A stretch of 64,000 bases of DNA from Isoetes taiwanensis (taxonomy: Eukaryota > Streptophyta > Lycopodiopsida > Isoetales > Isoetaceae): NCBI GenBank assembly GCA_021234155.1, contig JAJEKV010000003.1:19886386-19950385 (forward strand). Direction: 5' to 3'. Below the pieces are notes generated by a model that saw only the letters and a program-made list of their open reading frames with translations, made no database searches and was not told where the DNA came from. Position 1 is the stretch's first letter. Every line of letters starts with the position of its first letter. The translations under genes and the position numbers were made by a program. Below are positions 1-64,000 of the stretch, piece after piece.

Positions 1-1360
1 ACTGAGCCAGGGATTGCCTATAAAATAGTCAAAGCGGTTGTTGCAATGTTGGCACTGCGCACTACCATTAGCCATCACAAAAGAAGCAGCACTTCTGAGC
101 TCTTTATTGCCACAATTGTGCTAGAGAATATGCAGAGTGCTCACAAAAACAATATTTAGAATTGCTAATATTTCAGATTCTGAATCAATTAATGGTAGTC
201 TGTAGATAATTATCATAGGCCTATCAATGCAAGGAGAACTTCTGATAGTTGCAGAAGCAACATGATCAATAGAAGTTTCCACCTTCTGGACATGTTATCC
301 ATATCACTGCTCCCAGCTTCCAGATTCTCACATAAAATAAGGGCTTACCAAAAATACTGCGTTCATCAAAACCAAGAGAATGTCGCGGTCCAAGTAACAT
401 ATGCTGCATAAGATCACCTTTTATGACTTGAGCATGGACATATTTCCCTTCTGGCGGAGACCGTGCTTTCTTAAAAGATGTGCAAATCTGAACTATAATC
501 TACTTGCTTCTATTCTCAGAAACAATTGTTCTTACATTGCTACAGACATGTTAACCTCTGTATTCATCAAATTTTTTATAAAAACGGTAACTTTCTGTTG
601 GTGCTGAAGAAGTAGATTATTCAAACCTGCACTGCTCATCAAAATCGAGGGTACATTTCGATCGGTTCATCACTGTCATTGTGTATTGTGTACTTACCCG
701 AGCTTTTGCGAAGAATTGATCCAAGATCAATGATCAAGGGATCTATGGTAATTTCAGGCATGACAGATATATCCTTGCAACTGACAGATGATACAATGGC
801 AGAGTTGTGCATAATGAAAATTACAAAGGGAAACTGGTCAATCTTCTACTGACAGATGATACGATGGCAGAATTGTGCATAATGGAAATTACAAAGAGGA
901 ACTGGTCAATTTTCTTTTTATGCACAGGTATTGAACAGACCTTGAAGAATTTGGTGCAGACTCAGGAAGAAGTACAGCAAGATACCAAGTGTCTAGGCCT
1001 GCATCGAGTTGTGAATAAAAGTTTGATGATCCACCTTCATATAATCGATGCAGATTCAAGCAAAGAGGAAAATGCCTGCCCTAAAGCTGGGTTCTCACTG
1101 CACCTGGATATACGTTATTTGTGGCTCAAAATACATGGGAATGAAACAAAGCCCTAGAGGCTCACCTGGCGAAGCATTGAACATAGAATCCATCAGTTTC
1201 GCGGTCAGCCTAGAAAGGAAAAAACAATTCGTGACAATATCCCGGTTCTTTCTTGCAAGAAAAAAAGAATATGTCCATATAAAAACTGTTCGCTTAAAGG
1301 ACCCCTTCTAAAAAGGTTCTGTTCGCTATCAATGGCTTGGGACCAGGAATGGAAGAAGCA
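1..1360. other. No convincing gene; 68-bp tandem duplication at 781-915
   Basis: I see no coding region with recognisable domains here. A 68-bp segment starting ctgacagatgatac at 781 is repeated at 849 with a few substitutions. The short open frames that cross it are explained by the duplication. Confidence 0.6.
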
Positions 1361-1363
1361 GCA

Positions 1364-1373
1364 TTTATATAAC
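1364..1373 (+). promoter_or_regulatory. Candidate TATA box of the aspartic protease gene
   Basis: The sequence tttatataac lies 24 bases before the first ATG (1397) of the protease, with a CAAT-like atcaatgg at 1328. A start site about 30 bases downstream would leave almost no leader, so translation may begin at the ATG at 1397 or the one at 1406. This is pattern matching only. Confidence 0.4.
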
Positions 1374-1396
1374 TAAAAGGTTGCGGACTTGTGCAT

Positions 1397-2743
1397 ATGG
1401 CAAGCATGAGTATCTCTGCGCTCTGGGTGTTCGTGCTACTAATGATGAAGGGGCAAATATCCAAAGCAGAAGAAATTCAAACATATAGAGCAAGACTGAT
1501 TAATGTAGACGCAGGCAGATCCATAGCTGAGAAGCTAAGGCGAGCAGAAATAAGAGGCAACCAGAGATTCGAAGCCCGAAAGGCTAGAGTGAAAGGGCGA
1601 AATGAGAAATACGAAAGCAGTCTTTTTTTATGGGGATCCCAATACCTGCTACAGCTACAGCTCGGGACTCCTCCGAAAAATTACACACTAGTGCTGGATA
1701 CCGGAAGCGAGCTGATCTGGGTAAAATGCAGGCCGTGCTATGCATGTCCGGATCGGAATAGCTCATGCAGCCGATGCTCCTCGCCTGTGCTAGACCCTTC
1801 TGGATCGGCTTCCTTTTCCGCCATCTCTTGCCATTCCAAAAAGTGTCCCACTTCCTGCCCTAGCGAACACATAGATCCTAGTTCTTTTGCTCCTCCTTTC
1901 CATACTAAAAAAAACTCTTGCGTATATACATACGGATACGCCGATGGCCACTACAATACTGGTGTATACGCCTCCGAACGCCTCACCATTGTCTCCACCT
2001 CTGGTCGCACCCATACTCTCAACATTACCATCGGTTGCGGACACACTCTCGTCGGTTTCATAAATGATAGTCCCTTTGATGGCCTTGTCGGACTAGACGC
2101 TGGCCCTCGCTCTCTCATCTCCCAGATCCCTTCCCTTGATGGAAAGTTCTCCTACTGCCTTCGCCATCATTCCCATGATGATTCTAGTACCATGTTCCTT
2201 GGCGGTACCCTCAACCTTGGGTCTTCTTCTAACATCTCTCACCATTCCATTCCCATCCTACAAAATGACGATAACGACTACAATGTCCATCTTCAAAGCA
2301 TTACTGTTGGTAATACTGTGATTTCAAGGTGCAACACTTCCTTAGACCTCAACTCTGGAGGCACTATCATTGACTCTGGTGCACCACTCAGCTATCTTGA
2401 CACTTCGGCATTCAATGCTTTAAAAGATGCATATTCTGATGCTTTGGGAGGCCTACCTCTAGTCGATACATCATACTGGTTTCTTCCTTGCTTTAATATT
2501 TCAGAGAGACCTAATGTAGAACCCCCCAAGATTAGTTTTCAATTCGGCAAAATTTCATGGAATCCTCCAAAAGAGAATTATGTACTCGATATAGATGATG
2601 ATTCTATATTGTGCCTGTCGTTTTCTGAAGCACAAGATGGTATTGGAGGAATCGGAAACATCTGGCAAGCGAATCACCTTGTTTCTTATGATGTTAAAAG
2701 GATGACCATCTCTTTTGTGAAGACTGATTGTAGCAAATTGTAG
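1397..2743 (+). CDS. Nepenthesin-type aspartic protease (family A1), single exon
   Basis: This is a secreted or vacuolar pepsin-like endopeptidase of the plant nepenthesin/CND41-like group, 448 residues from the ATG at 1397. A hydrophobic stretch (ALWVFVLLMM) near the start suggests a signal peptide, followed by a basic pro-segment up to about residue 70. The first catalytic motif DTGSELIWV is at about 101-109 and the second, IIDSGAPLSYL, at about 324-334. Between them are the cysteine-rich nepenthesin insertion (about 111-160, nine cysteines), the flap region YGYADG, and GCGH. The C-terminus has the usual IGNIWQANHLVSYD block and a final cysteine. Length fits the family and no intron is needed, as in many plant members. 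Both catalytic aspartates are present, so it is probably active. The substrate cannot be read from sequence. Upstream lies a TATA-like box; downstream is AT-rich sequence with several AATAA-type signals. Confidence 0.93.
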   Translation: MASMSISALWVFVLLMMKGQISKAEEIQTYRARLINVDAGRSIAEKLRRAEIRGNQRFEARKARVKGRNEKYESSLFLWGSQYLLQLQLGTPPKNYTLVLDTGSELIWVKCRPCYACPDRNSSCSRCSSPVLDPSGSASFSAISCHSKKCPTSCPSEHIDPSSFAPPFHTKKNSCVYTYGYADGHYNTGVYASERLTIVSTSGRTHTLNITIGCGHTLVGFINDSPFDGLVGLDAGPRSLISQIPSLDGKFSYCLRHHSHDDSSTMFLGGTLNLGSSSNISHHSIPILQNDDNDYNVHLQSITVGNTVISRCNTSLDLNSGGTIIDSGAPLSYLDTSAFNALKDAYSDALGGLPLVDTSYWFLPCFNISERPNVEPPKISFQFGKISWNPPKENYVLDIDDDSILCLSFSEAQDGIGGIGNIWQANHLVSYDVKRMTISFVKTDCSKL

Positions 2744-5700
2744 TTAACACATTGTCCCTCATAATAATAATGATTTAAAGTAAGATGACTTTGATTTAAA
2801 GTAAGACTAGTAAAACTAGTAAGACTAGTAAGACTAGTTGATATTGGCAAAAATGGACATTATTTGCTTTCGTAACTATTTTTGTTATTGAAATTGTAAA
2901 ATGACAGTATCATCAACGCATACTCTAAGTCTATGAATTTTAATAGAAAAAACAATGCTCAAAGTATAAAAAATAAATTTGTGCTCAAATTTTGGAAAGA
3001 CAGATCCATAATTTATGCTCAAAAGTCGCCCTTAAAAGGACATCAATAAAAAAATAGGTACAGAAATGCAAAACAAAGAATTTTGTCCTGGTAGTTTAGT
3101 GCATGATAGAACTCTAAATATGCATCTTCACATGGCGTACATCACCAACCTAACGTTGTAAGTTTTTGGATGCTCCCCTGATATCTTCACCTCTCCCAAG
3201 TGTAAAAGTGATAAATGCACTTGCGAGTCATTGATTCGAACTGGCCACGATACTCATCCCGAAGGGAGATTCGTATAATAGAATCAGATATCTTGTTTGT
3301 TGGGGAGGGATAAGTAAACCTTAACCCACATCTTGATAACTATAAACCATGTGAGAGAAACTTCAGACACGTGCAATGCTTCGTGCCACATGTGTGATGC
3401 CTGACAACATAGTGTGTGCACGATATTGCCAGACATAAGTCGGGTCTATAGCATTGTCATGATTATATTAAGGTATTGGGTGTTAAAGCATACTTAGAAT
3501 AGCATCCAAACATGCTTAATTAGAATGGCGTCATCATTAATTTTGCAAATGTTAAATTAAAATTTTAATGTGATAACATCCTCATTAACAGTGCACTTCT
3601 CCAAATTGCTCATTGTTTACAGAAATTCATTTCTTGCATTCGAAAGCGTTATCATTATGCTTCCAATATATACCTCATTGTAAATGTTTCTATGAGAACA
3701 TATTTGAGTAAAATTATGCCGCCAAAGCCTCTCCAACCTGCCTCAATCATCGTTTTAATGCAAAAAGTATCAAAAGATCCTTACTAATATTTCATCACAT
3801 ATTTATAATGCACTTAGGCATCTTTTTAGCAATTAAGAGACCTTATATGAACCTGAAAGTCCATGTTAGTGGTGAAGATAGTCTTCCATGCATATATAAA
3901 GAAAAAGAAAGCCACAACGCTTTTAGAAACGTTCAGTTGATGTGAAAACAAATTACTGATCACATTCTAGGAAGGTTGTATGGCAAAAGTGTCACACAAG
4001 GAGCGTCTGTATGGTTGATTGACTCAGCTCAAAAAGCGTCACATTGTCTGTTGTATATAGTTCATCCATTCAGCTCACCTTATAGAATTGTCTATATAAC
4101 ATTCAGTTCAGAATTTTTAGTTCAGTTCTCGTATTTAGCATGCCCTTTTGTAAAATAAACAGACCACTATCTATAGTTTGCACATACATTAAATTTAGGA
4201 CTATGCATACTTGCTACTATATCCAGCATGGTATATGCAGCCCATTTTGAAAGAAAAAAATACATTTGAATCAGGCTTATGCTTGAGTGAAACTTAATCT
4301 GTGTGCCCCAAAACCGCAAAACTCGTAAAACAATTAAGACAAAGAAAGGAGCAAACAGAACAGACTTGCAATTCTCCAAGTGACCCAAATCAAGCATGAA
4401 TTTGATCAATATCTGTTGAAATTACCAAAACATGCATTTGAACTCAAACTTAGAAGCAGGCTTTAGAAACCGAACGTAAGTGAAAATATGTAGCAAAATA
4501 ACAGGGGGTTCCAGGGGGATTTGATATGGATGTAAAAATAAAAACCTGAAACCATAGACCATATATTCCTAAAATAATTGAATGTGTTGTTATAAAAAAA
4601 AAAAACATACAATCAAGATAAAATATAATCACATTAGTTTGCTTAAAGTAGTCTTATTAGGACATTGATTGGTAGAGGTTCAAGCTCTCGTATTTCATAT
4701 TCTAAAATTTTAGGCAAAGCCGTCTAAAGGTTCGATATTCCCTCAAAACCTTAGGCGAAATCGTATTTCGTATTTCAAAATCATAGGTGCCTTCAATCAT
4801 AAATGACTATAAGCGAAACGAGAGGTGCCTAGAAGCCCCAACATAAATGTGGGTCGTAGGATCGAGGAATCCGACGACTGTGGTAATGCAGGGTGCACCT
4901 CGTTTAGAATATGTAGGGATGCAGCTTTTCTTCTACCTTATGAGCAGGCCCTTTTTTTTACTTTAAAATTTTGCTACACTTACCTCATGTATCTCTATGT
5001 TCATATAGGGCAATAGTTATCTGCACCAAAGATAGAGGATGTCTGAGATCTTTAATATATCCAGAAAAAGTCTAAGATCTCTAATATATCCGGAATATAG
5101 ACATCTCCAAAAAATAGGCATCTCCAGAAACGAACTTAGAAGTTAGGTAGAATCTAAAAAAAAGGAAGGAACTAAACATGAGGGAAATACTTACCATGCA
5201 ATGCATATTTGTTGGCGCTGCAACAATCAACAGAGGTAAACATAGCAAAGGTACTATGATGAAGAGTAAATGCTAAGCAAAGACATTCCCTGTAAGAAAT
5301 CCAATACAGTAGCCAACCCATAAACAAATAGGAGAAAATGTGCTCTATCTCTTAGCCATTATAATTACACTTTGGTATGCTTAGATTTTGGGCATAATGT
5401 GGGTTCAAATCCCACATATTCAAGATTGTCTTCCACGCCATTCAAAATTGAGAGATATACTCTACCATAAAATGTCAAACATTAATAATGGATTCAACCT
5501 TGTAGTTTTAGAACCAAACAAATGTCTGCACACTGGGGTGTCTCATTTTCGATGTCCCTTTTGTCCCCCAATTTAGTACTAAAATCAATAAAGGTGGTTG
5601 GAAATCTTGGAGGCAATTTCAAATTTAGAAAACAAAAATAGCAATAAACAATCGAATTCCTTGAATCTTGGAGAACCAGGCTATAGTGCGTGCATGTGTT

Positions 5701-5900
5701 GAGCCCCGATAAAGAAAACTAAAACACCAACAAAATCATCATTCTTGCTTCTCGTCTTTCGATAAGTTCAAGGTTTGAATGGAACCAATGGATTGTGTTT
5801 CTTTTTCCTATTTGCAACATTCAATTTGTGAGTTATTAGCGTATTTGAATGCCTTGCCTTATGAATTATGAATTGGGCATGGAAATAGCATTCCACTGAT
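2744..5900. other. Intergenic, no gene seen
   Basis: AT-rich sequence with no domain-bearing open frame. A short run of actagtaaga repeats lies at about 2805-2840, just after the protease. Apart from that I see nothing notable. Confidence 0.6.
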
Positions 5901-5904
5901 ATGT

Positions 5905-6250
5905 TTGAGTCCAGTTTTTTGGGTTGCCCCTAAGGGGAAAACCCTCATCCATGTGGGTTTGTGGCATATTCCATGTCAGTATATGCTCGAAAACATGACT
6001 TTGAAGTGTGATTTAAGCCATTTCATTCTTGGGTACCCTCCGTGCGCAGCACCTTGTTTTTACAATTTTTATTTTTATAGTTTTCTATAGTTTATATTTC
6101 TACAATTTGTTTCACAGTTTTCATAGTTTCTTTCACAATTTCTATTTTTACAGTTTTCATTTTCAGAATGTTTATTTTTATAATTTTTTTCATTTTTACA
6201 GTTTCTATTCTTATAAATTTTATTTCTATATATATATACAAGTTTTTGTA
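5905..6250. repeat. AT-rich TTTTTATAG/TTTTTACAG repeat block with a gttgcccctaagggg flank
   Basis: From about 6050 to 6245 the sequence is an irregular run of tttttacaattttta, tttttatag and tttcacag words. It begins after a gttgcccctaaggggaaa segment that resembles, on the other strand, the one at 35780-35810. The same words recur at 44636-44965 (opposite strand), 61700-62090 and 63833-64000, so this is a copy of a dispersed family. Phe/Tyr-rich open frames across it are low-complexity artefacts. Confidence 0.7.
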
Positions 6251-7369
6251 CTATAAATGGGTGTATGATCTATGGTCTACGAAGATCGAAGAGTACAATT
6301 CAAACCTAAGAAGATCAATATCTAAAGTTGGATGTCAAGACTTAAGTTAGAAGAACTAATAGTGGAAGTTGAATCGGTCAACATCACCATATAACTTCAT
6401 ATAATTTAGTAGTTTTCCTCCTAATATATAGTCATAAAGAAATCACAAAATGTGTTTTGTTGAAATCGAATTCAAGCATAATAATCCATTAATTTATTGG
6501 CATCACATAGTGAAGTAATAATGTGTTTAATGCACATCTTGTTTGAGATTTTTACATTTTCAATTGTCATCTCCGGCAAATGATCCATCTAATCGAAAAC
6601 CATGCTTTCAAGGAGTGTTCAAAGGTGACTAGTCATTTGTGATCAAAGGTTTTCTATGATCATTTGACTGTGGAAAATTTGCCAAAAGACAAATTCAAAT
6701 GTGTTCTTTCCTAAGATGATAATCGTCCCATCGGTATATTTGCTAAATTATTACCATTGATATCAATGTCACAACATGCCCAATTAAGCTCATTTAGTTG
6801 CAATGTGCTTTTGGCTTATATAACTCAAATTCAATGTGCATCGAAGAATATCGAAGAACGAACATCGAAGAATAAAGTTCGAGGTTAAATAGATGAGTGT
6901 GTGAAGTTCAATATGCATTTAGTGTAAACATACGAACGTTTAAGCGTAATTCATCGCATAATAGCTATTCAATGAAAGTCATGTAGTCACAGGACTCGTA
7001 GTAGTCAGAAGTTCAGCATCGTATATTAGAACTTCTTTATCCACAAAATAAGAATGATTGAATTTCGTGGAATTGATCATTCTCTTTGAGATATTATTGA
7101 ATGGGACGACATTAACTTGTTATTTATGATACAAATTTCTATATGATGAATTTACGGTAAAAATTTAGCAAAGAGTTCTATAGACGTTGTATGAGCAATT
7201 TACCATAAGGATCTGGGCGACGAGTTCTATTTCTCTGTATTAACAATGTTCATCTAGAGTCATCATAAACATTGTGGCCCTTGCTAAGCTAGCAACAAGA
7301 GCCTTGGCTTTTAAACATGGCTTGTTTTGAAGCCAAATGTTCAATTTTTTTATACTATTTATATTAAAC
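6251..7369. other. Intergenic, no gene seen
   Basis: AT-rich sequence in which I could not find a gene, RNA or repeat with support. Confidence 0.5.
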
Positions 7370-9540
7370 ATCACAGATGTTATGTAGTTTGATCTTAACG
7401 AGCAACACAACAAACTAATGTTCCTAGATGGCCCAATTTGACCTGGCATGAAGACAAAGAGGCTATTAATATTGGGAATATTTAAATAACTTTACCAATT
7501 ATGGAGGATCAATCATCACGAATCGAATTTTAGGGCAATTCCTCATACTGGATATTATCATCGAATAAAATTAGCCTCAAGAAGAACACGTACTGATTAC
7601 AAAAGCTATGTTAGTCCAAAGAGCTCAATTGTGTAATAGATGCTTAATACACCTAACGGTAAAATTTGTTCCTGGATGGCCCAACTTCATCTAGCATGAA
7701 GACAAAGAGGCTATTAATATTAATAAACGGATTCATGTCTTCAACTTGGGGGATTAGTTAAATAAGTTTGCCATTTATGGAGGATCAATCGTCATGAATC
7801 AAATTTTAGGGCAATTCCTCATATTGGATATTATCATCGAATAAAATTAGCCTGAAGAACAACACGTACTGATTACAAAAGGTATATTACTGCGGGTTGT
7901 AGCTACACCTACTATGTTATGGCTAGTCTACTCATGAAATCACAAGAGCAAAACATCATCGAAATGCCACTAACACTATCGAGTGTTAATATATCAAAGA
8001 AATAAATGCAATATAAAGAATTTGGCTATTAGCAAATTTTTCTAATTAACTCGAATCAAATTAGCATGAAGAATAATATGCACTGACTTAATAGACGGTT
8101 GGTTGACTTATGCATACACTTAGTCTCAATAAGAGGCAATCACAGTGCAATTTGTTTAAAAGGACAAATCAATTCCTAATTGAAACACCAACTTCTCAAG
8201 CAACTTCCTCAAAAAATGTGCAAACTCTTCGCCTATTTTATCGACAAAGAGGAAAAACCAATGTCATTCATGGCATATGCACACTAAAGGCAAGCAATAT
8301 GCACACCAACATATTTGAGTTCGTTTCGCTTCAACGTTTGATGCCTCGTTTATCTATTTTAACTACAATCTTGGACTCGATGCACATAGTTCATTAGTAT
8401 ATAGTATCTTGGCTTCATTTGCATCTTTGAAAAAGGTGTGACGCGCAACTCCGGCCTACAAAATTGCAAATTGCTTGGTTGACCTAGTGTGACACAAAAT
8501 GTCCCTTATACACTCGAGATCTAGAAGCACAAAGCAATGCAAACGAGGCAACCTACAAATGTTAGCGAACGCGAACTTGGCTATAACAGTTAAAGGTATG
8601 GAATCTCGCCTCCAAAATTGGAAATGAATCCCCAACCTCCATTCCCCTATTGAGTCGAAGAAAAAACAAAGCTTAGGATCTATAAAATATATTGTTCAAG
8701 AAAAAAATCTAAGGACCTGCGAAGATACTTAAACATCGAAGATGCTCAAAGATCTGCACGAAGATTACAATCCAGTTTTGCGATCTTGTGCGGAAGATTT
8801 GGCACAAAAACCTCAAAAACCTATGATTTTGACCTCAAAAACCTATGATCTTCTGTGCAAAATTTCTGATCCCGTGTCACCCTGAGGATCTATACTATGT
8901 ATATTAAACATCACAGATGTTATGTAGTTTGATCCTAATGAGCAACACAACAAACTAATGCTCCTAGATGACCCAATTTGACCTACGATGAAGATAGAGA
9001 GGCTATTAATATTAAAAAACGCATTCATGTCTTCAACTCGGGGGAATATTTAAATAACTTTACCAATTATGGAAAATCAATCGTCACGAATTGAATTTTA
9101 GGGCAATTCTTCATATTGGATATTATCGTCGAATAAAATTAGCCTGAAGAACAACACATACTGATTACAAAAGGTATGTTAGTCCAAAGAGCTCAATTGT
9201 GTAATAAACGCTTAATACACCTATTACGTTATCACTAGTCTACTCACGAGATCACAAGAGCAAGATATCATCGAAACGCCGCTAACACTATCGATTGTTA
9301 ATATGTCAAACAAATAAATGCAATATAAAGAATTCGGCTACTAGCAAAATTTTCTAATTAGTTCGAATCAAATTAGCACGAAGGAACAATTTGATTCGAT
9401 GTTTCAATTGCTAATTGAAATAACAACTTCTCAAGCAACTTGCTCAGAAAATGTGCAGACTCTTCGCTTATTTTATGGACAATGAAGAAAAACCAATGTC
9501 ATTCATGGCATATATGCACACTGAAGCCAAGCAACACGCA
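7370..9540. repeat. Diverged duplication block; three copies of a roughly 200-bp module
   Basis: A module containing tatggaggatcaatc, ttttagggcaattcctcat and ggatattatcatcgaat occurs at about 7413-7610, 7667-7890 and 8959-9185. The larger unit (about 7370-8300) continues into a matching second copy at about 8890-9540, which includes the caatataaagaatt segment. Copies differ by substitutions and small indels. No transposon ends or coding domain were identified. Confidence 0.75.
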
Positions 9541-9574
9541 CATACATTCTAGACACTAACATATTTTATGGACT

Positions 9575-10345
9575 AAAAAAGCTTCATCTTCTACATCGTA
9601 TATGTAAGAAGAATCTTGCATAATAGATAACGTGGATAATGTGATATGTCACCTCAACTGTGGAAGTCTACATATTTTCTGATAGAGTTGTTACTGGTTA
9701 AAGTATAAGGCCATGCAAAAAAAAGCCCCATCTCTTTCAATGCGTTCATTTGCATGAATCATATTCCAGAGTCGTTATCCCTCAGACTCTTCTGTAATGT
9801 TTGAAACCTTAAACCAAAAGTATATATGCGCACATTCCTTACTTATGTAAAAGTGTCTGTGCTCAATGTACAAAAAAACCTTGTTTGGCAAAATGTGTAA
9901 GCTTATTTAGATAAATCAGATCTAAAGCTTCCTTGAGCAACCATCGAAAACAATTTACGCATCGTAGTGCATCACACCATGTTAATAGCAGTTCATACGT
10001 CATATTTGAGGCTTACATGTTTCCCAATATGTAATGGTCCTCCATTTGGAGATTGCAAAATTGTTGGAACGTCTACACAAATTTGTATCTTCCTCAGGGA
10101 ACTTGGTTTAGGGTCAAGAACTTCTGCTAGTGACTTTTTGGACTAACAAAGCTTCATCTTCTACAGCATATAAAGAATGAATCCAAACAAAGCGACAATT
10201 GTGAATTTTGGATTTTCATGTAAGAGGAATCTTGGATAATAATCTAATCCTGGATAATGTGGATAATGTGATCTGTCACTTCAACCATGGAAGCCCAGAT
10301 ATTTTTTGATGAGTTGTTATTGGTTAAAGCATAAGATCATGCAAA
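9575..10345. repeat. Diverged direct repeat (about 9575-9720 and 10140-10345)
   Basis: Both copies run aagcttcatcttctac, then aatcttg.ataat, then gtggataatgtgat.tgtcac, and end at catgcaaaaaaa. The second copy carries extra bases. No coding potential was seen. Confidence 0.65.
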
Positions 10346-11760
10346 AAAATAGAGCTCAAGGATTTGCCGTCCAATTTCCCGGTCTCAGGTTCTATTTTAC
10401 TCTCTAGGCATCAACTCTTCTATAATATCCAAAACCTTAAAGTCGTAATGTAACTTAAATTTTTGTGGTTTATACGTAATGTTAGTATGAGAGGTTGTAC
10501 TATAACAGGTCAAGCTGCTTGTCCATTAAAAAGTCGAAGTGAAACTACCAGTGACAATGGGAAGGAAAACAAAAGTATATTAGTATCTAAAAGTGTGTGC
10601 TCCTGGTCTTAGTATTCGTAATGTCTTTGGCTTAGATAACTAGAACTCAATGTCTCCTCTACGAAGTAGCATAATTTTAATTGTTGAACAACAGCCTATT
10701 AAATTGTTTGGAAAATGATGCTGCAAATTTTTGATATGCTAGTTCACATGCATTAGTTTAAAATATGTGCTCTATCGTTACAATTTAAGGTAGGTCTACT
10801 GCCACAGCATCTTCTGATACTATCCAACTGGTCCAATTCGCAAGACGCAAACTTGGATAGACATAATTCATCGCCATACAACTTGTGTAGGTCACAATTG
10901 ATATTTGCTGCCCATTACACAATGTGTTGCCTTCAAAATACATAAATGATAACCGTCGACATATAAACCGAAACTAACGGTTAACTTGAAAACCATCATA
11001 AGCATATTTATTCAATCAACATTTTTCATAGAGCTTCATTGAATTCAATGTTTGTTCTACTAAATATTATAGATGTAGTGGGCAACTTAAATCAATAGGT
11101 ACATATATGTCAACCGTTTCCATCCAAATAAGTGAACTATCCATACATTTCTTTAATGAGAGAGAGAGAGAGAAACGGAGAGGAGCTATGGCACAAGTTT
11201 TTCTGCTGCAAGGTGCGAAATTTTGGCTCTGTGCCCATCAATGCATCAGTCACACGTTGACACATCCCCAAATGGCATATGCATAAACTTTGCGGCTTGC
11301 TAACGACGACTAGTATTTAAACCCTACTTTCAAGGATTGTGATCAAAAGCCCTAAAACTACACCTTTCTTGTATTTTAAGAAAATAATCAATGGATAGGA
11401 ATTCTTGCCTCGTCTCAGATCCAACAAAGAATGAAAATGGGGGCATGCTAATGTCCATCTTTCATAAAATCTCTTACTATATACGCATGGAACAAAACTG
11501 AACTTTGCTCAGTAGAACTTAATCTGGGAATTGATTATAGTTTAGGAGAACAAAACAACGAAACAATAAAAGAGAGCTATAATCTCAGTTAAGTTTTCAT
11601 GGTTTCTGCCAAATCGTTCGTCATTATAATTATATTTCCATGTTCGTAGATACTATAGGTTCAAGTGTCGAATTTTTTTAACAAGAAGACAACGAGTTAA
11701 AATTCTATGCTGACGAAGTCAAGTGCAAATCTGACAGTCAAAGCATCCCAATCGAGCCTT
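10346..11760. other. Intergenic; short (GA)n microsatellite at 11159-11173
   Basis: No gene is supported. The only regular structure is a short GA run at about 11159-11173. Confidence 0.55.
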
Positions 11761-11976
11761 CTAGATGATATTCCCACAGGCTCTCTTAGAAGCTATCTTG
11801 CGCCATTTCTTGTTCACACACGCTGCCACAGGCAAGGACCTAGCATCTAGATACTTGAAAACATCTAACAACATATTTTCATCTTCTTGCCACAGGTGTT
11901 GGCTCCAAGCTTTCTGCCTCTGCTTAGCGGGAAGTCGTAAGTATGATATACCTGGTTGATACTGTGTTGAAACCAA
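11761..11976 (-). pseudogene. F-box domain fragment
   Basis: A 71-residue minus-strand frame contains an F-box-like stretch: EDENMLLDVFKYLDARSL, then VAACVNKKWRKIA. That spacing of Leu, Asp-Ala-Arg and Val-Cys-..-Trp matches the F-box that binds SKP1 in SCF ubiquitin ligases, closest in feel to GID2/SLY1-type boxes. No substrate-binding domain follows, because the frame stops ten residues after the box. Either this is one exon of a gene whose other exons I cannot find, or a truncated copy. It lies head-to-head with the B3-like gene about 400 bases away. Confidence 0.6.
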
Positions 11977-12357
11977 TGCTCCACAGTTAAATACACATTT
12001 AGTTGAGCGTTACTTCTTGAATATCACATTGCCTATTGTGTTCATCAAGGTAATATTCTTGATCAAATTCTTAAGCTAAGCTTGTTAAAAAAAAATTTGC
12101 ACTTAGGTGAGCAGGCAGGATGACCATAGGGAAAGAAATTAAAAATTAAAAAATAAAATAAAAAAAGGGATATTCGAAGTACACATATCAATCTATTCCA
12201 GATTCCAGCTAAATAATTTCGATGGGACGTCTCTAAGCAGCCATTAATTAGCTATAGCCTGATTCTAGACCTCCATTTTATATCCGTCCCTTTCTCACTC
12301 TGTTTTTGTTTAACAGGAAGTAATCTCCGTTTTTGTTAGAGCTCGACGATTTTGGCG

Positions 12358-13249
12358 ATGGCGACCACATTCCTTGTGGGTGTCAAGTTTGGAAAACTGC
12401 TGGTAAGCGGACTTTGCCATTTTTTTATTACATCTTTCTGATTTTTCGATTGATATCTGAGAAATGATGTAGGAAATTGAAGGAGTGGCTATCGCGGTGG
12501 ATCAACATATTACTGCTGTTGGTCCTAACCGAAAGGAGTACCTTGTTTTTGTTGCCTCAGTGGGAGCCAAGACATTTTTTGCTCACGGATGGGAGACCTT
12601 TCTACAGGGAAACAATATGGCTGATGGCACTGCTATTTTGTGCATTACCTCGAAGAATGGTACTCTTTTAACGGCAACAGTTTGTGATGGCACCTATCGA
12701 GTAAAGCCTGTTGGAAACTGGCATATTGGAGATACTAGCAACGATCCGCCTGCCAATATACAAAGAAATCGTAATGCTCATGTTAATACCAGCATGTCTG
12801 CCCATGGTGATACCGAGAATCATGTCTTTCTCAGCGAGGATGAGTTCTCTGACGATGAAGAACCACTACCAAAGAAGTCATTTTGCGTTCCTCTTCTCAA
12901 GGCGAATTTTAACAGAGGATTGGTATAAATTTACTATCTTCTGCCTGTAATTAGCATAAGTATTTTTAATGTTTTCATTTCTATTTTTCTTTAGATTCTA
13001 GATGACGAAGACAAATGGCGATATCCTCCCAAAGGACTTAGCGTACTCATTACTGGTCCAAGCGACCAGAAAATCACTCTAGGAGCAAAAAGAAGCAGGA
13101 ACTGCCTCATTGATAGTTGGACCGATTTTAAGAAACTCTTTGGCCTACGACGGGGTGATGTGTTGGAATTTAAATTCCATGAAAACCACCTTCAATGGAA
13201 CATGAAAGTATTAGAGGGCGCCGCTTTGCACAGGCTTAGGAAGCCATGA
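12358..13249 (+). CDS. B3-like DNA-binding protein, three exons
   Basis: I infer exons 12358-12402, 12473-12922 and 12995-13249, each intron bounded by GT and AG and each junction keeping frame (15 + 150 + 84 codons, then TGA). The 249-residue product has two regions resembling the end of a plant B3 domain: GWETFLQGNNMADGTAIL in exon 2 and SWTDFKKLFGLRRGDVLEF in exon 3. These match the W..F...L..GD..F pattern of REM-type B3 transcription factors. An acidic linker (EDEFSDDEEPLPKK) separates them, as in many two-B3 proteins. The N-terminal halves of the domains are weak, so the assignment is moderate. The protein would act in the nucleus. The short first exon (starting MATTFLVGVKFGKLL) is supported by a clean GTAAGC donor. 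Confidence 0.65.
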
Positions 13250-15290
13250 CTGCACTGTAGTTTTTCTACTATATGTTTTCAGATTTTCTTGTGTTCAGAC
13301 AGAACTGGCTTTGTATGTTGTCCACTGTTTTTTCTATTATAAGGTGCTTTTATTTTGCTGACTCCTTTTTGTCATAGTTGCCCTATTTCTATTTTTATGT
13401 TTCTAAACTTTCCTATGTTCAGACATATGGCTCCTGTTTTGTTGACTCCTTTTTTTCTTATAATGGGGTTTTATCTTCCTGATTATCTTTTCTGATAATC
13501 CTGCTTATCCTCTATTACTCTCTACCAAGTTTTTGTCGTTTATACATCATGTATGATAACTCAACTATTATATAGGAGCTGCTATGAAGTTTCTTCTCAA
13601 AGTCTAATCTGTTCATAGATATATATGAATTACAGGTGCAATTATCTGTTTTCTGAAAACTGATAGCAAAAACCAATGATTTATGCTGCAGTCAAAATAT
13701 TAGTATGTCCAGAATAATTTGTGCAAACAAATATAGAACTTGACACTTTTATTGCAAAACAGAAAAAATTAAACTAACTCACACATTCAACTCTATATAA
13801 ACGGCGATATAAACTATATTCCAGCATATACCATATGTAATTAACAAGCTGGGTTGTATAATCCGCAAATTGACCATTCATGCAACAGAAAAGAATATTA
13901 ACAACTATAAAAGAGGAAAACAGACACAATACATGATCAAAATTATATATTAGAACAGATATATCTACAAAGGCAAACGTTATAGCTTATACTATCGTCG
14001 TCGTGCCGTAGTTACTTTCAGCACATTTAGACGAACAAAATTTCTTATGTTACTAATCTTCTTACTTATAGTGTTCATTTGCAAAAAGTTTCTGTCATCT
14101 TTATATTCTTTACTTTAGTCCTAATTATATAGACAGCATTTATATGTTATGCATAGATCATATTTGTGCGTCCAAAACTCACAACCTTTATCCTGCAACA
14201 CAATAATAAAGGAAGATCAGATTTCCATGTCAAGTTACAATATTGGCTTCTCATCTTGTTTGCAGAATACCTTGTTTACCATCAGTCAGTTGTTGTAGTA
14301 GTTCCGGCAATATGATGAGGTTGAAGCCACAGCATTTTTAGTTGGTGGTGTGACTCCCTGTGCCATATGCTGGAATGATGACCCGAGATTAGTTAAATTA
14401 GAAACAGAAAATCTGTACATATGTTCTTACAGCAGTTATATTTCTTGGTTTGAATAGCATCACCCTGATTCATCCTTGAATCCATGCTGCAACCGGCCTG
14501 AAGATGGCAGTAGGTCCAAACGACCCATAAGAAAGATACCTATGCAGGAGGGAATGGATTGTACTAGCAGGCTGGTCTATTTCCATATCTTCCAATAGGG
14601 TGAAAAGCCCATCTGGAAAAATCCGATCAATGGCAAGGGCAGTGAAAATTGCCTCAGGTGTCCCGTCAATCCATCTGTTGCATCATTTGAAGGATCTCGT
14701 ATTGCAACACAAAAAAACCTCATGTTGTTGCCTGTTAATGCTATTATATGATTTGGAAGTGGGATTCCCATGATGGTGGTTTCTGTTGTAACCGATTGGA
14801 ACCGTGTCTGCACTGAAAGAAGCATAGGCTGAGACACAAACATCTCAGTGACAACCACCAACTATTATAGATCTCTCAACCGTCCCCTGCACTACAACAG
14901 CAAAATATAAATAACTAAGAGACAAACTCGACGTGCATGCATTCGTCCACTGATCTCACTTCAATTTATAGCAAAAACCAACCCCGCCAGTTGCATATCA
15001 TAAATAAATCGGATTGCCAACTTGCCCGAAGTCTTACTTTTTGACTACTTATCGCCAAATGTCACAATATTGTGAAAGATCTTATTTAATATTAACAGCA
15101 GATGCATGGCAAAATATTTGGAAGCCACGTTACATAGCACCTTTTCATTTGAAATGTTTTGTTTTTTTACACCAAATATACAACATACGTGCACATACTA
15201 TAAAATTTTCTTATGACATTCACGTTCGTTATACATAGATCACTATTTGACTTACAGTTTATAGTCCTAACAAATCGTGCACGTTAAGGT
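13250..15290. other. Intergenic; one unsupported minus-strand frame at 14577-14861
   Basis: AT-rich sequence after the B3-like gene. A 94-residue frame on the minus strand (14577-14861) has ordinary composition but no family I recognise and no clear splice sites, so I do not call it a gene. Confidence 0.5.
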
Positions 15291-16826
15291 GCTAAAACAG
15301 CAATTTTTCGGCCGGGTTTGGTAGGCTTTCACATCCTACCAGCTGATTAATACAGGATTGCGCTATTGGATATTGTTTTATGGCTCATTCCGAATGAAGC
15401 TTGCAAAAAATTACCATGCATTTTTAGATTTTTGAGGCAGTTATTAAGCAAATTCCAAGGCTTCTAAATCCTTGTGCTAACAAGCAGAAAAGTTTCCCAC
15501 TTTGGTTTCTCACCACAAGAATCCATGGAGGCCAAAGGCTACTGTTAAATTCCAGTTGAAAAATATTTGTGTATGGGTGTTGCAAACTTTATGACTTTCA
15601 GAATAATGAGATCAATCTGCTCTATCTTTATGGTAAGTTTTACTTATGTTTTATTTGTTTTATTGTGATGAAATTCAAAAGCTACAGGTGATGAAAGCCT
15701 CAAATGAATTCTAGTTTTTTTCTGGTTTGAATTCTAAAATTTTTTGTCCTGCAGGGGGTTGGCGTCCCTAAGGCCATTAACATCCAACAAATAAAATTAA
15801 ATCCTCAACGCATAACACCATTGACATTAACAACCAACACATAACTACCATTGACATTAATTAACACAACCATTGGATCCAACACATTTAAATTAAAATC
15901 CCCCTTAAACCCCCTTTGGTTTGGGTGCATATTCCGCGAGGGGGTGACTCAGAACAACGAGAGCTGTTGGATAGGCATATTCACCCCTTATTCCTTAATC
16001 TACACCGTACGTAAAGTTCCTCGTTTGTGAGGTATGCAAGTACAAAATTTGCTATACTGTATAACAAGATTCGCAAAATACTATAAGATTTCAAGCAGAA
16101 TACTATATGGTGTTGATTTTGTACGTGCAAAATACAATTATAAGGGCTCTCGCTGCCCGGAGTCACCCCCCGTGTGAATATGCACCCAAACCAAAGGGGG
16201 TTTAAGGGGGATTTTAATTTAAATGTGTTGGATCCAATGGTTGTGTTAATTAATGTCAATGGTAGTTATGTGTTGGTTGTTAATGTCAATGGTGTTATGC
16301 GTTGGAGGATTTAATTTTTATTTGTTGGATGTTAATGGCCTTAGGGACGTCAACCCCCCCCCCCGGTGTGACAAAAATTTTAGAATTCAAACCAGAAAAA
16401 AACTAGAATTCATTTGAGGCTTTCATCACCTGTAGCTTTTGAATTTCATCACAATAAAACAAATAAAACATAAGTAAAACTTACCATAAAGATAGAGCAG
16501 ATTGATCTCATTATTCTGAAAGTCATAAAGTTTGCAACACCCATACACAAATATTTTTCAACTGGAATTTAACAGTAGCCTTTGGCCTCCATGGATTCTT
16601 GTGGTGAGAAACCAAAGTGGGAAACTTTTCTGCTTGTTAGCACAAGGATTTAGAAGCCTTGGAATTTGCTTAATAACTGCCTCAAAAATCTAAAAATGCA
16701 TGGTAATTTTTTGCAAGCTTCATTCGGAATGAGCCATAAAACAATATCCAATAGCGCAATCCTGTATTAATCAGCTGGTAGGATGTGAAAGCCTACCAAA
16801 CCCGGCCGAAAAATTGCTGTTTTAGC
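15291..16826. mobile_element. Long foldback (inverted-repeat) element, arms about 660 bp
   Basis: The left arm begins gctaaaacagcaatttttcg at 15291 and the right arm ends with its reverse complement at 16826. Arms 15291-15950 and 16160-16826 are nearly identical when one is reverse-complemented. Differences cluster near 15745/16365, where the right arm has a C-run. The loop is about 210 bp, with a few more pairable bases (cgagagc/gctctcg). No protein is encoded. A transcript through it would fold into one long hairpin, so it is either a foldback/MITE-like DNA transposon or an inverted duplication. I could not find convincing target-site duplications next to the ends. Confidence 0.85.
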
Positions 16827-16959
16827 ATAGATAACTTAACGAAACATATCCATATCATACACTATCAAAAAGATCTCGGAGAGAGCTTTCCAACGCAATA
16901 ACAATTATCTGAAACAGAGCTTTGGATCAAAAGTTATGATAAGAAATGTGTTGCCGGCG

Positions 16960-17140
16960 GGGAAGCTGCACTACATGTGCCCTTCAAGCCCTTCATGCAC
17001 CCTTCAAGCCCTTCATGTGCCCATTATGCACCACACACACAAAAACAGGGCTTTTGTTGTGAGCCATTGGTTGTTGACCATTATGCACCACATGCACAAA
17101 AAAAAGGGTTTTTATTGTGAGCCATTGGTTGTTGACCATT
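16960..17140. repeat. Short tandem repeats (57-bp unit, plus cccttcaag repeats)
   Basis: A unit starting cattatgcaccaca at 17022 is repeated at 17079 (57-bp period), including tgtgagccattggttgttga. It is preceded by two or three copies of cccttcaagcccttcatg at about 16980-17020. It lies just outside the foldback. Confidence 0.75.
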
Positions 17141-17159
17141 GAAAAAAAAAGGCTAAAAT

Positions 17160-18875
17160 CAATGGCTCAGAAATGGTGCACTCTAGATGTACGCATTAGT
17201 ACATCCATTTGAATACGTCACGAAATCATAGAAAACCTTAGTGAAAAGCGTACAAAAACACAAAGAAAACCCCCTGTTATTATGCTACATATTGGCTTCA
17301 TAATATGCAAATATTATAACATATAGAACATGTGCCTTCATCCAAGGCCTGCAAAACTGTGATATGAAGATCTTCTTTCCTAGTTTGTAATGGCATTCGC
17401 CAATACATGAAGTAGTGGTCGGTCGTCTTTATTCTTGGATCAATGTATCATATCGAATGACATGCATATGCATTCAATGGGCTTCTAGGTATGTATCACC
17501 CATTGGAATAATCCAAGTTCAATTCCTAGAAGATGCTCTACGTATTTTCCTTATGAGCTGAAGTGGTTTTTATAATAACGATGGTTAATCATGTACTATT
17601 TGTGAAGTGTTGGCCAATGTGTCAAACAAATGTCAATGTCTATTTAATGGCAAAAAGATATGGATTGCAATTTGTCTTTAAATGTACCAATACACTTTGT
17701 ATTATATTTGTGCCCATCCATCGTACACAATTGATTGACAAAATAGCATATAAATATTTGTGTTCTACATTAATTTAGACAACACTATTGTGTGTATTGC
17801 CATTAAGGTTAAGATTTCTAGTATTTTTGTGCCCTTGGTATTTTGAAATTAGGGTTTTGAATGTAATACCGTATTATGTTTTCTGTAATGACTGAGATTT
17901 CTCGATAAAGAGAAACATATTAGACAACATATGGAGGCAAAAATGAGTCATTTTTATAAATATAGTTGGCATTGACGACTGCAAAGCACCATTAGAATCA
18001 AGAAACACTTCAAACTCCAACAACAAGTTTTCTTCGTGGTAAGTCATATATGAGCATTCAATGTTATGAATCTTCAAAGCACTTGCAGTCTTTGCTACTC
18101 AAAAAACTAGGCAATATGTGCAAAATAGGACCATGACAAAGTGGAACAATATATTTTACCTTGGGTATCAATTTTGTCAACTTCCAGCAGAAATTCCTAA
18201 CTTCAAAGATTAATGTAATTTCAAAGATTCATCGAGGTTTAAGTTAAATGTATTGCAAGATTTTGATAAAATTGTTTTAGTCTTAAGCCAAGTTTACAAT
18301 AATCTGAGGCAACGTTTTGACCATAGATATTTAAACATAAACGTTCAAGCAACAAACTACAGTTAAATAAATCACCATACGTTATTCAAATGGGAGATAT
18401 TGTGATGTATATTGTCCACAAATTTCAAAGACATAGAGTCTATTTTAGAATTCATGTTATATTGCCAACCCACTTGTTTCAATTCTTTTTTTGATGACAA
18501 TAGCTTTAATTACCACATCCTCTTAATGATCGTCAAATTCTATAGTACCATTGTTCATTAGAGATTCTCTATCCACGGCATAAGAACGATCCAGTGTCAA
18601 GGTAAGTGTCATGCCAAAAGTTTATTTCCTACTTCATAATGGTTCCTTTATAAGAACTTCAAAATTGCTGGTCTCAGTAATTCTCTTACACTGCGCCATT
18701 CCAAACTAGGAGTGGAGGAGCTGCATCGCAAATTCTATTCTTAATTCTCTTTGTAAAATACTAATTATGACACCCCTCAAAAAATTAGAAGGTTCTCTAC
18801 CAATCAAAACCACAGTTCCTTCCACAAGATCAAAAGGATCCAATGTCATGGCAGGTGTCATGTTTAGAAGTTAAC
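17160..18875. other. Intergenic, no gene seen; right part resembles 25690-26226
   Basis: No coding domain was found. Segments at about 18590-18875 (cttcataatgg, aaaatactaattat, ccaatgtcatggca) resemble the repeat array at 25690-26226 on the other side of the DNA transposon. That suggests the transposon inserted into an old repeat array. Confidence 0.5.
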
Positions 18876-18879
18876 AAAT

Positions 18880-18900
18880 GGGTGTAAAATCGCTAGTGGG
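18880..18900 (+). repeat. Left terminal inverted repeat of the DNA transposon
   Basis: It begins gggtgtaaaatcg and pairs with 25527-25547, with 18 of 21 positions identical. Preceding bases 18876-18879 are AAAT. A near-palindrome, agcacttTaagtgct, follows at about 18926-18940. Confidence 0.65.
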
Positions 18901-19024
18901 GTACAACTTTTGGCGAAGCGTTTAAGCACTTTAAGTGCTGAAACTCGCGGACGTCGAAGCCCGTCACGCCCTTCTCCCTCCTTTTCCCCTGGGCGCAAAA
19001 ACTCAGATCAGTATTTCACTGTTG

Positions 19025-19270
19025 ATGATGGAGGCATGGAGCGCGGATGATTTTCACAGCATCAGAGGTCTGTGCAATTCGGGGGTGAAGCCCCATGAGG
19101 AAGAAGCTTGGTTGGAAAATAATGTCACGGATCGAGATTGGGATTCTGTTTGGACAAAGAAGTTGAACAAGGGAAAGATAAAATGGCACTGTGCAAAGGA
19201 GCATCTTCAAGAGAAGTTGGAAACACTCTCTGTAGAAAAATCTACAAGAATTGTCACAACAAAGAAGTAA
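19025..19270 (+). CDS. Hypothetical charged protein or exon at the left of the DNA transposon
   Basis: An 81-residue frame from the ATG at 19025 (MMEAWSADDFHSIRG...) is rich in Trp, Lys and Glu and has no family I recognise. It follows the transposon's left end by about 145 bases, where a first exon would be expected. The next kilobase holds further coding-looking pieces interrupted by stops, so this may be the 5' part of a decayed gene that once ran into the phosphatase exons. It could also be a chance frame. Confidence 0.3.
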   Translation: MMEAWSADDFHSIRGLCNSGVKPHEEEAWLENNVTDRDWDSVWTKKLNKGKIKWHCAKEHLQEKLETLSVEKSTRIVTTKK

Positions 19271-19915
19271 GAAAGCAACCGCCCTTGCTTTTGCGTTTGA
19301 AAATTGCACTAGATCAGTACTTGCACCCGAGGAACACAAAGTAAACCGGGCTGCATTTGTCAGTGCAATGCCAAAGATACCACAACAATAGACAAGTAAA
19401 AACAGAGGCGGATGTTGTAGCACATGTTAGGAAAAATGAAATGAAGGCAAAGCCAAAGGTGGCGGTGGATCAAATGAGATCGAGTGCATGTGATGAAAAC
19501 ATAAAACCTTAGAGAATGCAAGACAGGGAGATTGGAAAATCGGGTTTTACTTATCACAAAGAATCTGGAAGCGAGAGGAAGTGAGCTGAAAGGCAATGAG
19601 AAGGCCTCTGAATTCTGAGAAAATGATGTTGGAAGAGGCTGAGAACAGCTTTAAGACAAAGCCACAAATGATTTGGCTACAAAGCGGGGAGGAGTTCAAG
19701 CTTAATCCAAACCGTGAGTTGGAGGCGTAAATTAAAGATTTGGAGCGGATTGTCGGATGGAAACTTGGCACGTGAACAAGGTACAAAAAGCAATGAACCC
19801 TACATCCGTTAATGAGCGGGTCAAACGTAAACTCAAACTTGAGGAGGAGTTAAAAGTTCTCGAAGAAGAACGAGACTTACGCATTTCTACATAAACAATT
19901 TGTGGGAGTTTGAAA

Positions 19916-20152
19916 ATGGATACTCCTGCAACATTTAGCATCTCTACTATTATACGAGATAAGTTGTTAGTGGAAGATCCATTTTATACATGTTCGGCAT
20001 GTGGTGCGGAATTCACTAAAGCTTACAGTTAGTTAAGTTTAGCAATGAATTGCCAACATGAGTATCATATAGCTTGTTGTTCATTGTTGAGAGGAGGACA
20101 ATGTATTCATGGTTGCCCTAGAAAGGTGCGGAGGGTGTATTTGACGAGCTAG
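19916..20152 (+). pseudogene. RING-like zinc-binding module with an in-frame stop
   Basis: Reading from the ATG at 19916 gives 78 residues containing CSACGAEF, then NCQHEYHIACC, then QCIHGCPRK. This is the C-x2-C ... C-x-H-x2-H-x2-C ... C-x3-C layout of RING/zinc-ribbon folds. A TAG at 20030-20032 interrupts it between the first and second ligand pairs. A further coding-like stretch (about 20190-20380) with more stops follows. RING proteins are usually ubiquitin ligases, but function is not claimed for this broken copy. It could be an exon set of the same gene as the downstream phosphatase. Confidence 0.45.
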
Positions 20153-20408
20153 GTTTTGGCCATGTTGCGGGGTGCTTCAAATAGTACACCAAAAAGGATG
20201 TGTTAATCTGTCACGCAATTGAGGTCTCACCCTTCGGGGTTCAAAGAAGGACAATGGTGCCATTTGAAGATGCACAACACCGCAAAGTCCTATAGGATCT
20301 GATCAATTGTGATTTGAATGCAAATCTGCAGCCAGAACCACCACCACCAGTCAAGAAGCTATCCAAGAAGCTATAGAAGAAGTCGTAAAACACAAAGACT
20401 AGTTGTAA

Positions 20409-21713
20409 ACACAAAGACCGGTTGTAAACACAAAGACCGGTTGTAGAAAAACAACAGACCCGATTGTACACACTGAAGCACCTAAGGAAGTTGAGGGAGT
20501 AATTCCATCGGATGAGGGCAACTTGGGTGAATATTTGCCAAAAGGAAAGGGCAGAAGAACAAAGAGGGGTAAGCTGGAGGATGGCAAAGAAGTTGTTCAG
20601 GCTACAAGAAAGAGAACAAGAAGTAGCTATGCAAAAGATGCAGGAAGCAGTCTCAATCATGAGACCACACCTATCGAAGTGTGTTCTGAAGAAAATGCAG
20701 AATCAGGCCCTCAGGTTTCAGGTGAGCCTGATGTTCAACAAGTGATTGCTGCCCTTAACAATGGGTCAGTGTGGGCATTGCTGGGCAAGCCCAGAAATAA
20801 ACAATGAATATTATTGATTTTCTTTTGTTGCATTCACTGTAGGATTACCAGTTGAATCTGTTAGGTCAGAGAATCCTGCTGTTGATACAGAAAGGTTTCC
20901 ACATTCAACCCATTTTTCATTTTCATCTTCATCTATTTATTCATGTAGTAATTCCTGTTGTGTAGGTATTCAGGATGTTCCAACGTACTAAATATTGATT
21001 TGGCAGCAAAAGATAAACTCATTGTCTTGGATTTAAATGGTGTGTTGGTAAAAACATTTGGTGCAAATGAACACATACGCTTGGAAGCAGGATTGACAAT
21101 GACATACACTAGCAGAAAGAAAGTGATATTCAGACCAGAAGCAGTGTTCTTCTTGAAGACTTTGTTACAGAAGTGTTGTGTTGGTATATGGTCATCAATG
21201 CAACTCTCTAATGTGGAAGATGTGCTGCAAGTACTATGTCCAGATTTGAGGGACGGATTTCAATTTGTATGGGGACAGGAAAAATGTGTGCAGACCAGTT
21301 TTCACCACCCTAACAAACCTGGCTGTCCAGTCATGATGAAGCCACTTGGGAAAATATATGAGTCATACCCAAGATTCAAAGGTAAGACTTTGCTTCTTGA
21401 TGATTCATTATACAAGTCTTACCTTAGCAGTCCCTGGAAATTTCTGCGGGTACCTGCATTCAAGATGGATGTCTATGATGAAGTGCTAACAGTACTCACC
21501 CCAAAGATAGAAGAAATACTGCAGGCCAAGACTGAGGAAAAAATGAAGTTACTGGTGAAGAACACACACAGATACAAGCCTTGGCCTAAGACAGATAGAA
21601 AGGTTATGAAGCTATGCTTGGAAAGACTTTCTGGAAAACAATTGCAGTTCTGCAGGTTTGTGAAGGAGGAATTGGAGAAGGTTTATGGTGATGACGATTG
21701 TCATTCTCCATGA
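20409..21713 (+). CDS. FCP1/NIF-like (HAD) phosphatase, C-terminal exons
   Basis: Three exons join in register: 20409-20721 (5' limit uncertain; the frame is open from 20409), 20843-20894 and 20966-21713. Introns run GT-AG with phases 1 and 2. The first exon is basic (GKGRRTKRG, RKRTRSSYAK), like a nuclear localisation signal. The third carries the NLI-interacting-factor domain: nucleophile motif LIVLDLNGVLV, then FRPEAVFFLKTLL, CCVGIWSSM, FVWGQEKC and KTLLLDDSLYKSY. The second acidic residue of the usual DxDxT/V motif is Asn, a variant I recall from a plant subgroup; it may weaken catalysis. FCP1/SCP relatives dephosphorylate phosphoserine, for example on the RNA polymerase II tail. The frame is undamaged although its surroundings are decayed. 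The start and upstream exons are unknown. Confidence 0.75.
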
Positions 21714-22489
21714 TTATTGGCATGTTTGTCATTTATTTAGGCCAAGGAATCCTACACTTTTCATGTACCATCTTTATCTTAATTTAAGAATGTTTTTGCT
21801 ATATTGTTTATGTAGTTCAATGCAGACTTGTCTATAAGTTTTTGCTATATTGTTTATATCTACTTCAATGCTGACTGCAAGGGATGCTTAAAACTTATCA
21901 AGTGCTTAAAAAAAAAATTGCCTGCAAGTGCTAGTCTGGTATGAGTCCTAATGGCAGAAACTGCTTATTGTCATGCAGTGACAGTTACTTTTATGTAGTT
22001 GCTTAATGCTAGCAGAAGTGTTAATGTCATCATGTGCTTACTGTCATGCAGTTAAGGTGCAGTGCTTATTGTTATGCTATATAACTGTTTAAAATGCTAG
22101 CTGTTTATTGCATAAGTGCTCGTGTGTTCTAGTGCTTACTCACTGGCACTGCTGAAACTGATTAAAATGCTTAGTGTTTGAAACTAATTAAAGAGCTAGA
22201 GCACTGTTACATTCAAGCAGAATCTGAATGGACTGCACAGGAATTCGAACTTGCCAAGAATGTTGGGATAGTGATGGTACTAAAATAAATAATTGAACCT
22301 TATTCCAATGTCACAAATCTACATTCTTATAAACAACAATTCAATCTTCATTTCGAAGTACGTGTCCATGCACACCACCCTTGTGCATCCTCACTATTGT
22401 TAATATATATAAAAATATGTGCTTACGTGCTTAGGTGCTGGAACAACTAATCACTTGAAAAGAATAACATCAATTTAAGTGTCAAAGAA
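21714..22489. other. Spacer between convergent genes with recurrent agtgcttA-type words
   Basis: Between about 21880 and 22200 the words agtgctta, tgcttactgtcatgcag and tgcttattgt recur many times, interspersed with tgctag. The word resembles the subterminal aagtgctta at the transposon ends. No coding frame was seen. It holds the 3' end of the phosphatase gene and probably its polyadenylation signals. Confidence 0.45.
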
Positions 22490-25222
22490 TTACAATGTTA
22501 TTGGGAGACTGGCCATAATTTTTTCATGGGTCTCCTGTGAAATTCTGTACATGTCTGTGCCTTCTATTTTTTCCATATCAATTTTAGGATATCTTACCAC
22601 ATGGCTGTGCACGGAGGCTTCGAATTGTTTAGTGAGCAACATGTACTTGAAATTACCCAAGAATTGATAATACAACCCACTTAAGATAACCTCATGCACT
22701 CCAAATTTTTGCCCCCATCCATCTTTGTATGAATCTTCAAGTGTGCATTTGGGTTACGTGTGTACTTGAGGATGTGAAGTCCACACCCCTCAATTGTCTA
22801 CCTCGCATTCCTTTGCAAAATTGTCACCTACCTCTACCAAATTACTGATCCATTCATTGGCTTGTTCAAGAGTCTCCTTTTTCTTCTCAACTCCACGGTT
22901 TTAAGTCGGTTACCTCCCACTTTCCAAATCTACGTATTGATGCGGGGAGTCCCAATTATGATCCATGCAAAACAAGCGAGAAACATGCGGGCATCTATGA
23001 GCAAGCCTGTTTGGTCTACTCCTGGCGGCAGTGCGATCTGATTGAATCTTCTTTGTGCCTTTGAGTGTTTCAATTTCATATTCTTCCATGTTTGCCACAA
23101 CAAAGCGGGGTTCAATTTCCCAAAAATATCTTTTGATCTCATCTGTTTCATCAACTAGTATCTGGCTGAAATATGTACACGAGAAATTTTACAATATCTT
23201 TAGCATGTCTCGGTTGCACACCATTGGGTTTGAGTTGTTCCTTACTTAGCGACCTTTTGATAACAAAGCACACGCACCATCATGTTCACCTTTACCATGA
23301 GCAGTGGCAAAGTAGTTCCACACTATTTCCTTGTCATTGATTGTGAAGTACACGCCTAAGAAAAAAAGGTTTTCTGACTTGAATTGTGATGAGCGACCAT
23401 CACTCCAAACCCAATGCTTCTCATACTCTATTTCTGTTTCTTAAGCCATGCAACATGCTTTTGTAGGCGGTGTTCCACAAATAATGAGTCATGCACTTTA
23501 TCATCGAAATGTAAAAGTGAGTCTCTTTTATGATCTTCCTACCATTGTTGAGTCTATTCTCGATCGCTCCAACCTTACGTTTTTTTTTTTTCTTCTTTGG
23601 ACAGTCTTCTTCATGTCCGCACAGGAACAGGAATATCAGCACTTTTGTCATGTCTATATGTTATGTGAACAAGTATAGAAACTTGAGTGCGTATGCGGTG
23701 CATTGACCGGGGCTCATTACGGATCTTGATTTGTAATTTTACGCAAAGTCAATAAATGGATACAATTGTATCTTTCGGAAATGATGACACCTGCTTGTTT
23801 TAAACTGATTGGCCTGCCAATGTGCTATGTAATTGTGTGGAACAAAATCTGATATTACCTTCTTCACTTCCTCTTGAAACTCTTTGGGACTTCTCTCATT
23901 CTGTACTAATCTCAAGACAGGTTTGTACCTCAAAGCCTTTCTTGGATCCCTGAATTCTCTGTCCTGGTCCACAGGTTGCTTTTCAAATGTCTTCCAAGTA
24001 ACTAGTACTGAACCCGTGCCATCCATTTCCTGTGGACATTTTCTAATTCTATCAAACCCACATTTTTTACACGCCAACATCAAGCAGTTATGATCAAACC
24101 ACTCCTCATCATCACCTTTCTTTGCCGGACCACTTGTCTCCATAAATCACTGGTGCACTTGATTGTATGCTCCTTGGTGCACATTTTGGGCCGGGCCACA
24201 AATCTCCCGATGGCGGTTGCAATTGTCATGAACTCCACCCGACTTTCTCAGGCTGTTCAATCGCATGATGTATTCAAAATTTCAAGTGGTAGATGCAACA
24301 AACATGTATGCCTCTCACGCATCCTCCTTACAAAACTTCGGTTTCAACCTCTCAAAAGTGCGCAATACAATTTTGATATGAGGATTCTCTCTCTCTAAAC
24401 TGAGAGGTAGAATTGCAAGCTAGGGGAAATCGTGTGAATGCCAAAAAAAATGCTACATATAATGAACCCTACAATATAGGATGAATACTTACTTGGTGAC
24501 TTCAAGAAGGTGAATTGGATGTTCCATCTTTATTCTGTCTCGATACATACCTCCTCCACGTCTTTCTTGTATGGAGAAACTCTTGTATTTTCTCGTCGAA
24601 CTTGATAACATGACTTCTCTATTGTGATCTAACATGCTATCCATCCGCTTCCTCCTCCGAACATTGACCAAGGTCCTTCCCTTTGTTAGCTTGCACCCTT
24701 CTTTGAAAAGCATTTGAAATTGTTTTTTACGGAGTCTTGAGCAATCTGGCCACTTCTGCTTGATTCAATGGCTTGACACCATTTGTACCTGCTGCTGCCA
24801 TTATCAGGGTGGACTTCCTTGCATGAAGCATGTCATGATTCCTCTCAAACTTATGTTCTTGCATTGTTTCCTTCAAATTCTTCACCATTTGCTTTCGGCC
24901 ATAGTAACACGCTTAGATTTCTTTTTATAGAAGCAATTGGTAAATCCCTTGCCCTCCAAAGAAGACTGTCAAGGATACGGCCTTTGTCATTGTCATCAAC
25001 ATTTGTACTAATTTGGTTGAATACTTCATAAATTTCTCCTGAAATTTCTCTTATTCTGCGGTCACTCAGTCTCAATTTCTTATTCTTCTTTGAAGGCGAA
25101 TCTTTAGAAGGGGAATTCTTCTTCATTGCTACTTTCTTTGCATACAATCTCTGCCTCTGATCTCTCTTGCTTGCTGCATCAATGGCTCTGTAAATTGAAT
25201 GGGGAGAGGAATTGGGTTTCAT
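22490..25222 (-). pseudogene. Degenerate DDE-type transposase of an unassigned family
   Basis: Read right to left there is a basic N-terminus (24851-25222: KRDQRQRLYAKKV, KKNKKLRLSDRR), then VNVRRRKRMDSMLDHNREVM (24489-24713), then a Cys-rich middle segment (23739-24143: LACKKCGFDRIRKC, NYIAHWQANQF). Next come the motif DFA-stop-NY at about 23737-23755, WSDGRSSQFKSE at 23374-23408 and HGKGEHDGA at 23274-23299. I remember the set DFxENY / SDGxxxQ(F/Y)K / HGKGxxDG from uncharacterised transposase-like proteins common in invertebrate genomes; D, D and the HGKG..D positions are probable catalytic residues. Stops and frame changes break it many times. The C-terminal part reaches about 22490. The inner part of the transposon contains no second transposase. 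Confidence 0.6.
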
Positions 25223-25526
25223 CTATCCCGGATTTCTGTGTATTGCAAAATTGGTGAGGGCAAATTGTTGAATTTCGGTTCAGGCAATTCTTGGAAACAA
25301 TTAGTCCCTCCATTTTGCTTGAATTCAAGATGGGTTAGCCCGCCATCCAGGAATATGGCGGGCTACAGGCATTCATGTTTCCGGCACCAAACATGTTCAT
25401 GATTCTCTCAGCCTGTCATTTGACGGGCCCGCACCCTACATGTCAATACTTCAATCACGCACGTCGTGTTTAAAACACACCGATTTTAAGCACTTGTAAG
25501 CGGCGTTCGGACGGTGATTTCTGCTA

Positions 25527-25547
25527 CCCAGTACCGATTTTGCACCC
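25527..25547 (-). repeat. Right terminal inverted repeat of the DNA transposon
   Basis: On the plus strand this reads ccagtaccgattttgcaccc followed by AAAT at 25548-25551. The reverse complement matches the left end. An inner motif whose complement reads aagtgcttaaaatcgg resembles aagtgctgaaactcg inside the left end. Confidence 0.65.
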
Positions 25548-25551
25548 AAAT

Positions 25552-28500
25552 ATGCTCCAAGGAAGACATCATTTTCGAAATTAATAAGACCTCGTATCAT
25601 TTGGAAACCTATTGCTATTGTCTTTTTTTTGTTGAATCCCAACCTCACATGCAACTTGAGTTCTTGCTGAAGATTCCTTTAAATGCCCTAAGTTTCTATA
25701 TAGACGCTCATAGATTCCCTCGATACAATCTCCTTTCATGAAGGTTTAAGTTAAACCCATTCTCTTGTTAAAATACTAATTATATAGCAATTACCTCACT
25801 TAGAACATTATCTACCATTCAAAAGCTCACTGTTTGAGATCACTACAATAAAAAATGCCAAGTTTCACGCGAGAAGTTTGTTTCTTAGTTCATAATGGCC
25901 GTCCTAAGAGGTTTATTTCCACTTTTAACCCTCTTCTTAAAATACAATCTCTACCAATCAAGACGTCAGCATTCTTCATAAAAAACAATCCAATGTCATG
26001 GCAAGTTCTAAGTTTCTGCATAGACACTCATAGATTCCCTCGATACAATATCCTTTCATGAAGGTTTAAGTTAAACCCATTCTCTTGTTAAAATACTAAT
26101 TATATAGCAATTACCTCACATAGAACATTCTCTACCAGTCAAAAGCTCACCATTTGAGACTGCCATAATAAAAAATGCCAACTGTCACGCGAGAAGTTTG
26201 TCTCGTAGTTCATAATGGCCATCCTAAATAGAGATGACACTGAGGAATTTATTGCTGTTGCCTTTTTGTTTTTGAATCAAAATTTTACATGCAACTAGAG
26301 TTCTTGTGGAAGATCACTACAATAACATCACACCTTCTTTACAAAAATCAAGGACCATCATTTTGCCTTCACCCTTTAATCGATGATCTAGATTAAAAGC
26401 CCCAAATAAGGCGGTTGTTTTGGTGGAGTACGACGTCACTACATTTGAGTCCTCAATTCTTCCATCGAATGTAGCCTATCTCTATCAACATCCCCACTAA
26501 ATGGAGTTTACACTAAGGGGTTTATTGCTATTGCCTTTAATAAATATCATAATTTTGGCTTATCCAAAATAGAAGAAACCAATGTCAAGATCCAAGCTGA
26601 ACTTCTGTGTTCTACCCATTTCCCAACCTCCCTTTAATATAGTGCTAATCCACTAACCCCAAAAGATATACATCTCAAGTTTGATACTGCTGTGACTCAC
26701 ACTATGTATACATCTGTTCCATGATCCATTCTTTCTATTATCAAAGAACTCGCAGTTATCATAAAACAATTTTGCTAAATAAAAGATGGAGAATACATCC
26801 TCGCCATTTAGCTTCGTTGGATTGTTGTGTAGTAGCAAAATAATGGATGTGTTGGTATAATCAGGGTCAAGTTTGCTTATTTGACATCCACAAATATTTT
26901 TTTTTTAATGTCCACCACATGCATTGCTACAAAATCTTGTAAGCATTATGCTGTCCCAAAAATCGTCATTGCAAATAGCATCTAGCCATATCATCATGAA
27001 ATCTTAGCCTCTTTTCTAGAATGGCCCTACCGGGGTGATAATGCCTTTGGGAATATCTGCATCTTATATGACACTTTTCGTTTATTCTATGAACGAAGAA
27101 GCTTTAATAAACAGCAGTGAACTTTTGACTGTTAGAACTTCTAATAATCAATAATTCAATGTCTTGCAAAGTGTCACGTTGAAAGCTCGTTTCCCAAACT
27201 TGTGAAGTTTTATTTGTGAACTTCCTGTTAGTATAGTAATCAGTTTCCTCTACATGTATATTTCTCAATGTAATTTGTTGGTGAAGGGCGTTAAGCCGGA
27301 CAATTTATTGCTTACCTGTTTTATGGCTTATGCATTTACCCAGTTCCTGGCTAACTTGCATTTGGTTCCACTGCAGGTAACCAAACTTGTTTCTCCATGT
27401 GAAGTTTTTGCATTTACAATGTTCCAGTATTGTGAGTGATTTAGAAAAATGTAATAGGAAAGCAAATTTATCTGTTTAGAGCCACCTTAATAAATGGTGC
27501 ACCTTTTATTTTAAATGCAAACGTGAAAAATAGGTAAACAATGAATTACATAGTCCTAATGTCTATACGTAAAGATAGCAGCATGCTTGGTATTTCTTTC
27601 TTTTTGCAGAAAGATATACTGCTTTGAATAATGAAACAGGAAAGCTTGAGCATCTTATGAAGGTCCATGAAGCAACCACCATCCATGAGTATTCATGTTC
27701 AAAATGAACAGAAGGCAATAAAGAATAACCAGATAAAAGTTGAAAAAAATTGTATTACCACATGTTTTTCATAGATGTGATAGCATTGCATCATGCCAAG
27801 ATGCTCGCAATGCTTACATCCTACTCATATTTCTTTGCCATGCTTTCAAGCTATACTTCTTAAGCTGACCAACACTAAGTTGCAACCAGCAATAAGAATG
27901 GGATTGTTCCACATATCTTGTTTCATTTCTGCGTGCATTACCATGGTGAGCTCTGTTGCATGCTAGCATAAATTCAAGTACACGGATGCTCAAGTGCTTG
28001 CTACACTAGCATGTTACATAATGGAGCAAAGAAAATATTGAATTCATATAATTAGCTCCTGATAAGTTTCTAGCAATGCAACTGGCCTAGTAGCCACTCC
28101 ATCATATGTGAAGGAAACCAAGAATCTTGAAATAATAACGTTAAAGATGAAACATTCTTGACAAGGAAGTGATGCTTCCTTCACTAAAGTGGAAAATGAG
28201 ATCAGCTGAGTTTAATTCGTTCCATGCATCATAAGTCTTCATAGCTAGCTGCTATAGGAACTATTGCTTGCACCAATTACAATGCGCTCTACTCACTTGA
28301 AACATATATGCTTAACGCTGCCCAGCATGATATCACAATCTACTTCTGCTATCGATGCCACAAAACATCTACTCCGGTTCCAATTTCAAAAATTTAAAAC
28401 TGCTTTTAACATTGCACAAGAAAATAAAAGCAGATAAGCAGCGATAGCAGTGAAACAACTTACAAGCTAGCTTTGTTGGATTGCAGAAGCTATGTCAGAA

Positions 28501-28640
28501 ATAGCTATGTTAGCAAGTTTCTTAGCCTTTAAAGTGGTCTTGGCATGTTGTGCCAGACTAGTTAGGTGTCTGAACTTCTTCCATCTGCAAGGAATCCTCT
28601 CATTATAATTTATATATAATTTTCATATTTTACAAATGCA
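25552..28640. repeat. Gene-free; direct repeat 25690-25908 / 26009-26226
   Basis: The segment aagtttctatatagacgctc... at 25690 recurs at 26009 through cctttcatgaaggtttaag to cataatggccatccta, about 320 bases apart. A related, more diverged copy lies left of the DNA transposon. From 26230 to 28640 I found no gene; a possible exon-like frame at 27609-27700 has a cag before it but no recognisable homology. Confidence 0.6.
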
Positions 28641-28644
28641 TTCA

Positions 28645-29076
28645 TTAAAATAATAATAGCAACAAACCAGACATTGCAATACAAACCAGACATTGCAGGG
28701 ACATGGACCTACATTCTTGTGTATAAACCCTAAGGAGCTCTTGATTTTCCTTCAACACGCCAGTAAAATAATCGTAAGCCACATTTTCTCGACTCCTTTG
28801 ATCCTCTTTCATATCTTCCGAGTTGCCTGATTCTTCATCTTCATCATCCTCTTCCTGGCAATGCAAACTCCTCAGAAACTCAAAAAAGCTCTTGGCACTC
28901 GGCTGTTTTTTGGTTTTTATGTACTTCTTGATTATGCTGCTAGATGCATAACCTACAAAGACACTTTCATGGGGAGCGAGATGACTATCTGGGATCAGCC
29001 CCTTCCCATCTGTCGCCGAATTAGCAAGAATCATTCCTCTGCCTCTTGCAGACAACACAACGCCGCCTTTCTTCAC
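28645..29076 (-). pseudogene. Unknown acidic/basic protein fragment (unit 1)
   Basis: A 143-residue minus-strand frame: a Gly/Val start (KKGGVVLSARGRGMI), a basic patch SSSIIKKYIKTKKQ, an acidic run QEEDDEDEESGNSED, then ENQELLRVYTQE. I do not recognise the family. Its N-terminal half recurs at 31472-31702 and again in 33984-34170 as part of a tandem duplication, where it is cut off after FLRSLHCQEE(D). The full-length version here therefore appears to be the parental arrangement, and the repeat breakpoint (about 28846) lies inside this frame. It could be an exon of a host gene. Confidence 0.4.
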
Positions 29077-29465
29077 CCGTGGGTTGTTTCCCTATCACAT
29101 AACACTATCTTCCCCTAGACTAGCTTTGAATCTAAAGAGCCAGCCAAAGAGAGGCTAGAACTATATGTATCGGTTCTGTTCTTAGTCAAGAAGGCATCTC
29201 CAGCAAACCTTATAAGGAGCCACTACCAAATTCTCACTTTGCTATCTTCCGCAACTTTCTCCAAAACTTGAGAGACATTAGTTGTAGGGCTACTGACTTT
29301 TCCAACTTTGACTTGGACAGGATAAATCTAGCAAGCGGCTCTTGGAGGAAACGAAATAGCCGAGGTAAACGAATGATATCCTATACTAAATGCCACATTT
29401 GTTAAGAACTATTAAAGTTTATATAAGGATGAACATAATTTAAAAATAAAGGGGAAAATGCTCAC

Positions 29466-29669
29466 TGGATCTGCAAACAGATTGTACAGAAATGGTTGAA
29501 CATCATCTAACATCTCTGGACCACCCGAGTTCAATAACAACACTGCAACCTTCTCGTCATGATAGAATGCTTGTCCACAATGCCCATGCTTTGCAGAGCT
29601 CGCCACTCCAACCTTCTCGTCATGATAGAATGCTTGTCCACAATGCCCATGCTTTGCAGAGCTCGCCAC
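29466..29669 (-). pseudogene. Ferrochelatase exon fragment, unit 1
   Basis: The frame contains [20 protein letters not shown] and [10 protein letters not shown], the conserved N-terminal block of ferrochelatase, which inserts iron into protoporphyrin IX at the last step of haem synthesis. A splice donor (GTGAGC) follows the FADP codons, as expected for one exon. No other ferrochelatase exon is nearby, so this is an orphan fragment. A roughly 66-bp internal tandem copy repeats the [14 protein letters not shown] segment in frame. One conserved Leu in LLNLGG is Ser here but not in unit 2. Confidence 0.75.
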
Positions 29670-30354
29670 GGTCCTGGTTCATTAAAGGCTGGTGGAGTCA
29701 CTAAAGTAAAATCTATTTTGTACAACTTCAGGGGAAATTTTCTTATAAAGTGGGAAACTTTTGGCATAATTATGACTGCCACTATTAGATGCAGAGTCTG
29801 TTAGTCTAGGTCATAATCCAAATGAAGTGCTACACCCATTAAATCCCACTTTGCTCTGAACTATATTTACGAGCCCATCAGAAAAGTTTCTCAGTCTGTT
29901 AATTCACTCAACTGATAAACCTGACTAGTTGGTTGGCACAGCAACTACATTAACAAATTTATATTAAAGGTATGTATGCAGATTCAATATAGTTGACTAC
30001 ACTATGTTTTTAAATTAAATTCTTGTGTGGCACATGCTGTAACCACCATAGCAGATATCACACAATGTGAGGCAAAAGAATGTCAAGGCACTTATAACAT
30101 TCAAGTTCTCCATTAGAGGGTTGTACTTTACATCTTGTATTTGAGATATTAATAACGGACTTATATGTATCTCTTACAATGACGAGAGTCGAGGTGACAA
30201 GAAAATCATGTGCCATATGTTCACTAGTAGTGGAGAAGTAGGCCTTTAGTGGCAACAACCCTCTACCTTCAATTTACAAGTTTAATAATGCACTTCTAGG
30301 TGCATTCTATACACTTGGGCCAGTTGAAAATTTTAATGATGACTAAATTTCCTC

Positions 30355-31063
30355 ACCTTTTTACAATCCATCTCTTGCCAGATGTTCTAAAGCCACCTAA
30401 ACCTTGATCGCTACTTTCACCGCTACTCTCAGCTCCACTTACATATAACTTCTTACTACTGAATAACTCGGCATTTGTCCGATACTCCAAGCCAAAAGCG
30501 GATCATCAATTCCTCTAATTCCTCTAATTGTAACCGATAGGTGGCTTCTCCCTTCTTCGATGAAGCAATAAACGAGTCATCTTTCTTTGCGTTTCTTTTT
30601 TTTTTTATTTGTAGGTGCTCATTTATGCGAGTAATACTTTTTCTATAGGCTCAAGCTGCCACGGTGAAGCGGTAAGCTTGACATCATTCACTACCCGAGA
30701 GCGGATAAAATCAGGTTATTTGTGAAGCATTATACCTCATAAGATTCTTTCAAGGTGAAAAAAAATGTTTGCATGTTGTAAAACCATTATAAGCATTACT
30801 TGTTCACCACCACTGAATACGATGTCTTGGAAACTCTGCTTTACACTTGTATGAATAGTGCCAACATTTGGGATGTGATGCCGCAAAATTGCCCGCCTCT
30901 CACTTTCTTTGATTTCATCAGGATCAAGAGGTGAGTCAATTGATGCGTAGTCCGAAAGAACAGAAACACTACCATAGCCTGGTTCAAATAACAGTTGATA
31001 AGGCCTTGCTGGAAATATGTACATGTGAGCTACCGCAAAGCAATAGCCATCGCAAGGAAACAT
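30355..31063 (-). pseudogene. LAZ1-homolog exons (C-terminal half), unit 1, degraded
   Basis: The minus-strand segment 30790-31063 encodes AHMYIFPARPYQLLFEPGYG, VSVLSDYASIDSPLDPDEI and GGEQ, matching the central region of LAZ1/DUF300 proteins, the plant relatives of organic solute transporter alpha. The last exon (30355-30700) is recognisable against unit 2 but broken by several small indels. Plant LAZ1 proteins are multi-pass tonoplast or plasma-membrane proteins linked to cell death and hormone signalling. This copy cannot make one. Confidence 0.75.
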
Positions 31064-31290
31064 ACACTGATGTCTTAACAATAATCAGCTAAATATTTAG
31101 TCTATTATAATTTTTATTTTGAACGGAAAATCATATCCTGATGGAGTCGTTGAGATGTTAAACAGGATCATTGGCAATTCTAGTCTACGGTTGCATTTAC
31201 AATATTGTGGGCTTATTTTCAAAGGATTATGCTAATCAATGAATTGAAAGATGTAGTCACTCATATATATGCAATGCTGAAGAACCTTAC

Positions 31291-31480
31291 CTCTATGCAT
31301 ATGATGAAATCCTGCAAACTTGCTTGCAACTTCATCCCTTCAATAGATGATACGTTAATGGCACCTGAACCAAAAAGAACTGCTATGCATACACCTTGCC
31401 ACCAAGTTGCAAATACTATAGCTTTGAATGAAATGAATTTTGCCAACGACTTAATTTCATGAAGTTCGTCCTTAATATCC
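31291..31480 (-). pseudogene. LAZ1-homolog upstream exon, unit 1
   Basis: It encodes FISFKAIVFATWWQGVCIAV and LQDFIICIE, then a GTAAGG donor, matching the transmembrane segments that precede the AHMYIFPA exon in LAZ1 proteins. The upstream end of the exon is replaced at the duplication junction by the acidic-protein fragment. Confidence 0.75.
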
Positions 31481-31702
31481 TCTTCCTGGCAATGCAAACT
31501 CCTCAGAAACTCGAAAAAGCTCTTGGCACTCGGCTGTTTTTTTAGTTTTTATGTACTTCTTGATTATGCTGCTAGATGCATAACCTACAGCACTCGCCGG
31601 AAGCAGATGACTATCTGCGATCAGCCCCTCCCCATCTGTCGCAGAATTAGCAAGAATCATTCCTCTGCCTCCTGCAGACAACACAACGCCACCTTTCTTC
31701 AC
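31472..31702 (-). pseudogene. Unknown acidic-protein fragment, unit 2 (truncated)
   Basis: This is a copy of the N-terminal half of 28645-29076 (KKGGVVLSAGGRGMI, SSSIIKKYIKTKK). A frame change near KTKK and the duplication junction end it. The third partial copy lies at about 33984-34170. Confidence 0.55.
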
Positions 31703-32091
31703 CCGTGGGTTGTTTCCCTATCACATAACACTATCTTCCCCTACACTAGCTTTGGATCTAAAGAGCCAGCCAAACAGAGGCTAGAACTATATGTATCGGT
31801 TCTGTTCTTAGTCAAGAAGGCATCTCCAGAAAACCTTATAAGGAGCCACAACCAAATTCTCACTTTGCTATCTTCCGCAACTTTCTCCAAAACTTGAGAG
31901 ACATTAGTTGTAGGGCTACTGACTTTTCCAACTTTGACTTGGACAGGATAAATCTAGCAAGCGGCTCTTGGAGGAAACGAAATAGCCGAGGTAAACGAAT
32001 GATATCCTATACTAAATGCCACATTTGTTAAGAACTATTAAAGTTTATATAAGGATGAACATAATTTAAAAATAAAGGGGAAAATGCTCAC

Positions 32092-32232
32092 TGGATCTGC
32101 AAACAGATTGTACAGAAATGGTTGAACATCATCTAACATCTCTGGACCACCCAAGTTCAATAACAACACTGCAACCTTCTCGTCATGATAGAATGCTTGT
32201 CCACAATGCCCATGCTTTGCAGAGCTCGCCAC
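32092..32232 (-). pseudogene. Ferrochelatase exon fragment, unit 2
   Basis: It encodes [20 protein letters not shown] and FLYNLFADP with a GTGAGC donor after it. The internal 66-bp duplication is present here too but is shifted by one base, so the second copy is out of frame. Confidence 0.75.
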
Positions 32233-32899
32233 TCCAACCTTTCGTCATGATAGAATGCTTGTCCACAATGCCCATGCTTTGCAGAGCTCGCCACGGTCCT
32301 GGTTCATTAAAGGCTGGTGGAGTCACTAAAGTAAAATCTATTTTGTACAACTTCAGGGGAAATTTTCTTATAAAGTGGGAAACTTTTGGCATAATTATGA
32401 CTGCCACTATTAGATGCAGAGTCTGTTAGTCTAGGTCATAATCCAAATGAAGTGCTACACCCATTAAATCCCACTTTGCTCTGAACTATATTTACGAGCC
32501 CATCAGAAAAGTTTCTCAGTCTGTTAATTCACTCAACTGATAAACCTGACTAGTTGGTTGGCACAGCAACTACATTAACAAATTTATATTAAAGGTATGT
32601 ATGCAGATTCAATATAGTTGACTACACTATGTTTTTAAATTAAATTCTTGTGTGGCACATGCTGTAACCACCATAGCAGATATCACACAATGTGAGGCAA
32701 AAGAATGTCAAGGCACTTATAACATTCAAGTTCTCCATTAGAGGGTTGTACTTTACATCTTGTATTTGAGATATTAATAACGGACTTATATGTATCTCTT
32801 ACAATGACGAGAGTCGAGGTGACAAGAAAATCATGTGCCATGTGTTCACTAGTAGTGGAGATTGGGCCAGTTGAAAATTTTAATGATGACTAAATTTCC

Positions 32900-33607
32900 T
32901 CACCTTTTTACAATCCATCTCTTGCCAGATGTTCTAAAGCCACCTAAACCTTGATCGCTACTTTCACCGCTACTCTCAGCTCCACTTACATATAACTTCT
33001 TACTACGAATAACTCCGCTGTCACTGATACTCCCAGCCAAAAGCGGATCATCAATTCCTCTAATTCCTCTAATTGCACTGATAGGTGGCTTCTCCCTTAC
33101 TGATGAAGCAATAAACGAGTCATCTTTGCTGCGTTTCTTTTCTTTTTTTCGCTGTAGGTGCTCATTTATGCGAGTAATACTTTTTTCTATAGGCTCAACT
33201 GCCTGGTGAACGGTAAGCTTGACATCATTCACTACCCGAGAGCCAGATAAAATCAGGTTATTTGTGAAGCATTATACCTCATAAGATTCTTTCAAGGTGA
33301 AAAAAATGTTTGCATGTTGTAAAACCATTATAAGCATTACTTGTTCACCACCACTGAATACGATGTCTTGGAAACTCTGCTTTACACTTGTATGAATAGT
33401 GCCAACATTTGGGATGTGATGCCGCAAAATTGCCCGCCTCTCACTTTCTTTGATTTCATCAGGATCAAGAGGTGAGTCAATTGATGCGTAGTCCGAAAGA
33501 ACAGAAACACTACCATAGCCTGGTTCAAATAACAGTTGATAAGGCCTTGCTGGAAATATGTACATGTGAGCTACTGCAGCAATAGCCATCTGCAAGGAAA
33601 CATACAC
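32900..33607 (-). pseudogene. LAZ1-homolog last two exons, unit 2
   Basis: Exon 33341-33589 has a clean TTGCAG acceptor before ATGGCTATTGC and a GTAATG donor. It encodes MAIAAVAHMYIFPARPYQLL and DYASIDSPLDPDEIKESE. The last exon (32900 to about 33232) encodes NDVKLTVHQAVEPIEKSI, RKKEKKRSKDDSF, GIDDPLLAGSISDSGV and ends GKRWIVKR-stop, a good match to the LAZ1 C-terminus. The acceptor for that last exon is not canonical (ggctctcggGTAG), so splicing is doubtful. The N-terminal exons are missing. This is the better-preserved copy. Confidence 0.8.
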
Positions 33608-33830
33608 TGATGTCTTAACAATAATCAGCTAAATATTTAGTCTATTATAATTTTTATTTTGAACGGAAAATCATATCCTGATGGAGTCGTTGAGATGTTA
33701 AACAGGATCATTGGCAATTCTAGTCTACGGTTGCATTTACAATATTGTGGGCTTATTTTCAAAGGATTATGCTAATCAATGAATTGAAAGATGTAGTCAT
33801 TCATATATATGCAATGCTGAAGAACCTTAC

Positions 33831-33983
33831 CTCTATGCATATGATGAAATCCTGCAAACTTGCTTGCAACTTCATCCCTTCAATAGATGATACGTTAATG
33901 GCACCTGAACCAAAAAGAACTGCTATGCATACACCTTGCCACCAAGTTGCAAATACTATAGCTTTGAATGAAATGAATTTTGC
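33831..33983 (-). pseudogene. LAZ1-homolog upstream exon, unit 2 (truncated)
   Basis: It is the same exon as at 31291-31480, with the GTAAGG donor. It is cut at 33983, where the partial third unit begins. Confidence 0.7.
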
Positions 33984-34398
33984 CTACTTTTTTAGTTTTT
34001 ATAGTACTTCTTGATTATGCTGCTAGATGCATAACCTACAGCACTCGCCGGAAGCAAATGACTATCTGCGATCAGCCCCTCCCCATCTGTCGCAGAATTA
34101 GCAAGAATCATTCCTCTGCCTCCTGTAGACAACACAACGCCACCTTTCTTCACCCGTGGGTTGTTTCCCTATCACATAACACTATCTTCCCCTACACTAG
34201 CTTTGGATCTAAAGAGCCAGCCAAACAGAGGCTAGAACTATATGTATCGGTTCCGTTCTTAGTCAAGAAAGCATCTCCAGCAAACCTTATGAGGAGCCAC
34301 TACCAAATTCTCACTTTGCTATCTTCTGCAACTTTCTCCAAAACTTGAGAGACATTAGCTGTAGGGCTACTGACTTTTCCAACTTTGACTTGGACAGG

Positions 34399-35243
34399 TT
34401 TGTTTAAATATTCCTACAAATCAAGAGAAAATGAAAACAACAGAACGTCACAAAAGACATAAAAACATACAGAACCATTCAACTGCAGAGTGCAAAATGT
34501 GAAAAGATATGCAGAAAAGGTTACATGACCATAAATGAAAGAATAACGACATTGTTAAGATGCAAGGAGGGGCCCAAACACTTGCAGTTCTAAATGTCCT
34601 GGGCGTAAACACTTCCAGTTGGTTGCAACATAACGTGTTGGTTCTGCTCACATATTGGTCCTGCTAACACATTGGTCCTGCAAACTAATTTAATGGAACA
34701 ATTGATGTTTTTCCATTTTGAACTGCTCAGAGGCATTCCTTCTGATATCATGAAGTAGGTACATTAATATTTCGAAGCCTATCATATGACACGAAAACTG
34801 ATGAGAAGACAACCTGAACTGTGCCAGAGAGAATCCCATCTTATTCAAAAGATTCAGTGTCAAGATAACCTTGTCTTGCTCGAAAACCATCAGCTGAAAC
34901 GTTTAAACGTTGTCCTTGTAAAATTTCCCTTTAGAAGACAACTTTGAAAAGGATTTAGCCAAGTGATTGACACATAAGGCTGCTCTAAATCATTTTGTAT
35001 AACATGGTTGTTTTAAATTGGGTGCTGCCAAGTTACATTTGAGAAACCAAGAGTATTAAACATCCTAACTATTCTTGCAAAGCAACAAGCAGATTTACCT
35101 TGATCAGCTACTGCTTTTAAAGAGACAAAAGCCAGCCAAAGAAGTTTTAGATGGCCCTCCTGTGTGGCCCCAAGATGGCATAACTTAAGTAACGCCCCAA
35201 GATGGCATAACTTAAGTAACAAAATAATACTTGACAAGCCACT
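34399..35243. other. No gene seen; short direct repeat at 35165-35220
   Basis: AT-rich, without domain-bearing frames. The phrase gccccaagatggcataacttaagtaac occurs twice in a row at about 35167-35220. Confidence 0.5.
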
Positions 35244-35720
35244 TCAAGCTGTAAGGGGAGCCATCCCTTCCGCAGTCCCCTCGGCAAATCCCAGCATGCT
35301 GGCACGGTATACATAACGCCCAGCAGAAGTGGAAGCAGTGTGAGTGCCATGCCCATCGGAATCCCGAGCGGATTTGAACTCTGAGGTCTCATTTATGGGT
35401 CCGCTCCTGCAAAAATAACGAGCCCCCACAAGCTTATTATTACAATGTGAGGCATTGAATCCAGGACAAGAAGCAAAAACAAGAGCAACGCCATAGCCGA
35501 AGCCAGAGGAAAATGCTTGGAAGGAGGGGCATTTCTCGACAGAGGTGGGGAGGGGTCGCGGGGTGGCTATTTTGGGAGGAAGGCGCGGAAGGGAGGGCAG
35601 AATCCGAGGTGCAGAAGCCATAGCCAAGTCCGGCGGATAGCGTTTGTGTAGCAGGCTGATAATGGGGCTGGATGACCGACCATTTACAGGCAGCAGCCAG
35701 TTTTTAGCAGTCATCAGCAT
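35244..35720 (-). pseudogene. Subtilisin-like protease (S8) fragment with the catalytic His motif
   Basis: The minus-strand frame contains [26 protein letters not shown] and [17 protein letters not shown]. This is the exon around the catalytic histidine (GHGTH) of plant subtilases, which are secreted serine proteases. The catalytic Asp region before it and the Ser region after it are absent, and the N-terminal third is Pro/Ser-rich sequence I cannot place. The frame stops right after GMAPLTA. It has the same strand as the neighbouring LAZ1 and ferrochelatase fragments. Confidence 0.7.
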
Positions 35721-37476
35721 ATGCTAGGTATATGCCATCATATACTTGAATATGCCCACATACCCACATAAACGAGGGTTTGCCCCCCTAGGGGCAACCC
35801 AATAAATACCGTGAAAGGAACCGAAAGAGATAGCAGATGAAAAATTGTAAGAAAATGAACGGATTTGAATTTACCATAACAAGAACCAAATAATAGCCAT
35901 TAAAGAAGGACCTAAAAATAGCTATTAAAGAGGAGCTTTTAGAGTTAAACTTTAGAGCCACCATTAAATTAGTGACTATGCTAATCTACGTTGAAACTGG
36001 GCCTATGTTGATGGATTTCTCATATATTTTAAAGGCATAATTACTTACCTATTTCCTGCCTCCACCACCATCTTCGAGTGTGGAGCATAGTATTGTGCGC
36101 TGTAATGCCCACTATTTGGAGCCATAGTATGCCACAATCACTTGTCTTTCATACTGTTGCGATATAAGTCTCGCTCTTACGACAAACTGCGTATGCGCTC
36201 ATGTTTACCTTCATAAAATGGATCCCACCACACTTCCAGCTCTAATCTGGCCTAAGATTCCTAGGGCCATTGCCATCTTTTCTTTTGGATTCGGTTCAAC
36301 CCTTGTCCTACCTAGCACATACGTTTCCATGGCAAGGCATTTTTAATTTAAGCTGGCAAGTCAATTCAATGCGATGTTATCTTATTTAATCTTTTGAGAT
36401 GTTTATAATATTTTAGATTGCCATTTTAAGTTTTTTTTAGATTTACCTTGATCTCTTCTAGATTCGTATTCGTGGAAGCTGCAAGTTTTAGAGCTAGAAC
36501 ACAAGTCATTATACTACTCAACTTGCTCGTCATGCTATTGTCTCCAAGATGTGTAGGTCTTGATTAGGTTTAACTTCTTTCACCTAAAACATGAAACAAT
36601 TAGAAAAAACTGTAATTTAACATTGGTATACAGAACTTGTATGATAACAATGTTTTTTGCTCCTTTGTGTATTTTCTTTTAATCTCATTTATCTTCCGAA
36701 GTTTGCCAACTTGATTGAGCTTGTTGGTGCTTGCCTTGACATGCTGCTTGGTTTATCTTGCTAGCAATATTTTACTTGAAGATCTTTAATGCCACATTGC
36801 CTTGAAAGAGAAAGTTCACGCATTTTTCTCTTATTTTTGTGGCAAGTGTAGTTGCTATAGTAGGTACTATACCTCGTTTAAAGATATTATAAAATGAAGT
36901 GATAAATAATCAACTACTTCACATTATAATTGACCATTATCTATCAAGAATTTGAACAAAATCAAGAAATTTTTGCTTTTGATAAGAGACTTAGCTTTGT
37001 GGAGTTCAATTCAAGACTTAGCTCTATCAGTGCAAGGTGACAGAGTCAGGCAACCACATATTGGAAACATATTATGGCTCCTTGAATTTGTCAAAATCAA
37101 GTAACGTATATTTATCTATCCATCTATTTTGCTAAGGTGATTTGACCTTGTATATTTACTTTGTTTATTATTTACGTTCTGAAATACAAGTTTGGATCAA
37201 ATTCTAAAATAAGCAGGATTTGTCAAAAGAAGACTGACTAAATTTATTTGAAGATTAAGTTTTGATAATTTTGATTTCCATTCACATAATTTAGTCAATG
37301 ATAGCCTTTTATTACTTTAAAACTAGTGTTTCTCATTTTTTTTTTAAGATTTGAAATTTAAGAAACTACGATAATAATTTCACATATTTCATATTTGAAT
37401 GGTATTGTCATTGGCTTCTTAATTATGCTAGTATGTAAGTACTTTTTAATCCTAATTTCAAGAGTGAGATTGATTG
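35721..37476. other. No gene; relic of a dispersed repeat at 35770-35860
   Basis: At 35775-35860 the phrases gtttgcccccctaggggcaac and cgtgaaaggaaccgaaagag resemble (on either strand) parts of 5905-6050 and 44945-44990. The rest, to 37476, is AT-rich and without recognisable features. Confidence 0.5.
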
Positions 37477-37481
37477 CGTCC

Positions 37482-39259
37482 TGTTGACCCTCAACCTGAC
37501 TAGAGAGTCAAGCACAATAATCCAACTTGAATTTATGCTCAAGTTGGGGTTAGAACCTCCAGATCACTTAAGGTGATCAGTCTATACAAGAATTTTTTAG
37601 GAAAAAAGCTCAAATATCAAGTATTCATACCTTTCCCAATTCAGGAATAAGGAGCCTTCACTCAAATCGATATAGTTGGCATAGATGAATTGATTTCTGA
37701 GGTCAAATGATTATGGCTTGTGTAGAAAAGTTATAGGCATGCAATGGAAAAGATCTTGACCGAGTCTGAGCTCTAATCTGTGAGATATTCGATCTCAAAG
37801 TTGAGTCAATTTTTGGTCAATACCAGTCAAAGCCACAGACAGATCTCAGAATTTAGTAATTTGAGCTACAGGGGGGATTTTTGAAAAATTCCAAAACTAA
37901 GGTGGAGTGTAGGTTCCAAGGATGTGGGGCAAACAATCAAATCTTGTTTTGGATCATTAAAACTAATTTTTTTGGCATTGTTTTGTGGATAACAGTCTAA
38001 AATCATATCAGACAGAATGCAAAAAATTATGACTTGAGTTTGGAATGGTTTTTTCTCGAACTTTTTGTGCACTCAGGTGCAAATATAGTTGGAAATAAGG
38101 GGCAACTGGTCATATGCAAGAAAAGATTATGGAATATCTTACTGTAAAAATGTTTGCATGGCAAAAATACTAGGAGATCATGACAGTCAATTTTTTAACA
38201 CTTGGCAGGCAATTTTCATTGATATGAAGGTAATACAAGATGAATATGGGTCACAAGATCATAAATCAATCATCAGAAGATCTCAAAAGGTCATGTAATA
38301 ACATCATAATAGGATAATCAGTCCAATTTTCTCAAATTGGACTGTGGAATGCTCAGAAACTTCATGAACGTCTTCAGATCATGCTCAGCATGTATCAATG
38401 TTGAGGTTTGATGTGTCTGGGCCTTCAAAAAGTTGTGTGTCAATCACCCCAAATTTATTTTCAAAATTTTGTGAATCCAGAATCTTAGGCATCAATTATG
38501 GGTTTGTTGGGTAGCTAAGAGGCGGGAAAGAAAGATTTGGGAGGAATTTAAGGCAGAAACTGAGGTATCTGGCCGATTCGAATGATATTTCTAAGTTTAG
38601 GGTTTATGGAGGGAATCTCACGAGCATTTTTCGAGTATATTTTGAGATTCTGGCCTTTTAAAAAATCAATTTTCAATGGTTTAAATGAGAAAATCAAACC
38701 TTAGAGTTTTGAGAATCTTGTAGGGATCTTTGAGGATGCCTTCCAAGAATTTGGGAGCATATCTGACCTTGCCACGTGGCATAGAGCATCTTCATGGCAT
38801 TTAGAATGATACCCAAGTTATCCACCTAGGATCCTAATGTTCCATAGTAGGGTTTGTTTTTCAAAGGCAAAGGCCAAAAAAGGGGATGGAAATATGGGAT
38901 AGAAATGAGCTTATGATGAGATAAAGGAAGAATTGAGGAATCAAAGCAAAAACTGGGACAAAGCATAGGAGGATGGAGATGAGGATAGTTTGGGACAAAA
39001 ATTCTAGATTACCATGGGGTCTTCCAAACTCTAACTTCCAATCTTCAAAAAGTATCTTCCAATCTTCTTACCCAAAGTCTTGTAAGCATCTTTTGACTAT
39101 CTTTGACCTCAAATGAAGTATCTCCTATGGAAGTTGACCTTGAAGATAAATATCCTTTGACCTCCACACCAATGTTGACTACCAAGCTCTTCTTTGACTT
39201 AGCCTTCCTAGCTTCAACACATAAACCAACAATTAGTATGTTGCCCTTTGGGGGCAACA
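37482..39259 (-). repeat. 3' LTR of the first Ty3 element
   Basis: 1778 bp, TG...CA, matching 42555-44302 over its whole length with scattered differences. This copy contains about 30 bases (around 38100-38130) absent from the other LTR. Confidence 0.95.
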
Positions 39260-39600
39260 TCTCGCCAAAACAAGAAAATGGCTGGTCCCCTCAGCCATAT
39301 TATGCCAAAGGGAATATATAGAGGGGTCTTCAAACTTTGTCATAGTGTGCAAAATGAGAACAAGATGGAATAGAGTGTAGGGTGCAAATACTGATGAGAT
39401 GAGTGTGAGTGTGGTGATGTTGTGGTGATAGTGAGGTGAAATGAGTGTAATGAGTGTGAATATGGTAGTAATATGGTATGAATAGAGTGTGATGGGTGAA
39501 TAAGGATAAAATAAGTGTGAGGATGATAAAGAAATGGTGTGAGTGAAGTGTGAATGATGTAAGGAGATAAGATGAATGTGCTAGTGTTGAGATCTCGATC

Positions 39601-42513
39601 TTAAAGCACCACTTTTTTTTCTACAGGTACAATGCAAGATACCCATTCTGGATTAATGATTTCAATGATAACACCTGCATCTAGCATTTTATCCAACTCA
39701 TCTTTGATTAGTGCCATCAATGAAGCATTAATTCTTCTCAATTTTTGAAAAACAGGCTTACAACCTTCTTTAATCTTAATCTCAAATTGGCATACCTCAG
39801 TTTTAATACCAGTGAGCTCGGAATAATCCCAGGCAAATACATCTTTTCTTTCTTCAAAAAACATTTGTATGTTCTCCCTATTTGGATATTCAATCAAATC
39901 TCCAACAAACAGGGTTCTAGTCTTACCATTTTTTGTGATTGCAATCTCTTCAGTATCCTTTTCCTCTGATGCGTTAATGGTTAGAATGGGACAAAGTGCT
40001 TTTACCTCACTAGCATCAAGATCTTCCTCTGGGATAGCTCCTTCAGTTAAATGTGACATGAGAGTCTCTCTACATAAAGCATCAGCTTCCATATTTTTCT
40101 CTCTTGGTATGTGAGTGATCTCCCATGAGGCAAAACTCGAGAGTACTCCCATTACTTGATTTTTTAGGAGCTCCATATCTGCATTTTTTGTTTGGTAATC
40201 TCCTGAAACTTGTCTGCAAATTAATTGTGAGTCACCATAGATGTGAATGTTAGCAATATCCATAGCTTTGGCCTCCTGAAGACCTGCAATCAAAGCCTTA
40301 TATTCTGCTACATTAGATGTGACTTGGGGGAAGATTCTTCCTACTTTAGCTAAGAGTTTGTGAGAAGAATCTTTCAAAATAGCAGCAGATGATGCAATAT
40401 TTATTTTTTTAGAAATACCTCCATCAAACCGTAAGAATCCTGATGGTTCTTGTCTGCTGGGGAGTGCACATTCCATAATAAGAGGAACCATTTCATATTT
40501 TCTTGATCTTGTATTTTTTATTCTGTAAGATCCCAAAGGTTCTTCAATTAACATTTCTTTAATAAAGTTTACCTCTTCTTTGGAGCCATAAGAGCCATCT
40601 TGATTGTAAATTGTAGCAGTTTGAGAGCCATTGGAGATGGTGCATCTCCCTTGAGACCAGACTGGTCTAGCATCCACAGTGGCCAACCATCTCCTCCCTA
40701 AGAGTAGATCATAGATGTCAGATTCATCCTTTATATCTTCAAAAGCCACTACAATAAAGTTAGCAGCTACAGTTATGCCTTCTGTATTAACAGGCACCTT
40801 AGTCACCACACCAATAGGAGTAATCTTAGCATTATAAAAAGATCTTAATAATATAGAAGCTTTCTTGTCCACCTCGAAACCACACTTCTTCATAATGTGA
40901 TATGGCATGATGTTTAGGGGGGATCCCCCATCAAGTAACACATTTGAGAAGGTATAACCTCCTAAAGCAGCTGAACATGTGAATGCCCCAGGGTCTTCTT
41001 CATTCTGTGCTAGGACAAGGTTAGTGGCATCAGTAAAATTTACACAAGCATTCAATTTCTCACCACCAGTTTGCTGAAGTACTCTTTTTCTATAGCTAGG
41101 TGCAACCTTTAGCAAGGTGAAAAGATCCACACTTACTTTGGAGTTTTTGAGCAAAACATCAACTTCATCAAGGTCTTGATCTTTCTTACCATATTTTTGC
41201 TGTGGGGGTGGAGCTATCATTTGAACAGGTGATTCCACTATAGGTGGTGAAGACCTGGCAGTGGGATGTCTACTTGATTCAACATGTACATGGGCTTCAT
41301 TCATGCTTCTAGTTTGCACTACCATCACTTCTTCAGCTTTGGGAACTTCTGTAGCCTGAATAAACCTTATAGAAGTACTTGGTTCAGCAAATCTCACAGG
41401 AGGTTTAGGTTCTGGTCTCTTTTCTTTTTCCTGCTTAGCAAAGTATTCCTTAACAGCACACTTGATATCAGTATGGCCAATTTCTTTACAAAAAGAACAA
41501 ATAGGACATTCCTTTCCAAAGTGGCCTTTTCTATTGCATTTAGGACACACTTGCCAATAGCAAATTTCTGATGGGTGAGAATTCCTATTGCAATGAATAC
41601 ATTCAGGGTAAGTTTTACCTGTTCTTGTAGCCTTGAGTTCAACCAATTGTTTGGTTAGTTCTGCTAAAGCCTCAGTAACTTTAGATAGGTCTGCCTTGAC
41701 CTCTGCAACTTGAGAATTAGCTTCCTCCTCTTTAGATTTCTTCTTTTGTTTCTGTATGGCATAAACTGGAATGGAAGGATGATGGTCATATTGTGCATCA
41801 GTAGCATCAGGATAAAAAGGATCATGGTTATGGTGAGAGACATGATGTTTGTCAGGCAAAGTAGAGAGCATCTGAGTCAGGTCAGTGGTTTTGGCAAAAA
41901 CTTTGTATATAGAATCAAATCCTTCAGCAGCTTGGATCTTGAGAAGCTTCCTTTGGATATTTGGTCTCCTTTCCAAACCATTAATAAAAGCAGTGACTAG
42001 AAAAAGGGTTGGAATTGTGACTTGAGCTCTTTGACACCTGCTCATATATGTACTAAATCTTTCTTTGTACTGATTCACACTTTCCCCTGCATGTATGGAA
42101 AAACTTTGCAACTCATTAACCAAATCTTTTGGAGCAGCCAACTTACCAAACCTATCTAAGAACTTCTTGACGAGCTCATCCCATGAGGTGGTCCCCATTA
42201 ACTTTTCATAAGTTAACCAAGCACCAGCCTCACTCTCCTCTTTGAAACATTTTTCAAATTCTGAAAGCTTGCATCCTTTTTTAAAACCATAGTCCCTGTA
42301 ATAATCTTCAAATATTCTCAAAAAGTTGTTAGCACTCATGCTGGAATCAAAAGTAGGCAAGAGAACAGGGACATTCAATTCAAATTGATATGGCAGGTTC
42401 TGAAGCAGACTAGTTGAGAAACTTGAGGGCAATGGCCTTCCCCTGCAATGATCTGGTGCATCAACATCATCTAATGGTTCTTGTTCTGCTGGAAATTTTT
42501 GTTTTGGAGCCAT
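39601..42513 (-). CDS. Gag-protease-RNase H-(partial RT) polyprotein of the first Ty3 element
   Basis: One uninterrupted frame of about 970 residues from the ATG at 42511-42513. In order: retrotransposon gag (for example AGAWLTYEKLMG, SVNQYKERFSTYMSRC); a coiled Lys/Glu-rich stretch; three zinc knuckles of form C-x2-C-x4-H-x4-C at about 41455-41610; an aspartic protease with VLLDGGSPLNIM at about 40920 and YDLLLGRRWLA; then an RNase HI-like domain with FDGG (about 40415), AEYKAL (40300), YGDSQL (40230) and NMEADAL (40080). It ends with the RT entry region (PEWVSCIVPVEKK) and is cut off at 39601. The protease has DGG rather than DTG/DSG. The unbroken frame suggests recent insertion or use of Gag in trans. 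Confidence 0.92.
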   Translation of the reverse strand: MAPKQKFPAEQEPLDDVDAPDHCRGRPLPSSFSTSLLQNLPYQFELNVPVLLPTFDSSMSANNFLRIFEDYYRDYGFKKGCKLSEFEKCFKEESEAGAWLTYEKLMGTTSWDELVKKFLDRFGKLAAPKDLVNELQSFSIHAGESVNQYKERFSTYMSRCQRAQVTIPTLFLVTAFINGLERRPNIQRKLLKIQAAEGFDSIYKVFAKTTDLTQMLSTLPDKHHVSHHNHDPFYPDATDAQYDHHPSIPVYAIQKQKKKSKEEEANSQVAEVKADLSKVTEALAELTKQLVELKATRTGKTYPECIHCNRNSHPSEICYWQVCPKCNRKGHFGKECPICSFCKEIGHTDIKCAVKEYFAKQEKEKRPEPKPPVRFAEPSTSIRFIQATEVPKAEEVMVVQTRSMNEAHVHVESSRHPTARSSPPIVESPVQMIAPPPQQKYGKKDQDLDEVDVLLKNSKVSVDLFTLLKVAPSYRKRVLQQTGGEKLNACVNFTDATNLVLAQNEEDPGAFTCSAALGGYTFSNVLLDGGSPLNIMPYHIMKKCGFEVDKKASILLRSFYNAKITPIGVVTKVPVNTEGITVAANFIVVAFEDIKDESDIYDLLLGRRWLATVDARPVWSQGRCTISNGSQTATIYNQDGSYGSKEEVNFIKEMLIEEPLGSYRIKNTRSRKYEMVPLIMECALPSRQEPSGFLRFDGGISKKINIASSAAILKDSSHKLLAKVGRIFPQVTSNVAEYKALIAGLQEAKAMDIANIHIYGDSQLICRQVSGDYQTKNADMELLKNQVMGVLSSFASWEITHIPREKNMEADALCRETLMSHLTEGAIPEEDLDASEVKALCPILTINASEEKDTEEIAITKNGKTRTLFVGDLIEYPNRENIQMFFEERKDVFAWDYSELTGIKTEVCQFEIKIKEGCKPVFQKLRRINASLMALIKDELDKMLDAGVIIEIINPEWVSCIVPVEKKVVL

Positions 42514-42535
42514 GGGTTCTGAGATCCAAGAAGAT

Positions 42536-42551
42536 CTCGGTAGAACCTCCA
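42536..42551 (-). other. Candidate primer-binding site of the first Ty3 element
   Basis: On the minus strand TGGAGGTTCTACCGAG begins three bases after the 5' LTR, where a tRNA 3' end (CCA complement TGG) should pair. The second element has almost the same sequence (TGGAGGTCCTACCGAG at 57128) at the same distance. I have not matched it to a particular tRNA. Confidence 0.6.
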
Positions 42552-42554
42552 AGA

Positions 42555-44302
42555 TGTTGACCCTCAACCTGGCTAGAGAGTCAAGCACAATAAGCCAACT
42601 TGAATTTATGCTCAAGTTGGGGTTAGAACCTCCAGATCACTTAAAGGTGATCAGTCTATGCAAGAATGTTTTAGGAAAAAAGCCCAAATATCAAGTACTC
42701 ATACCTTTCCCAATTCAAGAATAAGGAGCCTTCACTCAAATCGATATAGTTGGCATGGATGAATTGATTTCTGAGGTCAAATGATTATGACTTATGTAGA
42801 AAAGTTATAAGCATGTAATGGAAAAGATCTTGACCGAGTCTGAGCTCTAATCTGTGAGATATTCGATCTCAAAGTTGAGTCAATTTTTGGTCAATACCAG
42901 TCAAAGCTACAGATTGATCTCAGAATTTAGTAATTTGAGCTACAGGGGGAATTTTTGAAAAATTCCAAAACTAAAGTGGAGTGTAGGTTCCAAGGATGTG
43001 GGGCAGACAATCAAATCTTGTTTTGGATCACTAAAACTATTTTTTTGGCACTGTTTTGTGGATAACAGTCTAAAATCATATTAGACAGAATGCAAAAAAT
43101 TATGACTTGAGTTTGGAATGGTTTTTTCTCGAACTTTTTGTGCACTCAGGTGCAAATATAGTTGGAAATAAGAGGCAACTATTGTAAAAATGTTTGCATG
43201 GCAAAAATACTAGGAGATCATGACAGCCAATTTTTTAACACTTGGCAGGCAATTTTCATTGATGTGAAGGTAATACAAGATGAATATGGGTCACAAGATC
43301 ATAAATCAATCATCAGAAGATCTCAAAATGTCATGTAATAATATCGTAATAGGATAATCAGTCCAATTTTCTCAAATCGAACTGTGGAATGCTCAGAAAC
43401 TTCATAAACATCTTCAGATCATGCTCAACATGTATCAATGTTGAGGTTTGATGCGTCTGGGCCTTCAAAAAGTTGTGTGTCGATCACCCCAAATTTATTT
43501 TCAAAATTTTGTGAATCCAGAATCTTAGGCATCAATTATGGGTTTGTTGGGTAGCTAAGAGGCGGGAAAGAAAGATTCGGGAGGAATTTAAGGCAGAAAC
43601 TGAGGTATCTGGCCGCTTCGAATGATATTTCTAAGTTTAGGGTTCATGGAGAAAATCTCACGAGCATCTTTCGAGTATATTTTGAAATTCTGGCGTTTTA
43701 AAAAAATCAATTTTCAATGGTTTAAATGAGAAAATCAAACCTTAGAGTTTTGAGAATCTTCTATGGATCTTTGAGGATGCCTTCCAAGAATTTGGGAGCA
43801 TATCTGACCTTGCCACGTGGCATAGAGCATCTTCATAGCATTTCGAATGATACCCAAGTTATCCACCTAGGATCCTAATGTTCCATAGTAGGGTTTGTTT
43901 TTCAAAGGCAAAGGCCAAAAAATGGGATGGAAATATGGGATAGAAATGAGCTTATGATGAGATAAAGGAAGAATTGAGGAATCAAAGCAAAAAATGGGAC
44001 AAAGCATAGGAGGATGGAGATGAGGATATTTTGGGACAAAAAAATTCTAGATTACCATGGGGTCTTCCAAACTCTAACTTCCAATCTTCAAAAAGTATCT
44101 TCCAATCTTCTTACCCAAAGTCTTGTAAGCATCTTTTGACTATCTTTGACCTCAAATGAAGTATCTCCTATGGAAGTTGACCTTGAAGATAAATATCCTT
44201 TGACCTCCACACCAATGTTGACTACCAAGCTCTTCTTTGACTTAGCCTTCCTAGCTTCAACACATAAACCAACAATTAGTATGTTGCCCTTTGGGGGCAA
44301 CA
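42555..44302 (-). repeat. 5' LTR of the first Ty3 element
   Basis: 1748 bp, TG...CA. In coding orientation it starts TGTTGCCC and ends GGGTCAACA, and is followed after three bases by the primer-binding site. Confidence 0.95.
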
Positions 44303-44307
44303 CGTCC

Positions 44308-45079
44308 CTCAGCAATTTCACCCATTGTTTTATTACAAGGACTAAAGATTTATATCAAATCCCAAATCTTTTCACTTTGTTTATCTCGTTTAGAAGAGAG
44401 ATACATACAATAAAAGTCTTTTCGTTATAGCATTCTAGCCATTTATCTAAAGCTATGCCCTCCCCAATTCCAGCTATAGAGTCCAATAAGTTCGGGCCTG
44501 AGCCTATGCAGATTGATCATGTGACCAAAAGGTTGGAGGTTTTGCAGACCTATATCGAGAGAGTCTTAGGTCTATCTGACATTTTCAGTCACCTAAAAGG
44601 GACCCCATCCTCTTTGGTAAAGAAGAGCACAAATAATATTTGTACAAATAAAAACTATAAAAATAAAAACTGTAAAAATGACAATAAAAACTATAAAAAT
44701 AAAATTGTAGAAGTTAAAAACTGTAAAAATGAAAATTGTAAAAATAAAAATTGTAAAAAATAAAAAAAAACAACTATAAAAATAGGAAACTATAAAAATA
44801 AAAAAATAAAAATTGTAAAAATAAAATGTAAAAAAATAAAAATTATAAACTATGAAAATGAAAAACTGTAAAGATAACTATAAAAGCAAAAATTACGAAA
44901 ATTGTAAAAATAAAAACTGTGAAGAAAATGAAAAAACTATAAAAATAAAACTGTGAAAGGAACCCAAAGAGGTAGTGAATGTAGAAAATTAACTTGTAAA
45001 CTGGCGGTCATTTCTGTTGCTGGGCAGCCACTCTGGAAACCGGCTAACCGGAGATGGTGGCTGTGATGGTGTTCTGGCG
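44308..45079. repeat. AT-rich AAAAACTRTAAAAAT repeat block (44636-44965) and flank
   Basis: From 44636 to 44965 the words aaaaactataaaaat, aaaaactgtaaaaatg and aattgtaaaaat repeat irregularly. Its reverse complement matches 61850-61970 over more than 100 bases, including agagcacaaataat. A frame at 44455-44763 starts MPSPIPAIESNKFGPEPMQI and runs into the repeat, which supplies an Asn/Lys/Cys-rich tail. That may be a gag-like relic, but I do not call it a gene. Confidence 0.75.
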
Positions 45080-45413
45080 ATGGCCTCCTGCATTTTTTTA
45101 CCTTTGCCCCAATCCAAAGTCTCGCCCAGCCTGTGGCAAAGGTCTCATTTTAGTCCTTCATGGACCCAATTGAGAAAGTTCAGCCGACTTCAAGCTTGGG
45201 AGTTAGAATCCGGCAATGCCATAGTGGCTGGGATCCTTGTTGTGGATCCATGGGCTCCTGGTTCCTTCTTAGACTCGCAGAGTGTGGCTTCCGCACTCTT
45301 TGCTGCTTTGTTTTCTTACTTGGGATTCTTGTATCATCTCATGAAGTCGGGAACTGCTCCAAAGCTCACATTATTTGGGTTCTATATTTTGCTTGCTTTT
45401 GTGGGAGCTACAA
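45080..45413 (+). CDS. First exon of a conserved plastid-type membrane protein (DUF3593-like)
   Basis: The ATG at 45080 opens 111 codons ending at a strong GTAAGTATC donor (45414). The N-terminus (MASCIFLPLPQSKVSPSLWQ) looks like a chloroplast transit peptide. Then come IVAGILVVDPWAPGSFLDSQ, ALFSYLGFLYHLMKSG and LTLFGFYILLAFVGAT, two hydrophobic segments. I recall this pattern from a conserved plant and algal plastid membrane protein (DUF3593), but the name is from memory. I cannot find the following exons; 400 bases on, a TRIM element is inserted. The gene is either split by insertions or only an exon fragment. Confidence 0.55.
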
Positions 45414-45822
45414 GTAAGTATCTTCGTAATTTCTGTACATGTCTGCTCTTATTTGTTGCTTAAATGCAAACGAACAGTTTTGTGTTAAATCTCTCTAAAA
45501 GGATAAACTCTGCTAGCTCATGTAAACAAGATATTACATTTGCATATCATGCTCTATAGTTTATGCATCTGACTGTTAAGTTCATTGACTTTTCCTCATA
45601 TGGCATCTGCATATCATGCTCTATAGTTTATGCATCTGAGTTGCTGATTTCCATTCTTTCTGATGTATGCATAAGTTGCACATTTATTACCTAGAATAGT
45701 CAAGTTGTCAACTTTACATTGAGTTAGCTTTTAACAATTCTGAGCTTGAAGTCATGATCATTTCATGATTACATTCAGGATCCATTCCCCGCTGCTCGGA
45801 CAATGGTAAACAATGAGTTCGA

Positions 45823-45999
45823 TGTTGGAATGTTGGAGTATGTGTAATGGGCACACATGAAGAATGACTCAGTGGAGGAGTGCCAAAAGCCCATCAAAGG
45901 GCCGGTAGCTCAGTGGTAGAGTACTTGGCTTGCAAGCAAGAGATCCTGGGTTCGATCCCCAGCCTGTCCACCCAATCATAGGATGCTCATTTCTCAACA
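45823..45999 (+). repeat. TRIM 5' LTR
   Basis: 177 bp, TGTTGG...CAACA, containing the best-preserved tRNA-like sequence at 45899-45970. Confidence 0.93.
45899..45970 (+). tRNA. tRNA-like sequence (TGC anticodon, Ala-like) inside TRIM LTR1
   Basis: A 72-base cloverleaf can be drawn. The acceptor GGGCCGG pairs with CCTGTCC (G3:U70 wobble, one C:U mismatch at 5:68), with discriminator A. The D-arm is GCTC/GAGT, the anticodon arm CTTGG-CTTGCAA-GCAAG (last pair G:G), and the T-arm CTGGG-TTCGATC-CCCAG. The anticodon reads TGC, and G3:U70 is the alanine identity mark, though the D and variable regions resemble tRNA-Cys. The A box (TAGCTCAGTGGTAGAG) and B box (GGTTCGATCCC) are intact, so RNA polymerase III could transcribe it. 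Whether it is charged or processed is unknown. It is better seen as part of the LTR than as a functional tRNA gene. Confidence 0.6.
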
Positions 46000-46011
46000 T
46001 GGTATCAGAGC
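46000..46011 (+). other. TRIM primer-binding site
   Basis: TGGTATCAGAGC follows LTR1 with no spacer; it is the standard complement to initiator methionine tRNA. Confidence 0.9.
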
Positions 46012-46269
46012 CATGGTCCCAAGTAAAGGGTGCTTAACTGCACCAGGATAGTCCCCAGTGGTGTAGGGGTGAGAATGAGCAAAGCTTGGCCAGTGGAAAG
46101 CCCAACTCCTGCAGTGGTGGAGTTGCCCGAGGAGGGGAGCATGTGGATTGTGGTGAAGGCTGGAATGGATTGGTGTGCCCATTAAGGAGGAATGTTGGAA
46201 TGTTGGAGTATGTGTAATGAGCACACATGAAGAATGACTCAGTGGAGGAGTGCCGAAAGCCCATCAAAG

Positions 46270-46335
46270 AGCTGGTAGCTCAGTGGTAGAGTACTTGGCT
46301 TGCAAGCAAGAGGTCCTGGGTTCGATCCCCAGCTT
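46270..46335 (+). tRNA. Truncated tRNA-like copy in TRIM LTR2
   Basis: Same sequence with GCTGG at the acceptor, cut after the T-arm (gttcgatccccagc) by the internal LTR duplication, so it lacks the 3' acceptor strand. Confidence 0.55.
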
Positions 46336-46403
46336 GGAGTATGTGTAATGGGCACACATGAAGAATGACTCAGTGGAGGAGTGCCGAAAGCCCATCAAAG
46401 GGT

Positions 46404-46475
46404 CGGTAGCTCAGTGGTAGAGTATTTGGCTTGCAAGCAAGAGGTCCTGGGTTCGATCTCCAGCCTGTCCACCCA
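46404..46475 (+). tRNA. Third tRNA-like copy in TRIM LTR2
   Basis: Nearly the same 72-base cloverleaf beginning GGGTCGG and ending CCTGTCCA. Differences are TATTTGG in the anticodon stem and TTCGATCTCC in the T-arm. A and B boxes are kept. Confidence 0.55.
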
Positions 46476-46525
46476 ATCATAGAAGGCTCATTTCTCAACA
46501 TTCGAAATCAGATCCGATGGGTCTG

Positions 46526-47035
46526 CTTGATTGCAGATAGAAAGAGGTAAGGAAGGAAGGAAGCAAAGCAATCGGATCTCCTTGATTGCAGATAGAAAGA
46601 GGTAAGGAAGGAAGGAAGCAAAGCAATATGCAAATTTCAGTCTGAAAGGAATTTGGACCCAGTGAGCAGTGTCGGTGTGAAGATGGCATTGGAAGCTCTT
46701 ATGTTGCACGGTCTAGGTATCTTGGGCTACATAACAAATAGGTGATTGCCAGGCATTACTTTTTGGTGGTATGATGATAGAATGGTGGCATTTGCATCCA
46801 TACCAAATGTGGTTGCCAAAGTTTTTTGGTCTCTAGTCTAATAGAACTTTAAATATCCAGTTGTGCTAATGAGATACCTGGTGGTGGTCAACACTCTTCA
46901 ACTATACACTTGGCATTTGCATCCATACCAAATGTGGTTGCCAAAGTTTTTTGGTCTCTAGTCTAATAGAACTTTAAATATCCAGTTGTGCTAATGAGAT
47001 ACCTGGTGGTGGTCAACACTCTTCAACTATACACT
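46526..47035. repeat. Two short tandem duplications (55-bp and 125-bp periods)
   Basis: A 47-bp piece cttgattgcagatagaaag... occurs at 46526 and 46581. A 125-bp piece starting tggcatttgcatcc occurs at 46786-46910 and 46911-47035, almost without change. Neither encodes a recognisable product. Confidence 0.9.
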
Positions 47036-47265
47036 TCACTAATAGTAATGATGATAGAAAGTTATTTCATTGGGGATTCACACACTTTTCTCTAGATAGC
47101 GCTATATGTTTGCATCTTGCATTTTTGTTGTTGCTTATGCCAGGAATGCACATCAGAATATGACTAATTTTTGCTACTAGAACTATGTTATTAAGGAAAA
47201 ACAACGGATATGAAGAGAGTGAGCTCTTGTTCTTGGATTGATCATTCAATTTATGTGGCAACATA

Positions 47266-47430
47266 TCGTCGTCCGATCTTGTATCAAAATGGATGGGCGA
47301 GAGTGAGAAATTGGTTGCAAACCTGTTTCAAATGGCCCGTGAAAGTGTATGGTCAATTATATTCATTGATGAGATAGATTCTTTATGTGGCCAGCGTAGC
47401 GAAGGCAATGAAAGTGAAGCATGTCTCTAG
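47266..47430 (+). pseudogene. VPS4/SKD1 AAA-ATPase fragment
   Basis: The open stretch encodes [20 protein letters not shown], then [20 protein letters not shown] and a stop (CLstop). This is the part of the AAA domain between Walker A and the sensor, including Walker B (IIFIDEID), of VPS4, the ATPase that disassembles ESCRT-III on endosomes. Walker A, the MIT domain and the C-terminus are missing. It is an isolated exon-sized relic. Confidence 0.8.
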
Positions 47431-47880
47431 AATATGGACATGGGAATGGACACGCTAATGCAACTTTTGTCCGAAAAAGTAGAGCTTCTCGCGTTCAACA
47501 TGTTTATATATCTTGATTGCGATTAAAACTACAACTTGCAGATTCTAAAGGCATTAGTAGGCACTTCTCTTAGTAGAATATAATAAAATAGAATTACTAT
47601 TAACCTCCACGGAGAATCAAACAATGGAACCATACAACACTTAGGATAAAAAAAAAATAAAAAAAAATCCATGTATGCATATGGCTAAGAACATGGTGAG
47701 TATTTGTTTTCGAACTAGTTTGTAAGAAGAATATTTTGGCTATGGATCCTTTGACAACATGACAGACCCATGCGAGGAATGGTGCATGCACCCGAAAATA
47801 AATAAAATGGTGCATGCAAAACCCAAAAGGCAAGGCAATAAAAAGCAAAAGAGAGGCGATCGGCAAACGGGGGGCTGGCT

Positions 47881-47890
47881 GAATATAAAC
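47881..47890 (+). promoter_or_regulatory. Possible TATA box of the C2-domain gene
   Basis: gaatataaac lies 145 bases before the ATG of the C2 gene in a suitable position for a short 5' leader. Sequence match only. Confidence 0.35.
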
Positions 47891-48034
47891 CGCACAATGC
47901 TAAGCACTAGAACCTCACAACAGAACCCAGAAAAAGAGTAAGTAGCGCAGAATTCTGCGAATGATAATAGCTGGGCCATCGCCGGAACTTCTCCTCCGTG
48001 ACAGAGCCACCGAAGGGATCCAGAACAGGGGTCC

Positions 48035-49006
48035 ATGGGAGGGGGGATCGTGAAAAAAAGAGGTAGAAAAAGCTCTGTTCAGATTTCGGGCATCAAATCT
48101 GCTCCTAATTTGGCCTCTAAATCCGATTCCAGCTCTTGGGCAGTTGTAAATTCATCAGAAACAGGTTCAGGGGATCCCGAAAAGGACGATCAAGTTCATA
48201 AGCTTCAATTGACCATCATTTCTGCGCAGAATCTGAAGAAAGTAAGCTGGTTTCGTCGGCCCGAGCCCTATGCTGTAGCCTGGGTTGATATCCGGAGCCA
48301 AAAACACCGCACCCATTCTGACCGTGTAGGGGGGCGCAACCCCACATGGAATACCATATTCAATTTTGAAGTTGATAGGAGTTTGCTTGAGAAGGATACT
48401 GCAGTTCTTACTATTGAGCTCTATAATCGCGGTTTGCTCTGGGATAGCCTTGTCGGCACTGTCAGGATTTTGCTTCAGAATCTTGTCAAGGATAGCCAGC
48501 GCGTCTATAGCAAGGGCAAATGCCTTACTTTCATGGTCATGCGCCCTTCCGGACGTCGCCATGGCATTCTCAACATTGGTGTGCTTAATGGCCCTTACCA
48601 TCTAATCAATTCTATCAAAGAGGATCCTTCTAGTGTACGTCTGTTTCTCGATCCACCTAATGTTGGCTCTTGTGTTAATATGTCTGAGTTAGCTCTAAGT
48701 TTTCAGGCTCATGCTATTCCATTTAATCAATATGCCAAGGCTCCTAATAGTGGTTTCGACACCGACACGACCACTGATGTTGATCTGGAAAGTGCATATG
48801 CATCAAGTGAAGAAAGCAGTTCCCTCCATGCAGAGTCTAGAGTTGCATTTATTTTGGATGGTAATTCTGGCACTAATAGTGAATCAGGCATTGGAACAGA
48901 CGAAATAGATCCCATATCCCCTGCAAGCACCACAGATACTTCAAATACTTCAAATTCTGTCTTGGTTGTAGATAATAGTCCATTATGGGAAGAGAAGACA
49001 AGATAG
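48035..49006 (+). CDS. C2-domain protein, single exon
   Basis: 323 residues from the ATG at 48035. A basic N-terminus (GGGIVKKRGRKSS) precedes a C2 domain at about residues 55-185: KLQLTIISAQNLKKVSWFRR, PYAVAWVD, GRNPTWNTIFNFEV and LLWDSLVGTVRILLQNL. C2 domains bind membranes, often with calcium; here the usual DPY is EPY and several loop acids are missing, so binding may not need calcium. The remaining 130 residues are Ser/Thr/Asp-rich and probably disordered. It resembles SRC2/BAP-like plant C2 proteins. The second half is duplicated at 62572-63030. Codon use and frame are intact, so it is probably a working gene or a recent copy. Confidence 0.85.
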   Translation: MGGGIVKKRGRKSSVQISGIKSAPNLASKSDSSSWAVVNSSETGSGDPEKDDQVHKLQLTIISAQNLKKVSWFRRPEPYAVAWVDIRSQKHRTHSDRVGGRNPTWNTIFNFEVDRSLLEKDTAVLTIELYNRGLLWDSLVGTVRILLQNLVKDSQRVYSKGKCLTFMVMRPSGRRHGILNIGVLNGPYHLINSIKEDPSSVRLFLDPPNVGSCVNMSELALSFQAHAIPFNQYAKAPNSGFDTDTTTDVDLESAYASSEESSSLHAESRVAFILDGNSGTNSESGIGTDEIDPISPASTTDTSNTSNSVLVVDNSPLWEEKTR

Positions 49007-50213
49007 TAGTTCATGTGAATATTGTGAAGGAGATGTAGGAAAGAGAGACAAAATAGTATCCATTTTGTGAAGGGGGTTAGAGAACAATTTATAGAGTTGG
49101 TGTATGAAGATCTCAAAGTTCAGTCCAAATTCTTTGTTTATTTTGTGAAAGGGGTTAGAGAATAATAATTTGTAGAGTTGCTGGTGCATGAAGATCTCAA
49201 GTTCTAGTTTCTAATTCTTTGTACGTGTTATTTATCAATCAACAAGGATATGCTTGAATAATGGCAAGTTGGATAAGAGTAGTCCACTTTATTCTTCTAT
49301 TATCATTAATATCAATAATTTTTATTAATATTGTTTTTGCATAAATAATATTTTTTTTTCTATATTGTCGTATTGTGTTTAAAATTCTATAAGACATTCG
49401 ATTTTTTTTTTTTTTATAGCCATTTGATATTAAAAGATGGAAAGACATTGCAATGCAATTTAAATCTAAAGAAGTCGAAGGTATAATAATTTGCTATGGT
49501 TCATAATTTTTTCGTTACGAGGTTTGCAATGATATTAAGCACAAATCTTGTTAGATTATAAAACAATTATCTACCACAGGACAATAATCTACCAAAAGAC
49601 AGCAATCCCGTTTATATTCAAATTCAACTTGCTCAACTAGAGACTCAAATATGCTTGTTTCGACCATGCACATAATCATACTCAAATACTATCCACTTGG
49701 TCATTGACCAAAACACTTCTCTCTTCCTAATCGATTTTCTCCCACTAAAATTCCCATATCCCCTACAAAATCTATCATCTGGAGGTTACTGTATATTCAT
49801 CTCTTGCTTATAATAAATTATAGCTTCGTATCACAAGTTCCGAAAATCTGATTCATGGTCTCATGGACTATTAAAAGAGCTCTTCCTTATTTCTAAATAT
49901 TTCAAATTCATTATCTTATCCATTTGTCGCTTTATTGGTTCAAGTCATCACATAGGCACCTGTGACCACATTTTATGTGCAAGACTTGTAGCACTTTATA
50001 CGGTGGCTATGGCATCGCACGCTATGGAAAAATCTCATTCACAAATGGGAGTCCCACTGGCATCTTTTGCAATAGTTCCTTTTGCCTTCAATGCAGTTGA
50101 GCCTGCCCAGTGCATTGGGCCAATTAAGAGTCATAATGATGGTTGGATGTTCATATTGGAATCGGAGGTCCCTTCTACATATAGATTATATGAGGCTCGT
50201 TTCTGTCGTCCTT

Positions 50214-50247
<34 letters not shown>

Positions 50248-50460
50248 CATATGTAACTACGTAAGTTTGGTATATGATGCTCCAATAAAAAAAACATGTA
50301 CCCTTGTACTTCACTTTGCAAGGGGTGACAAAGCAAACATGTAACAAGCTTTCAATTCCCATTTAATTGTGCACCATGCAGTCATGTGTTACTCAATCAT
50401 TAGAATATATGACATGCTTCTCAACATTCCCCCGTATGTCATATTTGCAATTAATGCTAT
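49007..50460. other. 3' flank of the C2 gene, no gene; poly(A) run at about 50215-50243
   Basis: The sequence to 49784 is the 3' part of the segment duplicated at 62572-63832. A run of about 29 A follows ccttc at 50215 and could be the tail of a small retroposed element. I found no target duplications. Lys-rich frames across the run are artefacts. Confidence 0.5.
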
Positions 50461-52269
50461 TGTTAGCCTAAAACCTGGAATTTTAGTCTAACCTCAAGGG
50501 AGCTCAAACAAATTGGTCAGGACCTCCAGATCACTTAGGGTGATCAATCCTCAACATATGAAGCGAGAAAAGTCATTTTGAAACAATGGTTTCTTCAAAA
50601 TCACTAGAGTCCCAAAGTTTAGGATATAATAGTGCTTGAGGGCAACTTCCAGGTCTGTCTGAGCCTTTAGAGAATCTCAGATCTACCAATGAAGCTAAAT
50701 GAAAGGATTATTCGAGTTGTAATTGAAGTGCTTCAATGTCGAACAAGTCACACCGGGACATATCATTCAATTTCGGCGTAACGAGCAAAAATCGAGTAGA
50801 GCGATCAAGATAATAACAAATCGCCAAGATCACGAGGTCTATCTCCGAGGGGACGTCTTGATTCGATCATTTTCTTGGCTTAAAAGTCGTTCTTCCCAAA
50901 AGCTAGCTCGGTTGAGTGATTTGAGGCCCAAATTGAGCAATTTCTACCGAATCAAGTGCCACAAAGGATCCCCATGGTTTCGGAAAAGGTTTAGGAGCAA
51001 ATTTCGGGCAAAATTGGCGGGCTTCAATCGGATTTAGGCAATTTAATTGGCGGATTTAGCGTGTTCCCCTATTTCTTAGGGTTCATCGAAAATTCTTAAG
51101 GGTGATATATCCCACAGGCAAAAACGAGTCCGGAGGCTTTCAGATATAAGGAATAGTGTTGACCCCACTATTAACTTTTTGCGTGCCACGCAGAGGGGAC
51201 AACCAAGCCAGGTTCCGCCCCCGCTACCGCCACGTGGAAAAATGGGGGTGACACGGAACTATGCAGAAGTAGATAGGGTAGATAGGCTAGAATAGGTTTT
51301 TTTATTTTTTGGCACGCATCCCAAGAATCCAATTTTGAAGGTCTTCCCAAGGGTTTGTTTTTGAATTTTAAAAGACCAAGTTAGCTCTTTTTTTCCAAGC
51401 TTTCCATCTAGAGGGTTTTTAGGTCAAACTGAAACATTTGAATTTTGGTCCCTTTTGACCCATGGTCAATGAATATTGCAACATAGGGATGGTGAAAAAG
51501 TCATAGGAAAAGGATGGGAAAAGGTTGTAAATAGGCTATGCTGGGATTTAGGAAGATGAAATGAGGATGAAAAAGGAGTTTTCTTGCCTTTGAAGGTTTT
51601 CATGATCACTAGGGGACAATTCTCAAGTGAAGGTGGGAAAAATAAAAAATAAGTAGTGGAATGGTGAGAAAAGGTCTCAAAAGTGGAAACAATGGTGAAG
51701 GAAAAGTTTTGAAGGCTCTTGGGATATAGAAAGGGGACTGTAAGATGAATGGAATGAAGAAGAGATGGGTACCTCTGTAGCACTTGATCTTATCTCAAAT
51801 TGTTTCTAGAGCTCAATTCATACCTCCTAGTGAAGATAGGTTTGCTCAAAGCCTAAGGTCTTCCAAACTTCTATAAGGGTCTTCCAAACTTCAAGGCTAG
51901 AATAAGAGCAAATTTCACTTCTAGGGTAGCATCCTCATGTGTGTGACTTCAAACTACTCAAGCAAGCTTCATAAGGTTGAGCTTTGGTAAAATGTCTTGT
52001 GCCTCCTTGATAAACTTGCTATAGCCTTTGCCTGGTCTTCAAATCAAAGGAAAATGTTAAACAAATGGGAATGTGTCTAGAAAGGTGTTTTACCTCAAGG
52101 AAAAGACTAGGCCATAATAGGAGATCCCCAATGTCTTCCAATCTTGGTCAAATGTCTTCCAAACTCTGATGGGATCACAATAGCCCGGAACTTTTCCTTA
52201 AAGGAAATATAAATGAAACAAAGGTTTTGATACATAGATGCTGGTCCATGTTGCCAAAAATGGGCAACA
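50461..52269 (-). repeat. 3' LTR of the second Ty3 element
   Basis: 1809 bp, TGTTAGCC...GGGCAACA on the plus strand. It matches the inverted piece 56540-57124 and the remainder at 58850-61147. Confidence 0.88.
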
Positions 52270-52862
52270 TCTCCTCAAAGGAAAGAATAGGCTGGTCCCC
52301 TCAGCCTAACAAATGTAAATTTAGACTGAGGATCTTCAAATGCTGGTGCAAGTGACAGAGTGATGTAGAATGATGAAAGAGAGTGGTAATGAGTATGAGA
52401 TGAACTCTGCTATGATGGAAATGTGGTGCAGAGCATTGTAGGGAATAAGAATAAAAGAATGGAAGGCTGAAATGGTATGTAGGGCAACTTATAGGCAGAT
52501 GGAAATGGAAGAGAAAAGAATGAACCTGCATATGACAGTAAATCAAAGTTAGCATGAGTGCTAAGCGAGATGTGGAAAATTATATATGGATAGCACTCTA
52601 GAACTCCAATGGAGAAACAAGGTCTTATGAAGAATAAGCCAGTTTGAAAGGCAGATGAAATGTTTTGACAAATGGCCCTGTCATGACAACATAGAACTCA
52701 TTAATAGGTAATAAGCAAAGTCTTTATCCCTTGTGGCCACATTCCTGCAGCTAAACAGAAAACACAATATTAAACCTCAAAGGAAATATGCTTAATCAAA
52801 AGAAATATTAAAACTTCAACTTTGAAATTATAAACTAACCTATTCTAAGCTAGAACAAATGC

Positions 52863-55800
52863 TTATATAGAGGTGAAGAGGCTCAAGCAGGCATGCTGAG
52901 GCCAATATCTTTTAAGGTGTTGAATATTAATGGGATTTGGCAGCTCTAATCCTGTACCAAGATCTGCCAACCTATAAGATGAGCAGCCAGCATCTCCTAA
53001 AATCTGATAGGGGCCTTCCCAGGGATTTTCAAACTTTGAAAGCTTTCCTTCACCTGCAGCATTCCACTTTAAAACTAATTCCATGGGTGCAAACTTGTCT
53101 TGTAGTTTGTGAGCAGCCTTGAAAGCTGGCTGCACTCTTAGCCTTCTTCAAACAAGTTGTAATTCTCGCAACAAACCTTTCTTCATCTAATTTTAACGAG
53201 AACTTCATACCTGTGCTTCAAGGCTTCAGAAAATTCCAACTCAAGCTTGAGTGCCATCCTTAAAGAAGGTATCTCTAACTCGACTGGAACAACTGCCTCT
53301 ACTCCATATACTAAACTGAAGGGTGAGGCATTAGTAGCTGCTTTAGAAGTAATTCTATGAGCCCAAAGAGCATCATATAATTTCAAGTGCCAATCCCTTT
53401 GGTTTTGGCAAACTGCTTTTTCGCAAAATACCCTTAAGCACTTTGTTAGTAGACTCGGCTTGGCCATTTCCTTGAGGATAATAGGCTGAGCTTTTTTTCA
53501 CATGCTTGATCTTGAGGCTTGAAACAAGGAAATTAATAACTTCATTAATAAAAAAGTAGAGCCTCTATCAGTCAAAATTTTAAAAGGAATGCCAAACCTA
53601 GAGCAAATATTCTCATGCAAAAATCTAGCAAAGTAGTATGGGCATTTGCCTTCCTTAAAGGTCTTTGCTCGACCACTTAGTGAACAGATCTGTAGCCACA
53701 ACAATGTATTCATCTTGGTGGGGAGGATGGGGATTGATAGGGCCAACATAGTCCAATCCCCAAACTTGAAATGGACGGGGAGACAATTCCCAGAAGAGGA
53801 GCGGGATGCAAGATTCTTTTGCCAAAAATCTGGCATTGATGACAAGTCTTTATAATATCATAACAATCTTTAAATAAATGAGGCCGAAATAACCGGACCT
53901 CAATATTTTCTTGGGGTTGTTGTGTTCTGCCAAAATGACCACCACAAACACCTTTGTGATTTTCAAGCAAGTACCGGGGCAGCTTCATCTTCATCAACAC
54001 ATCTTAAGAGTACACCATCTCTATTTACCTTGCACAAGATGTCACCAACCAAAGAGTAAGTCAAACATTTTAACTTAAACTTGTAAGCTTGGCTTTTGAA
54101 AATTCAGAAGGTATCTCCCCGACATGAAGGAACCTCCTAATAGGTTGTTGCCAACCTTGAGCTGGTATAGTTGACAAGTCCTGCTCATTTACAACAAGGT
54201 TAGTCATTTCTTCTTCTTGTATCAACTCCTCATGTTCAAAGTAGGCAGCAGGCAAGTATAAACTCGGGTTGTTCAATACATGAATAACCTTTACCTTTAA
54301 ATCATAAGATTGAAGCCTACAAGCCCACCTATGAAGCTTAGGTTTTTCTAATTTCTTACCATACAAAAAGGGCATGGGGTTCTGCTGCATGTAGATAGTG
54401 GCTTGGGATTTTTGTAAAAGATGACCCTGTCTCTCGATCAAAAAGATGAGAGCAGCAGCACTCCTTTCTATCTTAGCATACTTCTCTTCAGTTTGAGACC
54501 ATTGTTTGCTTGCAAAAGCAATAGGGTGTCTATCCTGCAAAATGGCAACTCCAGCAGCCTTTTTAGTGATAGTGATGTAAACTTTAAATGGTAATGAAAG
54601 GTCTGGAGTTTTTAAAAGTGTAGAATGGCAAATAGCCTCTATGATGATGCAAAAAGCTTTTTCACACTCATCAGTCCAAACAACAGGCCTATATTTACTT
54701 TCTCTTTTACTAACTTGGCCTACTCTAGTCAACTTAGAGATAGGACTAATAAGGTGAGAGAAATTAGGCACATACACTCTTAAGAAAGAGGTCATTCCCA
54801 TAAATCCCTTGACTTCTTTAATTGTCCGGGTGTTTGAAGCTTTTTAAAGCTATGATCTTCTCTTCAGACTACTTGAAGGCCTTTAGCGTAAAACCTCATG
54901 GCCTAAGAGCTGGCCTTTGGATGCCAAAAGATGCACTTCTTTGGGTTTAGATTAACTCCGGTTTTATGCGCACAATGTAAATATCCTTGTTAGCTCTGAA
55001 ATATGATCACTTGTACCCGATTACCTAAGCATAAATCATCAAGATAAACTCGAATTGCTCAGAGTCATGTTTGCAAAGACAAGATCCATAGCTCTCTCGA
55101 AATGTAGCAGGGGCATTCATTAAGCCAAAAGGCATCCTTTTCATTGCATAAGTTCCCCATGGAGTAATGAAGGATGTCTTTGGCTGATCTTCCTTTTTGA
55201 TGCTAATCTGATTAAAACCGGAGAAACCATCCAAAAAATGAGTACATAGACTTGCCGACCATTGCATAAAGTATTTCTTCCAAAAAGGCAAAGGGTAACA
55301 ATCTTTGACAGTAGCTTTATTTAGATCTCTATAATCCACACATATTCTTAGAGAACCATTCTTTTTAGAACTGGAACAATACAAGAAACCCAAGAAGGGT
55401 TCACAATGTCAACTATCAAACCGACTCCGCATTTTGAATAATTCTCTTAATAAGATCTAAAAGTGAGGAATTAATTCTTCTCAATCTCTCGCATGACAGG
55501 TTTAGTATCTTCACGAACTTTTATCTCAAACTCACAAATGCTCCTATCAACCCCTTTCAATTGAATATTCCCATGCAAAAACATCCACCCAATCTTCAAA
55601 GTACTTAATCATTTTACCTTTGCAATCTTCATCATATAGATCTCCCATTTGCAAAGTCCGGACATACCTCCTTTGTGCACTTCAAGTTCTTTGTGTGATT
55701 CCTCTTGTGCTAGGTTGATGGTCAAGATAGGATGAAACCGAGAGAGTTCATCTTCATCTAGGACATCTTCCTTGATAGCTCCCTCGGAGAGATGCTCTAA

Positions 55801-56539
55801 GAGTGTTTTCTGCACAAAGAATCAGCCTCAAAGTTTTTTAGACCTTGGAATATGATAAATTTCCCAATGATCAAAAAAAGTTAGCAATTCTCGAGCTTGT
55901 GTGTTCGGATCCTCCATATCTTGATGTTTTATTTGGTATTCTCCCAAAATCTGTTTTGCAAACAAGTTGTGAGTCTCCATAGATAACAATATGGGAAATA
56001 TTCATGAACCTTGCTTCTCAGAGGGCCTGCAATGAGGGCCCTATATTCTGCTGCATTAGAAGAAATATTAGGATGAATTCTCCCTATTTTAGTCATCGAC
56101 TTAAGATCGCATCCTTGAGAATAGCAGGAAGAAGCAATCCCTAATTTTTAGACATACCTCCATCAAACCAAAGGTAGGCCTTGTTTTCTTTTGGATCAGG
56201 GAACTCTGCATGAGCAAAGTTGATAACTTCTGCATTTATATCAATATCTAGACCTAAACTGTAAACTCCTATCTCTTCTTCCTGCAAAATATCCACATCT
56301 ATGAATCTAATGTTAGCAGAAGGGTCAGTTTGGTTTACCAGTTTAATGGAAGTTGCTCCATTTGAAATAGTGCAAATACCTTCAGACCATATAGGCCTAG
56401 CATCTACTGTTTTCATCCACCTTCTTCCCAATAATAAATCATAGATGTTAGCATGATTAACATTCTCAAAATCAACAACCACAAATGTAGCTAAGACAAT
56501 GATTCCCCCTGTATTAACAGACACATTTCTCACAATTCG
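52863..56539 (-). pseudogene. Decayed pol (protease, RNase H, RT, RNase H, integrase) of the second Ty3 element
   Basis: Reading right to left: protease end (56141-56533, YDLLLGRRWMKTVDARP), an RNase H-like domain between protease and RT (about 55600-56140, broken; IYGDSQL still visible), RT with VDYRDLNKATVKDCYPLP, FLDGFSGFNQI and MPFGLMNAPATF (55025-55393), the YLDD box out of frame at about 55030-55045, RT connection and RNase H (54070-54801: FASKQWSQTEEKYAKIE), integrase zinc-binding HH-CC (53710-54000), integrase core (53183-53845, ILTDRGS) and GPY-type C-terminus (52863-53135, FENPWEGPYQIL). It is split by many frameshifts. Confidence 0.88.
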
Positions 56540-57124
56540 TGCCTAAATCCGATTGAAGCCCGCCAATTTTGCCCGAAATTTGCTCCTAAACCTTTTCCGA
56601 AACCATGGGGATCCTTTGTGGCACTTGATTCGGTAGAAATTGCTCAATTTGGGCCTCAAATCACTCAACCGAGCTAGCTTTTGGGAAGAACAGCTTTTAA
56701 GCCAAGAAAACAGATCGAATCAGCACGTCCCCTCAGAGATAGACCTCTGTGATCTTGGCGCACTGTTATTATCTTGATCTGCTCTACTCAGATTTTGCTC
56801 TGTTCTGCTCGAAATTGAATGATATGTCCCGGTGTGACTTGTTCGACATTGAAGCACTTCAATTACAACTCGAATAATCCTTTCATTTAGCTTCATTGGT
56901 AGATCTGAGATTCTCTAAAGGCTCAGACAGACCTGGAAGTTGCCCTCAAGCACTATTATATCCTAAACTTTGGGACTCTAGTGATTTTGAAGAAACCATT
57001 GTTTCAAAATGACTTTTCTCGCTTCATATGTTGAGGATTGATCACCCTAAGTGATCTGGAGGTCCTGACCAATTTGTTTGAGCTCCCTTGAGGTTAGACT
57101 AAAATTCCAGGTTTTAGGCTAACA
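56540..57124 (+). repeat. Inverted inner end of the LTR, second Ty3 element
   Basis: This 585-bp block is the reverse complement of 50461-51045 and ends in ggctaaca, the LTR edge. It is followed by ttt and the primer-binding site TGGAGGTCCTACCGAG (57128-57143). It belongs to the inverted block. Confidence 0.88.
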
Positions 57125-57167
57125 TTTTGGAGGTCCTACCGAGATTTTCACCTGGAAGTTGAACTCC

Positions 57168-58849
57168 ATGGCACCAAGAAAGACTGCTGAGCCTGCTGAG
57201 CAACCTGAGGTAACAGGTCAACCAGATCTAGTAGGGGTAAGCATGAAAGTGGCTACCAGTTCCACAGCAAATGTTACAAATGTTTCTGCTTTGCCTTTTC
57301 CTCCACAAGCTCCTTACCAATTTGAGCTCACTATACCTGTTTCTTCCCCTTGTTATGATTCTTCCATGAATGCTAACAATTTCTTGAAGAATTTTGAAGA
57401 ATATTATGAGGAGCATGGGAAGAAGAAAGGTACCAGGTTTGCTGAGTTTATCAAATGCATGAAAGGTGATGAGGCCAGATCCTGGTTGGATTTCGAACTG
57501 TCAATAGGTACTAAGTGGGATGAATTGGAACAAAGGTTTCTGTCAAGGTTTGGTAAGACTACTTCACCCCAGGACCTTGTTTTTGAGCTCAATTCCTTTT
57601 CTATTAAATCTGGTGAAAGTGTGAAACAGTATGTGGAAAGATTTAACTCTTATTTGCTGGTGTGTAATAGGAACCATGTTTCCCACCCAACTTTGCATCT
57701 GGTTGCTTCCTTTATCAGAGGTTTGATGTCCAGGCCTAAGATTTATAGAAAGTTATTAAAACTTCAAAAGTTTGGTGAGCTAGATTCAATCCATAAGACA
57801 TTTGTAAAGGCTGTAGATTTAGTAGAAATGCTAAGCTATCTGCCTGATGATGAAATCAGAGATCCATTCTACCCTCCTCATCATGATATCGAAGCACGAA
57901 GTTACACTATGCTAATGCTGCCCCTGTGTATGCAGTTCAGAAGGAAAAGAAGAAGCCAAAAGCTGAAGAGCTAGACCCTCAGGTTTCAGAAATGAAATCT
58001 GAGATAAGTAAGGTATCTGAAGCTCTCTTAGAAGTTACCAAACAACTCATGGAGTTAAAAAATAGTAATAATGCTCCTTCTTCTAGCTCTGCCATACCTG
58101 AATGCACAAACTGTGGTAAACCCTATCATAGGGCTGAAAATTGCTTTGCAAGATCTTGTCCTAAATGCCACAAAAGGGGCCATTTTGGTAGAGAATGTCC
58201 TGTTTGTTCTTTTTGCAAAGAGATAGGTCATGAAGAGAAGTTCTGCAGTGTCAAGAATTACCTTGCAAAGCAAGAAAAAGGTAAACAGGTGTCCAATATT
58301 AGTTTTATTGAGACTTGTGCAGAAGAACAAGAAGAACAAGATGTTATGGTTGTGCAAACACGTGCTAGGCTCCATTCGTATATCCGCAAGTTCTCATTCC
58401 CACCAATTGTAGCTCCTAAGGTAACATTTCAGCCAAATCCTCAGGATATAGTTCCTCCCCCTGTTCAAAGGTATAAACAGAAAGATTTTGAGCTTGATGA
58501 ATTTGAATTGCTTATGAAAAACTCCAAGGTTACTGTAGACTTACTAACTTTATTAAGGATTGCACCATCATACAGGGAAAAGCTTATCAAGAATACCCAA
58601 AATGTTGAAGAAATTGCTGCAGAAACTTGCAACAACATTTCTGTAGCCTTACCTGAGCACACTGAAGATCCGGGTGCTTTTATTTGTAGTGCTACTATAG
58701 GTACCTCCCATTTAGATAAGGTTTTGTTGGATGGAGGTTCCTCCCTAAATGTCATGCCTTATCATGTTATGAAAACACTGAATCTCAAAGTATAAGACAA
58801 CACTTCTATTGTTCTAAAATCCTTTTCCAATGCTAAGGTAGTACCAGGA
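57168..58849 (+). pseudogene. Gag and protease start of the second Ty3 element (inverted, frameshifted)
   Basis: From the ATG at 57168 (MAPRKTAEPAEQPEV) the gag runs to about 57950 (NANNFLKNFEEYYEEHG, GESVKQYVERFNSYL). A frameshift near 57930 moves it to the next frame, which contains three zinc knuckles (CTNCGKPYHRAENC, CPKCHKRGHFGREC, CSFCKEIGHEEKFC) and the protease start VLLDGGSSLNVMPYHVM. A TAA at 58793 stops it; coding similarity continues to the breakpoint at 58849. It lies on the opposite strand from its own pol. Confidence 0.9.
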
Positions 58850-58937
58850 TTTAGCAGGTTCCCCTATTTCTTAGGGTTCATCGAAAATTCTTAAGGGTGA
58901 TATATCCCACAGGCAAAAACGAGTCTGGAGGCTTCTG

Positions 58938-58968
<31 letters not shown>

Positions 58969-61147
58969 TTTTGAAGGAAAGAAGTTTCTGTATTAATCAG
59001 ATAGGAAGAATTACAATACAGAGATCCCTCTATGGATCAGATATAAGTTAAGTACAAAGGATCCCATCTGGATCTGAATCATGTCTGTAACTAAAGAACA
59101 CATGAGCCTCTCTCAACCTCTTCTTCTGTCTCAATTAAACAGAGTACTATAGGAGCCAAGTACCCATTTTCCACAGCTACAAACAAATCTTGAATGCTCC
59201 AAAAACCTCTTGCAAAACTAGAAATGAAGATGGAAAGAGATGAAGAGTAACCTGAACAGTCTCCCGCTCTATTCAGGGAATCCCATACTTCAAACTATGA
59301 TCAAATTATACAATTTTATTACCGTATGTGAGATCAAAAAGGAGATTGCGTGATTGTCGGGTGCGCCATCCACCGACACAGAATCGGCTAGACACACGAC
59401 CCAACCAATTTAACTCTCCCTAAAATCCCGGCTCATGATATCCGGTCTTGATATGGAAGCATCACTGGCACAATAGATCCCTAGCTCGGCAATCTCAAAT
59501 AACCCAACATTCTGTTATAAAACTGTAATCTGAGATCAAGAATTTACTCAACTTCTTCCAAGAAAAACACCTCCAGATCTTTCTGCTAGCAAGAAAGAGC
59601 AAGAGGAGGGGAAAAAAACCAAATGATCCGAAAATCCAACTAGAAAGACCGCCGAAAAGACCCTAAGCTGCTTTCTTTAAAGATTCTGCTTAAATTTCGC
59701 TCCACCTTATAGACTCTACGCCCTTTGATTGTGATATAAATCATCATTCTTCTAAAGATTGAGAGCAAAAATGCCACGTTAGTGGCTTTAATTGAATCCA
59801 AAAGACCGCCTTGAAGCTGCTTCAAAATCTGATCTGCAAATTCTTTGAAGGCAAAATCGTCTGGAGCACCGGCAAACCCCACTAGCACCGGTTTGGTCTT
59901 TGATCTGCAAGAAGGTCTGCAGCAGTGCCGGAAAGAGAGGAGAGGAGGGCGGCCTCCTTCCTCTGCTGCCGCCCTAGCCGCAGGCGCTAAGGGCTGCGCC
60001 AAGAAACATTTTCCCGGCTTCTGTATATAAGGAATAGTGTTGACCCCACTATTAACTTTGCGTGCCACGCAGAGGGGACAACCAGCTGTTCGGCCCCCCC
60101 ACGCCGCCACGTGGAAAAATGGGGGGGTGACCTGGAACTATGCAGAAGTAGATAGGGTAGATAGGCTAGAATAGGTTTTTTTATTTTTTGGCACGCATCC
60201 CAAGAATCCAATTTTGAAGGTCTTCCCAAGGGTTTTTTTTTGAATTTTAAAAGACCAAGTTAGCTCTTTTTTTCCAAGCTTTCCATCTAGAGGGTTTTTA
60301 GGTCAAACTGAAACATTTGAATTTTGGTCCCTTTTGACCCATGGTCAATGAATATTGCAACATAGGGATGGTGAAAAAGTCATAGGAAAAGGATGGGAAA
60401 AGGTTGTAAATAGGCTATGCTGGGGTTTAGGAAGATGAAATGAGGATGAAAAAGGAGTTTTCTTGCCTTTGAAGGTTTTCAAGATCACTGGGGACAATTC
60501 TCAAGTGAAGGTGGGAAAAATAAAAAATAAGTAGTGGAATGGTGAGAAAAGGTCTCAAAAGTGGAAACAATGGTGAAGGAAAAGTTTTGAAGGCTCTTGG
60601 GATATAGAAAGGGGACTGTAAGATGAATGGAATGAAGAAGAGATGGGTACCTCTGTAGCACTTGATCTTATCTCAAATTGTTTCTAGAGCTCAATTCATA
60701 CCTCCTAGTGAAGATAGGTTTGCTCAAAGCCTAAGGTCTTCCAAACTTCTATAAGGGTCTTCCAAACTTCAAGGCTAGAATAAGAGCAAATTTCACTTCT
60801 AGGGTAGCATCCTCATGTGTGTGACTTCAAACTACTCAAGCAAGCTTCATAAGGTTGAGCTTTGGTAAAATGTCTTGTGCCTCCTTGATAAACTTGCTAT
60901 AGCCTTTGCCTGGTCTTCAAATCAAAGGAAAATGTTAAACAAATGGGAATGTGTCTAGAAAGGTGTTTTACCTCAAGGAAAAGACTAGGCCATAATAGGA
61001 GATCCCCAATGTCTTCCAATCTTGGTCAAATGTCTTCCAAACTCTGATGGGATCACAATAGCCTGGAACTTTTCCTTAAAGGAAATATAAATGAAACAAA
61101 GGTTTTGATACATAGATGCTGGTCCATGTTGCCAAAAATGGGCAACA
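58850..61147 (-). repeat. Remainder of the 5' LTR of the second Ty3 element, interrupted by an insertion
   Basis: It matches 51051-52269 (cctatttcttagggttcatc... to gggcaaca) except for 58944-60015, which is inserted. Beyond it at 61148 the sequence continues as element interior, not as flanking DNA. Confidence 0.88.
58944..60015 (-). mobile_element. Non-LTR retrotransposon (LINE-like, short) inserted in the LTR
   Basis: The insertion is 1072 bp between copies of GGCTTCTGTATATA (58930-58943 and 60016-60029), a 14-bp target duplication. On the minus strand it ends in ...cttctttccttc followed by A's and a TA run, a typical LINE 3' tail, preceded by gatccatagagggatctctg. A minus-strand frame at 59640-60000 contains KPVLVGFAGAPDDFAFKEFA and may be the start of an ORF1. 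No RT or endonuclease is present, so it is truncated or a non-autonomous derivative. Confidence 0.75.
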
Positions 61148-61699
61148 TCTCCTCAAAGGAAAGAATAATTGGTCCCCAGCCTAACAAATGTAAATTTAGG
61201 ATCTGAGGATCTTCAAATCTTTGGTGCAAGTGACAGAGTGATGTAGAATGATGAAAGAGAGTGGTAATGAGTATGAGATGAACTCGCTATGATGGAAATG
61301 TGGAAAGAAGAGCATTGTAGGGAATAAGAATAAAAGAATGGAAGGCTGAAATGGTATGTAGGGCAACTTATAGGCAGATGGAAATGGAAGAGAAAAGAAT
61401 GAACCTGCATATGACAGTAAATCAAAGTTAGCATGAGTGCTAAGCGAGATGTGGAAAATTATATATGGATAGCACTCTAGAACTCCAATGGAGAAACAAG
61501 GTCTTATGAAGAATAAGCCAGTTTGAAAGGCAGATGAAATGTTTTGACAAATGGCCCTGTCATGACAACATAGAACTCATTAATAGGTAATAAGCAAAGT
61601 CTTTATCCCTTGTGGCCACATTCCTGCAGCTAAACAGAAAACACAATATTAAACCTCAAAGGAAATATGCTTAATCAAAAGAAATATTAAAACTTCAAC
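61148..61699 (-). repeat. Second copy of the Ty3 element 3' untranslated region
   Basis: It matches 52270-52822 closely through ggaagagaaaagaatgaacc and caaatggccctgtcatgac, and ends at ttaaaacttcaac where the AT-rich block begins. It shows that a second element copy once continued rightward in the same orientation. Confidence 0.88.
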
Positions 61700-62095
61700 A
61701 TTTTTACATTTTTACATTTTTTTACATTTTTTTACATTTTTTACATTTTTTACGTTCCATTTTTACATTTTTTTTTTTAATAGTTTCTTATTTTTATAGT
61801 TTTTTTTCATTTTATTTTTTACAGTTTTTAATTTGTCAATTTTCATTTTTACAGTTTTTAACTTCTACAATTTTATTTTTATAGTTTATTGTCATTTTTA
61901 CAGTTTTTATTTTTATAGTTTTTATTTGTACAGCTATTATTTGTGCTCTTCTTTAATGGTTGTTATTTGGTTTTTATTATGGCACAGTATGACGTGTTTA
62001 TTTTTTTTTACAGTTTCATTCACTAGCTCTTTTGGTTTCAGTTTTTTTATAGTTTTTTCTAGGTCTTTCAATTTTTTGTAGTTTTTCAAGCACTG
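61700..62095. repeat. AT-rich TTTTTACAG/TTTTTATAG repeat block
   Basis: It opens with a catttttacatttttttacat run, then the tttttatagtttttattt words. The section 61850-61970 is the reverse complement of 44620-44730. Confidence 0.8.
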
Positions 62096-62571
62096 CTGTC
62101 AGCACCACATTGCAACTGAAATCAACTTAGCTCTATTGTATCACAATGACTTAGAACAACATTGGTCCAATTATCAACCTTACCATAGGAATAACACAAA
62201 TTAAAAAACATTGGTGAACGTAACAATGTTATGCACTTTAATCTGTATTTATAAGTTTTGTTCTATTCTATTCATATTTGCAAATGTCCTACCAGAGGCT
62301 TTTAATATTAATGAAGTTTGAAGATTGAATATACAAAGACCAATGTAAGTTACATAACTTTTGGGTAATATCTGAGTTCTTCTAATGTATAAGCACCCTA
62401 ATTAATTGTCTTTGCATATTTGAAAGCAAAAATATTAGCACTAACAACCAGACTTTGATAGTCTGTGATCTTTGGATTTTCAGGCTTGAATGTAAGCAAT
62501 CACTCACCCTCCATTCTTTTTGTTGCTCATTATTAGATTGATGCTCATCATGTTCTCAATTATTAGATTGA
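62096..62571. other. No gene seen
   Basis: AT-rich. The phrase ctcaattattagattgat repeats just before the C2 duplication begins at 62572. Confidence 0.5.
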
Positions 62572-63030
62572 TCCGGACGTCGCCATGGCATTCTCAACAT
62601 TGGTGTGCTTAATGGCCATTACTATCTAATCAACTCTATCAAAGAGGATCCTTCTAATGTACGTCTGTTTCTCAATCCACCTAATGTTGGCTCTTGTGTT
62701 AATATGTCTGAGTTAGCTCTAAGTTTCCAGGCTCATGCTATTCCATTTAATCAATATGTCAAGGCTTCTAATAGTGGTTTCGACACCGACACGACCACTG
62801 ATGTTGATCTGGAAAGTGCATATGCATCAAGTGGAGAAAGCAGTCCCCTCCATGCAGAGTCTAGAGTTGCATTTATTTTGGATGGTAATTCTGGCACTAA
62901 TAGTGAATCAGGCATTGGAACAGATGAAATAGATCCCATATCCCCTGCAAGCACCACAGATACTTCAAATACTTCAAATTTTGTCTTGGTTGTAGATAAT
63001 AGTCCATTATGGGAAGAGAAGACAAGATAG
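62572..63030 (+). pseudogene. Truncated copy of the C2-domain gene (C-terminal half)
   Basis: It starts at codons for SGRRHGILNIGVLNG and runs in frame to the same stop (PLWEEKTR). About ten amino-acid changes separate it from residues 171-323 of the gene at 48035. The C2 core and promoter are missing. The matching segment extends beyond the stop to 63832. Confidence 0.9.
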
Positions 63031-63832
63031 TAGTTCATGTTAATATTGTGAAGGAGATGTAGGAAAGAGAGACAAAATAGTATTCATTTTGTGAAGGGGA
63101 TTAGAGAACAATTTATAGAGTTGGTGTATGAAGATCTCAAAGTCCAGTCCAAATTCTTTGTTTATTTTGTGAAAGGGGTTAGAGAATAATAATTTGTAGA
63201 GTTGCTGGTGCATGAAGATCTCAAGTTCTAGTTTCTAATTCTTTGTACGTGTTATTTACCAATCAACAAGAATGATGCTTGAATAATGGCAAGTTGGATA
63301 AGAGTAGTCCACTTTATTCTTCTATTATCATTAATATCAATAATTTTTAATATTGTTTTTGCATAAATAATATTTTTTTCCTATATTGTCGTATTGTGTT
63401 TAAAATTTTACAAGACATTCGATATTTCTTCTTTTATAGCTATTTGATATTAAAAGATGGAAAGACATCTCAATGCAATTTAAATCTAAAGAAGTCAAAG
63501 GTATAATAATTTGCTATCATTCATGACTTTTTCGTTATGAGGTTTGCATGATATTAAGCACAAATTTCGTTAGATTATAAAACAATTATCTACCAAAGGA
63601 CAATAATCTACCAAAAGACAGCAATCCCCTTTATATTCAAATCCAACTTGCTCAACTAGATACTCAAATATGCTTGCTCAACTCAAATAGGAGTATCTTT
63701 AATTCATTCGACCATGCACATAATCATACTCAAATACTATCCACTTGGTCATTGACCAAAACAGTTCTCTCTTCCTAATCGATTTTCTCCCACTAAAATT
63801 CCCACATCCCCTACAAAATCTATCATCTGGAG
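62572..63832 (+). repeat. Duplicated segment (copy of 48548-49784)
   Basis: The 1.24-kb match covers the end of the C2 gene and about 780 bases of its 3' flank. This copy has an extra ctcaactcaaataggagtat near 63678 and lacks some other bases. It ends at ctatcatctggag and the AT-rich block follows at once. Confidence 0.92.
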
Positions 63833-64000
63833 TTTATATTTTACAATTTTTATTTTTACAATTTTCATTTTTACAGTTTTTAACTTCTACGATTTTATAT
63901 TTATATTTTTTATTGTCATTTTTACAGTTTTTATTTTTACAGTTTTTATTTTTATAGTTTTTATTTGTCAACTATTATTTGTGCTCTTCTTTAATGGTTG
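63833..64000. repeat. AT-rich repeat block, runs off the window end
   Basis: Words ttttacaatttttatttttaca, then the same tttaacttctacgattttat and ctattatttgtgctcttctttaatggtt as in 61850-61970. It sits exactly at the edge of the C2 duplication. Confidence 0.8.

What the first reader, a model, noticed from the sequence alone, without database searches (positions are those of the whole stretch)
18880..25547. 6.67-kb DNA transposon pairing an FCP1/NIF phosphatase with an animal-type DDE transposase
Seen: ends matching at 18 of 21 positions, AAAT on both sides, convergent genes, and transposase motifs DFA-NY, WSDG..SQFKSE and HGKGEHDG. Inference: the element either captured the phosphatase and RING-like module from the host or uses them itself. 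I know this transposase family mainly from invertebrate genomes, so a plant copy linked to a phosphatase would be new to me.
Basis: partly seen in the sequence, partly recalled or inferred. Interest (0 to 1): 0.8.

Follow-up and report, generated by a model that had tools for sequence, protein, structure and literature searches.

The report
Plant transposon carrying a phosphatase-like gene
A cut-and-paste mobile element that fills a quillwort genome carries, beside its transposase, a phosphatase-like domain that natural selection has kept for a long time, which suggests that the element uses it itself rather than having picked it up by accident.

Summary
Window 18880-25547 is one copy of a DNA transposon: 21-base ends matching at 18 of 21, 4-bp AAAT duplication, paralogous empty sites, many copies. 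This copy is decayed and lacks about 1.1 kb. The genome is almost certainly Isoetes taiwanensis. Main result: the NIF (FCP1-type) domain is no recent capture. It occurs in three transposon lineages (A = window, B, C) whose NIFs share only about 30-34% identity, convergent to the same transposase far above chance (A 42 of 150 listed NIF places, B 11 of 150, C 60 of 137; shifted controls 0.14-0.24), and under purifying selection between subfamilies (dN/dS 0.15-0.29). Eleven loci of related lineages (D/E) keep the coiled-coil/RING-like protein, eight also the transposase, but none shows a NIF inside the element; NIF was gained or lost once on an unrooted tree. All 37 transposon NIFs read have D-x-N-G instead of D-x-D at the active site, so it may bind phosphoproteins rather than hydrolyse them. 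'Animal-type' could not be tested.

The parts
18876..18879 (.). left copy of the target-site duplication AAAT
   Evidence: single AAAT in the three paralogous empty sites read
18880..18900 (+). left terminal inverted repeat, GGGTGTAAAATCGCTAGTGGG
   Evidence: 18 of 21 to the right end; same terminus in the six other two-ended copies fetched
19025..20721 (+). ORF1 (broken here): conserved N-terminal domain and coiled-coil-like middle; first ATG taken at 19025
   Evidence: RING part of this lineage matches L016-L021; ORF1 of D/E type matches L023, L025, L028
19991..20116 (+). RING-like Cys/His cluster of ORF1, CSACG...CQHEYHIAC...CIHGC, with an in-frame stop at 20030-20032
   Evidence: below Pfam cut-offs: lineage A (L011) zf-RING_16 12.6 of 27.4 bits, nested relative in L013 zf-RING_2 17.7 of 27.3 bits
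20722..20965 (+). two possible introns (20722-20842 and 20895-20965) that would join ORF1 in frame to NIF; other joins also stay open
   Evidence: splice-site and frame check; inferred, no RNA data
20966..21713 (+). NIF (FCP1-type HAD) exon, open frame; motif I reads DLNGVL
   Evidence: PF03031 E 2.6e-13; closest solved sequence UBLCP1 3shq, E 9.3e-6
22251..22252 (.). junction of a deletion of about 1.1 kb in this copy; longer copies have an acidic frame here on the transposase strand
22493..25222 (-). transposase gene, several exons, broken here by frameshifts and stops
23742..23753 (-). first acidic motif IDFA(ENY), frameshifted just after
23396..23407 (-). second acidic motif WSDG
23276..23299 (-). 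third motif HGKGEHDG
25527..25547 (-). right terminal inverted repeat, GGGTGCAAAATCGGTACTGGG on the minus strand
25548..25551 (.). right copy of the target-site duplication AAAT

Best explanation
This is a decayed, internally deleted copy of a two-gene cut-and-paste DNA transposon that belongs to a large, diverse superfamily in what is almost certainly Isoetes taiwanensis. Shown: the ends begin GGGTG and make 4-bp target duplications; the minus-strand gene encodes a transposase with conserved acidic motifs DFAENY / WSDG / HGKGEHDG; the convergent plus-strand gene encodes an accessory protein with a conserved N-terminal domain, a coiled-coil-like middle and a RING-like Cys/His cluster (the last not confirmed in lineage C); in lineages A, B and C a NIF (FCP1-type HAD) domain follows, kept by purifying selection in B and C and carrying D-x-N-G in place of D-x-D. 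Inferred: the NIF domain is spliced onto ORF1 as one protein; it came from a host NIF gene once, before A, B and C split (a single loss elsewhere fits too); it helps the element as a phosphoprotein-binding, probably not hydrolysing, module, most plausibly by docking the transposition complex on a phosphorylated host protein (RNA polymerase II tail or proteasome, the partners of known FCP1/SCP/UBLCP1 proteins, recalled). I put about 0.85 on 'functional part of the element' and about 0.35 on the phospho-docking step.
For: Ends, TSD, copies and empty sites. TIR plus TSD also in lineage B (L028: 24 of 25, TATA, 6,889 bp) and lineage E (L018: 19 of 25, AACT). Linkage: NIF within 6 kb of transposase in A 42 of 150 listed NIF places (40 convergent), B 11 of 150 (11 convergent), C 60 of 137 (58 convergent); 200 random shifts gave means of 0.23, 0.235 and 0.135. 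ORF1, NIF and transposase all read in L023, L025 and L028; L022 has NIF and transposase but no ORF1 match. NIF identity between lineages about 30-34% over the longest matches. Purifying selection on NIF between subfamilies at dS 0.68-0.98: dN/dS 0.18, 0.29, 0.285, 0.195, 0.15. NIF motif I D-x-N-G in 37 of 37 element copies (A 2, B 22, C 13), with motif II, Lys and Asp-Asp kept in the rows aligned. Transposase tree: D/E/F separated from A/B/C with support 1.000.
Against: No intact A-lineage transposase was found (longest open stretch listed 627 aa). No expression, protein or activity data. The ORF1-NIF fusion rests on splice signals alone, and several joins stay open. D/E loci lack NIF, so NIF is not essential to the superfamily. 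Selection is shown only within B and within C, because dS is saturated between lineages; the NIF copies used were picked from places without stop codons, which favours conserved copies. Within subfamilies dN/dS is 0.23-0.73, 0.60 for L022 against L023 and 0.90 between two A copies, as expected of copies decaying after insertion but no support by themselves. One transposase stretch of L022 against L023 gives 0.77. The tree is unrooted and built from fragments, so loss of NIF in D/E/F fits as well as gain. Linkage lists hold only the best 136-150 of thousands of candidates.
Confidence: 0.78

Rival explanations
1. Recent transduplication: the window family picked up a host NIF gene by accident and multiplied it as a passenger.
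For: Transposons do carry host gene pieces (recalled); the window's NIF frame is open while the transposase is not.
Against: The same arrangement occurs in lineages whose NIFs are only about 30-34% identical, with convergent linkage in A, B and C, and dN/dS of 0.15-0.29 between subfamilies of B and of C.
Confidence: 0.06
2. NIF was part of the ancestral element and was lost once in the D/E/F lineages.
For: The tree is unrooted and D/E/F form one group with support 1.000, so a single loss costs as much as a single gain.
Against: No degenerate NIF was seen inside any of the 11 D/E-type loci with six NIF queries, though a fully deleted one would leave no trace.
Confidence: 0.35
3. NIF is an active phosphatase with an altered acid/base residue, dephosphorylating the transposase, its partner or a host silencing factor.
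For: Nucleophile Asp, motif II, Lys and the Asp-Asp motif are kept in the rows aligned; purifying selection.
Against: The +2 Asp, general acid/base in FCP1/SCP-type enzymes (recalled), is Asn in 37 of 37; the host CPL-type protein in the same genome (L024) has DLDHTL.
Confidence: 0.25
4. With the RING-like part, the accessory protein acts on protein turnover (UBLCP1-like, proteasome-linked), protecting the transposase or removing a host repressor.
For: The only solved sequence matched by the window NIF is UBLCP1 (E 9.3e-6); RING-like cluster in ORF1.
Against: RING matches stay below the Pfam cut-offs (best 17.7 of 27.3 bits); the UBLCP1 match is weak for lineage C (E 0.001); no ubiquitin-like domain was reported by Pfam in the pieces scanned.
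Confidence: 0.2

Closest known systems
Sola2 DNA transposons (including Sola2-Fanzor chimeras), PMC3627910, passages seen
   Same: 4-bp target duplications, short inverted ends (12-13 and 21 bp there), large transposase (888 aa in one case), extra protein carried beside the transposase
   Different: the extra protein there is Fanzor1, not NIF or RING-like; only 2 of 8 duplications here fit the AWWT form; sequence relation of the transposases could not be tested because no Sola sequence is on hand
KolobokP composite-like transposons, PMC9587614, title and start of abstract seen in search listings
   Same: a DDD/E transposase lineage with an added second enzyme domain
   Different: a His-Me finger homing endonuclease instead of NIF; reported from 7 animal phyla
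FCP1/NIF family phosphatases (SCP1, UBLCP1), PF03031
   Same: NIF by HMM, UBLCP1 as nearest solved sequence
   Different: D-x-N-G instead of D-x-D-x-T/V; encoded inside a transposon beside a coiled-coil/RING-like protein
Host CPL-type phosphatase of the same genome (L024; name recalled)
   Same: PF03031 match
   Different: DLDHTL motif; no ORF1 or transposase match in the 7.5 kb read

Membership tests
Cut-and-paste DNA transposon with terminal inverted repeats | inverted termini flanked by a fixed-length target duplication in several copies | tested here: met
   7 copies incl. window, 6 of 7 with a perfect 4-bp duplication; also L028 and L018
Cut-and-paste DNA transposon with terminal inverted repeats | empty site equals both flanks plus one duplication copy | tested here: met
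   27 of 41 rows span the junction (2 others are the window's own flanks); 3 read, ungapped; paralogous, not allelic
Cut-and-paste DNA transposon with terminal inverted repeats | RNase H-fold DDE/D transposase | tested here: inconclusive
   three acidic motifs shared across lineages A-E where covered and in frame, but no Pfam or PDB match and no fold obtained
Sola2 superfamily | 4-bp target duplication | tested here: met
   AAAT, TACA, AGAT, TTAT, AATT, TGTC, TATA, AACT
Sola2 superfamily | AT-rich duplication of the form AWWT (PMC3627910, passage) | tested here: inconclusive
   AT-rich overall (27 of 32 letters A or T in those 8) but only 2 of 8 fit AWWT
Sola2 superfamily | Sola2-type transposase sequence | not testable with these tools
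   no eukaryotic transposon sequences on hand
FCP1/NIF phosphatase (PF03031) | score over the family cut-off | tested here: met
   50.4 (window), 74.4, 74.8 and 72.3 bits against 21.8
FCP1/NIF phosphatase (PF03031) | catalytic D-x-D-x-[T/V] motif (recalled) | tested here: not met
   D-x-N-G in 37 of 37 transposon copies
RING finger protein | score over a RING family cut-off | tested here: not met
   best zf-RING_2 17.7 bits against 27.3 (nested relative in L013); lineage A 12.6 against 27.4
Recently captured host gene (transduplication) | capture limited to one young family, no long-term selection | tested here: not met
   three lineages; dN/dS 0.15-0.29 between subfamilies of B and of C

The most novel reading that the evidence does not exclude
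A pseudo-phosphatase of the FCP1/NIF type, with the same Asp-to-Asn change, is a standing host-interaction subunit of a plant DNA transposon superfamily, and a second, apparently unrelated high-copy dispersed family in the same genome (L026/L027 kind) has recruited the same kind of domain. The domain would bind phosphorylated Pol II or the proteasome and steer transposition or escape from silencing.
Probability: 0.3. Interest if true: 0.87.

Novelty: new variant of a known kind. Interest (0 to 1): 0.67.

Why it matters
A phosphatase-like domain kept by selection inside a cut-and-paste transposon would be an unusual accessory function, and it gives a concrete molecular handle (a phosphoprotein partner) on how a eukaryotic DNA transposon may talk to its host's transcription or protein-turnover machinery. 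It also warns that counts of FCP1/NIF-like genes in lycophyte genomes may be inflated by transposon genes, because the repeat library of this genome was filtered against plant proteins (PMC8566536, passage seen; the inflation itself is inference).

Tried and rejected
Rejected: single-copy artefact, recent one-off capture, and ordinary FCP1/SCP phosphatase.

Led nowhere: transposase against Pfam (nothing over a cut-off), against PDB (0 hits), against viral contigs with one lineage-A protein (none). Scans of viral and bacterial contigs with the transposase alignment A1 did not run, because no stretch was conserved enough. AlphaFold on the window NIF alone gave mean pLDDT 42 and pTM 0.32, so I did not use it. 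Paper searches found no report of a NIF-bearing transposon: 0 papers; 1 paper, on plant promoters by its title; 0; 5 papers, none on transposons by their titles; some searches were searched for the superfamily. Open-access PMC only. The TIR search gave no convincing pair for 11 of 13 loci tried, several of which are cut or rearranged; L018 and L028 gave clear pairs.

Not settled: gain or loss of NIF; one protein or two; what the acidic frame in longer copies is. The rest of the 64-kb window was not studied.
Full report
Observation. The window copy is exact as described. The 21-base ends agree at 18 of 21 and AAAT flanks both sides. Searches with 201 bases of each end scored 40 copies of 495 (left) and 40 of 549 (right) first-look candidates, all listed ones at 98-100% identity. 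Six two-ended copies, picked from those lists, were fetched; all six share the termini, and 5 of 6 have a perfect 4-bp duplication. Their lengths are 7,679, 7,499, 6,762, 7,762, 7,607 and 5,164 bases against 6,668 in the window. The window lacks about 1.1 kb between the two genes near 22251/22252. The flanks joined with one AAAT gave 41 rows: 2 are the window's own flanks, 27 cross the junction without length change, 12 do not reach it. Three of the 27 were read and are ungapped. These are paralogous copies of a dispersed repeat into which the element jumped, not alleles.

Source. G000 has 1,658,258,908 bases in 1,110 contigs. The published Isoetes taiwanensis assembly is 1,658.30 Mb in 204 scaffolds plus 909 contigs (PMC8566536, passages). 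I take it as that species; this is an inference. That assembly used nanopore reads polished with Illumina reads, so some frameshifts in near-identical young copies may be assembly errors (inference).

Genes. Plus strand: ORF1 (19025-20721, broken here) has a conserved N-terminal domain, a coiled-coil-like middle and a RING-like Cys/His cluster that stays below Pfam cut-offs, then a NIF exon (PF03031, E 2.6e-13). Two short introns with ordinary splice signals would join ORF1 in frame to NIF, but a one-intron and other two-intron joins also stay open. Minus strand: a transposase in several exons. Pieces were read in L011 (627 aa open), L012 (611 aa) and L013 (250 + 515 aa). It has no Pfam match over a cut-off and no PDB match. 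Three acidic motifs (DFAENY, WSDG, HGKGEHDG) are shared by lineages A to E where the sequence is covered and in frame.

Other lineages. L013 carries an A element interrupted by a divergent relative (F) with a homologous ORF1. A search with that ORF1 gave 152 matches (150 of 1,998 candidates scored) with identities down to 34%. Eleven such loci were fetched (L016-L021, L066-L070), so all have ORF1 by choice. Eight of 11 also have the transposase (L016, L018, L019, L020, L066-L069; L067 is rearranged); 3 of 11 show ORF1 only. With six NIF queries, 10 of 11 gave nothing better than E 0.046. L069 has a NIF of another kind (97% to L027) at the far edge of the locus, 2.8 kb from the nearest transposase piece; a match to the upstream ORF of the L027 kind lies just beyond it on the same strand (C1071:7265440-7266258), so I read it as a neighbouring element. 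A search with PF03031 gave 151 matches (150 of 3,263 candidates scored). Seven of its loci were fetched: L023 (lineage C), L025 and L028 (lineage B) have ORF1, NIF and convergent transposase; L022 (lineage C) has NIF and transposase without an ORF1 match; L024 is a host CPL-type phosphatase; L026 and L027 are a different dispersed kind.

Linkage. From lists of best matches, NIF lies within 6 kb of a transposase in A 42 of 150 (40 convergent), B 11 of 150 (11), C 60 of 137 (58). Random shifts of the transposase places gave means of 0.23, 0.235 and 0.135 (lists). The B test used the mixed PF03031 list, which also holds host genes, C elements and the second kind, so a low fraction is expected. 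The lists are the best 136-150 of thousands of candidates, so missing partners are expected too and the fractions say nothing about how many elements lack NIF.

Age and selection. NIFs of A, B and C are about 30-34% identical over their longest matches. I fetched 31 further NIF copies (20 B, 11 C), chosen from places without stop codons, which favours conserved copies. With L022, L025 and L028 added and two dropped (L038 and L041, missed by my motif filter; they read DLNGA and DLNGM), median dN/dS between subfamilies with dS 0.68-0.98 is B1-B2 0.18, B1-B3 0.29, B2-B3 0.285, B4-B5 0.195 and C1-C2 0.15. The other between-group pairs have dS of 1.6 or more or no estimate, with dN/dS 0.15-0.33 where it could be computed. 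Within subfamilies it is 0.23-0.73, as expected of copies that decay after insertion. L022 against L023 (not in the groups) gave 0.60 at dS 0.09, and two A copies 0.90. For L025 against L028 the RING-like part gives 0.135 and the transposase 0.067, at dS of 1.3-2.2, so these are rough; one transposase stretch of L022 against L023 gives 0.77. A transposase tree on pieces anchored to the A protein puts D, E and F together with support 1.000, apart from A, B and C; it is unrooted and uses fragments.

Active site. The 37 transposon NIFs examined for it (A 2, B 22, C 13) all have D-x-N-G at motif I, as do the two of the second kind. The nucleophile, motif II, the Lys and the Asp-Asp pair are kept in the rows aligned. 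The nearest solved sequence is UBLCP1 (3shq; E 9.3e-6 for the window, 0.001 for L022). From general knowledge (recalled), the +2 Asp is the acid/base of these enzymes and its change to Asn usually stops hydrolysis while binding can remain. Hence my preferred reading is a phosphoprotein-binding module.

Superfamily. The 4-bp duplication and short inverted ends resemble Sola2 (PMC3627910, passages), but only 2 of 8 duplications fit the AWWT form given there. A plant review lists Physcomitrella Sola1 (PMC9033089, passage). The transposase relation could not be tested, so I do not file it as Sola.

What is new. Searches of the open-access library found no paper joining NIF or CTD phosphatase with a transposon. 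Term searches of the main texts of two Isoetes genome papers found no mention of Sola or DNA transposons, none of FCP1 or CTD phosphatase in PMC8566536, and only PP2C and EGR2 phosphatases in PMC10541799. I rate it a new variant of a known kind: an ordinary cut-and-paste layout with an unusual, selectively maintained accessory domain.

Noticed in passing
L026, L031, L027, L029: A second, apparently unrelated dispersed kind carries a D-x-N-G NIF downstream of large ORFs without a Pfam match over a cut-off: one stretch with a ParB-like IDGQHS/IAGQHS motif, one methylase-like (both labels recalled). An upstream ORF of L027 has 135 matches (134 of 5,579 candidates scored), so it is high-copy; five of its places lie just upstream of NIF places on the same strand. 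No transposase was recognised in the stretches read.
   Followed up: partly
L013 3730-9001 with L015 1-1900: An element of the NIF-less F kind, itself apparently internally deleted, is nested inside an A element.
   Followed up: partly
L005, L012, L013+L015, between NIF and transposase: Longer A copies have an extra acidic, Ser/Glu-rich frame (up to 235 aa) on the transposase strand between the two genes, absent from the window copy; it may be a third gene.
   Followed up: no
L011 705-2342 and 3858-4865: The left part of this A element is replaced by other DNA with a PIF1-helicase-like frame (label recalled), a possible Helitron or recombination product.
   Followed up: no
L018 3-989: A second ORF1 on the minus strand is cut off about where the left end of the L018 element lies (976), as if that element had jumped into a relative.
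   Followed up: no
G000 C1018 22.9-26.8 Mb: Twelve strong PF03031 matches (142-172 bits) cluster on one contig, a possible host expansion of SCP-like phosphatases.
   Followed up: no
L067: Transposase core and N-terminal part lie on opposite strands: internal inversion or two overlapping elements.
   Followed up: no
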